A stretch of 64,000 nt of DNA from Siphonobacter sp. BAB-5405. GTDB lineage: Bacteria > Bacteroidota > Bacteroidia > Cytophagales > Spirosomataceae. Where the stretch lies: contig NZ_NJAG01000045.1 of NCBI RefSeq assembly GCF_002872335.1, forward strand, positions 248,001-312,000, given 5' to 3'. The notes under the pieces were generated by a model. It was not told where the DNA came from. It ran no database searches and worked only from the letters and a program-made list of their open reading frames with translations. This document shows, in pieces, positions 1-64,000 of the stretch (positions within the stretch are counted from its first letter, which is position 1; each line of letters starts with the position of its first letter). Both the position numbers and the translations under genes were made by a program.

Positions 1-2
1 TT

Positions 3-2879
3 CAGATCAATGCATCGGAGCAGGATGTTCTTGTCTTTTCATTCGTCGGTTATAAAACGCAGGAAGTACCCATCCGCAACCAGACCAGTCTGCAAGTAAC
101 GCTGCAACCCGATCCGAGTGTATTGGATGAAGTAGTCGTAGTTGGCTACGGAGTTCAGAAGCGGAATAGCCTGACGAACGCAGTCTCGCAGATTACGGGC
201 GAGGAAGTAACCCGAAGACCCGTCTCCAACCTCCAGCAGTCCTTTCAGGGATTGATGCCGGGGGTGACCGTCAGTGATCTGGGCGGTTCGCCGGGCAAAT
301 CCAACGCTACGATCCGGGTCAGGGGCATTACGACTTTCAACATCAATAGCAGTAGTACGAGTGGGTTTGACCTCGTGAAAAACGACGCCCTAATCATCGT
401 GGATGGCATCGAACAGCAATTAAGTGACATCAATCCTGATGATATTGAAACGGTTTCGATCCTGAAAGACGCGGCCTCTACGGCTATTTACGGCTCCCGG
501 GCCACGAATGGGGTAGTGCTGATTACTACCAAACGAGCGAAAAATAATCAGGTACAGGTGGATTATCACGGTTATTACGCCATTCAGAAAGCCATCAACG
601 TACCTCAGATGATGGGTCTGGAAGACTACATGCGACTTCAGGTCGCTGCGTATACCAACGCGGGGTCAACGCTTCCTGCCCGTTTTACCGAGGAGTCCAT
701 TCAGGCGTACGTCAACGCGACGGATCGGGAAAAGTACCCGCTCGCTAATAACTGGTTCCATACGCTGCTACGACCAGCACCCCAGCAAAATCACAGTCTA
801 TCCGTGGCCGGAGGAAATGATGTTTTACGAACCCGACTCAGCATTCGGTATCAGGATCAGCAGGGGGTGATTAAAAACTTTGACAATCAGATTGGTGAAA
901 TTCGCCTCAACTCGGATTATACCGTTTCTCCTAAAATCCGGATCAGTGCGGATGTCAACTATCGGTATAGTAGCAATCAAAGTCCAACGACGAATGCAGC
1001 GGCTCCCCTCAATAATTTTTTTCACGGTAGTTTATGGGCCGTTCCGAAGTACGCGGATGGAACGTATGGCTTAAGCTCGCAGGGCAATAACCCGCTGATG
1101 TTTATTGAAATCGGGGGGCAGTCCCGGCAAAAAACCGATTACCTGGCGGGATACGTGAAAGGGGAATGGGATATTCTGGAAGGCTTAACCTTTTCCACCC
1201 AAATCGCGGGCCGGGGCCTTTTTACCCAGCAGAAAAACTTTACCAACGCCTACACGAATACCGATAAGCTGAATAACGTGACCAAAACCGTTGCCAATAA
1301 TAGCCTGACGGAAGTAAGAAACAACCTGCGGGAGTATACGCTGAATAGTCTACTGACGTATGACAAAAGCCTTGGAAACCACAATTTCAAAGCTTTAGTC
1401 GGTTATTCACAGATTGGTAATACGCAGACTTTCCTTTCGGCGTACCGGGAGCGTTTCTACAACAATGATATTGGGTCGATCGGGCAGGGAGCTAATGACG
1501 GTACGCGTTCCAACGATGGCCGCGATGCCGTATATGGGCTTCGTTCCTATTTTGGCCGGATCAACTACGACTATAACCATAAGTACCTCTTCGAAGTAAA
1601 CGGACGTTACGACGGATCATCGAAATTCACCGGAGCCAGGCAGTATAGTTTCTTTCCTTCCTTTTCAGGGGGCTGGCGTATTTCGAAGGAAAACTTCTGG
1701 AATACGCTTTCACAGACCGTTAATGACCTGAAAGTGAGAGGCTCGTGGGGGATCACGGGGAATCAGTCGGTGGACCTCTATAGCTACTACGCGGCTCTTA
1801 CGGCCAGTGGGTATACGTTTGGCGGACTGCCCGTGCAGGGATACCGGCAAACCGTACTGGCCAACTCGGATTTGGGCTGGGAATCCACCACGCAGCTGGA
1901 TCTTGGGCTGGATGCTGCGTTCTTTCAACGGAAATTAAACGTTACCATTGATTACTACCGCAAGCGTACCAACGACATCCTGCTTAACCTTGATATTCCG
2001 GCAACCATTGGACTGACGGCTCCGGCTCAGAATGCGGGTTCCGTGGAAAACAAGGGCTGGGAGTTTAGTGCGAATTATCGGGGAGCTGCGAAAGCTCCTG
2101 GTCTTCACTACAACCTGGGAGCCAACTTCAGTATCAATGATAACCGGGTAACGGATCTGAAAGGTACGGGGCCGTACATTACGGGTTCCGACATTGATCC
2201 ACGCTACATTATTAAAAAAGGACTACCCATCAACACGCTTTGGGGCTACAAAACCGACGGTTTATTCCAGAATGAACAGGAAATAGCGGCGTATAAAGCT
2301 ACCTACGTAGCCAATACGAAGCCCGGGGATGTCAAGTACGTCGATCTCAATGGCGATGGCATCATCAACGCCAACGATATGACCAGCCTGGGTAACTCGT
2401 TTCCCCGGTACACCTTCGGTTTTAATACCGACTTCTCTTACCGCAATTTCGAACTGTCCATTCTCTTCCAGGGAGCGGCCAGCGTAAGTACCCGGCTGGC
2501 GGGGGCTCTGGCGGAAATGGGAAATCAGGAAGGCTTTACGCATACCATCTACACGAACAATTACTGGACGCCCGAAAATCCCAGTGCCCGTTTTCCACGT
2601 CCGGTCAAGTTTGATTTGCGTAACGTAGCAACCTCGGACCGCCTGGTGTTGGATGCCTCTTACCTGCGACTCAAGAATATACAGCTGGCGTATAGCTTAC
2701 CCACGGCACTCGTCCGGAAAGCTTCGCTCAAAAGGGTTCGGGTATACATTTCAGCCACTAACCTCTTTACGCTTTCCAAACTGAATGAATGGAATCTGGA
2801 CCCGGAAACGCCTTCGGGTCGGGCGATGTACTATCCGCAAACGGCTCTGTACGCGACGGGAATAAACCTACAGCTCTAA
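3..2879 (+). CDS. SusC-like TonB-dependent receptor, 5' end outside window
   Basis: Outer-membrane TonB-dependent transporter that would import glycan fragments delivered by the SusD partner. The frame is open from the window edge, and the first residues (DVLVFSFVGYKTQEV) are the end of the carboxypeptidase-regulatory-like domain that precedes the plug in SusC proteins. The SusC signature DEVVVVGYG follows at about 125-150, then the plug with LIIVDGIEQ and SILKDAASTAIYGSRATNGVVLITTKR, then a long beta-barrel ending in NLQL. The only start-like codon at the beginning, TTG at 123, is internal, so the true start lies upstream of the window. The stop is 27 bp before the SusD gene, as in a standard susCD operon. 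The substrate cannot be read from the sequence; the following sulfatase suggests a sulfated glycan. Confidence 0.95.
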   Translation, partial: QINASEQDVLVFSFVGYKTQEVPIRNQTSLQVTLQPDPSVLDEVVVVGYGVQKRNSLTNAVSQITGEEVTRRPVSNLQQSFQGLMPGVTVSDLGGSPGKSNATIRVRGITTFNINSSSTSGFDLVKNDALIIVDGIEQQLSDINPDDIETVSILKDAASTAIYGSRATNGVVLITTKRAKNNQVQVDYHGYYAIQKAINVPQMMGLEDYMRLQVAAYTNAGSTLPARFTEESIQAYVNATDREKYPLANNWFHTLLRPAPQQNHSLSVAGGNDVLRTRLSIRYQDQQGVIKNFDNQIGEIRLNSDYTVSPKIRISADVNYRYSSNQSPTTNAAAPLNNFFHGSLWAVPKYADGTYGLSSQGNNPLMFIEIGGQSRQKTDYLAGYVKGEWDILEGLTFSTQIAGRGLFTQQKNFTNAYTNTDKLNNVTKTVANNSLTEVRNNLREYTLNSLLTYDKSLGNHNFKALVGYSQIGNTQTFLSAYRERFYNNDIGSIGQGANDGTRSNDGRDAVYGLRSYFGRINYDYNHKYLFEVNGRYDGSSKFTGARQYSFFPSFSGGWRISKENFWNTLSQTVNDLKVRGSWGITGNQSVDLYSYYAALTASGYTFGGLPVQGYRQTVLANSDLGWESTTQLDLGLDAAFFQRKLNVTIDYYRKRTNDILLNLDIPATIGLTAPAQNAGSVENKGWEFSANYRGAAKAPGLHYNLGANFSINDNRVTDLKGTGPYITGSDIDPRYIIKKGLPINTLWGYKTDGLFQNEQEIAAYKATYVANTKPGDVKYVDLNGDGIINANDMTSLGNSFPRYTFGFNTDFSYRNFELSILFQGAASVSTRLAGALAEMGNQEGFTHTIYTNNYWTPENPSARFPRPVKFDLRNVATSDRLVLDASYLRLKNIQLAYSLPTALVRKASLKRVRVYISATNLFTLSKLNEWNLDPETPSGRAMYYPQTALYATGINLQL

Positions 2880-2906
2880 GCATCACCTTTTGATCGAACT
2901 CAAGCA

Positions 2907-4505
2907 ATGATACCAATAACAACTACAAAACGGATTCTAATCCTTTGGGTAACCCTGATGAGCCTAACGTTGCCTGCCTGCGATCGGGATTTGCTGGAAA
3001 CGCTTCCCAATGATCGGCTCTCGGAAAGCTTATTCTGGCACACCGAAAACGATGCCAGACTAGCCGTCAATGCCCTGTATGCCGATCTGGATGGCGTCAA
3101 TGTGTTAAGCTGGGATGCCCTGACGGATATTGCTCATACCAATCAGAACTTTGATATTCAGGCATATATTGAGCTGGGTTCGTACGATGCGACCAGCTCC
3201 AGGATTTATACCGAATGGACCAATGCCTACAAAGGGATTCGGGCGGCGTCCTATTTTCTGGCTAATGTCGATAAAGTAACGACCACGAATACGGCATTGA
3301 TAAACCAGTTGAAGGGAGAGGCTAAGGTGTTGCGGGCGTATCAGTACATCAAGCTGGCGGGTTTTTTCGGAGATGTGCCGCTGGTAACTACTCCAATCAG
3401 CATTGAAGAAGGCAGGAGCCTGACCCGAACGCCCGTTTCCCAGATCTGGGATTTCGTGGATCAGGAACTCAACGCAGCCGCTCCACTCTTACCCGTCACG
3501 TATGCGGCGTCGGATAAAGGCAGAGTAACCCGCGGGGCTGCCCTGGGACTGTTAGCCCGGGCCAATTTGCTCGCTGGACGGTATCAGAAAGCCGCCGATG
3601 CTGCCGATAAAGTTATCAAACTCGGGGTGTACGGCTTGTACGAATCCTACGAAAAGTTGTTCAGTTATGCCGCTGAGAATAACAAAGAAGTGCTGCTCGA
3701 CCGGCAGTTTATCAAGGATACGTATCCAAACACCGTGTTTCAGACGCTGGCTCCCTATAGTCAGAAAAACGGGGGCAGTAGCTATGTGCCTACCAAGGCC
3801 CTTGCTGATTTATACGAAACTTCTTCGGGAACATTGATTACGATTGCGGGTAGCGGCTATAACCCCGCCCAGCCGTACCAGAATCGGGATAACCGCCTGA
3901 AGTTTTCCTTTTATCTGGAAGGGGATCAATTACCGAGCGGCACCGTTTTTAAACCGCAACCGAACAGTGGTACGTCTGATGCCGTGGGCAGTACGTACAT
4001 TGCTTCGACTACGGGGTTCAATATCAGGAAGTACATCAACACTGAGGATTACGCGAACCCCACTAATTCCGGAATTAACATCATTCTGCTTCGGTACGCT
4101 GAAATTTTATTAACCTACGCCGAAGCAAAAATTGAGCTGAATCAATTGGATGCGGAGGTACTGACGGCCCTTAATACGGTTCGGAATGGGAGAAGTGACG
4201 TCAAACAACCGTCCATTACCAGTACATCCCAGGCGGAATTGCGGGAAATCGTTCGCCGGGAAAGAGCCGTGGAGCTGGCCTTTGAGGGGCAACGATTGTT
4301 TGACATCCGTCGCTGGAAAATTGCCGAGAAAGTCATTCCAGGTCCGGTCTATGGGATTACGTATACCAACCCAAATGGCGTTGTGAGTACCGTTCAGGTG
4401 GTGGCTGTCAATAAAGTTTTTGACCCTAATCGTCATTACCTGTGGCCCATTCCGCAGAAGGAAATAGATTTGAATCATTCATTAACGCAAAATCCAGGCT
4501 GGTAA
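2907..4505 (+). CDS. SusD/RagB-family glycan-binding lipoprotein
   Basis: Surface lipoprotein that caps the SusC barrel and binds the glycan. The N-terminus has a hydrophobic segment and a lipobox with the lipidated Cys at residue 25 (LPAC), followed by the usual LLETLPNDRLSESLFW start of mature SusD proteins. Family landmarks include the TPR-like stretch around KVLRAYQYIKLAGFFGDVPLV, the RGAALGLLARANLLAG helix, the conserved RYAEILLTYAEAKIE and ELAFEGQRLFDIRRW segments, and the C-terminal HYLWPIPQKEIDLN with NPGW at the very end. Length (532 aa) is normal. It sits 27 bp after susC and 1 bp before the sulfatase start, so the three are almost certainly one transcript. Confidence 0.96.
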   Translation: MIPITTTKRILILWVTLMSLTLPACDRDLLETLPNDRLSESLFWHTENDARLAVNALYADLDGVNVLSWDALTDIAHTNQNFDIQAYIELGSYDATSSRIYTEWTNAYKGIRAASYFLANVDKVTTTNTALINQLKGEAKVLRAYQYIKLAGFFGDVPLVTTPISIEEGRSLTRTPVSQIWDFVDQELNAAAPLLPVTYAASDKGRVTRGAALGLLARANLLAGRYQKAADAADKVIKLGVYGLYESYEKLFSYAAENNKEVLLDRQFIKDTYPNTVFQTLAPYSQKNGGSSYVPTKALADLYETSSGTLITIAGSGYNPAQPYQNRDNRLKFSFYLEGDQLPSGTVFKPQPNSGTSDAVGSTYIASTTGFNIRKYINTEDYANPTNSGINIILLRYAEILLTYAEAKIELNQLDAEVLTALNTVRNGRSDVKQPSITSTSQAELREIVRRERAVELAFEGQRLFDIRRWKIAEKVIPGPVYGITYTNPNGVVSTVQVVAVNKVFDPNRHYLWPIPQKEIDLNHSLTQNPGW

Positions 4506-4506
4506 C

Positions 4507-5937
4507 ATGAGTCGTATCAAACGCTTCGCTTTCATTCCCGGTATCCTTTGGGGACTTGTCACCGCCCTGACGGCAGTCGGTCAGAAAACCCCCAATGTCG
4601 TACTCTTCTTTATTGATGATTTGGGGTACGGCGATTTGTCCGTGACCGGAGCACTGGGCTACAAAACGCCGAACCTGGATCAGTTGGCGGCGGAAGGTAC
4701 CCGCTTTACCAACTTTATGGCGGCACAGGCCGTGTGTAGTGCCTCCAGAGCGGCCTTACTCACGGGTTGTTACCCCAATCGGGTGGGCATTTCCGGAGCC
4801 TTGGGGCCTGAATCGCTCATAGGTTTAAACCCCAAAGAAGAAACGATTGCCGAATTACTGAAGGCGAAAGGGTATGCCACCGGGATTTTTGGGAAGTGGC
4901 ATCTGGGCAGCCGACCGGAGTTTCTACCCCTGCAACAGGGCTTCGACGAGTACTACGGCGTTCCGTACTCGCACGATATGTGGCCGCTGCATCCCTGGCA
5001 AAAACAGGCGAACTACCCCGCCTTGCACTGGATCGAGAATAATACACCGGGAAAAGAAATCAAAACGCTGGAGGAAGTAAGTGAACTCACCCCCACGATT
5101 ACGGAAAAAGCGGTTGGGTTTATCAGGAAAAATAAAAACAAACCCTTCTTCCTGTACGTGCCGCACCCTCTGCCGCACGTACCGCTAGCCGCGTCCAGGC
5201 GATTCAAAGGGAAAAGTGAAAAAGGGATTTTTGGGGATGTATTGATGGAGCTGGACTGGTCAGTGGGCGAGATTCTCAAAGAACTGAAAAAACAGGGACT
5301 GGATCAGAATACTCTGGTCATTTTCACGAGTGATAACGGCCCCTGGCTGAACTACGGGGATCATGCCGGTTCCTCGGGCGGTTTTCGGGAGGGCAAAGGC
5401 ACCTCTTTCGAAGGCGGCCAACGCGAGCCGACGATCATGCGTTGGCCGGGGGTGATTCCCGCGGGCCGCGTTTCGAATAAATTGCTTTCTACCCTTGATA
5501 TTTTGCCAACGCTTGTGAAACTAACGGGGGCAAAACTACCGGCGGAACGCATTGACGGTATTGAATTCGTTGATTTACTGAAGGGCGATGAGACGAAAAC
5601 GCCACGACAGGAATTCCTGTACTACTACCGAAAAAATAACCTGGAAGCGGTACGAAAGGATAACTGGAAGTTAATCTTCGCTCACCCGGGCCGGAGTTAT
5701 GAAGTGTCATTGCCGGGGAAAGACGGCCAACCCGGCCCTACCTCCGAAAACCACGAATTCCCCAAAGCACTTTACGATCTCACCCGGGATCCGGGCGAGC
5801 GGTATAATGTCCTGGAACAACACCCGGAAATCGTGGCAGAATTAGAGAAAATCGCGGAAAGAGCCCGGGAAGACCTGGGAGATGATTTACAAAAGAAAGA
5901 AGGCAAAAACCGGCGAGCCGTAGGAACGGTGAAGTAA
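4507..5937 (+). CDS. Secreted S1-family sulfatase (arylsulfatase type)
   Basis: Hydrolyses sulfate esters, probably on a sulfated glycan handled by the preceding SusCD pair. A signal peptide (about residues 1-26, ending AVGQ) indicates export. Metal-binding Asp37-Asp38 lie in FFIDDLGYGD. The formylglycine motif is C77-S-A-S-R81, the Cys-type core with Ala in the usual Pro position, which the anaerobic-type maturase anSME tolerates. GKWHLGS (residues 129-134) and FTSDNGPW supply the other family active-site residues. Length 476 aa is normal. The start ATG is 1 bp after the SusD stop, indicating translational coupling. The S1 subfamily, and so the exact substrate, cannot be assigned here; arylsulfatase and N-acetylgalactosamine-sulfatase-like enzymes are both possible. 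Confidence 0.93.
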   Translation: MSRIKRFAFIPGILWGLVTALTAVGQKTPNVVLFFIDDLGYGDLSVTGALGYKTPNLDQLAAEGTRFTNFMAAQAVCSASRAALLTGCYPNRVGISGALGPESLIGLNPKEETIAELLKAKGYATGIFGKWHLGSRPEFLPLQQGFDEYYGVPYSHDMWPLHPWQKQANYPALHWIENNTPGKEIKTLEEVSELTPTITEKAVGFIRKNKNKPFFLYVPHPLPHVPLAASRRFKGKSEKGIFGDVLMELDWSVGEILKELKKQGLDQNTLVIFTSDNGPWLNYGDHAGSSGGFREGKGTSFEGGQREPTIMRWPGVIPAGRVSNKLLSTLDILPTLVKLTGAKLPAERIDGIEFVDLLKGDETKTPRQEFLYYYRKNNLEAVRKDNWKLIFAHPGRSYEVSLPGKDGQPGPTSENHEFPKALYDLTRDPGERYNVLEQHPEIVAELEKIAERAREDLGDDLQKKEGKNRRAVGTVK

Positions 5938-6078
5938 GAGAAATTTATAGATCGGTTGTTTGCTAGTGTAACAGGTATGTTTTTTGTCCCGATGAGGCAG
6001 GTATTAGCTTAGGTACCTATGTAGTACGTCCAGGAGTAGTACCAATACCTATCACCTGGCGTGACAATAGTTCTATTT

Positions 6079-6135
6079 CGTCCGTATGCAATCCATGCGG
6101 GCCATCGCATGCCCCGCATGGATTGCATACGGACG
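6079..6135. repeat. Perfect 23-bp inverted repeat with 11-nt loop
   Basis: Arms at 6079-6101 and 6113-6135 are exact reverse complements (the left arm begins CGTCCGTATGCAATCC). Neither side has a T-run, so this is not a classical intrinsic terminator, although it lies about 140 bp downstream of the sulfatase stop and could still end or stabilise that transcript. It could also be a protein-binding site or a small palindromic element. The rest of the 5938-6362 gap shows no convincing gene. Confidence 0.8.
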
Positions 6136-6362
6136 CTAAGCCGTTTATGAATAGGCTCGATTGGTTTTAACAATTAAAGACTATCAACCATCCACTCTTG
6201 TAAGCGAATGAAAACCTCTCCCGCATGGAAGGCTCACCTGCTACCAGCCAGCCACTGAAGGAGGACCAAACCCAGTCTAGGTGAATAACAATCTTTTAAA
6301 GACGAAGCCTTTAGAAGGGAATCAGGAAAAGCTGAAAGGCCCCAGGGTGTGTCGAAATCAGT

Positions 6363-7859
6363 TTAAGGTTTCGCGGCCAGATTCTTCAGCAGCGAGCCAA
6401 GTTCTTTACTTTCCACCCAGGGAGCGTTCGGATACGTCAACTGCCCTTTTTTATCGAAAATCATGTAGCGGGGAATCGAAGCAATTTTCTGTTGTTGGAT
6501 AAACGCGGAGCTGGCTGGATTGAGAGCCAGATAGCTATGCGTATACGTTTTCAAATCCTCCTGCTGGGCGGCTTTGTCCCATTTGCCCATGCTCTCATCC
6601 ATGGATAAGTACAGGAAAGTAACCGGCTCATCTTTCAGGGCCTGACGTAATTCACGGGAGGCCGGCAGCGAGGCCCGGCAGGGAGCACACCAGCTGGCCC
6701 AGAAGTCCACGTAAACTACCTTGCCTTTTTGCTGGGCGAGCAGGGTCGCCAGATCCGTTCGTTTGCCGGAAGCATTCTGAAGAAGTAGGCCCTTGGTGTT
6801 AATCCGGGCGGGATCAAACTCCAGGGCATATTCGCCGCGTACCCGGGTCAGGAGCAGCGAATCGGCGGCTACCTTCGTTAATTTGGTGTAATAGGTCAGA
6901 AACATATCGCGGGAGAAATCTTCCCGGATGGTGGCCAGTTGACGCGTCAGCAGCCAATCCCGTTCCCGAGCCGGAAAGAGTGGGGAAGTAGTGAGGTGAT
7001 CGAATACCGCCCGGGAATCGACCAGCGTAGCACCGCCCGAAGAAATGTAACCCGCCCAGGCAGTAATCCTGGATTCAACCACGGTTTCAAGCAAGGTTTG
7101 ATAGTAATAATCGTGCAGCCCCGCAATTGGAGCGGTGTATGTACGGAACCAGCCTTGCAGGGTTGAATCAGGCACCAGCCCCTGTTCAAAATCGATAATC
7201 CGGCGAATCTGTGCAATCTTGTGGGTATTGAATGTATAGAGCAGAGCGGGAATTTGCCGGTTTTGCTGCAGGGAGTCGTTCCGGCGTTCGGCGAGGACCA
7301 TCTGTATCTTCACGCGTTCGTACAATTCCCGCCGCAATTTCTGTTTGTATTGCCGCTTGATTACTTCCTTTCGTTCGGACGGGATGGCCGTCCAGTTCGG
7401 ATAGTCAGCCGTGATCCGCTTGCGGATCATGGGCGTGTAATTGAGGTACGTACCCCAGGCCGAAAAGCCATCGGCTGAAGTATCCCCCGCAAAAACGTCG
7501 GGATACGTTTCGCCCTTTTGGTTTTTAGCCAGAACACCCGTAGGCGTATACGTGAGGGTTAGGGTATCACCTCGAAAAACGGGAAAATCAGTGTAGCTAA
7601 AGGGGTCAGTAAAATGCTTAAAAATGGCTCCCTGCGATTCCGGTACCAGGGTCATCTGCTGCGGACGGGTTCCCGCTTTTGCTTCATAAAATCGAAAGGA
7701 AGTGGAATCCTGCCAGTTAATCACAAATGAGTTCTGCATAGCTGGCCTTTTATCAACACGGAAGCTCGTATCGAAGCGATGAGCATTCGTAAACTGAATA
7801 ACTGCGGGTTGAGCAGCGGCGGTACACGAAAGCAATACCAGCAAAGAAAGGATTCTCAT
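6363..7859 (-). CDS. Secreted TlpA-like thiol-disulfide oxidoreductase
   Basis: Probable periplasmic thioredoxin-fold reductase. Residues 1-16 form a signal peptide. Residues about 17-360 are a mostly helical N-terminal region of the kind found in Bacteroidota TlpA-like proteins, with many charged helices and no motif I recognise. The C-terminal thioredoxin domain (about 365-498) has VDFWASWCAPCR with the active-site pair Cys391 and Cys394, and the cis-Pro loop IASIPRYMIF. The role is inferred to be electron delivery to secreted proteins or cytochrome maturation; the substrate is unknown. It is a single gene facing the sulfatase operon, with an independent promoter region on its right. Confidence 0.9.
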   Translation of the reverse strand: MRILSLLVLLSCTAAAQPAVIQFTNAHRFDTSFRVDKRPAMQNSFVINWQDSTSFRFYEAKAGTRPQQMTLVPESQGAIFKHFTDPFSYTDFPVFRGDTLTLTYTPTGVLAKNQKGETYPDVFAGDTSADGFSAWGTYLNYTPMIRKRITADYPNWTAIPSERKEVIKRQYKQKLRRELYERVKIQMVLAERRNDSLQQNRQIPALLYTFNTHKIAQIRRIIDFEQGLVPDSTLQGWFRTYTAPIAGLHDYYYQTLLETVVESRITAWAGYISSGGATLVDSRAVFDHLTTSPLFPARERDWLLTRQLATIREDFSRDMFLTYYTKLTKVAADSLLLTRVRGEYALEFDPARINTKGLLLQNASGKRTDLATLLAQQKGKVVYVDFWASWCAPCRASLPASRELRQALKDEPVTFLYLSMDESMGKWDKAAQQEDLKTYTHSYLALNPASSAFIQQQKIASIPRYMIFDKKGQLTYPNAPWVESKELGSLLKNLAAKP

Positions 7860-8563
7860 GGTACAAATAGGGTTTAGAAGGTGTGTTTTTTACTTGCCAT
7901 GAAAACGTAAGCTATCCGCAGTTAGTATACGTTCATTCTTTTATAATTAATCTGTATTCTTACGAAAAAAAGCTACTGATTTTATTTCAAACAAAGCAGG
8001 GATTACGATTGGTAAATACAGCTACGGTATGTGATTTTAATAGCTTTTATTCGTCAGTTTTTGCCGAAAAATTACTTGATAAAGCTCCCTTTAATTAATA
8101 AAAATAATCTGCTCATTAGGCTGCTGCAACCGGACCTATGATTGAATTTCTGTAAAAATAAGCCGGAAGAAGCTTGCGAAAGAAATCTGCCATTGCAACC
8201 TTAGTCGATGTATTTTCGTCCAGGCAGATCAAGTAATTTTTGTATGCACGCGGTTCTGGGTCAGTTACCTAGGTTGGCTGTAATTCCTCTAGACTCCTGC
8301 TGTTTAAAGATGTTTTTCAGAGGAACGCGAAGATGGAGTAATAGATGTATCGGACTATAATCTGGTTTGTCCGGAAATGATAGAAGTAAAAAGAAAATAA
8401 AGAATAATAAGCGTAAGGCATGGATTCAGAAAGCAAAGACTTGTTCTGATAGGGGTCTTTTGAATAAAAGTAACCTCATTTTTAGAAATCCTGTATGTGT
8501 ATGGTTGGCATAAATCAATTGAGTCAATTCAGTGAAATAGACCAAACAGAAGTGTAACTAGTA
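7860..8563. other. Gap without recognisable gene
   Basis: This stretch is AT-rich next to the TlpA start. An open frame at 7883-8098 (+) has no homology I recognise, biased composition and no supporting context. The promoter of the TlpA-like gene must lie at its left end, but no clear TAnnTTTG box is visible. Confidence 0.5.
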
Positions 8564-8618
8564 CGAAAAAAGAGTGACCCCAAAGCGTCTGATGTATAGC
8601 AGTCACTTTGGGGTTACT
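8564..8618 (-). terminator. Intrinsic terminator after aldo/keto reductase
   Basis: A 13-bp stem (8573-8585 with 8606-8618, one G-T wobble) is followed on the - strand by a T-rich run (complement of 8564-8572). It lies 40 bp past the stop of the aldo/keto reductase and probably closes the fucose operon. Confidence 0.8.
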
Positions 8619-8657
8619 ATCTTAGGATACGAATGTTAACCAGTAGGAATTATTTTA

Positions 8658-9680
8658 TTAAATCCTTTTATCAATTAACCCTTCCTGTACTAACGCATCC
8701 CAAAAAGCAGGGGGAATGGTTTTGGTGGCCATTTCAATATTAGGCTTCACTTTATGCGGCTTGGTCGTACTCAGGGCTACACTGCTCACACCGGGCACGG
8801 TAAACCCGAAATTGAAACAGGCTTCGGCGGGTTTAATAGCAAATTGTTCGCATACGGCCCAGAATTTGGTTCGCCATTCCAGCAGCTTTTGGCCTTCTGC
8901 CGTGTCAGCAGCTACCGGACGATAGTTGTAGTAGTCACTGCCAATGAGAAAACCACCGTTGAACACGGCTGAGTTGATGACGACTACTCCTTTCTGGTGC
9001 AACTGCTCAATGAATTCAATCAGTGCCGCCGGATGATCGTGCAGGGTAAGGCTATTGGCAATCATCACCCAGTCCAGCTGTACATCTTTCGAAAGTCGTT
9101 CGATGATTCGCCACTGTTTGGCTCCTACGCCTACGCCCAGCACTTGTCCAGACGCTTTCAACTCGGCAAGAGCACGGTATGCGTCCAGAATATCCTGGTA
9201 GAGGCGTTCTTCTTCTTCCGGACTGGTGGCACGGGCCAGGTATTCATCGGGATCGTGTACGGAAGCCAGTTGGGAGCTGTACGAGCCCAGCAAGGCATTG
9301 CCCTGGTGGAAACATTCCAAAATACCTTCGTAGCTAATCCGCTGGACCGCATCATGGCTGAGCTCCTTCCAGACGCCGGGCTCAAACGTGGGTTCGGGCG
9401 TGGTAAGCGGCACCTGATACCAGCCCAGCTTATTACTGATGAGCACGTCTTTCGGGTCAACCTTTAATTCTTCCAGGCATTTCCCCAGGGATTCCAGGGC
9501 TAATCCCGCTCCGTATTTGCCTGCGGTGTCAAAAACGGCCTTGCCGGGTGAGTTTTCAACGCAGGCCTGTACAATGCTGAGCTTGGTTTCAAAAGGCGTT
9601 GCTTCATAAATGTTACCAAGGCAACTGGTTCCGAAAATGACGGGGGGAAGATCGATACCTGTTGAAGAAAGGGTTTGCAT
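8658..9680 (-). CDS. Aldo/keto reductase, L-fucose dehydrogenase (D-threo-aldose 1-dehydrogenase) type
   Basis: NAD(P)-dependent TIM-barrel oxidoreductase of 340 aa. Landmarks are GTSCLGN near the N-terminus, FDTAGKYGAG carrying the catalytic Asp51 and Tyr56, and SNKLGW carrying the catalytic Lys84. The long insert after Lys84 and the late GFLIGSDYYNYRP segment resemble the D-threo-aldose/L-fucose dehydrogenase subgroup. Context supports this: the fucose mutarotase-like gene and a GH29 fucosidase are in the same cluster, so it would oxidise released L-fucose to L-fuconolactone in the non-phosphorylating route. The gene lies 215 bp downstream of SusD on the same strand and ends at a strong terminator. 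The exact substrate (L-fucose, L-galactose or D-arabinose) is not determined by sequence alone. Confidence 0.82.
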   Translation of the reverse strand: MQTLSSTGIDLPPVIFGTSCLGNIYEATPFETKLSIVQACVENSPGKAVFDTAGKYGAGLALESLGKCLEELKVDPKDVLISNKLGWYQVPLTTPEPTFEPGVWKELSHDAVQRISYEGILECFHQGNALLGSYSSQLASVHDPDEYLARATSPEEEERLYQDILDAYRALAELKASGQVLGVGVGAKQWRIIERLSKDVQLDWVMIANSLTLHDHPAALIEFIEQLHQKGVVVINSAVFNGGFLIGSDYYNYRPVAADTAEGQKLLEWRTKFWAVCEQFAIKPAEACFNFGFTVPGVSSVALSTTKPHKVKPNIEMATKTIPPAFWDALVQEGLIDKRI

Positions 9681-9842
9681 GAAAATTCGTTTAGGAAGCG
9701 AATACTAGACTGGAAAAGTAAAAAGGGCCAGCGAAAAATGAAAACAAAACAGTAACGGCCGCTTAAACAATAGACTTTATCCGGATTGTTGGAACCTACA
9801 AAAGCGAAGGGAATAAGTGAAGAAATCACCCTTTTCCTGTAG

Positions 9843-9882
9843 CCCCCTCAACCGCAGAAAGTTGTATCTACGTTTGAGGGGG
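9843..9882. terminator. GC-rich hairpin downstream of SusD
   Basis: A 9-bp perfect stem (9843-9851 with 9874-9882, CCCCCTCAA/TTGAGGGGG) with a 22-nt loop begins 14 bp after the SusD stop. There is no good T-run on the - strand, so it may be a partial terminator or a 3'-end stabiliser between SusD and the aldo/keto reductase. Confidence 0.4.
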
Positions 9883-9895
9883 TTAAGGTAGTTTC

Positions 9896-11530
9896 TTAAT
9901 ACCCAGGATTTTGAGTCAGGTTGGGGTTAATATCCCGTTCCGATTGCGGCACGGGCCATAATTCATTTCTGCCCGCTACAAAATTCCGTTTCTGGTACAA
10001 ATAAAAGCCCTGACTATCGACCGGGAAAGCCGTATAGGTGGCCGGTGTATTGGTCAGTTTCATACCCGTAAACTGGCGATTGAGTTCCGCCGCTGCCGTT
10101 CCCCAGCGTTGAATATCAAAGTAATGCAGGCCTTCAAAGGCAAATTCTACTTTCCGTTCCCGGCGAATGATCGTTCGCAGGCTGGCGGGGTTGGTGGTGG
10201 TAACGGCGGGCATGGCTACCGAACTGCGTCCCCGGACCTGATTGATGGTGGCATTGAGCAGGGCCTGATCGATCGCCTCTCCGGCTTCCAGTTTTGATTC
10301 CAGATAACTTAACAATACCTCCGGATACCGAATGAGCGGAAAGTTCCCCCCGTAATTGGTCAGGCTTCCCGAAAACGACGGGTCCATGAACTTGTTAATG
10401 CAATAGCCACTCCAGTTGTAACGGGTAATGCGGTCGGGAGACGTAGACGTTGGACTGGCTTCGTAGGTAATCCCTTTGAACGTCGTACGTCCGGAAATCA
10501 TGATGGTATAATCCAGACGTGGATCACGATTGGCATAGGGATCGTTGGCGTTGTACAGCGGCGATTCTTCCACCGTTTTACCGTCCGTGCATTCATACGA
10601 CTGAACCAGTTCGTTGTACGGAGAGAACTGGTGCCACCCGCCGTAGGCTTCCGGGTAGAGGTATTGCAGCATGACGGTACTCAGAAAATCTTCCAGGTAT
10701 TCATGGGCAAACACGACTTCCTTGCTGTTTTCTCCCGTTTGTCGGAAGAGTTGGGCAAAGCCAGCCTGATCCACGCTGTAAACGCCACTATCGATGATCC
10801 GTTTGTAGGTGGCGGCGGCATCGCTCCATTTCTTTTCGGCCATTTGCAGACGACCCAAAATGGCTAATGAGGCCCCGGACGTAATGCGGCCGCGGTCGCT
10901 GACCGGACGCGTGGAAGGAAGATTGGGGAAACTGCTTTTCAGTTCATTTTCAGCAAACGCCCATACTTCCGCTTTCGGGGTTCGCCTGATGCTGTTTGCC
11001 TCCGCGATGGTAAGCGTTTTAGTAGGCATGGGAACATCCCCGAAATACGTAGCCAGATTCAGGTACAAGTAAGCCCGAATCGTTTTTACTTCGGCTACCA
11101 TCATGGCCTTGGTCGTCTCATTAATGGTAATGGTATTGACGCGATCCAGGAAATTATTACAGCGGGCAATGGTCACGTACGAATTACTCCAGAAAGCACC
11201 CGTAAGCCAGTAGGTGGAGTTCAGGGTACCATTGGTTACGGCATCAGGGATGAGTTCTTTTTCAGAACCCAGGCCTGCCATCATATCGAGGTAGATCATG
11301 GACATGCCGCCAAAGAAATCTCCCGAAGCCCATCCCGAACCAAAATTATAACAGCCCACCAAGGCGAGGTTGGCATCTTTTTCGGTTTTCCAGAAGGTGG
11401 CATCCGAGATGGCATCCAGGGGTTGCTTATCGAAAAAATCGGACTTGCAGCTCGGTACAATTGTAGCCGTGAGAAGCGTTAGTAAACTGGTAACGATTCT
11501 TCGAGTGGTAGGGAAAAGTATATTTTTCAT
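9896..11530 (-). CDS. SusD/RagB-family glycan-binding lipoprotein of fucose PUL
   Basis: Surface glycan-binding lipoprotein, 544 aa. It has a signal peptide with lipidated Cys28 (VPSC), then the typical KSDFFDKQPLDAISDATFW mature start. Family landmarks are VKTIRAYLYLNLATYFGDVPM, a LAILGRLQMAEKKW helix, LIRYPEVLLSYLESKLEAGE, EFAFEGLHYFDIQRW, and the C-terminal ELWPVPQSERDINPNLTQNPGY. It follows the SusC gene by 23 bp on the - strand, completing the transport pair of the fucose PUL. Its closest functional inference is binding of a fucosylated oligosaccharide, deduced from the neighbouring GH29. Confidence 0.95.
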   Translation of the reverse strand: MKNILFPTTRRIVTSLLTLLTATIVPSCKSDFFDKQPLDAISDATFWKTEKDANLALVGCYNFGSGWASGDFFGGMSMIYLDMMAGLGSEKELIPDAVTNGTLNSTYWLTGAFWSNSYVTIARCNNFLDRVNTITINETTKAMMVAEVKTIRAYLYLNLATYFGDVPMPTKTLTIAEANSIRRTPKAEVWAFAENELKSSFPNLPSTRPVSDRGRITSGASLAILGRLQMAEKKWSDAAATYKRIIDSGVYSVDQAGFAQLFRQTGENSKEVVFAHEYLEDFLSTVMLQYLYPEAYGGWHQFSPYNELVQSYECTDGKTVEESPLYNANDPYANRDPRLDYTIMISGRTTFKGITYEASPTSTSPDRITRYNWSGYCINKFMDPSFSGSLTNYGGNFPLIRYPEVLLSYLESKLEAGEAIDQALLNATINQVRGRSSVAMPAVTTTNPASLRTIIRRERKVEFAFEGLHYFDIQRWGTAAAELNRQFTGMKLTNTPATYTAFPVDSQGFYLYQKRNFVAGRNELWPVPQSERDINPNLTQNPGY

Positions 11531-11553
11531 CGATGCTTGATCGTTTGTGCGTA

Positions 11554-14500
11554 CTATAAGTTGAGATTAATGCCGAAGGTGTAGACCTTGGTAATGGGGT
11601 AGAACTGACTGCCATCGCCGCGATCATTCGTCATTTCGGGGTCCCAGCCTTTGTAGAACTTATTGAGCGAGATAAGATTCTCACCGCTGAAATACAGGCG
11701 TAGCCGGCTGATCTTCCATTTTTGCAGTACTTCGGAAGGAAGGCTATAACCTAGCTGTATATTTTTCAGGCGGGCAAAGCTACCATCCCGATTCCAGTAG
11801 GTAGAAGTTTGAATCGTTCCACTGCCCATTTGAAGGCTGGTCAGCTTGGGGTACTTTGCGTTGGGATCGGGGTTATCCGTCGTCCAGCGATTTTCCACCT
11901 GCCAGCGTTGAATTTGTCCGCCATTATAAAACGCAAAGGCTGAGTACGAACCGATTTGCTTCTGATAACCCGCCAGTCCCTGAATCAACGCAGAGAAATC
12001 AAAGCCTTTATAATCAAGGGTTAGGTTCGCTCCGAACGTATATTTTGGAACGGTGTTGCCAATGATTTTTCGGTCATAGGTCGCATCGACCTTCCCATCG
12101 GGAACCCCGTTGGGACCGCTGATATCCTTGTAACGAACCAAGCCGGGCTGAGCGGCGTAGGGCTGGGCCGGGTATGTGCTGATGTCATCCGTATTCGTGA
12201 ACAGGCCGTCCGCTTCATACCCGTATAAAATGCCAATCGGCTGTCCTACGAATAAGCCACTGCCGATGTTTTGCTGCAAGCCATCGGCTAAGCCGGTAAT
12301 GCGGTTTTTGATGTAAGAGAAGTTAGGCGAAATTGGCCCAGTTCACCCCGTTGCTTTTGCCTCGGTACGTCAGTTGAGCTTCAAAGCCCGTATTTTTTAC
12401 GCTTCCTACGTTCACAGATGACGTACCTAAGCCCAGCGTAGAAGAGGTGGCAACGGTATAGAGAACCCCGGTCGTTTTCTTATCGAATACGTCGAGAACC
12501 ATACTTAACTTCCCTTTCCACAATGTTACATCCAGCCCCAGGTTGGAAATCGCCGTTTCTTCCCAGGTGATATCGCCGTTGCTAAGTCGGGTCGTCGCAG
12601 CTCCCGTAGCCAGAGCCCCGCCGAAAGAGTAGTTCTGACCCAAACTTACCAGGTTCTGGTATGGGTACGTGCCTACGTTCTGATTGCCCAATATCCCCCA
12701 GGAAGCCCGCAGTTTCAGGTTGTCCAGCCAGGAAGCCGAGCGAAGAAATTCTTCTTCGGAAATACGCCAGCCGGCGGAGAAGGAGGGGAACACGCCCCAG
12801 CGACCTTTGGCCGGAAAGCGGGAGGTACCGTCGGCTCTCAGGTTGGCTTCCAGTAAATACCGATCTTTAAATGCGTAGTTAAGCCGCCCGAAAACCGATC
12901 GAATGCCCCAGGAAGAAGCCGAGCCCGAAACACTCATGCCCGTGGCCGAAGCCGCATTCAGCTCGTACAGCAGGGAGGTAGGAAAGTCTCGGCGGTAGCC
13001 GGAAATATAGGAATCATTGTATTCTTCCTGCGAGACACCCCCAAGAATGGTAAAGGAATGATCCTGAATGACTTTAGCGTAGGAAAGCAGCGATTGGAGG
13101 GTTACCTGCGTACCCTGTCCGGAGTAGACATTAAGGTTATTGGGACCAACGTATTTATTGGCATCGAACTGGAAATCAGAAGCATATGTCTTGTTGTAAC
13201 TGCTCCAGAAGTTATAGCCGACTTTACCGCTTAAATTTAGTCCAGGCAGAATGTTCCAGTTCATTTCGGCACCACCTAAAAAGTATTTATTGGTGCCTTT
13301 ATAAAAGGAGTTACTGGATAACCAGGCTTCCGGGCTATAATTATCCTGGTAGCCGTAAGTGCCATCGGATTTGCGTCCGGCGTAGATGGGCCCCTGACGA
13401 ACGGCCATGTTAATAATACTGTTCATGCCACCGCCGTTCGAGTTAGGCGAATGATTTTCGGATGTGTAGCCTTGCAGGCTCACTTTCAGCGTCAGCTTAT
13501 CACTGAGCTGACTATCATTGTTGAAGAGGAAGTTGTAACGAGTGTATCCGTTTTTGGCCACAATGCCGTCCTGGGACAGGTAACTCGCGGAAAACAAATT
13601 GCGGCTCCGCTCCGTACCGCCCGCAAAATTCAGAGCGTGGGACATTTGAAAACCACTGCCCGAAGTCAGCAGGTTTTTGAAATGCGGCACGTTGGGATAG
13701 TTATCGGGGTCCGACTGGTTGCGGAACGTCTCAATTTGAGCGTCGGTGTAGGAGGGCGACTGACCCGCATTGACATTCGCTTCATTGCGGAGTTTGGCGT
13801 ATTCCCAGGAATCCACGAATTCGGGCAGGGCGGTGGGCTTTTGCCAGCCCAGGTAATTGTTATACGTTACCTGAAGTTTGCCACTCTGGCCCCGTTTGGT
13901 TTCAATGAGGATCACTCCATTGGCGGCCCGGCTTCCGTAAATGGAGGCAGAGGCCGCATCTTTAAGGACCGAAATACTCTTGATGTTGTTGGGATCGACG
14001 TCGTTGATGGAAGTGGCTAGCCCATCCACCAGAATCAGGGGACCTCCACCGGCCCCGTAGGAACCAATGCCCCGGATGGTGATCCCGGCTCCATTATTGC
14101 CGGGCTGTCCCGATCCCTGTGAGACGACCGCTCCCGTTATCAAACCCGCCAGGGCCTGAGAAGCCTGCGTGATGGGACGGTTCTCAATTTCTTTCGTTGA
14201 AATGCTGGAAACCGAGCCCGTTACGTTTACTTTTTTCTGCGTACCATATCCTACCACGACGACTTCGGTAAGGGCTTTGGTATCGGTTTGAAGCACAATG
14301 TCTACCGCCGTCTTACTGGAGCTGACCGCAACGCTCTGGCTGATGTAACCAACGGAAGAAATCAGTAAGGTCCCCGCATCCGTGGGAATGCTAAGCGAAA
14401 ATTTTCCGTCAGCATCGGAAGTGGTACCGATGTTCGCGTTTTCCTGGAGGCGAATCGTAGCTCCCGGAACCGTCGTTCCTTTCTCATCCGTAATCTTACC

Positions 14501-14683
14501 CGTGATACTGAAGGCGATGCTTGTTTCCTGCGGGGAAGCCGCTGGGATTCGCGTTTTGGGAGTAAGGAAAGCAGAAATTCGATTGGATTCCGCCTTTGAA
14601 ACGCCCGCAATCAGCAGGCATCCCATGAGCACCGCCCGCTGGACCATTCGCTGGTGAGGAGGTAGTAAAAATAGGTTTTTCAT
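11554..14683 (-). pseudogene. SusC-like TonB-dependent receptor, interrupted by one frameshift
   Basis: The import channel paired with the SusD to its left. Upstream part (14683-12323): signal peptide from MKNLFLLPP, carboxypeptidase-like domain with GKITDEKGTTVPGATI, the SusC signature LTEVVVVGYGTQ, plug with ILVDGLATS and SVLKDAASASIYGSRAANGV. The downstream part continues in another frame from about 12330 to 11554, with NFSYIKNRITGLADG, RLKNIQLGYSLP and a final FGINLNL. Only the join is broken: near 12326-12336 one extra base (or two missing) shifts VNWA into a stop, and the second frame resumes with SPNFSYI. An upstream in-frame ATG at 14707 adds eight residues before the better start at 14683. 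With the join repaired the length (about 1040 aa) is normal, so this may be an assembly error rather than a dead gene. Confidence 0.9.
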
Positions 14684-15115
14684 AAGATGTAATGAGCATG
14701 AAGACAATAAGATTCCGGCAGCTCCGGGACAGGAGCTGTTACTAGGTTTGAAAAGGGCTAAGGGAAAGCGTATGCTTCAGAAATAAGGAACGCGTACTGG
14801 CGATTCGGTACTAGACGTTTAGGACTAACCGTAAAAATGCAGTAGATGAAAGGCTATTGGGTGCCACTTCAGCTATGAGGAAGCGGGCACCCGGCCATTC
14901 ACTACTAGAGGTTTAAGGGTGAAATATTAAATCAATGAATTGTTTTGGGGTGAGCTATTCGGTAATTCAGTTGGCGGGTCCTTGGGAAGCACACTTCAGG
15001 ATACCCGAAGCATGCACATCCCGGCCACTCACTAAACCATATTTTTAACGCTTATAAATATACGTTTTGGTGATTAGAAAGGTAGGATACCCAATCCTGT
15101 GTTTTACTAGAGAGG
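14684..15115. other. Upstream region of SusC, no gene
   Basis: No open frame here looks coding. It separates the mutarotase from SusC on the same strand and could carry an internal promoter. Two near-identical short stretches (CCCGGCCATTCACTA near 14890 and CCCGGCCACTCACTA near 15020) are about 130 bp apart and could be regulator sites. No TAnnTTTG box is seen. Confidence 0.4.
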
Positions 15116-15460
15116 TTAAGCAGGAACTAAGGTAAAGATGCGATCCATGGGTACCCATTTTTCATTTTCAGCGGACCAGCTGAGCGGAAGTTGAAATTGC
15201 GACATGAGGGCTTCCCATTCCATTACTTTGGCATTGTTGCGATCCATTTCCTCTTTTAGACTGAAATCAAAGTCATCCTTCGTTTCCATGATCATGAAGA
15301 GGCGATTACCGGTTCGATAGATTTCCATACCCGTGATGCCACTTGACAGGATGCTTTGCGTTACTTCGGGCCAGGCATTTTCGGATTGATGGTATCGCTC
15401 ATATTCCTGGATAAGCTCAGGATCGTCCTTTAGATCCAGGGCAAGGCAGAACTTTTTCAT
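15116..15460 (-). CDS. RhaM-family sugar mutarotase, probably for L-fucose
   Basis: Small (114 aa) dimeric alpha/beta-barrel-type protein of the L-rhamnose mutarotase family (COG3254). Landmarks: FCLALDLKDDPELIQEYERYH at the start, the GITGMEIYRTGNRLFMIME segment with the conserved Tyr, and a Trp-rich tail (MEWEALMSQFQ ... WVPMDRIFTL). These enzymes speed the interconversion of sugar anomers in the cytoplasm. It starts 8 bp after the GH29 stop, so it is co-transcribed with the fucosidase. Because the anomeric product of a fucosidase needs conversion before the dehydrogenase acts, fucose is a more likely substrate here than rhamnose; this is inference from context. Confidence 0.85.
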   Translation of the reverse strand: MKKFCLALDLKDDPELIQEYERYHQSENAWPEVTQSILSSGITGMEIYRTGNRLFMIMETKDDFDFSLKEEMDRNNAKVMEWEALMSQFQLPLSWSAENEKWVPMDRIFTLVPA

Positions 15461-15468
15461 ACACGGGT

Positions 15469-17100
15469 CTAAACAATTTTCAGGGCATTGGCATAGGGCA
15501 GAGCCGGTTTGTTGGCGGGAATCTGCACGACGAGTCCCTGACTGGTTTGCTCAAACGACAGCGAATCATTGCCTCCGAGCAGCGAAACGCGGCGAACGGG
15601 GGTCGGATGTAAGCCCTTATCGGTGGCCAGCGAAGTAATCACCACTTTGCCGTTCTCGGGCCAGCCCATGACGGTCGCATACAAGGCGTCACCTTTGGCC
15701 GTGAACCGAATGTCCTGGGCGGTAAACGCTTTGCCTTTGCCTTCGTTGAAGCCCTGAGCTGACAGGGGGGCGGCTCCTTCCTGAGCCGGGCCTTCGCCAA
15801 ATACCTTCCAGGGCCGCGTGCCGTAGATGGCTTCGTTGTTGACTTTCATCCAGTTACCAATTTCGGTCACCACCGCCCGCTCCTGCTCATCAATGCTGCC
15901 ATCGCCCCGTACCGGAATATTAAGCATCAGGTTTCCATTCTTACTGACTACGTCAATTAAGGTGTGAATGACCGTTTTAGCCGATTTATACCCTTTCCGA
16001 TCGTATACCGCCCGGTTATAGTGCCAGTCGCCAATGCAGGTATCGGTTTGCCAGGGCAGGGGTTCAATGGCATTACTCTGTCCTCTTTCGATATCCCAGA
16101 CCATGCATTTTCGCTGCTGTTCGTCGAGCACTTTGCCAAACACGACCGCCTGTTGATTCCCTTGCTTGTCTATGTTTTTGTTGTAAAGGTGAGCGGCAAT
16201 TTTTAGCCCAGCGTCATCGATGGGCCACAGCGGCAGAGCCGTATCATCGAAATAGATGAATTTGGGATTGTACTGATCAATGAGATCAATGGTTCGCTTT
16301 AAAAACTTGTCGCAGTATGCTTTGGTGGGTTTAGCCACTCCATTGCCCCAGTTCCACTGGCTGTGAATCATGCCGTCGTCCCAGCTGTTTTTACTCAGGG
16401 GGTGATTCTGGGCGTATAATTCCTGAGGATCCATGCCATCCCACCACTTGCCTTTTCCATCGGCTTTGGTCACGTTGCCGTCGTAAGGAACGCCCTTCAG
16501 AGGCCCTTGTTTGTCGCTCCGCTGAGCCGTTTCCATCCAGCTCCAGGCATGGGCCGCGTGCACGCTGACTCCAAAGGGAAGGCCTTGGCGGCGAGCGGCT
16601 TTTTCCCAGCCGCCGATGATGTCTTTCCTGGGACCTACCTTCGTTGAATTCCAGGACTGGTGTTTGCTGTTATACAGATCCAGGTTGTCATGGTGATTAG
16701 CCATGGCCATAAAATACTGAGCTCCCGCCTGCTTATAAAAAGCCACCAGCTCTTCCGGATTCCAGTTTTCGGCTTTCCACTCATGAATCACATCCTTAAA
16801 GCCAAATTTGGAAGGATGCCCGTATTTGTTGAGGTGATATTTGTATTGATGACTGCCTTCCTGATACATGCCCCGGGCGTACCAGTCGCCGGCTTCCGGC
16901 TGACACTGCGGCCCCCAGTGAGCCCAAATCCCAAATTTAGCATCCTTAAACCACGTCGGCGTCTGAAACTGTTCCAGCGATTGCCAGGTGGGTAAGAACG
17001 GGCCTTTCCGGGTTCTGGCCAGTTCAGCCAACAAAGGATTGGAAAGAGCCAGCGTGGGTAATAAACCAAGCGTACTTTTAAGGAGGGATCTACGATTCAT
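15469..17100 (-). CDS. GH29 alpha-L-fucosidase, exported
   Basis: Retaining exo-alpha-L-fucosidase of 543 aa. The start MNRRSLLKSTLGLLPTLALS is a twin-arginine-like signal (N-R-R-S-L-L-K followed by a hydrophobic stretch). GH29 landmarks are WFKDAKFGIWAHWG (residues 50-63), YYMAMANHHDN-type segment with His136-His137, and FIYFDD (281-286) carrying the catalytic nucleophile, most likely Asp285. A C-terminal beta-domain follows GTRPWKVFGEGP. It is first in the - strand fucose operon, divergent from an AraC-type regulator. GH29 in this position would trim alpha-fucose from glycans brought to the periplasm by the SusCD pair. Confidence 0.94.
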   Translation of the reverse strand: MNRRSLLKSTLGLLPTLALSNPLLAELARTRKGPFLPTWQSLEQFQTPTWFKDAKFGIWAHWGPQCQPEAGDWYARGMYQEGSHQYKYHLNKYGHPSKFGFKDVIHEWKAENWNPEELVAFYKQAGAQYFMAMANHHDNLDLYNSKHQSWNSTKVGPRKDIIGGWEKAARRQGLPFGVSVHAAHAWSWMETAQRSDKQGPLKGVPYDGNVTKADGKGKWWDGMDPQELYAQNHPLSKNSWDDGMIHSQWNWGNGVAKPTKAYCDKFLKRTIDLIDQYNPKFIYFDDTALPLWPIDDAGLKIAAHLYNKNIDKQGNQQAVVFGKVLDEQQRKCMVWDIERGQSNAIEPLPWQTDTCIGDWHYNRAVYDRKGYKSAKTVIHTLIDVVSKNGNLMLNIPVRGDGSIDEQERAVVTEIGNWMKVNNEAIYGTRPWKVFGEGPAQEGAAPLSAQGFNEGKGKAFTAQDIRFTAKGDALYATVMGWPENGKVVITSLATDKGLHPTPVRRVSLLGGNDSLSFEQTSQGLVVQIPANKPALPYANALKIV

Positions 17101-17153
17101 AGGTGAATGCTTAGGCTAGCGTAAGACGCCTTTAAAACAGCTAATTGATAATA

Positions 17154-17161
17154 CAAATGTA
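17154..17161 (-). promoter_or_regulatory. -7 box of GH29 operon
   Basis: On the - strand this reads TACATTTG, a perfect match to the Bacteroidota -7 consensus TAnnTTTG, 54 bp before the GH29 start. The AT-rich stretch on its right (to about 17215), shared with the divergent regulator gene, is the likely operator region; TTTG and CAAA half-sites face each other at 17177-17191. Confidence 0.55.
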
Positions 17162-17225
17162 TAGTATAATAAAATGTTTGAATTGTACAAAAAGGATTTT
17201 AATTTTAACAAATCGGGTTTTTGTG

Positions 17226-17233
17226 TAAGTTTG
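17226..17233 (+). promoter_or_regulatory. -7 box of AraC-type regulator
   Basis: Reads TAAGTTTG, matching TAnnTTTG, 54 bp before the regulator ATG at 17288. Together with the box at 17154-17161 it gives a divergent promoter pair. Confidence 0.55.
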
Positions 17234-17287
17234 AAAATTTGGCAGAAATTCAGGTAGAAAGTTAATCGATCTAGTTATCAATGACTT

Positions 17288-18160
17288 ATGCATAATACAG
17301 GCTTTAAAACCACATTTTCCTTGTTACATACCGACTATGTCCAGTTGAACAAATCGTGGAATTATCGGGACGTGATGAGTCCTTTCTATCGGATTTATCT
17401 CATTGATGGCGGTTTGGGTTCGCTCGGGGATACGGATCAGTCCCTGGTACTGGAAGCGGGGCACCTGTATCTGATTCCCAGCTTCACCCGATGCGATCAC
17501 GCCTGCAACGATTGGCTCAGTCAATATTACGTGCATATTCTGGAAGAGAATCCGGCTGGATTGTCGCTGTTCGCCTCCAGCCGTCGGGTGATCAAAATCA
17601 AATCGATTCCGGAAGATTTGATTCTCTTCAGGCGGCTGTTACAATTAAATCCCGGGCGGGATTTAAGAAGAAGTGATGACCCCAGAGAATATCAGAATCA
17701 ACCCTTGCTGAAGGATTTCAAACAGCGAAATAATGAGATTCCCTTTGCCGCCTATGTAGAAACCAATGGCCTGATTTTGCAATTGTTGTCGCGTTTTCTG
17801 GGAAACGAGGAGTGGCTATCCTCGCAGCAAACCCGGATACCGGCTAAAATTGAGCAGGCCATGAACTACATCCAGCAGCAGTTAAGCAATACAATAACCG
17901 TCGAGATATTAGCCGATCAGGTAAGTCAGAGTGCCCATTATTTTTCTAAACTGTTTCTACAGGCAACGGGTCAGCGTCCCCTGGAATATTTGCTGCAAAA
18001 AAGAATCGAGAAAGCTCAGTTTTTGATGCTCACGACCCCCCTGAGCTTATCGGAAATCGCGGTTGAAACGGGTTTTGAGAGCTTGTCTTACTTTTCCAGA
18101 AGCTTTAAAAAGGTTACCGGACAAAGTGCCAGTCAGTACAGCCGGGCGAATATGTTTTAA
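17288..18160 (+). CDS. AraC-family transcriptional regulator of fucose PUL
   Basis: 290 aa. Residues 1-180 form an AraC-type cupin-like sensor domain (LSLLHTDYVQLNKSW, LEAGHLYLIPSF). The C-terminal third has two helix-turn-helix motifs: NTITVEILADQVSQSAHYFSKLF and PLSLSEIAVETGFESLSYFSRSFKKVTG, the second being the classical AraC signature. Divergent placement from GH29, with shared intergenic promoters, makes it the probable sugar-responsive activator of the fucose operon. The ligand is unproven. The ATG at 17288 is preceded by no strong Shine-Dalgarno, which is usual for this phylum. Confidence 0.9.
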   Translation: MHNTGFKTTFSLLHTDYVQLNKSWNYRDVMSPFYRIYLIDGGLGSLGDTDQSLVLEAGHLYLIPSFTRCDHACNDWLSQYYVHILEENPAGLSLFASSRRVIKIKSIPEDLILFRRLLQLNPGRDLRRSDDPREYQNQPLLKDFKQRNNEIPFAAYVETNGLILQLLSRFLGNEEWLSSQQTRIPAKIEQAMNYIQQQLSNTITVEILADQVSQSAHYFSKLFLQATGQRPLEYLLQKRIEKAQFLMLTTPLSLSEIAVETGFESLSYFSRSFKKVTGQSASQYSRANMF

Positions 18161-18590
18161 GTAGAGGAGACCAATGGTGGTTTTTACAGTAGGACCGTAG
18201 GCAAGGTTTGTAAGACAACAAAGGAGAACCTGTGTTCAAAAAACATATATAATATTCTGATTTACAGTTGTTTGTACTGGTAAGTGATAGTGGCGGAATG
18301 GACAGGCGAAATTTTTAGGAAACGTAAGTTTCAAAGAGAGAAGTATGCTCAGGACTCTTAACGGATCGGTTTTAGTTAAATCATTTGCTCTGAATAGGTA
18401 AGGAACACTTGGTGAAAGGAAAGTACATCGTCAGAGGAACGATCGTTCATACGCTGCAACGGCATCCTGGAATCAGAGCATCCGACACAGGGTGAATGAC
18501 GGCGTCTGCTGCTTCCATAACCGTAACTTTATCAGCAGGCCTGAGTTATATAGGCAGGCAGGAGGGTCAGCCTCGTATCACTGGATAGAA
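18161..18590. other. Gap without recognisable gene
   Basis: No coding frame is convincing. TAACTTTA near 18525 is one base off the -7 consensus and lies about 60 bp before the DUF2490 start, so it may be that gene's promoter. Confidence 0.35.
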
Positions 18591-19385
18591 ATGAGTCGGT
18601 ATTTACTGGTTATACTTTGTAGTTTAGGATTAAAGGCGTACGGACAATCGTTTCAAAATGAGGTGCGTCACCGGGCCGTGTTCTGGACTGAATTGAATTA
18701 CGTTTATAAAATCAATACCAGGTGGAGTTTGCAGTTAGATCATCAGTATCGTCGGCAGGCCGATGACCATGGTCGCGATCTTAACGTATTCCGGCATCCG
18801 CTTTTACAGGTGTTCAGGCCCTGGGTTAATTACCAGCTTTCAAAACCCGTCCGTTTGTCGCTTTCCCCCATCGGGGTATGGTGGAACTGGGGAAAAACCA
18901 ATCAGTACCAGCCGATTACCTTCTTTCAGGAAATTCGGGTTATTCCTCAGTTACAGATCACCAAGCCTTTGAAAAAGGGTGAATTTGTTCAGCGATACCG
19001 GGCGGAACTACGATGGCCCTCGCACACGGATACCCTGGCAACTTCCTATATCTTTCTGTCGGACGGCGAATCTCAGGAAGTACTGGCCGACCGATTCAAT
19101 GTTCGCTTACGGGCCATGGCTCGCTGGATCAATCCGCTGAACAAAAAGTGGTACACCCATGTCAGCGTAGAGCCAATGGCGGTGATTTCTCCTTCCATTA
19201 CTCACTTCGATCAAAACCGAACGTACCTGGCGATGGGCAGGTACGTAAAGAAAAACCTTCGGGTGGAAGTCGGGTACTTAAATCAGTTTGCCGTTCAGCG
19301 AATACCGGATGAAGAATTACGGATTTACCGATTTAACCACGCACTTCACCTGTTTGTGTACCTGGAAAATCTGCTTGATAAGTAA
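18591..19385 (+). CDS. DUF2490 outer-membrane beta-barrel-like protein
   Basis: 264 aa with a signal peptide (MSRYLLVILCSLGLKAYGQ) and alternating beta-strand pattern throughout. Typical DUF2490 phrases are visible: WTELNYVYKINTRWSLQLDHQYRRQ, HPLLQVFRPWVNYQLSKPVRLSLSPIG, QRYRAELRW and YLNQFAVQR. The frame is open 99 bp further upstream, but the signal peptide sets the start at 18591. The function of the family is unknown; an outer-membrane location is inferred from the strand pattern. It stands alone, converging with the AlkB gene. Confidence 0.85.
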   Translation: MSRYLLVILCSLGLKAYGQSFQNEVRHRAVFWTELNYVYKINTRWSLQLDHQYRRQADDHGRDLNVFRHPLLQVFRPWVNYQLSKPVRLSLSPIGVWWNWGKTNQYQPITFFQEIRVIPQLQITKPLKKGEFVQRYRAELRWPSHTDTLATSYIFLSDGESQEVLADRFNVRLRAMARWINPLNKKWYTHVSVEPMAVISPSITHFDQNRTYLAMGRYVKKNLRVEVGYLNQFAVQRIPDEELRIYRFNHALHLFVYLENLLDK

Positions 19386-19649
19386 GTTTTCATGAGTCGG
19401 GAGATCGGGTTGCCCTGCTTTCAAAACAGCTGCTAACATTCGTGCAGGAGTATTCCGGCTATGCCCATTGCTCGGTAGCTCATAAACGCATGGATTGAAG
19501 ACTGTACCTATCCGCTCACACGATCAGGGTGGACTTTTATAATAGTACGGCTGTACACGGTGTTAATTGCTTTACCACGAATAGTACCCAATGAATAGCG
19601 AATAATCTGTTGTTTATCAATTATAATGTTGTTTTAAAAAGAGAACTGT

Positions 19650-20273
19650 CTAAACAGCAGCAAATTGCTCCTTCAGTAGCTGGGCCACTTTACCCTCGGG
19701 GTCCATCGGCTTGACTTTTTGCGGTTTTACTTTCCGGTAGGTAATAGATACCCGTCTTTCGCGATGCTGTATCTGGCCATCAACCACATCTTTTTTCCGG
19801 GGGGGTATGGCGTGTTTCCACTTCAGCCGGGCTTCGTCCTGCATCACGTACAGCGAACGGCGGGGGATTTCTACATCGATCACTTCCAGATTCTTTCCTC
19901 TGATAAACCGCATGATACAGCCACTGCCCAGATTGACCCCGCAGATCTGGTTATCATAGTAATTACGGTCCTTGTGAGGTTTGATGCCTTCGCCGGGTTC
20001 ATACTCATTGATGATAACCTGATCGGGCTGGTGCAGAAGGATGTGTTGTTCAACAATTTCCTTGGATAGCTGGTAAATCAACGAAGGCATTTCAACCGGA
20101 AATTTGATCAGATCATACGGTTTATCGAGTTCATTCCGGTAGCCGTAGTACTGCAGTCTTCTTTTATAATCCACAATCCAGGTCTGATGATCAATCTCGT
20201 GCACTAATTGTGCTTCTCTGGCTTCATCAATGAAGTCAGGGTATAGAAATAAACCGGGCACTGCTGTTTCCAT
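19650..20273 (-). CDS. AlkB-like 2-oxoglutarate/Fe(II) dioxygenase
   Basis: 207 aa. The iron ligands are clear: H100-x-D102 in GEGIKPHKDRNYYD and His154 in KWKHAIPPR; the 2-oxoglutarate-binding Arg lies in RERRVSITYRKV (Arg174 or Arg180). The overall order matches AlkB-family demethylases that oxidise methyl lesions from nucleic acids. It is a single gene reading away from a VOC-EVE-MarR operon. The DNA or RNA substrate is not predictable here. Length is typical for the short bacterial members. Confidence 0.87.
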   Translation of the reverse strand: METAVPGLFLYPDFIDEAREAQLVHEIDHQTWIVDYKRRLQYYGYRNELDKPYDLIKFPVEMPSLIYQLSKEIVEQHILLHQPDQVIINEYEPGEGIKPHKDRNYYDNQICGVNLGSGCIMRFIRGKNLEVIDVEIPRRSLYVMQDEARLKWKHAIPPRKKDVVDGQIQHRERRVSITYRKVKPQKVKPMDPEGKVAQLLKEQFAAV

Positions 20274-20602
20274 GTACTTGCTAAGGTTTCTAATTGAAAA
20301 AATAGAGTTGCTTTTAAGCTACAGGTATGACGTAAAGCCTCTCGCTTCCCGGATACGAATGATAAAGAACTGTTCCCATAGCGTACGGATGAAGTTGCAC
20401 CCCCCACCACTAGCTGTGCCTGGGGACTGGACAGGGGTACGGTCTGCCTATGGCAAGTCCATACGCTATTGATCGGTAAAGTGGTTTCGGGACTTCGTTC
20501 CAGAAAATCGGAAAAGATGGCTGATTGAATGGAGTACGCCAGATCAACAGGCAAACAGGCCAGTTTCGATGCCAATGAAGGAAAATCAGAAAAATTGCCA
20601 TA

Positions 20603-20635
20603 TTGTTGTCGAATATAATATATTTGTGACAACAA
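20603..20635. promoter_or_regulatory. Palindromic operator spanning promoter of VOC-EVE-MarR operon
   Basis: TTGTTGTC (20603-20610) and GACAACAA (20628-20635) are exact inverted arms around a 17-nt AT-rich spacer. The spacer holds TATATTTG (20619-20626), a perfect TAnnTTTG -7 box, only 20 bp before the VOC start. TTGT/ACAA arms are typical of MarR-family sites and a MarR gene is last in this operon, so autorepression is the likely logic. The remainder of 20274-20602 shows no gene I can support. Confidence 0.7.
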
Positions 20636-20646
20636 AAATCAATGCA

Positions 20647-21009
20647 ATGAGAAAATTAGCATTTGCTTCCCTTCAGGTAAGGGATCTGGAAATCTCCAAA
20701 ACGTTTTACATCACCCAACTAGGGTTTGAAGAAGCTGGAATTCCTAACCCTCAGGCTTGTGTATTTCGCTATAACCAGGGCGAGGCCAGCTTTGCCATCC
20801 GAACGCCCCTGAGTAATCTGGAAGGAAAAGAGCTGGGTATCGGTACTTCCCTCTGGTTCGCCATCGATGAAGCAATTGAAGACCTCCAGGCTCAGTTAAT
20901 AGCCAGGAATGTGCCCCTGCTGGGACCGATTCAGGTAACGCCTTTCGGGAAAATCCTGGTTGTCAGCGACCCCGATGGATACAACATCACCTTTCTGAAA
21001 GCAAACTAG
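20647..21009 (+). CDS. VOC-superfamily protein (glyoxalase/bleomycin-resistance fold)
   Basis: 120 aa. It has the two beta-alpha-beta-beta-beta halves of the fold: FASLQVRDLEISKTFYITQLGFEE at the start and the closing FGKILVVSDPDGYNITFLKAN. The metal and substrate residues cannot be assigned with confidence. The frame extends upstream to 20569, but ATG 20647 is the natural start because it lies just past the operator and begins the first strand. It leads an operon with an EVE-domain protein and a MarR regulator, which suggests detoxification of a small molecule sensed by MarR. Confidence 0.85.
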   Translation: MRKLAFASLQVRDLEISKTFYITQLGFEEAGIPNPQACVFRYNQGEASFAIRTPLSNLEGKELGIGTSLWFAIDEAIEDLQAQLIARNVPLLGPIQVTPFGKILVVSDPDGYNITFLKAN

Positions 21010-21019
21010 CCTGATCGGT

Positions 21020-21466
21020 ATGAACAGCGAACCCAAATACTGGATCATCGTAGCATCGAAGGATCATGTCAAAACCGGACTTGCCGGGGGCTTTGCTCAG
21101 GCCTGTCATGGTAAGGCGTCACCTTTGAAAAGAATGCGTAAGGATGATTTCCTGATTTATTATTCGGGAAAGCAGACGATGGGAAGACCCGAAGCGTGCC
21201 AGGAATTTACTGCCATCGGTAAGGTTGTGGATGACGAAGTGTATCAGGTCCGGGTATCCGAGGACTTTTGCTCCTCCAGACGTACCATTGAATTTTTGCC
21301 GGGTAGGGATGTTTCCATTTTGCCCTTACTTTCGGGATTGAATTTTATCCAAAATAAGAAAAGCTGGGGCTATCCATTCCGTTTTGGTTTTTTCGAAATT
21401 GATCGGCATGATTTCGAATGGATCGCTTCACGCATGTTAACCGAAGACGATGTCCCAACGCATTGA
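21020..21466 (+). CDS. EVE-domain protein (UPF0310/DUF55)
   Basis: 148 aa. The fold's landmarks are YWIIVASKDHVKTGLAGGFAQACHGK, LKRMRKDDFLIYYSGK, EFTAIGKV and SSRRTIEFLPGRDVSI. EVE domains are PUA-like and are known to bind modified bases in DNA or are implicated in RNA modification. The gene begins 10 bp after VOC and its last 17 bp overlap the start of the MarR gene, so all three are translated from one message. A role in nucleic-acid modification sensing is family knowledge; its link to the VOC partner is unknown. Confidence 0.88.
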   Translation: MNSEPKYWIIVASKDHVKTGLAGGFAQACHGKASPLKRMRKDDFLIYYSGKQTMGRPEACQEFTAIGKVVDDEVYQVRVSEDFCSSRRTIEFLPGRDVSILPLLSGLNFIQNKKSWGYPFRFGFFEIDRHDFEWIASRMLTEDDVPTH

Positions 21467-21914
21467 ATTTCATTTTAAAAACCCCGAAGACAGTCCGGGT
21501 TTTCTTCTGGGGCAACTGACCCTACTGTGGCAGCGGAAACAAAAGCGGGTCCTGGATCCTCTGGACCTAACGCATACGCAGTTTGCCCTGCTCTGTGCTC
21601 TGGCCTGGCTGTCGAGGGAAAGTGATCAGGTCACGCAGGTTGACATCGCCATGCAGAGCAATGCGGATCGGATGATGGTATCGAAAGTACTGCGGACGCT
21701 GGAAGAGAAGCAGTTCATTACCCGTCAGGAACATCCGACCGATACCCGGGCGAAGACAATCAAATTGACTCCGGAGGGAGAACGGGTACTGCAAAAAGCC
21801 ATTGTCAGCGTAGAAACGGCCGATTTGGAGTTCTTCAATCAGATAGGAACCGATGTACAAACGTTCAATGCAACCATGGCAGCACTGATCAAAGAAAATG
21901 CGAAAGAAGCGTAA
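21450..21914 (+). CDS. MarR-family transcriptional regulator
   Basis: 154 aa winged-helix regulator. The DNA-binding core is LTHTQFALLCALAWL ... TQVDIAMQSNADRMMVSKVLRTLEEKQFITRQEHPTDTRAKTIKLTPEGERVL, with the wing Asp-Thr-Arg that is conserved in MarR. It has no N-terminal redox Cys of the OhrR type; the only Cys is at about residue 50. It overlaps the EVE gene by 17 bp. It probably represses its own operon through the palindrome at 20603-20635. Confidence 0.9.
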   Translation: MSQRIEFHFKNPEDSPGFLLGQLTLLWQRKQKRVLDPLDLTHTQFALLCALAWLSRESDQVTQVDIAMQSNADRMMVSKVLRTLEEKQFITRQEHPTDTRAKTIKLTPEGERVLQKAIVSVETADLEFFNQIGTDVQTFNATMAALIKENAKEA

Positions 21915-22239
21915 ACTCAAACGGTGACGGGCTCAGTTGAACCTGAAAAGTTTACGCAATGGTTTGGTTAGACGCAAGCCCCTCACCACTAGTTTTTTTG
22001 TAGATAGACACTGTATTGTCGGTTGTCCGTTAATCTCCCCTGAATAAACGGCAAAGATCCCAGGGAGTCTTTTAATCCCCTTGGCTAAAAAATAAGTACT
22101 CTGGTTAACTCAGCTTCCCTTCCCCGTTTGTCCAAAGCAGGCAAAACAATCCTAACCTGGCTAAAAAATTAATACAACATTAACACAGGATCAGTGCTTT
22201 ATACGGTTGATCACCGCTACGCTATACGGCACCACCATC

Positions 22240-22320
22240 ATGATCCATCCCTATACCATTGCTGTCGGTCCATCGTTGCTGGATGATTTACAGGCCTGAC
22301 TCACTCAAATTCGCTTCGTA
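22240..22320 (+). pseudogene. Possible remnant of an epoxide hydrolase N-terminus
   Basis: The frame from ATG 22240 reads MIHPYTIAVGPSLLDDLQA, an in-frame TGA at 22297, then LTQIRF. The pattern HPF(T)IAV..(X)LDDL.ARL...R is how the EHN domain of epoxide hydrolases begins. Similarity ends there and the rest of 21915-22592 has no continuation. It is a short match by eye only, so it may be chance. Confidence 0.3.
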
Positions 22321-22592
22321 CATGAAGGGATACGGGAACGAATCGGAATCAGGTATTTCTGCGGAATTATTCCTTTTATTCTTTGCGTACTGAAACCAGC
22401 AGGGAATCAAGAGCAGCACGTGCCTGCATCGAGTCAACACGGTGCTGCTGTACCTGGTAAGTATAAAAAGGCACGGATAGATAGTTTAACCATAGGAGTA
22501 GTTATACATCTAATAAAAAGAGGGGGCCAAACTCCTCATCAATTGACGAAATAAAACACTTATTCTAAGTACTACTTTCCTATATACCGAGT

Positions 22593-22925
22593 ATGATGAA
22601 AATTACGGTCGAATTTATGGTGGACGACCACTTTCCTGAAGAATGGTACGAAGTGCTGAGTGCCTTTGCTGGTTTAGAGCTGGACTTACCCCATGAACTG
22701 GTGCCTCAGGTAGGCGATCACCTCGACTTTAAGGTAACAACGTTTGTTGATCCTCCGGATTTCTGGGTGGATGCTACTGAGGAAGACGAATTACAGCAGT
22801 ACGAAATAGCCGATCAGCTTTTGGCCGATCAGGAACTGGCCGTCGTAAAACGGGTTTTTAGTGGAGATCACATCCGTTTGTACTTTCATATTGATGGGGT
22901 TCATCCCGCAGCAGAAACGGACTGA
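22593..22925 (+). CDS. Small acidic hypothetical protein
   Basis: 110 aa and strongly acidic, with no signal peptide or membrane segment. I do not recognise a family. The composition is protein-like (MKITVEFMVDDHFPEEWYEVL, then VGDHLDFKVTTFVDPPDFWVD), and the final strands (VKRVFSGDHIRLYFHIDG) suggest a small alpha/beta domain. It stands alone between two long gaps. A hairpin 42 bp after the stop supports a real transcription unit. Confidence 0.6.
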   Translation: MMKITVEFMVDDHFPEEWYEVLSAFAGLELDLPHELVPQVGDHLDFKVTTFVDPPDFWVDATEEDELQQYEIADQLLADQELAVVKRVFSGDHIRLYFHIDGVHPAAETD

Positions 22926-22966
22926 GCAAAGGCTTTGCAGGCAATTTAGGTCTGGATTTAAATAAA

Positions 22967-22994
22967 CTCCCACTGCCTGGCGGAGCAGTGGGAG
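22967..22994. terminator. Hairpin after small acidic gene
   Basis: Perfect 10-bp stem (CTCCCACTGC with GCAGTGGGAG) and 8-nt loop. No T-run follows on the + strand; on the - strand an AT-rich run follows. A weak or factor-assisted terminator is the best reading. Confidence 0.5.
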
Positions 22995-23920
22995 CGAGGT
23001 TGGCTACGAATCAACTAATCGTAATAAGCGATAAGGAAGTGTTGGCGGCTTTAAAAAGGTAGATAAATATAGCTGGGAGCATTAGCAAAAAGTGTCGCCA
23101 TTCCCACTTAAAAAAGAAATTTTATAATCAAGTAATGCCGGCAGGTCCATTCATAACCGAAGCTTAATCCTGGCTTCACAGTAGGTTTTTAGTAGATAGG
23201 CTTTAGCTCAGGTGCTGATGCAGCTTCCGTCAGCGATAGTATTTCTCCATAGCTTTCCTTCTCGTTTCTGGATTGATTAGCCAAAGACCTTTTTACAGGC
23301 TTTGAAGAAAGCCGTTCGGTCAAAGTTTGTCTTCAACGGCTTGTATGATTTACGGATTGAATTCGCTTCTTGCATCCATAGTTCTGAAATGCAGGCAGTA
23401 ATGCAGGCCGTTACGTGGGAGGGCTTTGCTCAGACTTTGGCTATTCTGGGCAATAATCCTCGGTTCCTCGATGCTTTCCAGTGGGGATAGACTCCAGTTG
23501 GGTTCAGTACCCCTCAACCAAAGCTCAGGCAGGCAAACTTCATGCGTACTGATCCACCGTTTAGTGGGGCTTCCGTCGTGGTCCATACGGAAACGATTCT
23601 TACATAAATACTATCTATTTCATTTTAAAGCCTCCAGGTATAGACGCTGGTTTCTGTTATTCAAGATTTAAAGAAAGTATTCAGTATGCTGATTAACAGC
23701 TATTTAATGCAGATTTGAAAAGGACTAAAAGACCTGAACCCGTACGTAGTTCAGCCATACAAAATGCTGCCCGGCGTTTTTGAAAAAGGGGTTTTCGACG
23801 GGACAGGAAACGATCAGCAGCCGTTTTTGTTTACCAGAGATGTGTAGAAAGCGTAGTCCGAAAAAGAGTCAAGTCAACGGCCACTCTTTTCAAAGTGAAT
23901 CGCTTTCCTGAAACAGATTC
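22995..23920. other. 0.9-kb gap, no supported gene
   Basis: Short frames exist on both strands (for example 23302-23490 +), but none has a recognisable domain, and they overlap each other on opposite strands. The sequence could be decayed DNA. Confidence 0.4.
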
Positions 23921-23966
23921 TGCTTTCCTTTAGGAAAGTACTATACAAAAGAAAGCAGGTCTGGTT
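23921..23966. promoter_or_regulatory. Shared element A upstream of LLM oxidoreductase
   Basis: Contains CTTTCC-TTTA-GGAAAG (23923-23938), a perfect palindrome, then TACTATACAAAAGAAAG and AGGTCTGGTT. The same order of blocks occurs at 25712-25761 beside the HxlR gene. Presumed binding site for that HxlR regulator; the start of the controlled gene is 88 bp away. Confidence 0.6.
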
Positions 23967-24054
23967 ACATTTACGGACTCGTTACTGCCGGAAATTAATT
24001 TCTTACATCAGAAAAGTTCCATCCGGGCAGTAGGCACGCCATTAATACAAAGTC

Positions 24055-25098
24055 ATGATGAATCATCAGAATATAGCTTACTCGCTTTTAGAACTCGCTC
24101 TGGCTCCGGAAGGGACTACCATCAAAGAGACGCTGAACAACTCCCTGGCTCTGGCTCAGGAAGCGGAGGCCTTAAACTTTACCCGATACTGGTTTGCCGA
24201 ACACCATAATGCAGAGCATATTGGCAGTAATGCTCCTTCCATCCTCATCGGTTATGTAGCCGAAAACACCCGTACGCTTCGGGTCGGGTCGGGAGGGATC
24301 ATGCTTCCTAATCATTCACCCCTGATTGTCGCCGAACAGTTTGGTACCCTGGCTCAGTTGTATCCCAACCGCATTGACCTGGGTCTGGGAAGAGCCCCGG
24401 GGACGGATGGTCAGACGGCTCATGCCATTCGATCTGATTTCATGGAAGCGGCCCAGTCCTTTCCGCAGGAGGTAAGTAAAATCCAAACGTACTTTTCCAG
24501 TGAAAACCAGGGGTCAAAAGTACGAGCTCCCATCGCCGAGGGCACCGAAGTTCCGCTGTATATCCTGGGTTCGAGTACCGATAGTGCTCACCTGGCCGCC
24601 AAAAAAGGACTGCCTTATGCGTTTGCCAGCCATTTTGCTTCTACGCATTTATTGAACGCCCTGGCTATCTACCGCCGGGAATTCCAGCCTTCTCCGTTTC
24701 TGCGTGAGCCGTACACAATAGCTGGCGTCAACGTACTGATTGCTGATACCGATGAAGAAGCAGAAAAACTATACACGACTCTTATCCGCATGTTTCTGGG
24801 GGTATTGACGGGGGCAAAAGATGCATTGCAGCCCCCGACTGAAATGACGGACGAATTCCGGCAAATTCTGAAACATCCTACCCTGAATCAAATGCTGAAA
24901 TATTCGTTTGTGGGTAGTAAGGCAACCGTAAAAAGGCAAATTGAGGCATTTCTAACCGAAACGCAGGTTAATGAACTGATTGCTGTATCCACTACCTATG
25001 ATTTTGAAGACCGGATAAAGTCGATTCGGTTGTTTGCAGAGGTAATGCAGGAGATCAATGCCAGCAAAACGGTAGCAAGTAATGCATTGGTCTCGTAA
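24055..25098 (+). CDS. LLM-class (luciferase-like) flavin oxidoreductase
   Basis: 347 aa TIM-barrel flavin-dependent monooxygenase-like protein. Landmarks: EAEALNFTRYWFAEHHN near residues 36-52, RVGSGGIMLPNHSPLIVAEQFGTLAQLYPNRIDLGLGRAPGTD (about residues 76-120), ILGSSTDSAHLAAKKGLPYAFASHF and the C-terminal FVGSKATVKRQIEAFL. This order is that of the small YhbW-like group, whose natural substrates are largely unknown. ATG at 24055 and 24058 are both possible. It ends at a clear intrinsic terminator and is flanked upstream by a DNA element shared with the HxlR gene, so HxlR control is likely. Confidence 0.9.
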   Translation: MMNHQNIAYSLLELALAPEGTTIKETLNNSLALAQEAEALNFTRYWFAEHHNAEHIGSNAPSILIGYVAENTRTLRVGSGGIMLPNHSPLIVAEQFGTLAQLYPNRIDLGLGRAPGTDGQTAHAIRSDFMEAAQSFPQEVSKIQTYFSSENQGSKVRAPIAEGTEVPLYILGSSTDSAHLAAKKGLPYAFASHFASTHLLNALAIYRREFQPSPFLREPYTIAGVNVLIADTDEEAEKLYTTLIRMFLGVLTGAKDALQPPTEMTDEFRQILKHPTLNQMLKYSFVGSKATVKRQIEAFLTETQVNELIAVSTTYDFEDRIKSIRLFAEVMQEINASKTVASNALVS

Positions 25099-25185
25099 AT
25101 CAGGAGTACGGGTTGTTGATAATCAAGCGGGGAAGTCTTCAAAATCAGGGTAGTTTGATCTGATTAGTCCTGACAAGAACCATTG

Positions 25186-25216
25186 AAACGGGCGTAAGAA
25201 ATCTACGCCCGTTTTT
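25186..25216 (+). terminator. Intrinsic terminator after LLM oxidoreductase
   Basis: An 11-bp perfect stem (25186-25196 with 25204-25214) has a 7-nt loop and is followed by T-rich DNA. It is 88 bp past the stop of the LLM gene. Confidence 0.85.
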
Positions 25217-25338
25217 CTTTCTTCAACCCATCGTGTGAATGATACGGGTGCCTGCCCAGGTAGTGATGGATCTTAACCGGAACTGCCCCAACCCCGCTAG
25301 CACGAGCCTTACCCACTAAAAAGCCGGGCTACTGTTCT

Positions 25339-25692
25339 TCAAACATCTACCTGCATGATCTTCTTTCGATGATTAAGCCCCCAGTCTTTCAACGCGTAAA
25401 TAATGGGCGTTAGCGTATCAGCATAGGCGTCGGCCTGGTAGGAAATCTTCACGGGATACCCCTCAATAATGATTCGCTTGATGAGTTTGTGCTCTTCCAA
25501 CTCCTTCAATTCCTTGGCCAACACCTTGGGCGTGATGCCCGGAATACTATTCTGAATATCGGTAAACCGCTCATTACCAACGGTAATCGAAATAATGATG
25601 GGCAGTTTCCACTTGCCATTAATTACATCCAGCGTATCCCGAACGGGTTTGATGGTTTCCAGACAATTGCAATAGCCCTTTTTAGTTTCCAT
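25339..25692 (-). CDS. HxlR-family transcriptional regulator
   Basis: 117 aa winged helix. HxlR signature: CxxxxxxLDVINGKWKLPII, ERFTDIQNSIPGITPKVLAKELKELEEHKLIKR, and ADAYADTLTPIIYALKDWG. It has three Cys/Asn-rich N-terminal positions (CNCLET), so a thiol sensor role is possible but unproven. It converges with the LLM gene and shares a DNA element with it, indicating that it controls both itself and LLM. Confidence 0.92.
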   Translation of the reverse strand: METKKGYCNCLETIKPVRDTLDVINGKWKLPIIISITVGNERFTDIQNSIPGITPKVLAKELKELEEHKLIKRIIIEGYPVKISYQADAYADTLTPIIYALKDWGLNHRKKIMQVDV

Positions 25693-25711
25693 GTACTGCT
25701 TGTAAATATGT

Positions 25712-25761
25712 TGCTTTCTTAAAGGAAAGTGCTATACAAAGGAAAGTATAGGGGTCTGGTT
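25712..25761. promoter_or_regulatory. Shared element B beside HxlR
   Basis: Carries CTTTCT-TAAA-GGAAAG (25714-25729), then TGCTATACAAAGGAAAG and GGTCTGGTT, closely matching element A at 23921-23966 in the same orientation. It starts 20 bp upstream of the HxlR start and so is suited to autoregulation. Confidence 0.6.
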
Positions 25762-25797
25762 TTGCAAAACAATTCATCTCCATCCGTAAGGAAATAG

Positions 25798-26393
25798 GAA
25801 TCATACGATCCGGTACTGTTGGTCGCACATGGGTGGGCATTCGCAGTTGAATGTCAGCGAGCACTTCCGGTACGTTTGCAACGCTTTGCAGGCGTCGGAA
25901 AAGAGTCTTCGGTGCTGGTTATCTGGCAAATGGCTTCCGAAAAAACACCAGTCATTTTGAGGTACAGCGGAATCAGGACGGAGAACATTGGAATGTATTA
26001 GGGACGCAGAAAGCTCGTGGCGAAAGCCAGTCATTGATTAACTACCGCTTTGTGGACGAGTATCCGTTACGCGGCATTAATTATTACCGACTGAAAATGA
26101 TGGACAAGGATGACACTTTTACGTATACGCGTGCTCAAAGCGTGGAGATGGCCCGGGGAACGGCAATTGTCTATCCCAATCCTGTAGCAGAAACGCTTTA
26201 TTTGAAAAACGTAGAGGCAACTCTGGTGCGGGAAGTCGTACTACAGGACCTGCGTGGCGTAGTGTTCTTCCGGTCGTCTGATTGCCCAGCCAGGGGTATA
26301 AACGTTCGGAAAGTGACTAAAGGCACCTATCTACTCACGGTTATCGAGCACAGTGGGTTTGCCAGGAGCTATAAGGTCATTATTGGTCACTAA
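25798..26393 (+). pseudogene. T9SS C-terminal sorting-domain remnant, frameshifted
   Basis: C-terminal piece of a larger secreted protein. The first frame (from about 25798) reads ALPVRLQRFAGVGKESSVLVIWQMASEK; after a run of six A (25940-25945) the next frame continues NTSHFEVQRNQDGEHW. Adding one A rejoins the well-known Bacteroidota pattern LPVTL..F.G....WQTASEKNTSHFEVQRS. The second part has YRFVDEYPLRGINYYRLKMMDKD and ends with a T9SS-type domain (VYPNPVAETLYL, VTKGTYLLTV). No catalytic domain or signal peptide remains upstream; the frame is closed by a stop at 25795-25797. The indel could be a sequence error, but the truncation is real. Confidence 0.8.
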
Positions 26394-26898
26394 TCAGGCT
26401 ATTGCGTGGTATTCATGCATGGGCTAAGTTCAACGCTGCAGAAGCAACAAGGCTGCCTGTAAGCAGGGAATAGGTTGTTAAGTAGGCCTGTTTTTTCTGT
26501 TAGCTTATCCTTTTAACTTCTGCTCTGGTACTTCGTTGAATAAACGCGGGAATACGCGGTGCAAACTTTTCGTTCACTGCAGAGTTGTACAGAGACTCCG
26601 ATGCCTGAAGATTACGAGCGGGATTGAATGGCTTTGTGGCATTCGCTCTTTGATTGTCTCTACGTCTATGGTACCCGCAAAATCCGGCTTGTACGAAAGC
26701 ATAGGAGGCGGTATGATTACGGAGCTTCCATCCACAGCGGGTACTTAGGTCCATCGAACCCTTGCGTTCAAAAACGAAATTTGAACCAGAATTTCCGGTT
26801 AAACAGCCATTTCAAACGAGTTAGCAGTGTTTTCCCGAAGAAATTCATTATTCATAGAAATATAATTAATATTGTGTTTTGTTAAGAACCAAAACTAA
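26394..26898. other. Gap without supported gene
   Basis: Several overlapping short frames on both strands. One - strand stretch at about 26560-26750 reads like protein without a start (AVDGSSVIIPPPMLSYK), but I recognise no family. Confidence 0.3.
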
Positions 26899-27510
26899 AT
26901 GAATACCTACACGCTAAGAAAATGGATGATTGGAGTTTGGCTATTGGTGTTATTCTCAGCGATAGGAATTCTGTTTTGGTATAACTCCTGGGTATATCTG
27001 ATTCCCACTCCCATTCCCCAAAACTATAAACCGGTTCCGGTAGGATCGGTGCTTTCAATACAGGGACTTACCCCGGAGCACAAGCCTACGCTTCTTCACT
27101 TTTATAACCCGGATTGCCCCTGTTCCCGATTTAACCTGACGCATTTCCGATCGTTGGTCAAAGCCTATCAATCGCAGGTTAATTTTGTGGTTGTCGTGAT
27201 GAGCAGTAAAAACTATTCGATAGCCGCGATCCAGGAACGGATCGGCCTTACCTTGCCTGTTCTGTTTGAAAAATCAGTGGCTGAACAGTGCGGGGTCTAT
27301 TCAACGCCGCAAGCGGTTTTACTGACGTCTGAGCAGCAATTGTTTTACCGGGGTAATTATAATCGCAGTCGCTACTGCACGGATGAACAAACCAGTTACG
27401 CCAAAATGGCCCTTGCGAAACTAGTGAACCATCGGGTGGCAGGAGACTTTGATGCTCTGGCGTTGAAAGCGTACGGCTGTGTCCTGCCCGTTTGCCAGAT
27501 GCCCGAGTGA
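26899..27510 (+). CDS. Membrane-anchored thioredoxin-like protein with CPC motif
   Basis: 203 aa. One N-terminal membrane helix (residues 10-28) anchors a periplasmic thioredoxin-like domain. The active-site-like motif is FYNPDCPCSRFN, Cys73-Pro-Cys75, in place of CxxC. The rest of the fold is seen in NFVVVVMSSKNY, VYSTPQAVLLT (cis-Pro loop) and LFYRGNYN. Other Cys at the C-terminus (YGCVLPVCQMP) may be structural. It resembles the DUF6436-type family, but I am not certain. It is a single gene, followed at 212 bp by the hybrid kinase. Confidence 0.72.
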   Translation: MNTYTLRKWMIGVWLLVLFSAIGILFWYNSWVYLIPTPIPQNYKPVPVGSVLSIQGLTPEHKPTLLHFYNPDCPCSRFNLTHFRSLVKAYQSQVNFVVVVMSSKNYSIAAIQERIGLTLPVLFEKSVAEQCGVYSTPQAVLLTSEQQLFYRGNYNRSRYCTDEQTSYAKMALAKLVNHRVAGDFDALALKAYGCVLPVCQMPE

Positions 27511-27721
27511 TTGGTTCTGGGTCCGAAAGTTTGCGTTGAAAACACTGAAAAAACATTACTACCCAGCCCGAGAGAGCTGAATTCCTGATTAGCCCAGCCG
27601 CATGCCGATCCTGCTGGCTCCAGGCTCCTGAAAATGTTCATTCCCTCTTCCTTCGAATGAATCCCTTATACTGATTACGCGTACCCAGTGCCCCGCCTTT
27701 TATTTTAGCTCTTGATAATCA

Positions 27722-29998
27722 ATGCTTCCTGAATCTATTCAAACCGCCAAAACGCCTTTATCATCAGGTACAGAACCGGCCTTTATCTCCTCCGTCAAAG
27801 AGCGATCGGACCGCCTGATGAATTACTTCCTGATCGGCTACTTTTTAATAGGACTGGTACTGGCTACTTTCTACGACACCTGGCTGATCGCCCTGGGCGT
27901 TGGAGGACTTTCGCTACTGGCGTACTACTCGACCAAACGGGCATTGCCCAACTCGGACCTTTATCAGTATGTACTGAGTGCAGTGCTGGGTATTTTCATG
28001 GCCCAGTACATCTACCAGATGCACGGCCTCTTTGAGATGCATTTTTACGCCTTCATTGGCAGTGCTATTTTGATTACCTATCAGAAATGGCAATTACAGA
28101 TACCCATAATGATTGTGGTGCTGGTCCATCATGCCATTTTTGGTTATTTGCAGAATACCGGCTATTCCCAATTGTACTTTACCCGGCTGGATTACTTTGA
28201 CCTGCTAACGTTTGTCATTCACATCTTTCTGGCGGCCGTTATCTTTTTCATTGGTGGTCTGTGGGCGTACATGATGAAAAAATACAGCGAATTGCAACGG
28301 ATTCAGGCCCAGAAAATGGCCGATCTGGAGAAAGAAGCCACCCTTTCCAGAGAGCGACAACGCAATGAACTGATTCAAAAAGAAATCAACAGTCGGCTGG
28401 TAGCTGCTAATCTGGCCCTGGAGAAAGCCCGGGCGGAAGCAGAAAAAGCAAATCAGGCGAAAAGTGTGTTTTTAGCCACGATGAGCCATGAAATTCGCAC
28501 GCCCATGAATGGCGTGATTGGCATGGCCGCTCTGCTTCAGGAAACGCATTTGACGTCCGAGCAACGCGACTACACGGAAACCATCGTTAAATGCGGCGAT
28601 TCCCTGATCAATGTGATTAATGACATTCTTGATTTTTCCAAGATTGAATCCGGTAGTTTAGAACTCGAGCAGGAGGATTTCATCCTTCGCCAGTGCATTG
28701 AAGATGTGCTGGATATTTTCGCTACCAAGGCCATGGAGGCCCAACTCGATTTGATCTATCAGATCGAAGAAGATGTACCCGTACAGATTGTCGGAGATTC
28801 GTTGCGGCTGAAGCAAATTCTGGTCAATCTGGTAGGAAACGGCATCAAGTTTACCGAAAAAGGGGAGGTTTGCCTGTCTGTATCACTCGGAGTCACGGAA
28901 GATCCTTCCGTCATCCAGCTTCACTTTTCGGTGCGGGATACGGGGATTGGTATTCCCAGCCATAAGATAGGGCGTTTGTTCAAGTCCTTTTCACAGGTAG
29001 ATTCGACGACGACCCGCAAGTACGGCGGTTCGGGTCTGGGACTAGCCATTTCTGCCCGACTGGTTGATTTAATGGGCGGCAAAATCAGGGTTGATAGTCA
29101 GCCGGGTTGTGGCTCGACGTTTTCGTTTACTATGCAGTGCCAGAACAGTACCAGGTCGCTGATGCCTCAGGCCCAGCACCAGATGGAAGGGCAGGAAGGC
29201 AAGCAGGTATTATTGGTCGATGACAACACTACCAATCTGACCATTCTGAAGCGGCAGTTTGAGATCTGGAAATTTCATCCAATGCTGGCTTCTTCGGGTG
29301 AGATGGCCCTGGAGGTACTGGCGGCTCATCCAGGCATTGATCTGGTCATTACCGATATGCAAATGCCAGTGATGGACGGAGTGATGCTGGCGGAGCAAAT
29401 CAAAAGGCAAATGCCTCATCTGCCGATCATTTTGCTGAGTTCCATCGGGAAAGAGCTGGATCACAGACAACGGCAGTTGTTTGTCTCGACGCTTAGCAAA
29501 CCCATCCGGCAACACGAACTGATTAAGCACCTGCTGGACGCACTACACTGGCAGGCGTCGGTTCCGAAGCAACCCGCGGTTCCGGGTAAACTGAGTACCC
29601 AGGTTAGCGAACAATACCCCCTGACCCTGATGGTGGCGGAGGACAATGCGATTAATCAGCGGGTTATCAAAACTATTCTGGTGAAACTAGGGTACGAGCC
29701 TGATCTGGTCGATGATGGTCAGCAGGCGGTTGAAGCCGCCAGCCAGAAAAAATATGATCTGATATTGATGGACATGCAAATGCCCGTAATGGATGGCCTG
29801 GAAGCTACGCTACTCATTCGCCAGACCCTGTCGCATCAGCCCATCGTCATTGCGTTGACGGCTAACGTCATGAGTGGGGTCGAACAAACGTGTCTGGAGG
29901 CGGGTATGGATGATTACCTGGCCAAACCGGTTAAACTGGAAGAATTGATCAGTAAGCTTGAAAAATGGCACCCCAAAGTAATCACTACGATCGAGTAA
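27722..29998 (+). CDS. Hybrid sensor histidine kinase with two receiver domains
   Basis: 758 aa membrane kinase. Residues about 34-185 hold five or six transmembrane helices with little periplasmic sequence. A coiled coil follows (190-250, many Gln, Lys, Glu). HisKA: His256 in ATMSHEIRTPMNG. HATPase: N-box NLVGNGIKFTEKG (369-381), DTGIGI (406-411), GGSGLGLAIS (435-444). Receiver 1: about 495-610 with phospho-acceptor Asp545 (VITDMQMPVMDG). Receiver 2: about 635-750 with Asp684 (ILMDMQMPVMDG) and Lys735 in LAKPVKLEEL. There is no HPt domain, so phosphate must pass to a partner or act through the receivers. The signal is unknown; it has no neighbouring response regulator gene. Confidence 0.95.
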   Translation: MLPESIQTAKTPLSSGTEPAFISSVKERSDRLMNYFLIGYFLIGLVLATFYDTWLIALGVGGLSLLAYYSTKRALPNSDLYQYVLSAVLGIFMAQYIYQMHGLFEMHFYAFIGSAILITYQKWQLQIPIMIVVLVHHAIFGYLQNTGYSQLYFTRLDYFDLLTFVIHIFLAAVIFFIGGLWAYMMKKYSELQRIQAQKMADLEKEATLSRERQRNELIQKEINSRLVAANLALEKARAEAEKANQAKSVFLATMSHEIRTPMNGVIGMAALLQETHLTSEQRDYTETIVKCGDSLINVINDILDFSKIESGSLELEQEDFILRQCIEDVLDIFATKAMEAQLDLIYQIEEDVPVQIVGDSLRLKQILVNLVGNGIKFTEKGEVCLSVSLGVTEDPSVIQLHFSVRDTGIGIPSHKIGRLFKSFSQVDSTTTRKYGGSGLGLAISARLVDLMGGKIRVDSQPGCGSTFSFTMQCQNSTRSLMPQAQHQMEGQEGKQVLLVDDNTTNLTILKRQFEIWKFHPMLASSGEMALEVLAAHPGIDLVITDMQMPVMDGVMLAEQIKRQMPHLPIILLSSIGKELDHRQRQLFVSTLSKPIRQHELIKHLLDALHWQASVPKQPAVPGKLSTQVSEQYPLTLMVAEDNAINQRVIKTILVKLGYEPDLVDDGQQAVEAASQKKYDLILMDMQMPVMDGLEATLLIRQTLSHQPIVIALTANVMSGVEQTCLEAGMDDYLAKPVKLEELISKLEKWHPKVITTIE

Positions 29999-30161
29999 GG
30001 TCTGGAAAGGCACGGGCACTATCCTCAGTAGTTTTTTGAGACGGAAAGTCAGGCTTACTCTGTCAATAAAGGATAATTCCCTTAAGCTGATTCGAAGCGT
30101 TTATTTCCAGATACGCAGGGAAGCAAAAGGGAGCGGGATAGCCCATCCTGAGGAGACGAAA

Positions 30162-30206
30162 AGAAGCCCGCCGAATGCGACACAGGTTTGCGTTCGGCGG
30201 GCTTCT
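30162..30206 (-). terminator. Intrinsic terminator after class C beta-lactamase-like gene
   Basis: A 14-bp perfect stem (AGAAGCCCGCCGAA/TTCGGCGGGCTTCT) extends by about five more pairs with wobbles. On the - strand it is followed by a T-rich run, giving a terminator for the gene that ends at 30222. It also lies between convergent genes and may stop read-through from the kinase. Confidence 0.85.
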
Positions 30207-30221
30207 CTGTACAATCAGGTC

Positions 30222-31319
30222 TCAGGGATACAGAATTTTTCGTACGCGGTCCATCGCCACCCGGTTGTTGAAATTATCCATGTTTTGCAGGATGATGATG
30301 GTTTTTTTCGAATCGATATGCCGATCGATGTAGTGAATATAGCCCGCCCAACTACCTGAATGACTGACGAGCTTTCCGTAGGTCGGATCCTGTTTGAGCA
30401 TCCATCCGAAGCCATAATCTGTTGTCTGACCATTCAACAATGTAACGCCGCTGAAAACCTCATCTTTTTCTTGATCATTAATCAATCGATCCGAGTATAG
30501 GGCTTGGTCCCAGAGCAGTAAGTCCCGAACGCTGGAATTCACCGTACGATCCCCCGTAATTCCATCCAGAAAATACGTGAAGAACGTTTTGCCGTACGCA
30601 TCCGGTTGCACCTTATGACCGGTACTATCAACCAGGTGACCGAGAGCATAGTTTTCAACCTTCTGGGGTTTATACCGGCTTTGGTATACCAGAGATCGCT
30701 TCATGCCCAGGGGTTTAAAAATAGACTGGGCCAGAAAATCAGCGTAGGATTGATGTGATACCCGTTCTAGGATGGTTCCCAGAAAAGCGTAATTGGTATT
30801 GCTGTAGCTGAATCGCTCGTTGGGCTGAAAAAGAACGGGCGGACGAACGTGGCCAAAGGCATTGATCAGGTCGGGATTGGTTGCAAACTTGCTTTTGTCC
30901 CAGTGTTCAATAAAATAATCCGTATAGTCGGGCAGGCCACTGGTATGATGCAGGAGGTGTCGAATGGTAATCTTTTCATAACCAGCCAGTTCGGGCAGGT
31001 ATTTTGCGATCGGGTCATCGTAGCGAAGCTTGCCCTGTTGTTGGAGGAGTACAATGCCCATGGCCGTAAACGCTTTGGATAAAGAGGCCAGTTCAAAAAC
31101 GGATTCCGCATGCAACGGCCGACCCGATTGCTCATCCGCTTTGCCGTAGGATTTTTCAAAAATCGGAACGCCGTTTTCGGCAACCAGAACATTCCCATTA
31201 AATGATCCCTGACGGTACAATTCGGTAAACAGACTGTCCAGTTGGGCAGGTTTCGTTTGGCCAAGACTCGGCACACTCAGGTACAGGAGCGTACCCAGCA
31301 GCAGTAGCAGCTTTTTCAT
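30222..31319 (-). CDS. Serine hydrolase, class C beta-lactamase-like
   Basis: 365 aa, secreted (signal peptide about 1-20). Catalytic S-x-x-K is Ser79 to Lys82 in ELASLSKAF; the second motif is Y-S-N in RFSYSNTNYAFLG; the third element is HSGSWAGY. Such proteins include D-alanyl-D-alanine carboxypeptidases and esterases as well as AmpC-like beta-lactamases, and the sequence does not separate these. It stands alone between two terminators. Confidence 0.9.
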   Translation of the reverse strand: MKKLLLLLGTLLYLSVPSLGQTKPAQLDSLFTELYRQGSFNGNVLVAENGVPIFEKSYGKADEQSGRPLHAESVFELASLSKAFTAMGIVLLQQQGKLRYDDPIAKYLPELAGYEKITIRHLLHHTSGLPDYTDYFIEHWDKSKFATNPDLINAFGHVRPPVLFQPNERFSYSNTNYAFLGTILERVSHQSYADFLAQSIFKPLGMKRSLVYQSRYKPQKVENYALGHLVDSTGHKVQPDAYGKTFFTYFLDGITGDRTVNSSVRDLLLWDQALYSDRLINDQEKDEVFSGVTLLNGQTTDYGFGWMLKQDPTYGKLVSHSGSWAGYIHYIDRHIDSKKTIIILQNMDNFNNRVAMDRVRKILYP

Positions 31320-31370
31320 AAGGTAAAGAGTCAGAAGGTGTAAAAGCTTAGTGGTAGCAAGGATACAAAG

Positions 31371-31412
31371 AAAAAGACGGAATAACTAAATTTTTAGTTA
31401 TTCCGTCTTTTT
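31371..31412. terminator. Strong bidirectional terminator downstream of GH92
   Basis: A 20-bp perfect stem (31371-31390 with 31393-31412) with a 2-nt centre, beginning in A-run and ending in T-run, works in both directions. It ends the GH92 gene (stop at 31516) and insulates the beta-lactamase-like gene. Confidence 0.85.
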
Positions 31413-31515
31413 AATTTTGTTTGGATCTTTTCTAAAGTAATAATCTGCCAACCAGACTACTAGTAGAAGAGTGGTTTAAGTCTTACTGTATGTAGCCTGG
31501 TCGCTGAATCGCTAC

Positions 31516-33866
31516 TTACTGAGCCGAGGGTGGCGGTGTCTGCGTACCCCAGGTGGTGTTAGGCTGACTTCCCATCACAAAGGTTAGCTTGCCTCCCTGC
31601 ATCAGCTCGTCGCGATAGAGCCAGCAATGGGGCAGGTCTTTACCGTTAAACGTCGCCGACTGTACGTATACATTCGTTGCGGAATTGTTTTTAGCCTCGA
31701 TGCGGAGTTGTTTGCCATTGCCCAGCCGAATCGTAGCCCGGTCAAAAGCGGGGCTTCCTAATTCAATGATGGGTTTCAGGTCCGTAAAACCTTTCACGTC
31801 GAACAGACCCAGGGAGGCCATGACGTACCACGAACCCAATTGGCCCTGATCTTCGTCCTGACCGTATCCGTAGCCATGAATAGGCTCCGTACCGTAAAAT
31901 TCATCGCAGATGGCACGGGTCCATTTCTGGGTGAGCCAGGGCTTTCCGGAAAAATTGAAGAGCCAGCTGACGTGTAAATTGGGCTGATTACCGTGGTTGT
32001 ACAGTGACTTGATGCCCGCAAAGGCATCGATTTCTTTTCCACCGCCAAAACCATTTTTCTGAGCGGTAGTAAAGATGTCGTCGAGCCGGGTATTGAATTC
32101 ATCTCTACCGATTGCTTCAATGAGAGCTTTCGGATTTTGTGGAACGAAGAAGGTGTACTGGATGGCATTCCCTTCCTGAAAGCCCCGCCAGGGTTCAGAA
32201 GGGTCAAACGTGTCAATGAACGTACCATCCGCTCGTTTGGGACGAACCAGTTTTTGCTTCGGTTCATACAGAAGTTTCCAGCCGTTGGAGAGCCGGATCA
32301 ACTGCTCGTACTCCGGCTGCTTACCCATGGCCCTGGCCAGTTGGGCCGCTGCAAACGTACTGAAACTATACTCCAGCGTATGGGAGGCCGAAAAGTGAGA
32401 GCCGGTCGAATCGGTTTTGTCGGCGTCGAGATAGGGAACGAAGCCTTGCTTCACAAATGCTTCCACATCCAGCTTGCCCGAGCCAACGGGCCGGTTGCGA
32501 CCACTCAATTCGTTCGCCTGAATGGCCCGAAAGGCCAGATCGGTATCATAATCCCGGATGCCCGCCTGATAAGCCGCCGCAATGGCCAGACCGACGAAAT
32601 TGGTCCCTACACCCGACACGAAATTGCTATTGGCGATGCCGTCGCCAAACCAACCCCGTTCCTTATAAATTTCCAGCTGGGTATGGACAAAATCGCTGTA
32701 CCGCTCCGGGTATGAAAGAGCCCAGAGCTGCGTCAGATTCCAGTAGGCACCCCAGATGGCGTCGGTGTTGTAAAAGTTATGACTGAATTTCCCGTTTGTG
32801 TCGCGGGGCAACTGACCGATGGAGCCATCGTGCCGGGGAAAGGAGCCGTTTACGTCGTTGGCTACGCCCCGTCCGAGTAAGGCATGGAATAAGCCGGTGT
32901 AGAATTTAACCTTGCTCACCTGATCACCCTCGACGGTCAGCTTGCCCAACTCCTTTTGCCAGGTGTTCTTAGCCTGTTGCCGGGCTTTTTCAAACGAAAG
33001 TCCTGATGCCTCAGCGTCCAGGTTTGCCCTGGCGTTGGCAATGGAGGTGTAGGATAAGCCTATTTTCAATTCAATAGCCTCGTTATCGCTGGTCGTGTAT
33101 TCCAAGAAAAGCCCGGCTCCTTTGCCCTGAGCCGCGTTACTTTGAGCCTGAATGCCCGCATCCGTAAAGGCTCCTACTGACCGTGGGGCTTTGCTCACTT
33201 CACCCCAGATGTACATGGAAACCAGGCCCTTTGGATCGTAAGTATTTACGTACTTGGGATAGGTAGTAACGAATCCTTCAAAGTGGGTCGCGTCGGTCAT
33301 GCGTACTTCGGCCTTCCTTACTTCGCCACTTTCGCCCTGTACATTTCCAATGTCGAGTATAATCCTTGACTGATCATGTTTAGGGAACGTGTAGCGGTGA
33401 AAACCGACATGCGTCGTAGCCGTCAGTTCCGCCGTAATCCGGTAATCGTCCAGCAAAACTTTGTAATAACCGGGTTCAGCCAGTTGATTTTTTCGGTCAA
33501 AACGGGAGCGGTAGCACTGTCGGGGTTATCCAGATCGCCCGGTTTCACTTTAAGGGCTCCCGTGGCGGGCATCACGCTTACGCCACCGACCTGCCATTCG
33601 TGAAAATGCACAAAGCCTTCAATGGATTGATGCCGGGTGTCGTACCCCACGGCTTCCCAGCCCTGCTTGTTGCCGTAGTGCCCGTTGGTGGATGGAGCCA
33701 GCTTGGCCATTCCGTGAGGTACGGCCGCGGGAGTATAGAAGAACCACCGGCTGTGGGCGGTACCGATGTTGGGGTCCACGTAGCGGAGAACGTCTGGACG
33801 CCTGGCTGCACAGGAGGTTAGCAGGACAGCCAGCACCATGCTACTTAAAAGCTTCGCGTAATTCAT
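31516..33866 (-). pseudogene. GH92 alpha-mannosidase lipoprotein, interrupted by one frameshift
   Basis: Calcium-dependent exo-alpha-mannosidase family. The start at 33866 (MNYAKLLSSMVLAVLLTSC) gives a lipobox with Cys19, so it is a lipoprotein; an upstream in-frame start at 33935 is less likely. The N-part reads VDPNIGTAHSRWFFYTPAAVPHGM and stops being GH92-like at the T-run 33488-33493 (six T on +). One more base there would give EKNQLAEPGYYKVLLDDY, joining smoothly to the large C-part. That part has KFYTGLFHALLGR, HNFYNTDAIWGAYWNLTQLW, and GYGQDEDQGQLGSWYVM with the family's catalytic Glu/Asp. Restored length is about 780 aa. The single missing base in a homopolymer suggests a sequence error. 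Confidence 0.92.
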
Positions 33867-34184
33867 TCGTGATCTAATAAAATAAGCGGGCAATCGCCCT
33901 TTTGAGGTCGTATACGTTACGAGAGCGAGATTCAACCGGACGAGCTTATTCGCCTTCGTATGCTTTTCGATTGGGTTAACGTAGGTTGCCGATCGGAGGG
34001 CAGACTTACACCAAAGGCCGAAATTGCAAAGAAATGCTTACGATTCGTCTATTGATATACGTAAATGCGAATTGAAATTTGGCTGAGTTGACGATATGAG
34101 TTTATTTCAATCACGAGGAAGCTTATACTTTCGAATAGTTCGTACTCGAACAAGGTACTGACGATTAAGGGGTTAGTAGAAAAA

Positions 34185-34227
34185 ATAGTCCAGAGCAAGG
34201 GAGTAAAACTACCTTATTCTGGACTAT
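34185..34227 (-). terminator. Intrinsic terminator downstream of SDR
   Basis: Perfect 10-bp stem ATAGTCCAGA/TCTGGACTAT with extra inner pairs, followed on the - strand by a T-rich run. It lies 264 bp beyond the SDR stop; the intervening and left-hand DNA (33867-34490) has no supported gene. Confidence 0.6.
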
Positions 34228-34490
34228 AAAAGCGTTAAAAATAGAAAGAATACCTTTTCCTGACAGCCAATCATGGCAGGTGAGAGGAGATACTCTTCCA
34301 GTATTCGGATCATGCCCAGCATTGCCGGGCAATGGCTTCATCTAATGAATAGGGTTGTACGCCACGCATCAGGGAAGCATTCGTAGCCGGTTCATCGACT
34401 TCGACTGAGCGAGTCGATGACTGCATTTCCTGGGCATCTTAAGATGGTACCCGGATTCACCTTGAAATAAATTCAGACAGAGATACCCGT

Positions 34491-35246
34491 TTACAAACCG
34501 TAAAGACCACCCGAAACGGATATTTTTTCACCCGAAATCCAGGCCGCCTCTTCGGAGGCAAGGAATACCGCTACGCGGGCAATGTCTTCGGGCTGCCCGA
34601 TGCGACCCAGTGGGGTATGAGCAATGAGGTTCTTCTCGAAATCACTGCCGCTAAAGCCCGCTGCATGGGTGCCCTCCGTTTCTACCGAACCGGGCAAAAT
34701 GGAGTTGATGCGGATCTTTCGTCCGGCAAATTCCTTGGACAAGGCAACGGTAAGAGCATCCAGAGCCGTTTTGGTGGCCGAATAGACGGAGCCCATCGGT
34801 ATAGGCATGCGGCTGGCACCGGAACTGATGTTAAGAATGCTACCTCCCTCCTCTCCAAACAGTTTCAACGATTCCTGAATGGTAAGAATGGAACCTAGTA
34901 CATTGATGTTGAACTGTTTGTGAAACGTTTCGGGGGAGACCTGTTCAATAGGCTCGTAGATGTAAGTTCCTGCATTATTGACCAGAATATCCAGCGTACC
35001 AAATGCCTCTCTGGTTGCTTCAAACAATCTTTTCACATCGGCTGGGTTCGATACATCGCCTTGGACAGCAATGGCGGTACCACCGTTGGTGGTGATAGTC
35101 TGGACCACCTGGTCCGCTCCGGTCTTACTGGAGGCATAGTTTACAACTACTTTAGCTCCTTCTGCCGCAAAATAGGTAGCAATGGAGGCACCAATACCTT
35201 TGGAAGCACCCGTCACCAGGGTCACTTTGTTCATTAACTTACGCAT
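34491..35246 (-). CDS. SDR-family oxidoreductase (FabG-like)
   Basis: 251 aa classical short-chain dehydrogenase. The nucleotide-binding motif is TGASKGIG near residues 13-20, NNAG (about 90), and active-site Ser with Y-x-x-x-K in SSGASRMPIPMGSVYSATK. The tail ISGEKISVSGGLYGL is as in glucose/3-oxoacyl-ACP reductase types. Met5 at 35234 could be the real start. It is divergent from an HxlR gene, sharing a 30-90 bp region with GTAAC repeats. Such pairs usually have HxlR repressing the oxidoreductase. Confidence 0.9.
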   Translation of the reverse strand: MRKLMNKVTLVTGASKGIGASIATYFAAEGAKVVVNYASSKTGADQVVQTITTNGGTAIAVQGDVSNPADVKRLFEATREAFGTLDILVNNAGTYIYEPIEQVSPETFHKQFNINVLGSILTIQESLKLFGEEGGSILNISSGASRMPIPMGSVYSATKTALDALTVALSKEFAGRKIRINSILPGSVETEGTHAAGFSGSDFEKNLIAHTPLGRIGQPEDIARVAVFLASEEAAWISGEKISVSGGLYGL

Positions 35247-35274
35247 GGTTACTGCTCATTTATTGTTTGGGCAG

Positions 35275-35350
35275 CAAAGCTAGAGCGGCTTGATTTATTT
35301 TAGTAACTTTGTAACTAAAAGTAACAGTAACCCCGAAGTAACTAAGTAAC
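35275..35350. promoter_or_regulatory. Divergent promoters with six GTAAC repeats
   Basis: On the - strand 35275-35282 reads TAGCTTTG, a -7 box for the SDR. On the + strand 35304-35311 reads TAACTTTG, a -7 box for the HxlR gene. GTAAC occurs six times, all in the same direction, at 35303, 35311, 35321, 35327, 35338 and 35346, reaching to 2 bp before the HxlR ATG. The repeats cover both promoters and are presumably the operator. Confidence 0.7.
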
Positions 35351-35352
35351 CT

Positions 35353-35706
35353 ATGACGTGCGAACCCCGTAAAAGCGACGAACACAAAAAGGAGATGCGG
35401 GCGGTCCAGGACTGCATGCACGTACTCAATGGAAAGTGGAAAATTGCCATTATTTCATCCATTTGCTATTACAGCAAAAGGAGGTTTTCGGACATTCTAA
35501 ACGACGTGGACGGGATCTCGAACAAAATGCTGAGTAAAGAACTCAAAGAGCTGGAAATCAATCAGCTCGTCAAGCGAACGGTGCTGGATACCCAGCCGGT
35601 AACCGTCCAGTATGAACTGACCGATCACGGCTGGTCGCTGAGGACCATTATTGAGAACCTGACTACCTGGGGCGTCGAGCACCGGAAGAAGATTTTTGAA
35701 AGCTAG
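35353..35706 (+). CDS. HxlR-family transcriptional regulator
   Basis: 117 aa. Signature HxlR winged helix: QDCMHVLNGKWKIAIISSI, RRFSDILNDVDGISNKMLSKELKELEINQLVKR, and ELTDHGWSLRTIIENLTTWG. One Cys sits in the conserved N-terminal DCMHVL position, and another (Cys3) at the start. It is transcribed away from the SDR gene, overlapping the repeat array at 35301-35350. It is a distant paralogue of the HxlR at 25339, not a close copy. Confidence 0.92.
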   Translation: MTCEPRKSDEHKKEMRAVQDCMHVLNGKWKIAIISSICYYSKRRFSDILNDVDGISNKMLSKELKELEINQLVKRTVLDTQPVTVQYELTDHGWSLRTIIENLTTWGVEHRKKIFES

Positions 35707-35863
35707 GGGTTTGGTTGTTGTTACGCTGACTGTATTCCGTCTGCTACTGAGTAAGCGTTGGTAGTATCCGATCTATTTCCGTATGCTTTCGTAGTACACC
35801 GCTGTTCAGGGGAAAAACAAATTTTTCGATGGCCCGGCGGTAGGATCACGCTTGTACGGGTGG

Positions 35864-35871
35864 TAATTTTG
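35864..35871 (+). promoter_or_regulatory. -7-like box before acyltransferase
   Basis: Reads TAATTTTG, matching TAnnTTTG, 73 bp before ATG 35945. No good -33 element is spaced correctly, so the call is tentative. Confidence 0.35.
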
Positions 35872-35944
35872 AGGCTTTGCTGGTACCTGAGAACAGCCTA
35901 TACGGAGACGTGTAGCTAGTGAGGTGATAACCCAAGGAGTATCC

Positions 35945-37081
35945 ATGTCAAATTCCCAAATTCCCGGTACCGCCTTTGCGGATGCCAAACCCCATTACCA
36001 CATTCTGGATGGATTACGGGGCGTAGCGGCCTTGAGCGTGGTGTGTTTTCACGTGTTCGAAGCCTTTGCTACCAGTCACTTAGACCAGATTATTAATCAC
36101 GGCTATCTGGCGGTAGACTTCTTCTTTATTCTCTCGGGCTTCGTGGTGGGCTATGCGTACGATGATCGCTGGGAGAAGATGACGGTCCTGGACTTTATCA
36201 AACGCCGATTGATTCGTTTGCACCCCATGGTGGTACTAGGAGCCATTATCGGAGGGATTATGTTTTATACGCAGGGTTGTTCAGTATGGGACGTATCCAA
36301 AGTATCCATTTCGATGCTTTTGGTAGCGACGTTAATCAACGCCCTGCTTATTCCCGCGACACCTGGTTTTGAAATTCGGGGCGTCGGCGAAATGTTTCCC
36401 TTAAATGGGCCAAGCTGGTCGCTGTTTTTCGAGTATATCGGTAATCTCCTGTACGCGTTCTGGTTGCGTAAGCTTTCCACGAAAGCATTGGCCGTTCTGG
36501 TTGTCCTCACAGCGTTCGGTTTGGCCGCCTTTGCGATGGTTGGACCCTACGGTGACCTGTGCGTGGGTTTTTCGATAACGGGTGACAACATGCTCGGCGG
36601 TTCGTTACGCCTGCTGTTTTCGTTCGCGGCGGGTTTACTCCTATCCCGCGTATTCAAACCGATCGCGGTCAAAGGAACGTTCTGGATCGGTAGTCTGGCC
36701 ATACTCGTTTTATCGGCGATCCCACGCATTGGTGGTAGTGAATACCTGTGGATGAATGGTTTATACGATACCCTCTGCGTAACGATCGTCTTTCCGGCAC
36801 TGGTTTATCTGGGAGCTTCCGAAACCACGATCAGTCAACGTATGACTCGACTATGTACCTTTTTAGGGGACCTTTCGTATCCTTTGTATATGGTTCATTA
36901 CCCCTTCATCTACCTGTACTTCGCCTGGGTGAAAAATGAAAAGCTCACCTTTGAACAATCATTGCCCGGAGCGTTGGCCCTGGTCGTGGGTTCGGTAATC
37001 CTGGCGTATGGATGCCTGAAGCTGTACGATGAACGCGTCCGCCGGTATCTGACGAATCGTCTGCTACGCGTAGGAAAATAG
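35945..37081 (+). CDS. Acyltransferase 3 family membrane protein (OafA type)
   Basis: 378 aa with about ten transmembrane helices. The family start YHILDGLRGVAALSVVCFHVF is present, with the catalytic-type Arg and His; FFFILSGFVVGYAYDDRW and FLGDLSYPLYMVHYPFIYLYF are the other landmarks. Such proteins transfer acyl groups to sugars at the cell surface. ATG 35945 is preceded by AAGGAG at 35934-35939, a strong Shine-Dalgarno, so it is a better start than the in-frame ATG at 35924. The acceptor is unknown; no polysaccharide biosynthesis genes lie nearby. Confidence 0.9.
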   Translation: MSNSQIPGTAFADAKPHYHILDGLRGVAALSVVCFHVFEAFATSHLDQIINHGYLAVDFFFILSGFVVGYAYDDRWEKMTVLDFIKRRLIRLHPMVVLGAIIGGIMFYTQGCSVWDVSKVSISMLLVATLINALLIPATPGFEIRGVGEMFPLNGPSWSLFFEYIGNLLYAFWLRKLSTKALAVLVVLTAFGLAAFAMVGPYGDLCVGFSITGDNMLGGSLRLLFSFAAGLLLSRVFKPIAVKGTFWIGSLAILVLSAIPRIGGSEYLWMNGLYDTLCVTIVFPALVYLGASETTISQRMTRLCTFLGDLSYPLYMVHYPFIYLYFAWVKNEKLTFEQSLPGALALVVGSVILAYGCLKLYDERVRRYLTNRLLRVGK

Positions 37082-37104
37082 TATCCGTAAGGCATCTTAT
37101 AAAC

Positions 37105-37137
37105 GATGAACGAACGTTTCTTCAGAGTTCGTTCATC
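37105..37137. terminator. Convergent terminator between acyltransferase and antiporter
   Basis: Perfect 11-bp stem GATGAACGAAC/GTTCGTTCATC with an 11-nt loop in a 58-bp intergenic gap. T-rich DNA follows on the + strand (within the antiporter stop region), so it ends the acyltransferase mRNA and may serve both genes. Confidence 0.75.
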
Positions 37138-37139
37138 CC

Positions 37140-38747
37140 TTACTTTTTCGACCAGCGAGCTTGTTCATAATCCAGTTCACTTTCTTTCGCCCGCAGAATT
37201 TCGTCATCAAAACGGCTTTCCTTTTTCAGGCGTTCCAAAGCTAATCTCCTTACTTCGACGAGGTCTAGCATCACTTTACGGTAGAGGTCCTGAACGGTCA
37301 ATAACCCGGACGACTGATCATTGGATTGTAAGGCGTTCTTGGTCACTGAAACCTGGGAGATCAGTTGAGCCTTGATACGCCCCACCACTTCGTATTGTTC
37401 CATTTCATAGGCATAGTGCGTGTCTAGATGTTCCAGGGAAAGCTGAGTGAGTTCCTGCCGAAGTGATTCAATTTGCTCCTGAGCCGGAATTTGTTCTTCG
37501 GTTTCTTTAATACCAAGCCATTTCATGAACAATGGAAGCGTAAGGCCCTGGAATACGAGCGTGATAAGAATGACTACGAACGTGATGAAAAGAATCAGGT
37601 TTCGATGCGGAAACGGATTTATGCCATCCAGCAGGGTCAGGGGAATGGCCAGGGCTGATGCCAGTGAAACAACCCCCCGCATACCCGCCCAGCCAATGAG
37701 CAGGGACAGTTTAAGACCAGGGTGAGGTTCGGAGTAGGGTTTTCCAGCCGCCAACAAACGGGGCAGAAAAAAAGAAAGATATACCAATACTATCCGAATA
37801 ATGATGACCATGCCGCTTATCAGCAACGAGTAGTAGATCACCTGCAGAACTGTGTACTCTTCCAAACCCTGAATAATGAGGGGTAGTTGTAATCCAATAA
37901 TCGTAAATACAAATCCATTGAGCAGAAAACCTACCGTAGCCCATACTTCCTGCGTTTGCTGGCGGGTCTGATAATTCAAAAACTTACTCGAACGGGCCGA
38001 GAGTAACAGGCCGCCACTAACAACGGCCAATACGCCGGACCAGTGAAATTGTTCGGCAACCAAGTACATCAAATACGGAGCGATCAGAGTAATGGGTGTA
38101 ATGATGCGGGAAGTGCCTCCCCAGTAACGCATGATCCAGTACAGCAGAAAAGCGATACTGAACCCTACGAATACACCCATGACGGAAAGCACCAGGAAGT
38201 CTACAATAGCCTGCTGAAATACAAAGTTTCCAGTCAGTAAGGCCGCCAGGGCAAAGCGAAAGACCGTCAGTGAGGCCGCATCGTTTACCAGACTTTCGCC
38301 TTCCAGTATGGTTTGGGCCCGTTTGGGTACATCCAGTCCGCGTAGTACGGAGGTAGCCGCAATGGCATCAGGAGGCGAAATAATGCCGCCAAGTAAGAAA
38401 CCCAGAGCGAGCGTAAAGCCAGGAATCAGGGCGGTGGAGAAGTAGGCAACCGCCAGTGAAGTCGCTAAAACCAGGCCGAAGCCTAAACTAAGGATGGACC
38501 GTTTCCACTTCCAGAGCTGCGTCCAGGAAGATTCCCAGGCAGCTTCGAAAAGTAGTGGAGGTAGAAAAATCAAAAAGACCAGATCCGGGTCAATGGTCAT
38601 GGAAGGGATACCGGGAATGAAGCTGATCCCCAGACCACCCATCACTAAAAAAATGGGGTAGGATATGTTCAGGCGTTGACTAAGCATGTAGAGCAACGCC
38701 ATAATAAAAAACAGGGATAAAATCAGTAATAGATTTTCATGGATCAT
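37140..38747 (-). CDS. CPA1-family Na+/H+ antiporter
   Basis: 535 aa inner-membrane exchanger. About twelve membrane helices are followed by a soluble C-terminus of roughly 130 aa rich in Glu, Gln and Arg, probably helical. Ion-site landmarks are LGGIISPPDAIAATSVLRG with the conserved Pro-Asp, and LEGESLVNDAASLTVFRFA with Asn-Asp. LLIGWAGMRGVVSLASALAIP is the family helix near residue 365. Na+ versus K+ preference is not predictable here. Confidence 0.92.
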   Translation of the reverse strand: MIHENLLLILSLFFIMALLYMLSQRLNISYPIFLVMGGLGISFIPGIPSMTIDPDLVFLIFLPPLLFEAAWESSWTQLWKWKRSILSLGFGLVLATSLAVAYFSTALIPGFTLALGFLLGGIISPPDAIAATSVLRGLDVPKRAQTILEGESLVNDAASLTVFRFALAALLTGNFVFQQAIVDFLVLSVMGVFVGFSIAFLLYWIMRYWGGTSRIITPITLIAPYLMYLVAEQFHWSGVLAVVSGGLLLSARSSKFLNYQTRQQTQEVWATVGFLLNGFVFTIIGLQLPLIIQGLEEYTVLQVIYYSLLISGMVIIIRIVLVYLSFFLPRLLAAGKPYSEPHPGLKLSLLIGWAGMRGVVSLASALAIPLTLLDGINPFPHRNLILFITFVVILITLVFQGLTLPLFMKWLGIKETEEQIPAQEQIESLRQELTQLSLEHLDTHYAYEMEQYEVVGRIKAQLISQVSVTKNALQSNDQSSGLLTVQDLYRKVMLDLVEVRRLALERLKKESRFDDEILRAKESELDYEQARWSKK

Positions 38748-38835
38748 TAGCCAGTGGAGTCATTGAACTAAAACAATGGGTTAAAGTCAGATAGGTACGG
38801 ATTGGGGTAAGTGGAGTATCCAGGTTTGCGGAGGA

Positions 38836-39895
38836 TCACACCTGATAGATCAATGCATTGATATTCATCCCAGCTCCCACGGAGGCCAGTAAAATATAAT
38901 CTTCTTTTTGCAGGGAATACCCCGGCAATTCACCCTGCATGACCTGATGCAGCAGCGTAGGAATTGTAGCAACGGAGCTATTGCCCATCCAGCGAATATT
39001 CATGGGCAGGATGGCGGGCGGAGGCGTCTGTCCGTACAGGCGGTAAAATTCCCGAAGAATCGCTTCATCCATCTTTTCGTTGGCCTGATGAATAAAGATC
39101 ATTTTGAGAGCTTCCAGCGGAAGGCCACTTTCATCGAGACACTTCTTCATCGCTCCGGGAACCTGCGTGAGAGCGTATTCGTAGACTTTATGCCCGTGCA
39201 TCTTGATAAACTGCGGTGAGCCTTCCTGATCGGCATTGGCCTTACCCGAATAAATATAGTCCGCTTCCGTAAGCGTGTCCGAACGGACCACCGCATGCAG
39301 GATACCGCCCTCATCACTCAGGCTTTTGGTCACCACACAGGCTCCGGCTCCATCGGCAAAATCAGGGAATCCCGATCACTGGCGTCGATTACGCGGGATA
39401 GCGTCTCCGTACCAATCACTAAAATTGTCGAGGCCGCTCCGCTTCGAATGGCCTGATCCGCCAGAATCAGCCCCTGCAACCAGCCCGGACAACCAAAGAT
39501 CAGGTCATACGCCACGCAGAACGGATTTTTGATAGACAGACCCTGTTTGATCCGCGAGGCCAGCGATGGTACCTGATCCCGGGGTGCCCCGCATACGCCA
39601 TGTCGCCGTAATTATGAGCGACAATAATCTGATCAATGGTTTCTACGTCAATCCGTGCTTGACTAATGGCTTGCTGAGCGGCCTGCAAACCCATTAGCGA
39701 TGCTGTCATCCCCGGGGTAGCGTACCGCCGTTGTTCAATACCCGTAATGGCCGTAAATTTCTTAAGTGTGGTTTCTACCGGCTGGCGAAGGGGTGTTTGA
39801 TTACTGTCATAAAATTCATGCGTCAGAAATGCGTCATTGGTAACCGTCAGCGGGGGGAGGTAGGCACCCGTGCCTGAAATGAGGGATCGAATCAT
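38836..39895 (-). pseudogene. 3-oxoacyl-ACP synthase III (KAS III) family, two frameshifts
   Basis: Thiolase-fold condensing enzyme. The frame moves twice, each time at a homopolymer. First at C4 on + (39587-39590): GDMAYAG should continue with APRDQVPSLASRIKQGLS and leads into VAYDLIFGCPGWLQGL. Second at A4 on + (39358-39361): DRDSLI should continue FADGAGACVVTKSL. One added base at each place rebuilds a protein of 353 aa, the normal length, with catalytic Cys in FGCPG, His in FIHQANEKMD and Asn in MGNSSVATIPT. Two independent one-base losses in homopolymers of an otherwise perfect enzyme favour sequence errors. It starts 55 bp after a -7 box at 39950-39957. Confidence 0.88.
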
Positions 39896-39949
39896 AACAT
39901 AATGCTTCTTAACGTTCCAGAAAATCTAAAAACAAGTCCTGGCGGAAAA

Positions 39950-39957
39950 CAAATTTA
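39950..39957 (-). promoter_or_regulatory. -7 box of KAS III gene
   Basis: Reads TAAATTTG on the - strand, a perfect TAnnTTTG, 55 bp before the start at 39895. Confidence 0.5.
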
Positions 39958-40158
39958 GTTAGGAATAAAAAAGGATTCGATGCCACAGAAAAGGGGCATC
40001 GAATGGTTGCTTCACACAAGGTCCATTCGTACGCTTCCTGAAAAGGCAAGCTTACAACGGAGAAAAACGCTCTAGCCTTGAAATGAAGGGCGTAGCAAAC
40101 GTCCGGTTTGACGAGGTCTGACTACAAGTAGCCGGAAATTGAGAACTAAAACGCAGGC

Positions 40159-40404
40159 TTAGTTGAACCGTAACAAGGTACGCGACTCGCAGGCTCCGTT
40201 CATATAATCAATGGCTAACAGAGCAATGGCACGACCTTGTCGGGTTTGCAACAGGGGAATAGAGCGGTACGTTGTCCGGCCATCGATCAGAATGGATAAA
40301 GCTTCCTGAAAGCCTTCGGAGTCCTGTTCCGCAGTACGAATATCTTTGAGTTTTTCACGAAGTAAAGAAATCGTCTTTTTGATCTGTTGATTATTGGGTT
40401 TCAT
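40159..40404 (-). CDS. Small hypothetical protein
   Basis: 81 aa, no recognised family. Charged, helical N-terminus (QQIKKTISLLREKLKDIRTAEQDSEGF) then a more hydrophobic C-part (GRAIALLAIDYMNGACESRTLL). No signal peptide or membrane helix. It is 80 bp downstream of another unknown gene on the same strand, and the two may be one transcript. Coding potential is supported only by composition and the clean open frame. Confidence 0.5.
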   Translation of the reverse strand: MKPNNQQIKKTISLLREKLKDIRTAEQDSEGFQEALSILIDGRTTYRSIPLLQTRQGRAIALLAIDYMNGACESRTLLRFN

Positions 40405-40484
40405 AGTATAAGTAGATAAGGATGACTAGACGCTGAAGTCCGGGAAATGAAAAGCAACAAGCCTGTTAGTCGAATGATTATAGA

Positions 40485-41027
40485 CTAGGCTTTAGAATTG
40501 AAAGGAGCAGAAAAGAGCCGCCAGTTTCTGTACAGCTCTTGACGTTTCGGGGATGAACCACCCACGGGGTGATTATCGGACGTACCGAAGAAATCGCCTA
40601 ATTCCACGGCCACCCGTTTCAGGTGTTTATTCAGATAAATTCGCTGATTATCGATAAAGAAACCAAGCTCCTGGTCCTGCTCAACGGTGAAGAATGAGCC
40701 ATTCGAGAAATAACCGGTACCCGCATTGAAATAACGATTGAGTCGATTCGCGGGTATGTCGCCGGCTAATTCCGTAGATACGTCCGGAAGACATTTTTGC
40801 ATCCATTCCACCAGGGAGGTTATGTCCTGCACTTTACCCGCTACGCCAACACCTTCTCTAAAATCAATGCGGTGACCTCGTTCCTCGGCTCTGGTTAGTA
40901 GGTCATGGGTAAGTGTAATGAGTTCGGCAAAATCTTTTTTCCAGGGGCCCTCCTCCAAAGAATCAGGAGCAAAGGATGGGCTGTCGAGTAAGGTATGTAA
41001 ACGAGTAAGCATATGAGAAGTGTCCAT
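40485..41027 (-). CDS. Hypothetical protein, 180 aa
   Basis: I do not recognise the family. A helical N-terminus (residues 1-50) is followed by a segment that looks like a small alpha/beta domain: KVQDITSLVEWMQKCLP, YFNAGTGYFSNGSFFTVEQDQELGFFIDNQRIYLNKHLKRVAVELGDFF. No export signal. Frame length and composition support coding; 40159-40404 is the only neighbour on the same strand. Confidence 0.62.
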   Translation of the reverse strand: MDTSHMLTRLHTLLDSPSFAPDSLEEGPWKKDFAELITLTHDLLTRAEERGHRIDFREGVGVAGKVQDITSLVEWMQKCLPDVSTELAGDIPANRLNRYFNAGTGYFSNGSFFTVEQDQELGFFIDNQRIYLNKHLKRVAVELGDFFGTSDNHPVGGSSPKRQELYRNWRLFSAPFNSKA

Positions 41028-41626
41028 AGTACGAGGGGTAGTCAGTGAAAAGAGGAAATGGAATGGCCAGAAAGAAGAATCATTTATCCAGGGTATAAAC
41101 CAAGAATCAAAAAACGAGGTACTGGCTGTACCTAACGTTTCCTTAAGGGGCGGCAGTTAATACCGGAAATTCTAGAACGGGACGTACTGGAAATAGGGCA
41201 TAAATGCCTGAGAAAGAAATGAGGTAAAAAGGCGGCGAATGCTCGTTTTGAACGTAAACATGATCGTTGGGAATAACCGAACCGAATCAGGATGCTAACC
41301 CAAAGCGAGGCAGTACGTGAAGAAAACAGACCTGGAAAGGTCTGAAAAACAGAACCCTGACTAAGAAAAATGATTCCAAACGCAGGTTCATTCTAGTATC
41401 CTAACTGGATTACTGCCGGTCCGGTTCATTTTTGGGGCAAAAGAAATTAATCCGCTTCGGTAGGGCGGGGCCTGAAAAGCGGGTGAACTGCGTTCCGTGG
41501 GAGTATTCTGGCGTAAAAGATAGGATTGGTGTGGGGAATCGAATCCTGGATACAACAAGCCGACTTTTGGCTACAAGCGGCTCGCCCCTGCCGCCGTTCT
41601 TTGCCTAAACATTAGTCATCGAACCA
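41028..41626. other. 0.6-kb gap, no supported gene
   Basis: No frame of interest and no RNA gene seen. It separates a - strand unit from the + strand SDR-AraC unit and must hold divergent promoters, but no TAnnTTTG box is clear. Confidence 0.4.
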
Positions 41627-42445
41627 ATGAAATACACACTTGTAACCGGAGCATCCGCTGGCATTGGCGAAGCACTGGCCCGAAAATTAGCCCAGCGAAA
41701 ACACAACTTGGTACTCGTCGCCCGAAATGCCGAAAAACTCGCTGAGATGCGTAAACAGCTTCAGCAGCAGTATGGGATTCAGGTAGCTTTCATCGCAGCC
41801 GATTTGTCCAAGCCAGATGCTCCGGAACAGATTTTCCGTGAAACGCAGCAGCAAAACTGGGAAATTGAGGCCCTCGTCAATAACGCGGGGATTGGGTCCG
41901 GCGGCGAATTTGCTACGCTTTCGCTGGCATCGGAGCTGGCCTTGCTGCAACTCAACAACGCCTCGCTGGTAGCGATGACGCACCTCTTTCTGCAACCCAT
42001 GCGTGAACGCAGACGCGGCACGATTATCAACGTGGCGTCGATGGCCGCCTTTGCTCCCATCCCTTACATGGCTACCTACGCCGCCAGCAAAGCCTTTGTG
42101 CGTTCCTTTACCGAAGCCATCGCCGAGGAATGCCAGCCTGATGGGGTCCATCTGATGCTCTTTGCTCCCGGACTAACGAAAACGAATTTCAACGAATCCG
42201 CCGGGATCAATAATGAAAAGTCCATTGGGCTAAACTCGGACTATCAAACGGCGGTGCATCAGACTGCCGATGAAGTGGCGGATGAGTTACTGAAAGCCTG
42301 GGATGCGAAAAAACAGTTTTACATCTCCGGTAGTAGAAACCGTCTGGGCTTTCGTCTTGTCGCTTTAATACCTCATCCTACGATTGCCCGGTACATGGCC
42401 CGTTCGTACCGGAAAAAACTAGCTCAACAATCACTACCTTCGTAA
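41627..42445 (+). CDS. SDR-family short-chain dehydrogenase
   Basis: 272 aa. TGASAGIG near the N-terminus, DLSKPDA, NNAGIG, and the catalytic Ser plus Y-x-x-x-K in NVASMAAFAPIPYMATYAASK. The long C-terminal tail (FYISGSRNRLGFRLVALIP...YMARSYRKK) is of the YqjQ/DltE-like kind, membrane-peripheral in some members. It starts 183 bp after a broad gap and ends 2 bp before the next gene, so it is co-transcribed with the AraC regulator. The substrate is unknown. Confidence 0.9.
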   Translation: MKYTLVTGASAGIGEALARKLAQRKHNLVLVARNAEKLAEMRKQLQQQYGIQVAFIAADLSKPDAPEQIFRETQQQNWEIEALVNNAGIGSGGEFATLSLASELALLQLNNASLVAMTHLFLQPMRERRRGTIINVASMAAFAPIPYMATYAASKAFVRSFTEAIAEECQPDGVHLMLFAPGLTKTNFNESAGINNEKSIGLNSDYQTAVHQTADEVADELLKAWDAKKQFYISGSRNRLGFRLVALIPHPTIARYMARSYRKKLAQQSLPS

Positions 42446-42447
42446 GC

Positions 42448-43359
42448 ATGGAAACGACGCCCACCGTTCATATTCAGTCCATCACGCAGCTGCACCAGCT
42501 TTTGGAGCAGCCCAAACCCCGCCATCCGCTGGTGAGCCTGATTCGGTTTGAAGATTTCCCTGCGATAAAAATTGAACAGCGAACCCGGCTGATTTCGGAC
42601 TGTTACCAGATCACCCTGAAAAAGGAATGTCCCTGTAAGATTCAGTACGGACAAAGCCGGTTTGATTTTGACGAGGGGGTGATGGCCTGCTTTGCTCCGA
42701 AACAGGTAAACTTTATCGATCAGGATTTTGCCTTCGCTACGGCGGGCTGGCAACTCTCCATCCATCCGGATTTTCTGCGGAATTACCCGCTGGGCAGCAA
42801 AATCAAAAACTATGGATTTTTCGATTACTCGGTCAATGAAGCCCTGATTCTCTCCGAAGAAGAGCAACGCCGGATTGAAATCATCTTTCTTCAAATGCTG
42901 GAAGAATCCCGGCTTCCCATTGACCACTTTAGTCAGGATGCCTGGATTGCTCACCTGGAACTGCTGTTAACGTATTGCAATCGCTATTACAATCGGCAGT
43001 TTATTACCCGGAAAGCCGTCAGCAGTGAGTTACTGGATAAGGTTCAAAAACTACTGGACGAATACTTTGCTTCCCAGGAATCCAATAAGGGCTTACCCAC
43101 CGCTCAGTACTTGGCAGAGAGCCTGCATCTATCCTCTAAATACCTGAGCGACTGCCTGAAACAATTGACGGGCAGCACGACCCAGCAGTTAATTCACGAA
43201 AGACTCATCGAGCAGGCCAAAGAAAAGCTATCGACGACCAGCCTCTCCGTGGGTGAAATTGCGTATCAGTTAGGGTTTGAGTATCCGCAGTCGTTTAGTA
43301 AACTTTTCAAAGCCAAAACCAACCAGACCCCGCTGGAATTCAGGGCGTTTTATAATTAG
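42448..43359 (+). CDS. AraC-family transcriptional regulator
   Basis: 303 aa. The N-terminal half is a cupin-like sensor (SRFDFDEGVMACFAPKQVNF). The C-terminal half has two helix-turn-helix motifs: GLPTAQYLAESLHLSSKYLSDCLKQLTG and LSVGEIAYQLGFEYPQSFSKLFKAKTNQTP. It starts 2 bp after the SDR stop and probably controls the SDR. A decayed paralogue lies at 44022-44861. Its 3' end overlaps the convergent DUF6624 gene by 4 bp. Confidence 0.9.
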   Translation: METTPTVHIQSITQLHQLLEQPKPRHPLVSLIRFEDFPAIKIEQRTRLISDCYQITLKKECPCKIQYGQSRFDFDEGVMACFAPKQVNFIDQDFAFATAGWQLSIHPDFLRNYPLGSKIKNYGFFDYSVNEALILSEEEQRRIEIIFLQMLEESRLPIDHFSQDAWIAHLELLLTYCNRYYNRQFITRKAVSSELLDKVQKLLDEYFASQESNKGLPTAQYLAESLHLSSKYLSDCLKQLTGSTTQQLIHERLIEQAKEKLSTTSLSVGEIAYQLGFEYPQSFSKLFKAKTNQTPLEFRAFYN

Positions 43360-43924
43360 GCGGGACCGTTATTTACCCATACGAAGGGATGAACTATTCG
43401 GTGTAAACCGTGGTGGTGGTGAGTCCGAAAAGAGGCTTTCTGACGGGCCTTATTTTCCAGGGTGAGCTGGCTGGCCCGACGTTCCATTTCAGCTAATGCG
43501 GGTACATTCCACTGGGCTCGTTCTTCATCCGTCGTGTCCGGATCTATGTCCCACAAGCGGTACCGACCCCCATCCGAAACGAGTTGCGTACCATATTTTT
43601 GGGGCTGACCCTGGTACATGTGCCAGCGGTCCAATGCGGCTGCGGCTAACCATTCTACTGCCGGATTACCCAGTTCTACGCTTGTCAAGGCTAATTGGTG
43701 AGCCGACCAGATTTCGTCGATGCTATCTCCGTGCTGAAAAATGAGAGCCGCGTGGTGTAATCCTGAGCGGTAATAACTCGCCCTTCGTTGATTAAGGTCT
43801 GAACCTGTGTGCGTCGCTCGCGATCTCTGGTTCGTAAGGTCTCGTACGCCGGGGTGCCCACCTCTGGATAAGGAATCCGTTCGTTCTGATCCGCTTCGAA
43901 AAGCGTATATAAAGCATCAGGCAT
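43356..43924 (-). pseudogene. DUF6624-like protein, interrupted by one frameshift
   Basis: Two frames make one protein. The first (43924-43750) has DALYTLFEADQNERIPYPE and DYTTR; the second (to 43356) has TSVELGNPAVEWLAAAALDRWHMYQGQPQKYGTQ. Between them, one more C on + in CC at 43748-43749 would give TRALIFQHGDSIDEIWSAHQLALTSVELG, which is how such proteins read: a QHG motif, then LA...LG, then LAAAALDR...PQ.YGTQ. Restored length is about 188 aa. DUF6624 has no known function. The 3' end overlaps the AraC gene by 4 bp. The family assignment is from memory of the motif order and should be checked. Confidence 0.6.
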
Positions 43925-44021
43925 ACAAGCTGGCTCGGTAAGATTGCGGTGTACAATAAAACGTTTCTAAAAGACTCAATCCTCAACGAGAGGTCCCTCG
44001 TTTTATTCAATACCTTCCTTG

Positions 44022-44861
44022 CTAAGGAGAAGCAATTTGCATCGATAGTCGGAATCCGACGGGCGTCATACCCGTTTTTTTCTTGAACAGGCGACTGAAG
44101 TACTGCGGATATTCAAACCCAAGCTGGTAGGCCGTTTCATTGACCGATGCGGAGGTGACCAGGAGTAATCGTTTCGCTTTTTCAATCAGGGCGTGGTGAA
44201 TGTGCTGCTGGGTATTCTGACTCGTGAGCGTACGAAGCATGTCACTCAGGTAAGCCGGTGATACATTCAGCTCATCGGCTAGTTCCTGTACGGTAGGAAT
44301 GGAATGCTCGCTGGGTTGGGTAAAGTGAGCCGCGAGGCGGTACTCAAAACGCATCAGTAGTGAATCCGGCTCCCGATTGGATTCAGGGGTCCGGCGGGTT
44401 AGAAACTGACGGTGATAAAACCGGTTGGCATAGGTTAGCAACAGGTCACTCTGAGCGACGAGCACGTCCTGACTAAACAAATCAATGGGCCGCTCAACTT
44501 CCGCCCGAATGGTATTGATGAGCTAATTAAGCGTAGCTTCTTCGGCAGCCGACAAGTGCAGGGCCTTGTTGGTCGCGTAGGAAAAGAAACCATAACGCAT
44601 GATTTTCTGACCCAAGGAGTATTTAGCCAGCAGGTCGGGATGAACCAGTAGGCTCCAGCCCTTCAGACTTTCAAAGATTTCAGCAAGTTCCTCCGCATTG
44701 GCCAGCCAGCATCCCTGTCCGGGTGCCAGAAAGCTGAGGACCCCTTCGTGAAATCGTAGGAAGTGTGTCCATAGCGAATGGCTGCCTAACTCAAGCCCTG
44801 TTTTATCGAAATCAGGTAAAATTTGCTGTATGACCGGAGTCAGAACGGCCGGGGCATCACG
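44022..44861 (-). pseudogene. Decayed AraC-family regulator, in-frame stop and truncated N-terminus
   Basis: The C-terminal 150 codons are intact and have both helix-turn-helix motifs (PTVQELADELNVSPAYLSDMLRTLTS; ASVNETAYQLGFEYPQYFSRLFKKKTGMTP), close to the AraC at 42448. Upstream the same frame continues through a TAG (44523-44525) to about 44861, with sensor-domain text such as FHEGVLSFLAPGQG and LLVHPDLLAKYSLGQKI. About 70 N-terminal residues of the paralogue have no counterpart; the frame runs directly into SUKH-like sequence. The nonsense codon plus truncation show true decay. Confidence 0.8.
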
Positions 44862-45267
44862 TCAATAGGCTGCTGATGCGTAGCGTAAATATCATCATTT
44901 ATAATCTTCATCCCTACATACTCTGCCTCACCAATGGATTAGCAAAACAGAAGCATATGCTCGTCCCAGTCGTCACCAAAGTTCTCTTGTTGAAACCTGT
45001 TTTCATCTACTAATTCTTGGCAGCTTAGGAATCGGTATCCACCTGTATCTTCGAATTCATAAAAAGTAACTCCATTATATTTCCGTAGAAAAGCTACTAA
45101 ATCAATAGGTAATTTGAAGTCGAAGTAAGATCCACAAGCTATGAGTTCCTGTTCGTGAGCTTTTTCCGAATAGTAAATTTTGAAAGAAGACCCTCGTAGG
45201 TTCGTACTCCTCCTTTCTGGCTTTCTTGATGTAACTGCCCTATCTTATCAAACCATTCCTTTTTCAT
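44840..45267 (-). pseudogene. Decayed SUKH (SMI1/KNR4) family protein
   Basis: The ATG at 45265-45267 opens MKKEWFDKIGQLHQES and loses frame near 45195-45210; the next frame has SSFKIYYSEKAHEQELI, ACGSYFDFKLPIDLVAFLRKYNG, YEFEDTGGYRFLSC and FGDDWDEHMLLFC. This LP-DLxxFLrxYNG...gyrflsc pattern is the SUKH domain of toxin-immunity and related proteins. A TAA (44939-44941) interrupts the middle; reading through it gives SIGEAEYVGMKIINDDIYATHQQ, as expected of a SUKH tail. The fragment then meets the AraC remnant near 44850. At least two lesions exist, so it is a dead gene. Confidence 0.65.
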
Positions 45268-45353
45268 AGTAGAAAAAAGCACTTAAATAAACCAATACAA
45301 TAACGGAAAGATAGTAAGTATAATAGATCCTAACATATTCTTTCTAAAACCAT

Positions 45354-45398
45354 ATAAAGTGAAGGAGCCCGATTTGGTGTCGGGCTCCTTCACTTTAT
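45354..45398 (-). terminator. Strong terminator after TreY-MalQ
   Basis: Perfect 19-bp stem (45354-45372 with 45380-45398) and 7-nt loop, 24 bp past the stop of the fused gene, followed on the - strand by a T-rich stretch. It ends the GlgX-TreZ-TreY/MalQ unit. Confidence 0.9.
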
Positions 45399-45421
45399 GT
45401 GCACGGGTCTTTATTACCCCC

Positions 45422-48400
45422 TTATCCCCGGTGATAAATCTCAGCCCAGGTTCGGAGCTGCTTTTCGTGAACGGCGGTAAACTGCTCGGGCAGTAGTCGC
45501 CATTTCCAGCAGGCACTGTTACCGGCGGGCGTGTTCATCCGGGCCTTTTCATCCAGTCCCAGTACATCCTGTAAGGGTAAGATGGCCGTTTGGGCCACGG
45601 AAGCATAGGCCAGCCGAATCATGACGAAATGAATTGTCTCTTCGGACAGGGAGCCGCCCACATATTTTTCCAGGTTTCGGTGTTCTTCCGGGGACAAATC
45701 CTGCCGGAACCAACCCTTCGTCGTGTTGTTATCGTGCGTACCCGTGTAGACTAGACTCAGTGGCAGGTGATTATGCGGAATATTGACCGAACGCGGCATG
45801 TCGTCGCTAAAGGCAAAATGCAGGACCCGCATACCGGGCAGCATAAATTCATCCCGCAACTGATAGACATCCTCGCCAATATCACCCAGGTCTTCAGCAA
45901 TCAGCGACAGGCTTCCCAGTTTTTCCTGTAAAATCTGGAAAAATTCGGCTCCGGGGCCGGGTTTCCAGGCTCCGTTTTTAGCCGTTTTTTCCTCGGCGGG
46001 TACTTCCCAGTAACTGGCGAAAGCCCGGAAGTGATCCAATCGCAGGCGATCGTACAATTCCATGTTCTTTTCAATCCGATCAATCCACCAGTCGTACTGG
46101 CGGGCTTTCAGCACGTCCCAACGGTACAAAGGCATACCCCAGCGTTGCCCTTCTTCGTTGAAATAATCGGGTGGTACGCCCGCTACGCAGGTCATTTCAC
46201 CCTGTTCATCCAGGTGGAAAATTTCCGGGTTAGCCCAGACATCCACAGAATCGTAACTGGGATAAAAAGGTAAGTCGCCCAGGAATTGTACATTCTGCTG
46301 GTTACCATACGCCCGTAACTCCCGCCATTGTTGGAAGAAGATAAACTGCACCCATTTTTCGTAGGTAAGTTCCGCTTCGTGTTCGCAGGCAAACGCGATC
46401 AGGGTTCCCGACTCCCGCATTTTGTAGGGTTGCGGCCACTCAGACCAGGACTTTTGCTGCTGATAATTTTTCAGCACCACAAATAAGGCATAGTCGTCGA
46501 GCCACTCGGATTCCTGCTGACAAAATTCACGGAAGGCTTTTCGCCAGTAAATGGAAGCCGATTGTTGAAATTTCTGATACGCCTTGGCGAGCATCTGGGT
46601 TTTCAGCTCGTTCACCCGCTCGTAATCGACCTGCGACTGAGCCGGAAGCTGATACGGCTCCAGGTCCTTCAGCCAGCCGTGTTCCAGTAATTTTTCCGGA
46701 CTAATCAGTAGGGGATTGCCCGCCCGGCTTGAGATGGAACTATACGGCGAATACGCCTGATCGACTCCCGTTGGATTGAGCGGTAACAGCTGCCAGTAGC
46801 TTTGTTTACTACGGGAAAGGGCATCCACGAAGGCATGGGCCTGAGTCCCAGATCACCAATACCAAAGTTGGAAGGCAACGAAGTGACGGAAAGTAAGATA
46901 CCCGCATTGCGGTCCAGCATTTCCGGTTCGCCCTGTAATAAAGCCAGGGGTAACTGGTGGAACAAATCCTGTACGCGTAATGATTCGACCGGCATTCCCA
47001 GCAAATTGAGCCAGGTTTGGGGAGCTTCTTCGGGTATTACAATCTGCGTATCCTTCCAGTCGATTTCCAGTACCGAACACTTCTGCTTTTCTCCGAGTTG
47101 GGCCGCGTGTAGTGGTACAGCTACGATGAACCAGTTTTGCTGGTACCGGCGGGCAAAAGCCAGGACGTGCTCGGCGTATGCTCCGGTCACCTGCAAGGGC
47201 AGATATAATCCTTCCGCGAAGGTTTCCGCGTGTTCGCCGCGTTTCAGGAAGAGCTGATGCGTCAACCAGAGTTTAATTTGTCCGGTAAAGCGACGTTTCC
47301 ATAAATCGGCTACCGTAACGCGGTCCAGTTCATCCAGCCACTGCTGACGAAGCTCGTAATCAACGGGGCGGCGGTTGTCCGGATCTACTAAGCTCAAATC
47401 CCAGGATTCAGTACCCTGATACACGTCCGGTACGCCGGGAGCAGTAAATTTCAATAGCGTCTGAGCCAGGGAATTGACAATACCCCAGTCGGCTATTTTC
47501 CGGTGGAAAGGTTCGAACGCAGTCCAGAATTCCCCTTCCTGATCCAGCAATTGTCCGGCAAAACCCTGAGCTGCCTGCTCGTAGTCTTCATTAGGCTTGG
47601 TCCAGTTGGAGTGAAGTTTAGCTTCCCGTAAGGCTTTTTGCAGGTATTCGTTGAGCCGTTGCGGGAATTCATCTTCGTCCTGCCCCGGCATGGGGTACGC
47701 CCCAAGTACGGTCTGAAAAATAAAATACTGATCGCTGGGGTCCAGTTCCGCGTGGCGATGGGCCGCTGACCATTCTTCCACGGTCTTGAGCCATTCCTGC
47801 GGTAAATCGGTGAGTACGTTGAGTCTGGCTCGGACGTCCTCGCCCCGTTTGGTATCGTGCGTGGAGGTGCCATTCAGCGACAGAGGCCACTTCTGCTGCC
47901 GATCCCGCATGAGCTGGTGGAAATGTTCCGGGCTAAGTCCGAATTCGGCAACGGAATCGCCCACTTCATTGTGACCAATAAAGCGGTGATAGGTATACAG
48001 CAGCGTATCTTCCACGCCTTTCGCCATGAGCGGTCCCGAAAACTGCATGCACCGCTGGTAGAAGGGCAGAGATTCATCCTGATTAAACAGCGTATCCTGC
48101 AAAGCCGTTAGTGTCTTTTTCAACTTCGGCTGATCCGCTTCAATGGCAGCAAATACCGCACGGATCGCTTCCTGTTCAGCGGGCTCCAGGGGCCACTGGT
48201 TACCGTAATTGCGGTACACCGGGCAATAAATCAGCCATTGAGCAATGGCTTCCCGTAGCTCTTCCTCAGGCAACTCAGGCAGATCCAGTTGACCGTATAG
48301 CCGTACCAGATTGGTCAACTCGCCCGCCATATGGTCGAAAAGAATGGCCGCTTTCTTGCGGTGAATCTGTTCGAGAATAGGAGTACGATCGCCCGTCAAT

Positions 48401-49533
48401 TTCTCGTAATACTCGGTAAATGCTTGTTCACTATTGGTATTGGTAAACAGGTTGTTGACGTACGAAAGAAAATCGTAACCTGTATTGCCTTCAATGGACC
48501 AGTACTCGGGCAACTCTTCACCCGGTTCAAGAATTTTCTCTACCGTCAGATACGTTTCCGGCCCGGCCAGTTCACGCAGTTGTTGCAGGTACGCGGTCGG
48601 ATCGTACAGCCCATCGATGTGATCGACACGGAGGCCCTGAAAGACGCCCGTATCCACCAGCGTCTGGATGTACTTGTGAAAATGCTCAAATACCTCGGGT
48701 TGCTGGATGTTGAGGCAAATGAGGCCATTTACCGTAAAAAACCGCCGAAAGTTGATTTGCGTATCGGTTTCCGCGTAAAAGCAGAGGCGGTAATACTGTT
48801 CATCGGCGAGTTGCTGAATTTTTTCCGGGTCTTTGTTCCAGCTTTCCAGTAACTCCTCCAGATCCGCATGCAGCTCCGTTTGCTCGGCTAAAGGTGTCCA
48901 GACCTGTTCAACGAGTGTCACGCCGTACAGACCATCGTCTTCGATACGTTCCAGTTGCTGAAAGGCTTTCGAAAGGGAGGCCGCTTGGGGCAAGGCTTCC
49001 AGTACGCGGCCAACCGAAGGTGTACTCAAGGGGAAATCCATTTCATTCACCACTAGCACCAGCTGCTTGTTGTGGTAGGCAACTTTCAAGTCGCCCTTTT
49101 GGATTACCTCTTCCAGCGATTCCCCGAGGAAGGGAGCCATAATCTGGCCCGGACTGACGGGATTATCCCAGTCAATGTCAAAAAATGAAGCGTAAACCGA
49201 ACGTTTGCCTTTCTGAAAAACATCCCAAATCCACAGGTTCGAAGGGGTGTAAGCCATGTGATTGGGTACAATATCCTGCAACCAGCCAATGCCTTTTTCC
49301 TGCAATTGAGACTGAATCCGCAGTAAATCCGCTTCCGTACCAATTTCAGGATTGATCCGGTGGGGATTCAGTCCATCGTACCCATGCGTACTGCCGGGCG
49401 TCGATTCAAAAATGGGCGAGGCATACAGCGTTTGAATGCCCAGTTTCTGTAAATAGGGTATAATGGCTTCGAGTTCCTTAAAGGAGAACGCCTTGTGAAG
49501 TTGAAATCGATAGGTAGCGATGGGGTTATTCAT
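45422..49533 (-). pseudogene. TreY-MalQ fusion (maltooligosyl trehalose synthase plus 4-alpha-glucanotransferase), one frameshift
   Basis: Residues 1 to about 870 are TreY: ATYRFQLHKAFSFKELE, GLRVDHIDGLYDPTAYLQ, TYLTVEKILEPGEELP, and NGTSTHDTKRGEDVRARLN with family Asp/Glu residues. From about residue 875 it continues as MalQ: RNAGILLSVTSLPSNFGIGDLG, then after the frameshift LSRSKQSYWQLLPLNPTG, RLRLDHFRAFASYWEVPAEE, IAEDLGDIGEDVYQLR and YTGTHDNNTTKGWF, the catalytic Asp, Glu and Asp. The lesion is in CCC on + (46847-46849): adding one base gives GTQAHAFVDALSRSKQ. Restored length is about 1370 aa. The start 49533 overlaps the TreZ stop (ATGAATAA). It would convert maltodextrin reducing ends to trehalosyl units and disproportionate short dextrins. 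Confidence 0.9.
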
Positions 49534-51370
49534 GGATGTATAGGAGAATCGACTCCGGTTGAATGGTGAGCCCTGAATCAGGTAAAATGACCTCAGGAGC
49601 ACCTAAAGGGCCGTTCCAGCGAACATCGGCGGAGTCCCAGCGTTTATGCCAGGCCAGCTTCGCCTCCGGTACGGGTACGGCCTGAGGCTGCTTAGAGAAA
49701 TTCAAAAGGATGAGAACATCCTGGGTTTCGTGCCAGCGACGAATAATCAGTAAATCCCGGTCTTCGTCTGCGACCACTTCCATTTGACTACGATCCAGAT
49801 TTTTGAGAGCCGGATGAGTCTTGCGAAGGGCAATCAGTGCCTGATAATACCGAAATAAGGTTTGGTGATGTTCTTTTTCGAGTAAGGACCACTGCAGTTT
49901 GGATTGCTGAAAGGTTTCCTCAATGGTCGGATCGGGAGCTTCTCCTTCACCACTGTGGAAGTAGGCAAACTCCTTGCGGCGACCTTCCCGTACCAACGCT
50001 GAAAGTTTGGGATCGGTATGATCGACAAAATACAGAAAGGGATTCTCTTCAGCCCACTCTTCTCCCATGAACAGCAGGGGCAGGTAAGGACTACATAGTA
50101 CGGTTCCAGCCAGTAATTTAAGCATTTCAAAGCTTACCAGCTGGCTCGTACGTTCGCCCATCATACGGTTCCCGACGTGGTCGTGGTTTTGAGAGAAGAC
50201 CACAAATTTTTCACCCGAAATCTGATCCGTATGCACGCCAAATTTCTTATGACGGCGAAAGGAGTACTGACCCGTATATACGTAAGCATCACGGAAGGCT
50301 TTCGCCAGGTGATTCATGCCATTCATTTCTTCGTAATAACCCGTCCGTTCCTCCCCGGCCGCTACGCGAAGGGCGTGGTGGAATTCATCACTCCACTGGG
50401 CATCCATGGCGAAGCCACCCTGCTCCATGGGTTTGATGTAACGGGTGTCGTTCAGGTCCATCTCCACAATCAGGTAGTGGCTACGGCCCGTTTGCTCGCT
50501 CAACGCGTCTACGTGCTGTTTGATTTCCTGCAGAATATGACAGGGGTTGAAATCACGGATGGCGTGTACGGCATCCAGACGGAGGCCGTCGATGTGGAAA
50601 TCGCGAAACCACATCAGAACGTTCTCTATAAAATACTGCCGCACGCCATCGCAGTGTTCATCATCAAAGTTCAGGGCGTCTCCCCAGGGCGTAGCGTATT
50701 TATCGGTAAAATACGGGCCATACTGACCAAAGTAATTGCCATCAGGCCCCATGTGGTTGTACACCACATCCAGTACCACGGCCAGCCCTTTTTCGTGACA
50801 GCGGTCTACCAGGTGTTGCAGCCCGCGTACGCCTCCGTAGGAGTGCTGAACGGCGAATGGATACACACCATCGTAGCCCCAGTTCCGTTTCCCGGGAAAC
50901 TGGGCAATGGGCATGAGTTCAATCGCTGTTACACCCAGCGAAATCAGGTAATCAAGTTTTTCTTCTAATGCGGCAAAGGTGCCTTCGGGTGTGAAGGTAC
51001 CTACGTGTAATTCGTAAAAAATGTAATCGGCGAGTGGTAAGTTTTTCCAGTGCTGGTCGTGCCAGTCGTAGTCGGATAAATCAACAGCCTGGGATACGCT
51101 ATGGACCGTTTCAGGCTGCGACAGAGAAGTCGGGTCGGGCAGATGTTTACCATCGTTTAACACGAACTGGTAGGTGTCACCCGGCTGAAGCTCGGTAGTA
51201 GTTAATTTCCAGTAACCAAAATCATCTCTTACCAACGGGTACATCGTATTGGATTTGGTCAGATGGATGGAAACGTGCTCCAGCAGGGGAGCCCACAAAA
51301 CAATGTGAGCTTCCCCCGAAGGACTGAAATTAACCCCGAGCGTGCGAGAACTCAGGTTAATAGATTGCAT
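49526..51370 (-). CDS. treZ: Maltooligosyl trehalose trehalohydrolase (TreZ)
   Basis: 614 aa GH13 enzyme that releases trehalose from maltooligosyl trehalose. An N-terminal CBM48-like domain (residues 1-90) is followed by the TIM barrel. Landmarks: YELHVGTFTPEGTF, DVVYNHMGPDGNYFGQYGPYFTDKYATPWGDALNFD, catalytic nucleophile Asp in DGLRLDAVHAI, acid Glu in YLIVEMDLND, and Asp in FSQNHDHVGNRMMGER. It starts 2 bp after the GlgX stop and overlaps the TreY start, so the three genes are coupled. A second TreZ is at 53788-55635. Confidence 0.95.
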   Translation of the reverse strand: MQSINLSSRTLGVNFSPSGEAHIVLWAPLLEHVSIHLTKSNTMYPLVRDDFGYWKLTTTELQPGDTYQFVLNDGKHLPDPTSLSQPETVHSVSQAVDLSDYDWHDQHWKNLPLADYIFYELHVGTFTPEGTFAALEEKLDYLISLGVTAIELMPIAQFPGKRNWGYDGVYPFAVQHSYGGVRGLQHLVDRCHEKGLAVVLDVVYNHMGPDGNYFGQYGPYFTDKYATPWGDALNFDDEHCDGVRQYFIENVLMWFRDFHIDGLRLDAVHAIRDFNPCHILQEIKQHVDALSEQTGRSHYLIVEMDLNDTRYIKPMEQGGFAMDAQWSDEFHHALRVAAGEERTGYYEEMNGMNHLAKAFRDAYVYTGQYSFRRHKKFGVHTDQISGEKFVVFSQNHDHVGNRMMGERTSQLVSFEMLKLLAGTVLCSPYLPLLFMGEEWAEENPFLYFVDHTDPKLSALVREGRRKEFAYFHSGEGEAPDPTIEETFQQSKLQWSLLEKEHHQTLFRYYQALIALRKTHPALKNLDRSQMEVVADEDRDLLIIRRWHETQDVLILLNFSKQPQAVPVPEAKLAWHKRWDSADVRWNGPLGAPEVILPDSGLTIQPESILLYIHE

Positions 51371-51372
51371 AC

Positions 51373-53501
51373 TTACTTGTGCGTAGAAAGTGGATTTTTG
51401 AGCACCACGACGGAGCGGGCCGCAACGGTAATGGTATCACCGTGTTGGAACGTATCGCCCTCTTCGTCTACCAGAGCCGTACTCGTGTCGAGTACCTTGA
51501 TCCAGGTCGTGCCCCATTTTTTAGGTGGAATTTTGTAATCAATCGATTCATAGTGAGCATTGAAGAGGACGTAAAAGGTGTCATCCACAATACGTTGACC
51601 CGTGGCACTAACGGAACGCAGGGCATGTCCGCTCATGAAAATTCCCAGGGATTTGGCGTAACCATTTTGCCAGTCTTCGTCGCTCATTTCCGTGCCTTCG
51701 GGCAAGAACCAGGCAATGTCTTCCAGGCCCGTACCTTTGATGGGCTGACCTTTAAACCAGCCCCGCCGGCAGAATACCGGGTGGCTCTTGCTGAAACGAA
51801 TCACCTTGCGGGTAAATTCCAGCAATTCGTGATCAGCATTCTCCCAGTTTACCCAGGAAATTTCGTTATCCTGGCAGTAAGCGTTGTTGTTTCCCTGCTG
51901 CGTACGGCCCATTTCGTCTCCGGCTACCAGCATGGCTACCCCTTGCGAAAGGAAGAGAGTCGTGATGAAATTTCGCTTCTGCTGGGCTCGCAGGGCTACG
52001 ATTTCCGCATCTTCAGTAGGACCTTCGGCTCCGCAGTTCCAGGAGCGGTTGTGGCTTTCTCCGTCTTTGTTGTCTTCCCCGTTGTCTTCGTTATGTTTAT
52101 CATTGTACGAAACGAGATCGTTGAGCGTAAAGCCGTCGTGAGCCGTGATAAAGTTGATACTGGCCGTCGGACTGCGGTACCTTCCTGATACAGGTCGGGG
52201 CTTCCGAGAAAACGCTGGGCAAACTCGCCGAGTTTACTGTCAGCTCCCCGCCAGTAATCGCGTACGCAGTCACGGTACATGCCATTCCATTCAGCCCAGC
52301 CCGGAGGGAACTTACCTACCTGGTAGCCGCCTTCACCCACATCCCAGGGCTCGGCAATGAGTTTCACCTGTGAAATGATCGGATCCTGATAAATGACGTC
52401 AAAGAACGAGTTGAGTTTATCAATTTCGTGCAGACCCCGGGCCAGCGTTGAAGCCAGGTCAAAACGGAATCCGTCCACGTGCATTTCCAGAATCCAGTAC
52501 CGGAGGCTGTCCATGATGAGCCGCAGTACGTTGGGCTGCATCACGTTCAGGGTATTACCCGTACCCGTATAATCCATGTAATACCGGCCATCGTGCAGTC
52601 GGTAATAGGCAGCGTTGTCGATTCCTTTGAACGAAAGCGTGGGACCCATTTCGTTACCCTCGGCGGTGTGGTTATACACTACGTCGAGAATGACTTCGAT
52701 ACCCGCTTTATGGAGTTCTTTTACCATTGTTTTGAACTCCGTAACCTGCTGGCCCTGGACGCCGCTGCTGGAATAACCCGCATCCGGAGCAAAGAAAGCA
52801 ATGGTATTATAGCCCCAGTAATTGGTCAGCCCTTTTTCAACGAGGTGACTGTCCTTGACAAAGGCGTGAATCGGCATCAGCTCTACGGAAGTAATACCGA
52901 GGTCTTGCAGGTATTTGATCGTAACCGGGTGACCCAGGGCCGCATAACTGCCGCGGATTTCTTCAGGAATATCCGGATGCAACTGCGTAAAACCTTTCAC
53001 GTGGGTTTCGTAAATAACGGTTTTATTATACGGAACCTTCGGTGCTACATCATCTTCCCAGTCAAAGCTTGAATCGATTACTACCGACTTGGGTAAAAAC
53101 GGAGCACTGTCTTCTTCGTTGAAGGAAAGATCATCCTCACCGATCTTGTAGCTAAACAGCGAATTATCCCATTCTACCGTACCGGCTAACGCTTTGGTAT
53201 AGGGATCGATGAGTAACTTATTAGGGTTAAACCGATGTCCGTTTTCGGGTTCATACGGGCCATGAACGCGGTAACCGTAAAGCTGACCGGGTTTTAAACC
53301 GGGTATGTACACGTGCCAGATGTGATAGGCCCGTTCTTCCAGCGGAATGCGAATGGTTTCAGTGGCGTTAGAAACTTCATCAAAAAGACATAAATCAATA
53401 CCGGTTGCATTTTCGGCGAAAATGGCAAAATTGACACCTTTGCCATCGTATTTTGAGCCTAGTGGAAAGGGATCACCAGGATACGTAGTAGTGGACTTCA
53501 T
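51373..53501 (-). pseudogene. glgX: GlgX glycogen debranching enzyme, interrupted by one frameshift
   Basis: GH13 isoamylase-type debranching enzyme. N-part: CBM48-like start (GSKYDGKGVNFAIFAENATG), the family YETHVKGFT, DVVYNHTAEGNEMGPTLSFKGIDNAAYYRL, nucleophile Asp in DGFRFDLAST, acid Glu in LIAEPWDVGEGGYQVG. At GG on + (52176-52177) one base is missing: with it, YQEGTRSPTASINFITAHDGF follows, giving the third catalytic Asp. The C-part has GVAMLVAGDEMGRTQQGNNNAYCQDNEISW. Restored length is 709 aa, normal for GlgX. It is probably intact in the organism. It leads the second - strand unit. Confidence 0.92.
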
Positions 53502-53667
53502 GTGAAAATATGGGTGTTAGTGTATGGGTCGTACGGTACTCCGGTGCTGGTTGAGCGATTTATTTTCTGCAGCTACAAGGGGGCAGAATGGAGTGCCATA
53601 AACCATCACATTCTTTTAAAAAAAGTATCCGATACGCAAATTGAGGAAAAATGGGGAGAGAATGCGG

Positions 53668-53675
53668 CAAAAATA
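53668..53675 (-). promoter_or_regulatory. Possible -7 box of GlgX unit
   Basis: Reads TATTTTTG on the - strand, matching TAnnTTTG, 167 bp before the GlgX start and downstream of the TreZ2 terminator. No -33 element is clear. Confidence 0.35.
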
Positions 53676-53733
53676 CCTATATATGGCTGGGTGGGATTTC
53701 GGGTAGGTAAATGTATGGAAAGCAACAAAAAAA

Positions 53734-53765
53734 GGTCGTAAGCACGATTATGCACGCTTACGACC
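53734..53765 (-). terminator. Intrinsic terminator after second TreZ
   Basis: A 10-bp perfect stem GGTCGTAAGC/GCTTACGACC has a 12-nt loop, followed on the - strand by seven T. It is 23 bp past the TreZ stop at 53788, showing that the upstream unit ends before GlgX. Confidence 0.9.
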
Positions 53766-53787
53766 CTTTTCAGTAATGAAGGTACTA

Positions 53788-55635
53788 CTAGGACTCGCTT
53801 TGATAGACCGTTACGCTCCAGGGGGTAACAGTTAGTAACGTTTTGTCGTATACGTGATCCACGGCAGGAGTAGGCTGACTGCTCTCCAGCCATTGCTCTT
53901 CTTTTGAATCCAGGATTTTATTCCAGGTCTGTTCCATGGCCGGCACGGTAAACGAAATGTCCTCACCGGAGAGATTCAGAACGGCCATGAGATGTTCCTG
54001 TCCGGAATCATTCTGCCGGAATAATACAAAACCCGATTCATCGATGACCTGAACCCGTATATCGTTTTTGCAGTAATTCTGTAACAACGGAATTTCCCGC
54101 CGCAGGCCAATCAGGGTTTTGTACCACCGCCGGATGAGATCATGCTTGCCCTGGGTTCGTTCTTCCCAATGGAGGATGGAGTCGCGGAAGGTTTGTTCTT
54201 CCTGCGGATCCGGGGGTACTTGCTCATCCCCGTCATTGAATGATTTGAAATCTTTCGTTCGACCTTCCTGCACCATTTTGATTAACTCCGGTTCAGAATG
54301 ATGAATGAAATACAGGAAAGGAGCCCGCTCGGCGTACTCTTCGCCCATAAACAGCATGGGAACGTAAGGGGCCAGCAACAGGGCCGCTGCCGCTACCTTC
54401 AAACGTTCGGTATCAATGAGTGAGGAAAGCCGCTCACCCAGCAGCCGATTGCCCGCCTGATCGTGATTGTCCATGAAGGCAATAAACTGGTCGCCCGGAA
54501 TGCCCGCCGATGAGGCCCCGTACCTACGCTTCCGGAAGCTGACGTATTCCCCGCTGTGCACGAAACCGTCAGTATAGGCTTTAGCGATCTGATCCATGCG
54601 GCCAAAATCGCCGTAGCGTTTCTTGCCTTCTTTTTCATCCAGAACGGCGTAGAAGGAATGATGAAAATCGTCCAGCCACTGAGCTGTAAATCCGAAGCCA
54701 CCCGCTTCCGGTTTCTTAAGAATATGCGGACTGTTCAGATCACTTTCGGCAATCAGCGTAACCGTACGCCCGAGCTTTAATTCCAGTTGATGCACTTTAC
54801 TGTACAGGTAAGCCCATAAGCTGACGGCTCCCTGATCAAAGATGGTGTGAATGGCATCGAAGCGAAGTCCATCCATGTGAAATTCCTCGATCCAGTACAA
54901 CGCATTACCCACAAAGAAATCCCTTACCCCGTCCGAATAAGCATCATCAAAATTCAACGCGTTACCCCAGGGCGTGCAGTACTTTTCCGTAAAATAAGGT
55001 CCAAAATCCGGGAGGTAGTTTCCTTCCGGGCCCAAGTGATTGTACACCACATCCAGGTACACCGCAATACCTGCGGCATGGCAGGCATCCACGAGTTTTT
55101 TCAGCCCTTCAGGACCGCCGTAGGAGTTTTGCACGGCGTAGGGAAAGACGCCATCGTACCCCCAGTTCCGCTGGCCCGGGAACTGGGCAACTGGCATGAT
55201 TTCCAGGGCATTGATACCCATATCGGCTAATTCCGGTAATCGCGGAATGATGGCTTCAAACGTACCCTCCGGCGTAAACGTACCCACGTGCAGTTCGTAG
55301 AGCACCACTTCCGGAAAAGGTACACCCCGCCAGGTAGCATCCTGCCAGGCGTAAGCGGCCTGATCGACTACTTCGGAAGGACCGTGTACGCCCAGGGGCT
55401 GGAAACGCGAGGCGGGATCGGGGTAAGACTCCTGATCATCCGGACGGAAAAAATACTGCGAACCCGGCGGTAAATCGGATACTTCAGCGAAAAAATAACC
55501 CTCCGCCTGCGGTTGCATCTCGATCGTCCGGGGCTGAGGCTGGACTACCTGGAGCAGCATGCGTTGCTTGTCGGGAGCCCATACCGTAAATGTACATTGA
55601 TTATCACCTTGATAATCAGAACCAATTTTTTTCAT
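53788..55635 (-). CDS. Second TreZ-type maltooligosyl trehalose trehalohydrolase
   Basis: 615 aa with the same layout as the TreZ at 49526: CBM48-like N-terminus (TFTVWAPDKQRMLLQV), YELHVGTFTPEGTF, VVYNHLGPEGNYLPDFGPYFTEKYCTPWGNALNFD, nucleophile Asp in DGLRFDAIHTI, acid Glu in LIAESDLNSPH, and Asp in FMDNHDQAGNRLLGER. All three catalytic residues are kept, so it is probably active. It starts 55 bp after the GH13 alpha-glucosidase stop and ends at an intrinsic terminator, so it is in a different transcript from the first TreZ. Whether its specificity differs is unknown. Confidence 0.92.
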   Translation of the reverse strand: MKKIGSDYQGDNQCTFTVWAPDKQRMLLQVVQPQPRTIEMQPQAEGYFFAEVSDLPPGSQYFFRPDDQESYPDPASRFQPLGVHGPSEVVDQAAYAWQDATWRGVPFPEVVLYELHVGTFTPEGTFEAIIPRLPELADMGINALEIMPVAQFPGQRNWGYDGVFPYAVQNSYGGPEGLKKLVDACHAAGIAVYLDVVYNHLGPEGNYLPDFGPYFTEKYCTPWGNALNFDDAYSDGVRDFFVGNALYWIEEFHMDGLRFDAIHTIFDQGAVSLWAYLYSKVHQLELKLGRTVTLIAESDLNSPHILKKPEAGGFGFTAQWLDDFHHSFYAVLDEKEGKKRYGDFGRMDQIAKAYTDGFVHSGEYVSFRKRRYGASSAGIPGDQFIAFMDNHDQAGNRLLGERLSSLIDTERLKVAAAALLLAPYVPMLFMGEEYAERAPFLYFIHHSEPELIKMVQEGRTKDFKSFNDGDEQVPPDPQEEQTFRDSILHWEERTQGKHDLIRRWYKTLIGLRREIPLLQNYCKNDIRVQVIDESGFVLFRQNDSGQEHLMAVLNLSGEDISFTVPAMEQTWNKILDSKEEQWLESSQPTPAVDHVYDKTLLTVTPWSVTVYQSES

Positions 55636-55690
55636 GACTGCGGGGATTCGTCGTCTAGAATCGGTGAAGGTGGATGTGTGAAGTAAAGAA

Positions 55691-57292
55691 TTAATCGAGT
55701 CGAATCAATAAACCGGCATCGCCACTGAGGGCAATGGTATCGTGAATGCGTTGCCCTTCGTCTTCAGGGAAAGTAGCAATTTCCACAACCCCATCCAGCG
55801 TAATATGTTCTGCTTTGAAGTACGCAGGTCGGTGGGTCAGGTTGAGGATTACCAGAAAACGGGAACCCGTAGAAGCCTGACGGATAAAGGACAGTAACTG
55901 TTGATCGGAATAAACGGGAATGTATGAACCCCACATCAGCGAGGGTTCGGACTGCCGGAGTTCAATCAGCCGTTTGTACAAGGTAAGCATGGAGTACGGA
56001 TCTGGTTTTTGCGTCTCCACATTCACGCGGCGGTAGGTATTGGCCAGCCGGAGCCAGGGTTTGGCCGTACTGAAGCCCGCGAAGTTGCCTTCCGTCCATT
56101 GCATGGGCGTACGGGCCGGATCGCGACTCAGATTTTTGTCGGGCATGTTCAGACCCTGGGGATCCTGTACCTCGTCAAAGGGAATGGGTACATCCTGCAT
56201 CCCGATTTCATCCCCGTAATAGATCGTCGGCGTACCGCGTAAGGTCAGTAATAACATCGCTGCCACCCGGGACTGCTGAATACCCACGCGACTGGTAATG
56301 CGGGGCTGGTCGTGGTTGCTCAGTACCCAGTTGGGCCAGCCATACTGAGGTAAGGCCCCTTCGTACTGACTGATGGAAGCGGCCAGATGGGGAGCGTCCC
56401 AAGACAACGTGAGCAGTTGAAAGTTAAACGGCAGGTGAGCCCCGTTGCCATCGGTGCCGTAATAAGTCATCAGGCGTTGAATGGGGAGATAGATTTCCCC
56501 AATCATCATGCGTTCCTTGTAGTGGTCCAGTACACTCCGCATTTTACGCACGATCTCGTGTACTTCGGGCTGATCAGTTGAATACACGGCCAGAACCTTT
56601 TTAACATTCGATTCATGGGCCTGATAATCAGGGTTGATGGGATTATCGCGGAACTGTTCGTCCTTGATCATGTGCCACATCACATCCACGCGGAATCCGT
56701 CTACGCCTTTTTTTAGCCAGAAGTGCATGACGTCGAACATCGCCTGCTGTACTTCCGGGTTCCGCCAGTTTAAATCCGGCTGGGAAGTCAGAAAGGCGTG
56801 ATAATAGTATTGCTGCGTTGCTTCATCCCACTGCCAGGCACTCCCGCCAAATTCACTCAGCCAGTTGTTCGGTTCGGAGCCATCGGGGCGGGCGTCTTTC
56901 CAGATGTACCAGTTGCGTTTAGGATTATCGCGGGAAGAACGGGATTCCTGAAACCAGGGATGCTGATCGGAGCTATGGTTGGGAACCAGATCCAGCAGCA
57001 GTTTCATATCCCGGGCGTGCACTTCCTTGAGTAAGGCGTCAAAATCCTCCATGTTGCCAAATAAGGGATGAATGCCCTGATAATCAGCAATGTCATACCC
57101 GAAATCGTCCATGGGCGAAGGGTAAATGGGGGAAAGCCATACGGCTTTGATGCCCAGCCATTTTAAGTAATCAAGGCGTTTGATTACGCCCTGTAAATCA
57201 CCGACACCGTCGGCATTGCTATCCTGAAAAGAGCGGGGATAAATCTGGTACACAATACCTGATTGCCACCAAAGGGGATTGGCTTCGTTCAT
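55691..57292 (-). CDS. GH13 alpha-glucosidase/oligo-1,6-glucosidase-like enzyme
   Basis: 533 aa. Typical start WWQSGIVYQIYPRSFQDSNADGVGDLQG, DLVPNHSSDQHPWFQESR, nucleophile Asp in DGFRVDVMWHMI, acid Glu in MMIGEIYLPIQR, and Asp in VLSNHDQPRITS; also RTPMQWTEGNFAGFS. No signal peptide, so it is cytoplasmic. Substrate (maltose, isomaltose, sucrose isomer) is not resolvable by eye. It follows the DUF421 pair by 38 bp and precedes TreZ2 by 55 bp in what looks like one operon. Confidence 0.92.
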   Translation of the reverse strand: MNEANPLWWQSGIVYQIYPRSFQDSNADGVGDLQGVIKRLDYLKWLGIKAVWLSPIYPSPMDDFGYDIADYQGIHPLFGNMEDFDALLKEVHARDMKLLLDLVPNHSSDQHPWFQESRSSRDNPKRNWYIWKDARPDGSEPNNWLSEFGGSAWQWDEATQQYYYHAFLTSQPDLNWRNPEVQQAMFDVMHFWLKKGVDGFRVDVMWHMIKDEQFRDNPINPDYQAHESNVKKVLAVYSTDQPEVHEIVRKMRSVLDHYKERMMIGEIYLPIQRLMTYYGTDGNGAHLPFNFQLLTLSWDAPHLAASISQYEGALPQYGWPNWVLSNHDQPRITSRVGIQQSRVAAMLLLTLRGTPTIYYGDEIGMQDVPIPFDEVQDPQGLNMPDKNLSRDPARTPMQWTEGNFAGFSTAKPWLRLANTYRRVNVETQKPDPYSMLTLYKRLIELRQSEPSLMWGSYIPVYSDQQLLSFIRQASTGSRFLVILNLTHRPAYFKAEHITLDGVVEIATFPEDEGQRIHDTIALSGDAGLLIRLD

Positions 57293-57330
57293 AAATTAGG
57301 GATTGGTTGAAGGAAAAGGCTGTAAAAAAA

Positions 57331-58029
57331 CTATGCTTCCGGCTTGATGGGAGGTATCCAGTTCACGTCTTTGCAACGATTACACTCATGCTCGGGTTTC
57401 AGGGGTTGAAACATGGTATTCCCACAATTCTTGCAGACAAGCCGGTCGTCTGCTTTGGGTTGCTCCTCAATAAGTTCCGGATCTTCATTGGGAATTACGG
57501 AGAGACCCGGCTTCGGGTTTTCGTTTTCAATGAGTGTAAATTTACCGTTGGCTTCAATGTACAGGCGTCGAACCTGACCCAGATGCAGAATACTTGCGGC
57601 CCGAAGTTCGGCGAAGAGACGTTCGCGGGTAATGCGGGAGTGTTGCATCGCTTTGAGTTCAAGCACCCCATCTTTCACCAGAATCTCCATATCATCCTGC
57701 GTAATCGCCTCAAACTTTTCATTTCGGGAAGCGATACGAGAAATCCAGCGTTGCCCGGCCACAATGATAATCGCAATGGCGATTGCAGGCAACAATCCCC
57801 GGTCGGGCGAGAGTACGGGCATACCAATCGCAGCGGCCAGAGAGGTCAACGCCGCCATTTCATTGCGGTTGAGCTGGGAGGCCATCCGCCGCCCCATGAT
57901 TCGGATACAAACCATGAGCAGCAGGTACACGAAAGTCATCCGGATGATGACTTCGATGAAATAACTGGCGGGTAATTCACCGTAAAAGATCCGGAGCCAG
58001 TCGTCAATTTTAATATCATCTGGATTCAT
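57331..58029 (-). CDS. DUF421 (YetF-like) membrane protein with C-terminal zinc ribbon
   Basis: 232 aa. Two or three N-terminal membrane helices (residues about 20-90) with MGRRMASQLNRNEMAALTSLAAAIG, then a DUF421 soluble domain (NEKFEAITQDDMEILVKDGVLELKAMQHSRITRERLFAELRAASI), and a C-terminal zinc ribbon with two CxxC (CKNCGN and CNRCKD). The function of the family is unknown. The frame is open to 58146, but ATG 58029 begins the family start. A tandem paralogue lies 19 bp upstream. Confidence 0.88.
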   Translation of the reverse strand: MNPDDIKIDDWLRIFYGELPASYFIEVIIRMTFVYLLLMVCIRIMGRRMASQLNRNEMAALTSLAAAIGMPVLSPDRGLLPAIAIAIIIVAGQRWISRIASRNEKFEAITQDDMEILVKDGVLELKAMQHSRITRERLFAELRAASILHLGQVRRLYIEANGKFTLIENENPKPGLSVIPNEDPELIEEQPKADDRLVCKNCGNTMFQPLKPEHECNRCKDVNWIPPIKPEA

Positions 58030-58048
58030 GCGAGGCAGGAAGAAAGAA

Positions 58049-58741
58049 TTAGAGAATAGCCGTGCCCCAGTCTTCGACCTGGCAGTGGGGGCACGGGCCG
58101 GGATGGGTCTTTTTTTCGACGGTTTTTCCGCAATTACAGCAAACAACGTACTCTACTACTTCCCGCTGAATGGCGTGAATGGAGGTATCACTGACGTTCG
58201 GTGGCAGGGTAGATAAACCCGGTCGGGCTTCTTTTTCAGGATAAATACTAAACAGGCCACTGGCTTCCAGATACACCCGTTTGACCTCCCCGAGGTTATA
58301 ATACTTTTCAGTTCGCAAAACAGTGAAGAGCTGCTGGTGCGAAATACGGTTTCTCATCAGTTCTCCAACGTCTAAAACCCCGTCTCTGACCAGAACGGTA
58401 GTGGTGCCCTGCATGAGCATTTCTACGTTTTTGTTTTTGAATCCCCACAGGGTAGTTAGTCGCTGGTACAGCAATGCACAGATCATGGCGAAAATACCCA
58501 GCCCGATGCCCCGGTCCGGGGCCTGCATGGACGGGGAGAGAATGGCCCCGGTGGTAAGCATGACGCCCATTTCGGTAATGGAAAGTTGCCCGTTCATGCG
58601 TTTACCCAGCAACCGCATCATCACCAGCAGGAAAAAATAAATAATCAGGGTCCGAAAGAGAACTTCCAGAAAAAATATGGGCGGGGCCATGCCCCACAGA
58701 ATTCGGTTCCAGTCGTCGAGCTGGATGTCACTCTTTTTCAT
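58049..58741 (-). CDS. DUF421 (YetF-like) membrane protein with C-terminal zinc ribbon
   Basis: 230 aa paralogue of the next gene. N-terminal helices with VMMRLLGKRMNGQLSITEMGVMLTTGAIL, the soluble domain (NKNVEMLMQGTTTVLVRDGVLDVGELMRNRISHQQLFTVLRTEKYY) and a C-terminal CxxC pair (CCNCGK and CPHC). The start 58741 is preceded 12 bp away by TACGTTTG (58754-58761 on the - strand), a -7 box, which makes 58741 preferable to the open frame starting at 58849. It is first in the DUF421-DUF421-GH13-TreZ unit. Confidence 0.88.
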   Translation of the reverse strand: MKKSDIQLDDWNRILWGMAPPIFFLEVLFRTLIIYFFLLVMMRLLGKRMNGQLSITEMGVMLTTGAILSPSMQAPDRGIGLGIFAMICALLYQRLTTLWGFKNKNVEMLMQGTTTVLVRDGVLDVGELMRNRISHQQLFTVLRTEKYYNLGEVKRVYLEASGLFSIYPEKEARPGLSTLPPNVSDTSIHAIQREVVEYVVCCNCGKTVEKKTHPGPCPHCQVEDWGTAIL

Positions 58742-59208
58742 GGAAAGTAGAGTCAAACGTAGTGAGCAAGGCCTAAAAAAAAGAATGCCCACCAGTCCAG
58801 TAGAGCTTTTAAGTCCGCTTAAAGGAAACAAGTTGAAAGATCTATGCATGCAACCAAGGAAAAAGGCCTAAAATGAGACTCCCAAATTTCAAGGGGATGT
58901 GGTAAAAGTACCCCGAACCCTGAGCCATAGCGATGCCTATAGACGAGCCTCATTCGATAAAAGTGTATAGGTGAAAAAAACAGAAAATTTCTTTTTAAAA
59001 GTGATAACCTTTCGGGGTTTGGGGTGATAAACCAGTAGAGCTGCTTGTTTTAACCCACACCTTTATCTTTTCAACCTTCAACCCTGAACACCCGGCGGGG
59101 CGGTCCTGATGACCGCTCCGCTTCGGTTTAAGCCCCCCGGCTTTGGAACTAATCCTTCAGAGGCCGCCGTTACCCAGCCAGTTAGTTACCCAATCAACCG
59201 GTAAAGCC
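58742..59208. other. Divergent intergenic region with -7 box
   Basis: Holds TACGTTTG (58754-58761, - strand), a TAnnTTTG match for the DUF421 unit, and the upstream region of the alcohol dehydrogenase on +. I see no gene. An open frame from 59143 enters the dehydrogenase and is not a separate gene. Confidence 0.45.
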
Positions 59209-60367
59209 ATGTTAAATTTTGAGTTTAAAAACCCAACCAAACTTATTTTTGGAACGGGAAAAATTGCCCAGTTACCCCAGGAAATACCAACCGATGCCCG
59301 CGTACTGCTGTTGTACGGTGGTGGAAGTATTAAAATCAACGGGATTTATGACGAGGTTAAAGCGGCACTTGCCAGTTACGAAGTCGTTGAATTTGGCGGG
59401 ATTCCGGCCAACCCCGAATACGAAGTACTACTGAAAGCCTTGTCGATCATTAAAGAACAATCCATTACGTATTTACTGGCCGTGTGGGGGTGGTTCGGTC
59501 ATTGATGGGACGAAGTTTCTGGCTTCGGCAGCGTACTACACCGGCCCTGAACCCTGGGATATTTTGAGTCAGTCAATCCGTACGGAACACGCCATGCCCT
59601 TTGGTACGGTACTCACCTTACCGGCTACGGGTTCGGAAATGAACTCCGGAGCGGTTATCACCCGGGCCGAAACGCAGGAAAAACGCTCCATGGGGGGACC
59701 GGGGCTGTTTCCAGCGTTTTCGATTCTGGACCCTCAAGTGGTTCGCTCCGTACCGCAGCGACAACTGGCCAATGGGATTACCGACGCCTTTACGCACGTA
59801 CTGGAGCAATACATGACCTATCCGGTCGGGGCTCGCTTACAGGATCGTTTTGCGGAAAGCATCATGCAAACGCTGATTGAAATCGCTCCCGTGATCATGC
59901 AAAACCCGTCTGATACCGATGCAGCTGGTGATTTTATGTATTGCTGTACGATGGCCCTTAACGGACTGATTCAGAAAGGGGTACCGACCGACTGGGCCGT
60001 GCACGCCATGGGCCACGAACTTACGGCTCTCTATAATATTGATCACGCCCGAACGCTGGCTATCATCGCTCCGAGTCATTATCGGTATAACTTCCGCACC
60101 AAACGCGAAAAACTGACTCAGTACGGCCAACGCGTATGGGGTTTGACGGGGCCTCCAGAGGAAGTGGCCATCCGGGCCATTGGTCGTACGGAAGAATTTT
60201 TCCACTCCCTCGACATCAAAACCAAACTCTCGCAGTACACCGAAAACTACGAAGGTACGGCTGAACGCATTGAGGACCGTTTTACGGAACGGGGCTGGCT
60301 GGGACTAGGCGAACATAAATCGCTAACGCCTCAGGATGTACGAGCCATCGTGGAAATGAGTTATTAA
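59209..60367 (+). pseudogene. Iron-containing alcohol dehydrogenase (YqhD/BDH type), one frameshift
   Basis: Group III alcohol dehydrogenase. First frame: MLNFEFKNPTKLIFGTGKIAQL, LLYGGGSIK and NPEYEVLLKALSIIKEQSITYLLAV. At about 59483-59490 an extra base (a T inside a G run) breaks the frame; without it the protein would read AVGGGSVIDGTKFLASAAYYTGPEPWDIL. Second frame: TLPATGSEMNSGAVITR, NGITDAFTHVLEQYMTYPV, DWAVHAMGHELTALYNIDHARTLAI with the metal-binding His residues. Length without the extra base is 385 aa, typical of YqhD-like enzymes. The lesion is a net +1, unlike most others in this window. A terminator follows 23 bp after the stop. Confidence 0.9.
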
Positions 60368-60375
60368 GGTTTAGG

Positions 60376-60520
60376 ATCAAACTTGATACCTAACACAAGG
60401 GCCCCGGATAATTAAAATTTCCGGGCCCTTGTGTTAGTACCTTTTTCTAAAGGGAAAGCCCCGTGAAAGAAGCCTCCGATGCATAAAATCAAACCTGATA
60501 CTCTAAATCAAACTTGATAC
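60376..60520. repeat. Three copies of an ATCAAACTTGATAC palindrome
   Basis: ATCAAACTTGATAC occurs at 60376-60389 and 60507-60520, with a one-base variant (ATCAAACCTGATAC) at 60488-60501. ATCAA-AC-TTGAT is an inverted repeat with a 2-bp centre. All lie in the convergent gap between the dehydrogenase and the next gene, which is an odd position for promoter sites. Confidence 0.65.
60390..60446 (+). terminator. Intrinsic terminator after alcohol dehydrogenase
   Basis: Long stem pairing 60390-60408 with 60420-60437 (one bulged C), AT-rich loop, then T-run at 60441-60446. Strong candidate for the end of the dehydrogenase transcript. Confidence 0.85.
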
Positions 60521-60533
60521 TTCACTCAACCAT

Positions 60534-62654
60534 TTACCGAGCCAGTACAATACCCGCAAACGAAGCCAGCGAGGGCAGGGTAAATGCAACGGTACCTTTC
60601 TGGTAGGAAAAAGGAAGCGAGCCTTGCTGACCCAGTATATGAATCCGGCTGGGTTTGAAAGGACAGGCCATCTGGAAACGCAATTGCTGAAGAGGTACGG
60701 GTGTAAAATACGTGTTACCGCTAAAACCGGTCAGATTGACCAGGTGTACAATCCAGCCATCGCTGGCCGATTGCTGGATTTTCTGGGGCGTGTTTTCGGT
60801 AAATTCCTGGACAATGACTTCTACCCGATCGGGAGCATTGGTCTGGACAAGGTGGCCCGCCGATGGATATAGCCGGTCCAGCACATCAAGCAGGAGGTTT
60901 TTGTGTTGCTGATACCCGTGCTGGTAATACAGGCGACCGAGATGAATGGGTAACAGGGCATTGGTACTTTTGCCGTAGGTTTTTAGCCCCATGGCATAGT
61001 AGCCCGTGGGGTCGTGGCCGCCAATGATTTCGGGCGGACCGGGTCGTCCTTTCGCCAAAATGGGCAAGTAGGTGGTGTCGGCTGCCGAAAAATCGTAGAG
61101 ACCCAGATTGAACTTCCAGAAGAGCATTTTCTGTCCCGGAAAACGTTTAAACGGTGCCTGCCGCTCGGGACTCAGGTAAAAACCGCTGCCGTCGTGGTCG
61201 CTCTGAACTGCTTTCGCCCCGAATAATTCGGCTAAGGCCACTGGATGATCAGAAAGGGTGCGGTTCGTCGCCAGCAGGCTGGTCCCCTGCTGACTGATTT
61301 GTTTTAACGCCTCCACCGAACCTGGACTCAGATAGGTGAGGTCAGGAAGTAGCAACACCCGGTATTTTTTCAGGTCCTGGACCCGTCGGGCAAGCTGCGA
61401 ATCTTCAATAATATCGAAAGGCAGGTGAGCTTCCTTGAGCATGAGTTGCAGGCCCCGGTACTCCTGCATGGGTAAACCGCTGGGCCAGGAACCCGGAGCA
61501 ATCAGAGCAATGCGGGCTACGGAACGGTAGCGACCAAAATACTTTTCGTAGGCTTTATGATGGGCGTAGACCTGACGGATGACCTTAAAATTTCGTTCGT
61601 CTTCGTAGCCCCGCATGTCACCCATCATGCTGATATCCAGTCCTGAACCGTTGGCAATATTTTCGTAAAGGCGGATTCTGACCTCTTCCGGTTCCACAGC
61701 ATTGTACCGCGACTGAAAAGAAATCTGCTGAATGCTGGCGTTACTGATGATGTGATCCGGATAGGAATGAACGGCATTGTTGACATTATCCGATGCCGTA
61801 TAGGGCCAGTACGGGAGCGTAGTCGAGCTTTGGGATTCGTGGCGGATGATGTCCACGTATTCATCCATGTAGGTACAAAGAGCCACCTGTGGATTTTTGG
61901 ATTTAATCAGCTCGTGCAGGCGTTTGGTCCAGTCATCGACGGTATATTTTTTAAAGGCTTCGTAGACCTTGTAAACGGAATCCCCTTTGTTTTCTTTTAC
62001 TGGTAAGCGTAGTCCCTTGCTGTAGGCAGCAAATCGCTTCTGGTCGTGTTCATTCTGGTCAATTCCGTGGTACACGCCCTCATACGGATTGTTAACCTGA
62101 TACCCCGGCATATTCAGAAAAATACCATCAATGGGAAAGCGGTCCATCACTTCGGCGATGATTTCAAAGGCTTTAGTTTGTACGTAGGGAGCGTTGATAG
62201 AAACCATTACCATATCGGTATTGTACACCCGTTCGCCCTTGGGAGACAAGTAACACCAGTCGGGATGAGCCTTGAAAATACTTTCGTGCACCCGGCTGAA
62301 ATCAAAGCGTACCATCACCCGGATGCCCTGCTGGTGGCACTTCCGAATCAGATCATCCATCAGCGTGGGTGAGCGGAGGTAAGGATTCTGGTAGTGAAAA
62401 TCCAGCTTGGTGGGATAAAAAGCCATAATACCCCCAATGTTGATCAACAGCGTATTGGCCGAACTTCGCTGCAAATCTTCCACGATGGAATCCGGATGCA
62501 TCGTAGCGGCTTCGTAAGCGGGCATGTTGAACTGAATTACGCGGAGATTATTGGCTTTCCACCAGGGCATCGACCGTGGCCAGTCCGTATGGGATTGACC
62601 GTAGGCCATACTTCCCAGGAGAAGCAGGATCAGAGGAATGAATCGTTTTAGCAT
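60534..62654 (-). CDS. Secreted glycoside-hydrolase-like protein (GHL6 type, putative)
   Basis: 706 aa with a signal peptide (about 1-19). The first part looks like a TIM-barrel hydrolase: WWKANNLRVIQFNMPAYEA, LLINIGGIMAFYPT, CHQQGIRVMVRFDFSRVHES, FPIDGIFLNMPGYQ and MGDMRGYEDERNFKVIRQ. The middle resembles the beta-galactosidase trimerisation domain (IALIAPGSWPSG...LLLPDLTYLSPGSVEALKQ), and the C-terminus is beta-rich. This layout matches proteins annotated as hypothetical glycosyl hydrolase 6. Substrate and catalytic residues cannot be assigned here. It is a single gene. Confidence 0.72.
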   Translation of the reverse strand: MLKRFIPLILLLLGSMAYGQSHTDWPRSMPWWKANNLRVIQFNMPAYEAATMHPDSIVEDLQRSSANTLLINIGGIMAFYPTKLDFHYQNPYLRSPTLMDDLIRKCHQQGIRVMVRFDFSRVHESIFKAHPDWCYLSPKGERVYNTDMVMVSINAPYVQTKAFEIIAEVMDRFPIDGIFLNMPGYQVNNPYEGVYHGIDQNEHDQKRFAAYSKGLRLPVKENKGDSVYKVYEAFKKYTVDDWTKRLHELIKSKNPQVALCTYMDEYVDIIRHESQSSTTLPYWPYTASDNVNNAVHSYPDHIISNASIQQISFQSRYNAVEPEEVRIRLYENIANGSGLDISMMGDMRGYEDERNFKVIRQVYAHHKAYEKYFGRYRSVARIALIAPGSWPSGLPMQEYRGLQLMLKEAHLPFDIIEDSQLARRVQDLKKYRVLLLPDLTYLSPGSVEALKQISQQGTSLLATNRTLSDHPVALAELFGAKAVQSDHDGSGFYLSPERQAPFKRFPGQKMLFWKFNLGLYDFSAADTTYLPILAKGRPGPPEIIGGHDPTGYYAMGLKTYGKSTNALLPIHLGRLYYQHGYQQHKNLLLDVLDRLYPSAGHLVQTNAPDRVEVIVQEFTENTPQKIQQSASDGWIVHLVNLTGFSGNTYFTPVPLQQLRFQMACPFKPSRIHILGQQGSLPFSYQKGTVAFTLPSLASFAGIVLAR

Positions 62655-62803
62655 GTATAGAGGTTAGCGTTTCCGACGAAAATAGCGGAAAATCAGCAAA
62701 GCCTGCTTCCGGCTGACCCAAAAACAAAACCCGCCCGCTACCAGTTGACACTTATCATCTGCCAATCCCCTCGGAACGAACCCACGCGTTCGTCGCTATT
62801 CGT

Positions 62804-64000
62804 ATGAATCAGACACCCATCGATCAACACGGCTTAATCGGAAACATGAATACGGCGGCTCTGGTCTCCTGCAACGGAACCATTGATTTTCTATGCCTGC
62901 CCCGGTTTGATTCACCCACGGTATTTGCCCAGCTACTCGACTCGGAAAAGGGCGGTTACTTTTCCATCCGGCCCACGTTTTCGGATTTAACGTACAAGCA
63001 GCTTTATCTAACGGATACGGCTATACTGGTGACCCGCTTTTTCTCCGATTACGGCATTGCCGAACTAACGGACTTCATGCCCGTGCACGAAGAGGGTTCC
63101 CGGATGACCGTCATTCGTAAGCTAATGGCTGTACGGGGAAACATCGAGTTTGAAATCCAGTGTAAGCCCCGTTTTTCGTACGGTCGAATCAGCCACGAAG
63201 CTCAGGCGAACGAAATGGGAATCCGGTTTACCGATGCGGACGGTCAGGAGTTACAGTTATACAGCGAAATTCCGCTGGAGCTATCCGAATCAGACGTCGT
63301 ATCGCGATTTCGACTGGAGGAAGGCCAAACACTATGTTTTATTCTATGCGATGAGAGTAAGCTTTGTGAGGAAAGCAAAACGCCCGAATCCAGTATCGCT
63401 GATTTATGTAAAACGTACTACGACGCCACCCATGCGTTCTGGAAAACCTGGACCCGGCAGTCTACTTATAAGGGGCGTTGGCGGGAAATTGTGATTCGCT
63501 CCGCCATTACGCTGAAACTCATGTCCTCGCACGAACACGGCTCGGTAGTTGCGGCCCCTACCTTCGGTTTACCTGAGAGCTTGGGCGGAGAACGTAACTG
63601 GGATTACCGCTACGCCTGGATACGAGATTCGGCGTTTACCATGTTTGCGTTTCTGAAACTGGGTTTTCTGGATGAAGCCCGGCGGTTTATGGATTGGGTG
63701 GAACACCACTGCCTCAACGAATCCCTGAAACTGATGTATACCATCGACGGCCAAACGCCGCCGGAGGAAGAAGAACTCAGTCATTTTTCGGGTCATAAAG
63801 ATTCCAAACCGGTTTTGATTGGTAATGGTGCAGCTACGCAACGTCAAATGGACATTTACGGGGAGCTGATTGATACCATCTACCTGTTCAACAAATACGG
63901 CGGCCACATTACGTACGAGTTCTGGAAAAAACTCAGCAAGGAAGTCGAATTTGTCTGCGGACACTGGCGACTCCCCGATCACGGGATGTGGGAGATTCGG
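62804..64000 (+). CDS. GH15 glucoamylase/trehalase-like enzyme, 3' end outside window
   Basis: 399 codons are open from ATG 62804 to the window edge without a stop. N-terminal beta-domain: IDQHGLIGNMNTAALVSCNGTIDFLCLPRFDSPTVFAQLLD, then FSIRPTF and FFSDYGIAELTDFMP. The (alpha/alpha)6 catalytic barrel begins with GGERNWDYRYAWIRDSAFTMFAFLKLGF, and the DIYGELIDTIYLFNKYGG helix is the family's second landmark. There is no signal peptide, so it is cytoplasmic. GH15 members of this type are glucoamylases or trehalases; next to a trehalose island, trehalase is a fair possibility. The catalytic acid/base pair is partly beyond the window. Confidence 0.9.
   Translation, partial: MNQTPIDQHGLIGNMNTAALVSCNGTIDFLCLPRFDSPTVFAQLLDSEKGGYFSIRPTFSDLTYKQLYLTDTAILVTRFFSDYGIAELTDFMPVHEEGSRMTVIRKLMAVRGNIEFEIQCKPRFSYGRISHEAQANEMGIRFTDADGQELQLYSEIPLELSESDVVSRFRLEEGQTLCFILCDESKLCEESKTPESSIADLCKTYYDATHAFWKTWTRQSTYKGRWREIVIRSAITLKLMSSHEHGSVVAAPTFGLPESLGGERNWDYRYAWIRDSAFTMFAFLKLGFLDEARRFMDWVEHHCLNESLKLMYTIDGQTPPEEEELSHFSGHKDSKPVLIGNGAATQRQMDIYGELIDTIYLFNKYGGHITYEFWKKLSKEVEFVCGHWRLPDHGMWEIR

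Follow-up and report, generated by a model that had tools for sequence, protein, structure and literature searches.

A conserved 33-bp palindrome as the putative MarR operator of a VOC-EVE-MarR operon in Siphonobacter and related Bacteroidota

Background

In the genome of Siphonobacter sp. BAB-5405, a stretch of 64,000 nucleotides (hereafter the window, meaning this whole stretch) contains three adjacent genes encoding a VOC-fold protein, a stand-alone EVE-domain protein, and a MarR-family regulator, preceded by a palindrome that surrounds the promoter. The locus raises the question of whether the operon is controlled by the product of its own last gene through this palindrome, and what the two other proteins contribute. 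An initial annotation, made from the sequence alone, proposed MarR control of the operon and considered the arrangement non-standard, in that it would link a putative reader of modified bases (EVE) to a detoxification enzyme (VOC). The arrangement itself turned out to be on record already: Bell, Wolf, and Koonin described MarR-EVE operons with an SRPBCC, EhpR, or VOC ligand-binding gene in 2020, VOC often taking the place of SRPBCC (PMC7641849).

Results

Organization of the operon and its promoter

The two arms of the palindrome (20603-20610 and 20628-20635) are complementary at 8 of 8 positions around a 17-bp spacer, and the right arm ends 11 bp before the VOC gene. The spacer carries a -7 box of the Bacteroidota consensus TAnnTTTG, an element located at -12 to -5 according to PMC9723704. 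The three adjacent plus-strand genes are closely packed, with a VOC-EVE gap of 10 nt and an EVE/MarR overlap of 17 nt, and each product exceeds its Pfam cut-off: Glyoxalase (PF00903) for the VOC protein, EVE (PF01878, 59.1 bits against a cut-off of 23), and MarR (PF01047, 48.6 bits against 24.6), the structural model of the last showing a helix at residues 74-86 and two wing strands. Direct reading of the sequence together with the Pfam matches thus confirmed the layout first annotated, i.e., a palindrome around the -7 box followed by VOC, EVE, and a terminal MarR gene. The features are as follows.

20595 to 20597, plus strand: possible weak -33 element (TTG), 21 bp 5' of the -7 box; read from the sequence, tentative, and absent in some relatives
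20603 to 20635, plus strand: putative 33-bp operator, TTGTTGTC-N17-GACAACAA; an exact palindrome in the sequence, with the same site in front of 58 distinct operons and with arm covariation
20603 to 20620, plus strand: putative MarR site 1, 18 bp (arm, 2 bp, inner half at 20613-20620), placed by analogy to the DPMTTS class described below
20618 to 20635, plus strand: putative MarR site 2, 18 bp, with a 3-bp overlap with site 1, placed by symmetry; its inner half is the -7 box
20619 to 20626, plus strand: -7 box TATATTTG (TAnnTTTG, Bacteroidota sigma-A), read from the sequence and conserved in the alignment; consensus from PMC9723704
20631, plus strand: predicted transcription start, giving a 16-nt leader; placed from the box position in PMC9723704
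20647 to 21009, plus strand: VOC-fold protein of 120 aa, probably ligand-binding and metal-free (PF00903; alignment; model pLDDT 89.5)
21020 to 21466, plus strand: stand-alone EVE-domain protein of 148 aa (PF01878; NF002616, PRK02268.1-2, 172.7 bits against a cut-off of 139)
21450 to 21914, plus strand: predicted MarR-family repressor of 154 aa (PF01047; model pLDDT 93.5)
21669 to 21707, plus strand: MarR recognition helix alpha-4, residues 74-86, beginning RMMVSK (DSSP of the model); correlates with the operator arms

The palindrome is not read here as an RNA hairpin because the predicted transcription start lies within the right arm, which would leave the left arm untranscribed. An AlkB-like 2OG-Fe(II) oxygenase gene (PF13532, 19650-20273, minus strand) is divergent to the operon; it was dropped as a candidate part of the system, none being found besides the window's own copies in 139 loci with flanks of 1.5-3 kb.

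Conservation and covariation of the putative operator

The palindrome alone carries little weight because, with nested cases each counted on their own, the window contains 109 inverted repeats that have perfect 8+8 arms and spacers of 0-25. Only the repeat at 20603-20635 encloses TANNTTTG on either strand, and in 30 block-shuffled windows such cases averaged 0.17, with a maximum of 3. In the 6.49-Mb genome of the strain there is one exact site for the arm pattern; the second-ranking place differs at 2 positions and lacks a -7 box. At up to 3 mismatches the pattern occurs at 14 places, fewer than the 24 obtained with the reversed control, and we attribute these loose matches to chance.

Judged from comparative sequence, it is conservation and not palindromy that makes the operator convincing. 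The site lies in front of 58 distinct MarR operons, mostly from Bacteroidota, a set drawn from 86 loci whose MarR has an identity of 50% or more, after removal by hand of L022, L105, L127, L138, and L139 and merging of identical flanks. Its copies form 54 distinct 33-mers, each sharing 21-32 of its 33 bases with the consensus; the reversed-consensus control for this 33-bp consensus has a mild self-similarity flaw like that of the reversed-arm control discussed below. The operator of L109 was missed by the -7 filter, yet it is included in the 58-operon alignment and in the helix/arm count. Counting duplicates, there are 58 rows out of 70 in which the operator starts 43-49 bp 5' of a VOC, EVE, or MarR start, and in further rows it is found close before other first genes. 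Positions T7, T14, A15, T17, A18, T19, and C28 are invariant in the alignment.

The arms also change together. Pairing is kept in 90.5% of the arm cells, and five pairs have changed on both sides, for example TTGTAGTT/AACTACAA (L007), ATGTTGTC/GACAACAT (L050, L059), and TTGTTGTT/AACAACAA (L062). Eleven cells are doubly changed compared with a shuffled mean of 2.9, and 0 of 500 shuffles reached this number, a count that is not a probability since the sequences share history. Sliding the register by -3 raised the covariation score (0.155 compared with 0.110 in the true register), which we attribute to the repetitive arms, and the doubly changed cells fell from 11 to 3. No covariation was detected at the inner pairs, those inside the arms.

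Search of 390 genomes independent of MarR

When 390 genomes of the order were searched for the 33-bp pattern without reference to MarR, 26 had a match with up to 3 mismatches. Sites with up to 2 mismatches were present in 13 genomes, all of them belonging to the 16 whose MarR is at least 63% identical, and all 13 near-exact sites are located on the same strand within 1.7 kb upstream of this MarR gene. The remaining three MarR genomes (G442, G105, and G021) have altered arms (L115, L002, and L007, respectively). The other 13 matching genomes contain 3-mismatch matches only, away from this MarR; the reversed control pattern also matches 14 of the 390 genomes, and a wrong-spacing control (a 32-bp pattern with one N fewer) matches 14, all with 3 mismatches. 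No second near-exact site was listed in any of the 13 genomes or found in the strain's own genome, which points to an autoregulator acting locally and not to a regulon; a wider regulon was accordingly rejected, no near-exact site being present at other genes in the 390 genomes.

Correspondence between recognition helix and arm sequence

A second cassette class, mostly SRPBCC-EVE-MarR, has the arms TAATAAGT/ACTTATTA. Arm type and recognition helix were compared in 93 loci (13 duplicates, identical proteins, and proteins below 110 aa being left out, and the window's MarR appearing in the tree only, as row W). Among the 60 loci with a D[R/T]MM[V/A]SK helix (residues 73-79), the arms are TTGTTGTC-type in 55 and of the other type in 0, and 5 gave no call; among the 27 with a DPMTTS helix, 24 are TAATAAGT-type, 0 TTGTTGTC-type, and 3 gave no call. 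Six loci carry a [K/R]MMTSK helix, with one TTGTTGTC-type and five no calls; three distant ones (L025, L026, and L136) show, by eye, a compact 18-bp palindrome, NNGTAGTC-NN-GACTACTA. The no-call D[R/T]MM[V/A]SK loci include L002 and L115 (R74T with decayed arms), L079 (11/16), and the EVE-truncated L022; in L127/G130 the site lies past the end of the locus but was recovered in the scan of 390 genomes. In L022 residues 1-45 are missing from the EVE match and no operator is detected, while the MarR is intact, which looks like a deletion.

With 200 shuffled arms, the threshold was reached in a mean of 0.74 loci and a maximum of 6, versus 56 and 26 of the 93 loci for the two genuine arm types. Two of the 26 TAATAAGT-type matches belong to D[R/T]MM[V/A]SK loci (L046 and L078), with a score of 12 at about 1.55 kb upstream, and apparently arose by chance. 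Shuffled arms replaced a reversed-arm control that had reached a score of at least 12 in 40 of 93 loci and was invalid, since the reversal of TTGTTGTC agrees with TTGTTGTC at 6 of 8 positions.

In the MarR tree, the D[R/T]MM[V/A]SK and DPMTTS types form one clade each (with modest support for DPMTTS, 88/91) and the third type is scattered, so the helix/arm match represents approximately 3-4 clades or events and not 79 independent ones. At this level of comparison the arm sequence tracks the MarR recognition helix with no crossed case, and the two main events agree fully. The compact TAATAAGT-class pattern was not found with up to 1 mismatch in the strain's own genome. That genome also encodes a lone MarR paralogue with a DPMTTST helix (L139, C187:53278-53691; 52% identity over the aligned part), without a recognisable TAATAAGT operator and without EVE; by eye, a luciferase-like oxidoreductase gene is divergent upstream of it.

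Arm covariation, the helix/arm match, and the near-exact sites upstream of the same MarR gene all support the control by MarR that was first suggested, and it is very likely that the operon is repressed by its own MarR protein.

Geometry of the site and number of dimers

In the DPMTTS class, positions 1-18 form a compact palindrome that scores 13-16 of 16 in 22 of 24 loci (L133 and L137 score 12/16, and their best placement is doubtful). A third half-site is present at positions 26-33, and TATATTTG is found exactly at 17-24 in 15 of the 24 loci. According to PMC6798810, the sites bound by MarR proteins measure 16-20 bp, and that of MhqR is a 9-9 bp repeat which overlaps the start site. Since 33 bp exceeds the length covered by a single dimer, and given the geometry of the DPMTTS class, we infer two overlapping 18-bp sites, at 1-18 and 16-33, whose centres are 15 bp (approximately 1.4 turns) apart; the evidence for two MarR dimers on these sites leaves the case about evenly balanced. 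The doubt comes from the TTGTTGTC class, in which the inner half-sites are weak and asymmetric and the inner pairs do not covary.

These weak inner halves would fit a single MarR dimer bound at a time to one arm and an inner half, or another regulator, the second arm being an extra contact or a remnant, and the loci L025, L026, and L136 with their compact palindrome alone would fit as well. We consider this unlikely, because both arms are conserved and covary, the near-exact sites adjoin MarR, and the arms switch with the MarR helix. The six Capnocytophaga loci (L073, L074, L086, L091, L093, and L101) also speak against it: their three half-sites keep the 33-bp frame, with the third at 26-33 matching at 6-7 of 8 positions, even though TAnnTTTG is found at 32 or 35 and not at 17, i.e., 15-18 bp further downstream. 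As the half-sites stay in place while the -7 box moves, the frame seems to be set by the protein and not by the promoter, in what are six close relatives. The arrangement with two dimers is retained below.

The VOC protein as a binder or an enzyme

The aligned VOC proteins (that of the window and 25 relatives) all have F6 and T115, and at residue 68 they carry Ser or Ala, with a single Gly. We take positions 6, 68, and 115 to be the His/His/Glu-type metal-ligand positions of metal-dependent VOC enzymes (GlxI, FosA, extradiol dioxygenases); such ligands were not found in the 26 proteins at these presumed positions. In a profile search, 3ghj ranked first, and EhpR (E 9.7e-5), glyoxalase I (2.5e-4), and TnmS3 (3.4e-4) were also matched. 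The 50 best fold matches are tied (Z 14.7 to 12.6) and comprise TnmS1-3, UcmS2, bleomycin- and zorbamycin-binding proteins, and EhpR, but also FosA. The drug-binding rows are 12-24% identical to the window's VOC protein.

The missing metal ligands and the drug-binding relatives make ligand binding the likelier function on sequence and fold comparison, so the initial view of the VOC protein as a detoxification enzyme loses ground, although enzymes are also found among its structural relatives. It could still be a true enzyme (a glyoxalase, thiol transferase, or ring-cleavage dioxygenase) in an operon for electrophile or quinone detoxification like the MhqR, CatR, and QsrR regulons. The residues at the three positions and the arms, TTGTTGTC and TAATAAGT, which by eye are unlike the MhqR operator TATCTCGAA, render this reading quite improbable, against the glyoxalase I and FosA matches and the DoxX, Flavodoxin_2, and NmrA genes held by related cassettes. 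In its favor, MhqR and QsrR regulons include quinone reductases and ring-cleavage dioxygenases (PMC6798810). We prefer a binding protein; that it sequesters an aromatic compound is a reasoned guess, held at slightly less than even confidence, for which TnmS proteins offer a parallel in sequestering tiancimycin, an anthraquinone-fused enediyne (PMC9854587).

EVE, gene order, and exchangeable parts

The initial annotation suggested looking for the three-gene order elsewhere in Bacteroidota, and it was found repeatedly. In the family sample, EVE was matched at E 1e-10 in 26 of 150 genomes, and the 28 EVE loci comprise 9 VOC-EVE-MarR, 5 EVE-MarR in which the first gene is a different one or missing, and 14 EVE without this MarR. 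Among the best 80 of at least 527 confirmed EVE relatives, a choice biased toward close relatives, 35 loci are VOC-EVE-MarR, 30 are EVE-MarR without VOC directly upstream, and 15 have EVE without this MarR, such that MarR is directly downstream of EVE in 65 of these 80. The organisms include Dyadobacter, Emticicia, Chitinophaga, Pedobacter, Flavobacterium, and Reichenbachiella, and a few records carry labels outside Bacteroidota (L038, L098, and L109). L109 and L098, labelled Thiomicrorhabdus and Zetaproteobacteria, have VOC-EVE-MarR in the same operator frame with imperfect arms, which reflects either transfer out of Bacteroidota or a binning error.

In the order sample of 16 close MarR operons, a VOC match is present in 15, and EVE is found in the examined flank of 10; it is absent from that flank in G020, G089, G097, G130, G157, and G424, so the emphasis first placed on the EVE link is not borne out. 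The gene next to the operator also varies: besides VOC it can be DoxX (Pfam match in L064, L086, and L095, resemblance in L067 and L071), DUF2798 (Pfam match in L078, resemblance in L079 and L090), SRPBCC (L018, PF10604, an SRPBCC-type family), DinB-type (L129), Flavodoxin_2 (L091), or EVE itself (L005 and L055). NmrA lies between VOC and EVE in L053, and the first genes of the Capnocytophaga cassettes include SRPBCC-like, DoxX, and Flavodoxin_2 genes. By gene content, MarR and the operator are the constant unit, the first gene is exchangeable, and EVE is optional, most of the loci having been found via EVE or MarR.

EVE might instead be the key effector, with recognition of modified bases in defence or repair as the purpose and MarR plus VOC as the sensor arm. 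EVE is the gene common to the survey in PMC7641849, and EVE-MarR is kept with varied first genes (the 30 of the best 80 loci mentioned above), but the six close operons with MarR and no EVE in the examined flank, the lack of any PADLOC match for EVE or VOC, and the divergent AlkB-like gene not seen in relatives leave it little probability. An accessory role of EVE is preferred. As to other candidate assignments, the cassette was not matched to a known defence system, PADLOC giving only weak CARF-/CasR-type matches for MarR, nor to plasmid carriage, with no match among plasmid records.

The MarR proteins of Siphonobacter, Chitinophaga, Pedobacter, and Dyadobacter are intermixed in the tree. This intermixing and the patchy occurrence of the cassette (EVE in 26 of 150 family genomes) suggest, at the sequence level, that it has spread horizontally.

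Discussion

Proposed mechanism

We propose that the operon is an autoregulated chemical-response cassette, a reading that we regard as probable when taken as a whole. In the resting state, MarR, the product of the third gene, would occupy the 33-bp palindrome, most likely as two dimers on the overlapping 18-bp sites, covering the -7 box and the start site and keeping the operon off. A small toxicant, probably aromatic or quinone-like, would enter the MarR pocket and release the repressor without cysteine chemistry; a conserved thiol switch is argued against because no invariant Cys exists in 29 MarR proteins, while the ligand class is a guess from the neighbouring genes. The VOC protein, the first product and probably metal-free, would then bind and sequester the compound, and EVE may serve as an accessory, perhaps a reader of damaged or modified nucleic acid. 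Of the initial interpretation, MarR control and the gene order are supported at the sequence level, and the novelty of the arrangement, the VOC detoxification enzyme, and the weight given to EVE are not.

More tentatively, as a possibility we rate somewhat below even, the locus may represent a plug-in cassette for chemical defence in Bacteroidota, made up of a constant MarR with a 33-bp double operator, on which two overlapping dimers would sit around the promoter on nearly opposite faces, an exchangeable front gene (VOC, SRPBCC, DoxX, DUF2798, or quinone-reductase-like), and an optional EVE. The half-sites would be rewritten together with MarR residues 74-79 (RMMVSK with TTGTTGTC, PMTTST with TAATAAGT, and perhaps [K/R]MMTSK with NNGTAGTC) within a fixed frame.

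The analysis takes a gene association that was catalogued without a mechanism and makes it a unit of regulation that can be tested, with a defined operator, moves the functional guess from an enzyme to a ligand binder with EVE optional, and predicts a recognition code in which residue 74 and the next helix turn would correspond to half-site bases. A promoter reporter offers a clear route to the inducer. If the two-dimer reading is true, the site would provide repression in a compact form suited to the -7 promoter of Bacteroidota.

Comparison with known systems

The locus is ordinary in gene content and its operator is well supported. The systems in PMC7641849 have the same three components, within a cluster that includes Bacteroidetes, and the window's operon agrees with them in its EVE-MarR pair and in the adjacent gene for a small-molecule-binding domain, here VOC. 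The main text of that paper contains neither "operator" nor "palindrom", a literature search on EVE with MarR returned no published operator of a MarR-EVE system, the papers listed in a weak search by arm sequence were unrelated, and a very narrow query returned no published two-dimer MarR operators; the gene arrangement is thus known since 2020 and the operator was not found in print. Relative to the account in PMC7641849, the present work adds the conserved operator, half-sites linked to the recognition helix, cassettes without EVE, and the further first genes DoxX, DUF2798, Flavodoxin_2, and DinB, with NmrA inside one cassette.

For the VOC protein, EhpR, TnmS1-3, and the bleomycin-binding proteins are alike in fold and similar in size, with EhpR and TnmS also matched by profile; the low identity and the tie of their fold rows with other VOC proteins set limits to this likeness. 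The closest regulatory parallel is MhqR of Staphylococcus and Bacillus, an autorepressor with a palindrome at the start site and non-thiol sensing of its ligand (PMC6798810, PMC12893000). The two share the MarR family, the start-site palindrome, an alpha-4 helix predicted to read bases, and quinone-related neighbours. They differ in that MhqR has an 18-bp operator of another sequence, its dioxygenases are enzymes, and EVE does not figure in the MhqR descriptions cited here, whereas the Siphonobacter cassette would combine its 33-bp operator with a binding protein and an EVE domain.

Follow-up and report, generated by a model that had tools for sequence, protein, structure and literature searches.

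The window (the whole stretch of 64,000 nucleotides from Siphonobacter sp. BAB-5405 that was analysed) carries two convergent genes of interest. One of them (24055-25098, plus strand) encodes a luciferase-like monooxygenase (LLM) of the MsnO8 family, with a score of 390 bits against TIGR03558, well above the curated cut-off of 166.95; its closest solved structure is 4us5. The other (25339-25692, minus strand) encodes a winged-helix regulator of 117 amino acids that belongs to the HxlR/DUF24 family (80 bits against Pfam PF01638, gathering cut-off 20.8). A terminator hairpin with a 12-bp stem and a T-rich tail (25185-25215, no strand assigned) lies between the two. The conserved, putative redox cysteine near the N-terminus of the HxlR protein is Cys10, which is invariant in 78/78 orthologs, as is a large part of the HTH (residues P55, K56, L62, L65 and E66); Cys8 is present in just 35% of the orthologs. 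Genes for a glyoxalase-fold protein and a MarR-family protein (20569-21914) are located near LLM and HxlR, and are also found in the sister species G001 (L041:6929-7787), where they directly adjoin HxlR. Another open reading frame (25851-26393) encodes a C-terminal Por secretion sorting domain with no obvious N-terminal part, and may be a fragment.

Two copies of one element

Upstream of LLM lies a predicted operator, site A (core 23921-23956, minus strand, GCTTTCTTTTGTATAGTACTTTCCTAAAGGAAAGCA on that strand), and a second predicted operator, site B (core 25712-25747, minus strand, ACTTTCCTTTGTATAGCACTTTCCTTTAAGAAAGCA in HxlR orientation), is located in the HxlR promoter. The sequence blocks that the original prediction had listed for both places are all present, in the same order and orientation, and its gene spacings are right as well: 19-20 nt separate site B from the HxlR ATG, and 88 nt separate site A from the LLM ATG. 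With respect to the two genes, the copies face opposite ways: B reads with HxlR and A against LLM. Local alignment of A and B gives TGCTTTCCTTTAGGAAAGTACTATACAAAAGAAAGCA(----)GGTCTGGTT versus TGCTTTCTTAAAGGAAAGTGCTATACAAAGGAAAGTATAGGGGTCTGGTT, with a shared core of 37 positions aligned without gaps. The best ungapped 35-mer is identical at 30/35 positions, versus at most 25/35 among 3000 random pairs of same-size stretches from the window. The DNA flanking the two copies is unrelated. One of the listed blocks, GGTCTGGTT, was dropped as a part of the element: it is shifted by 4 nt between A and B and occurs at neither site in G001, and therefore falls outside the conserved element.

With up to 3 mismatches allowed, the 35-mer matches the 6.49 Mb genome at A and B and nowhere else, and its reversed control pattern does not match at all. 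A whole-genome profile search, in which the profile itself included A and B, gave them scores of 46 and 39 bits, against 14 bits for the candidate ranked third.

Conservation in Bacteroidota and linkage to gene order

The hits of a GTDB genome scan, 67-83% identical HxlR proteins from Cytophagia, Sphingobacteria, Chitinophagia and Flavobacteria, make up a set of 77 HxlR loci together with the G001 ortholog; over the whole set, identity is 67-89%. In 55 of the 77 loci, a 36-bp element is found upstream of HxlR with no more than 6 mismatches, counted against the consensus ACTTTCCTTTGTATAGTACTTTCCCAAAGGAAAGTG, whereas shuffled sequences have at least 16. The element consensus in HxlR orientation is RCTTTCCTTTGTATAGTNCTTTCCYAAAGGAAAGTG, and many of its columns are invariant in 55/55 sites. 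Its distance from the HxlR start is 10-34 nt in these loci, with one case farther away. A leave-genus-out weight matrix, built from 54 ortholog sites with A, B and the sister species left out, scores A at 57.4 bits and B at 44.5 bits in the window; the next-best window position scores -15 and the best among 30 shuffled windows -4.7. Strong copies are found 1-2 times per genome among the genomes of 32 species, and the reversed control is found 0 times. G001 keeps both genes and both sites. At its site A, 35/35 operator bases are the same, and the flanks have diverged except for a downstream TACATTTAC block, which may be the LLM -7 box.

LLM and the HxlR ortholog are neighbours in about 30 of the 77 loci, and the position of the element follows the transcription unit. 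The two genes stand in tandem, with HxlR downstream, in 19/77 loci. None of these 19 has a site before HxlR, where 17-21 mismatches are counted, no better than random, and in 16 of them a site well above the shuffled level precedes LLM or heads the operon. In L046, L047, L054, L055, L058 and L065, the run begins with an NtaA-type LLM gene, followed by the MsnO8-type gene and HxlR, and the site is at its head. No above-threshold site is present in the tandem loci L075, L077 and L113; L113 ends just upstream, and the other two show diverged look-alikes alone. Close divergent LLM/HxlR pairs (L048, L093, L096, L097, L109, L117) carry 1-2 sites between the genes. Finally, the same-genus genomes G003 and G005 have LLM orthologs (87% and 83% identical) without an HxlR of this clade, and a search of their LLM loci found no site. 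The tandem and divergent placement, the absence in G003 and G005 and the presence of only one or two copies in a genome show that the element is linked both to HxlR of this clade and to LLM. The regulon of HxlR plus LLM that had been proposed from the window is supported by the same data: the element stands before HxlR orthologs across the phylum, moves with the transcription unit, is missing at LLM without the regulator and has no further genomic copies.

Weaker copies of the operator, with 6 mismatches each, were noted upstream of a nitroreductase gene (L103:825-860) and upstream of an NtaA-type LLM gene (L080:2994-3029). In those species, the two genes are likely further targets.

Anatomy of the predicted operator and probable promoter overlap

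Read in the direction of HxlR, the element is made up of two imperfect palindromes that directly adjoin each other, first ACTTTCC-TTT-GTATAGT and then NCTTTCC-YAAA-GGAAAGT. The original prediction of a palindromic footprint is supported in this respect, but the single palindrome has to be replaced by a tandem of two. The second palindrome has the inverted-repeat spacing of an HxlR-type site when compared with the HxlR-DNA crystal oligo of B. subtilis, CAGTATCCTCGAGGATACTG, in which the half-sites are CAGTATCC-TCGA-GGATACTG (PMC7835342). The geometry is 7-4-7 in both: AGTATCC-TCGA-GGATACT in B. subtilis and ACTTTCC-YAAA-GGAAAGT here.

A scan for sigma-70 type promoters found nothing at A or B, as expected for Bacteroidota, in which promoters consist of a -33 element and a -7 box, TAnnTTTG (PMC6847099). 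The first palindrome of site B contains TTCCTTTG (25737-25744, minus strand), which resembles TAnnTTTG, with T at base 2 in place of A, and is the probable -7 box of the HxlR promoter. Its TTTG is found in 55/55 orthologous sites. The probable -33 element is a TTG in the context TTTTGCAAAA (25765-25767, minus strand), conserved in G001. Site B thus reads TTG-N20-TTCCTTTG, the TTG being exactly 20 nt upstream; among the orthologs, the upstream distance of TTG from operator base 1 is exactly 20 nt in 35/55 and 21 nt in 9/55 (44/55 in total). This spacing, together with the position of TTCCTTTG in the first palindrome, suggests that the -7 box and the expected start both lie within operator B. 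The overlap appears well supported and would give the site the geometry of a repressor operator. In several operon-head sites of reverse orientation, TTTG is changed to AAAA and the half-sites are kept, which suggests that TTTG is a part of the promoter and the remaining element a protein contact.

At site A, the candidate LLM -7 box, TACATTTA (23966-23973, plus strand), lies just downstream of the operator; it has one mismatch to TAnnTTTG and is kept in G001. No clear -33 element was found at A. By its position, A may overlap the LLM promoter. The proposal of a regulator footprint combined with a promoter has comparative support as to the footprint, and the promoter part appears well supported at B and possible by position at A. 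At A, the element faces away from LLM, which is also the arrangement in the divergent pairs, and it directly precedes the candidate -7 box, so that it may have descended from a shared divergent operator. An HxlR pseudogene remnant, which could explain this orientation, was sought to the left of A and none was found.

Other explanations of the two sites were considered. Conservation at B might reflect the HxlR promoter alone, with A being an LLM promoter of the same type and no regulator bound. The block does hold a TTTG box, preceded by TTG at a distance of 20-21 nt, yet 36 bp and two palindromes far exceed what the -33 and -7 elements of Bacteroidota require, and the element is confined to one or two places in a genome instead of being general at promoters. 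Full conservation of A (35/35) despite its orientation against LLM, and the loss of the TTTG core from several operon-head sites that retain the half-sites, also argue against a promoter alone, which we consider very improbable. Two near-identical copies 1.8 kb apart could also be a locally duplicated dispersed repeat or the remnant of a mobile element. A large number of copies in the genome had been named as the mark of such a repeat; the genome scan rejects this candidate, as there are two copies alone, their flanks are unrelated and the same type of element occurs at orthologous promoters across the phylum. It has hardly any probability left.

Another regulator could bind A and B, either one of the several HxlR paralogs in this genome or the MarR protein encoded at 21450-21914. 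This is unlikely, as the element tracks this HxlR clade through changes of gene order in many genera and the HxlR paralogs with inspected upstream regions mostly carry GTTACC or CTATAC half-sites. Moreover, the MarR gene persists near LLM in G003, where the site is missing.

Proposed regulation and related systems

The above observations are consistent with A and B being operators of the HxlR protein encoded at 25339-25692, its presumed binder, with two dimers per operator, autorepression at B, co-control of LLM and a signal received by Cys10. We regard this reading, built on comparative sequence data, as very probable. Two HxlR dimers would most likely bind side by side on the composite operator. 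At B, this would mask the -7 box and the start in the promoter of HxlR itself, resulting in negative autoregulation. At A, the dimers would occupy the DNA immediately before the LLM promoter, so that LLM, the second predicted target, would be controlled in step with HxlR. The invariant Cys10 may receive a signal, probably electrophilic or oxidative, that alters DNA binding. Because Cys10 is invariant in 78/78 orthologs while Cys8 is not, sensing is likely to rely on one Cys, as it does in YodB and QsrR.

B. subtilis HxlR, which acts at a formaldehyde-responsive site (PDB 7bzg, PMC7835342), is an HxlR/DUF24 dimer with an N-terminal Cys, as here. It is an activator with a Cys11-Lys13 pair, whereas the protein studied here has C10-L11-E12, with no Lys two residues on; residue 12 is D or N in most orthologs and E in Siphonobacter HxlR. 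Because B. subtilis HxlR is an activator, control at A could be either repression or activation. Unlike the B. subtilis site, the site here overlaps the regulator's own promoter. The repressors YodB and QsrR have the MarR/DUF24 fold and a single conserved N-terminal Cys, again as here. In these proteins, the Cys senses quinones or electrophiles and a palindromic operator controls oxidoreductases (azoR1 for YodB). The YodB site is TACT-N7-AGTA, in contrast to the 36-bp double palindrome, and flavin monooxygenases of the LLM type are the predicted targets in the present case.

The system is a well-supported new example of an already known type. The open literature searched contained no link between an MsnO8-type LLM and an HxlR operator, and no HxlR operator from Bacteroidota, a characterised one for this clade included. 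A broader possibility, to which we give about an even chance, is a module present throughout Bacteroidota, in which a single HxlR clade, with its lone invariant Cys, controls a movable group of flavin-monooxygenase genes (MsnO8-type and NtaA-type LLM, an F420/NADP-reductase-like gene and a nitroreductase). It would do so through a near-unchanging 36-bp operator for two cooperating dimers that is rebuilt or moved as gene order changes. HxlR regulators are very common in Bacteroidota, and a hint in raw sequence has here led to an exact, phylum-wide predicted operator and a small regulon that can be tested. The operator and the LLM gene offer a direct route to the inducer of MsnO8-type monooxygenases in these bacteria.

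Other HxlR paralogs in the relatives have the same tandem architecture with different half-sites, GTTACC or CTATAC. The operator logic appears to be general for the HxlR family in Bacteroidota, with letters that are specific to each clade. In the window, a second HxlR-family gene (35353-35706, plus strand) is 44% identical to the first, and the region upstream of it (35286-35350) contains arrays of GTAAC/AGTAAC repeats, which are predicted to form a distinct operator built along similar lines. The paralog groups L033, L034 and L039 versus L035, L037 and L038 differ in having GTTACC or CTATAC half-sites. The residues near position 55 (P, S, T or D) of the paralogs seem to vary with the half-site, which hints at a readable specificity code.
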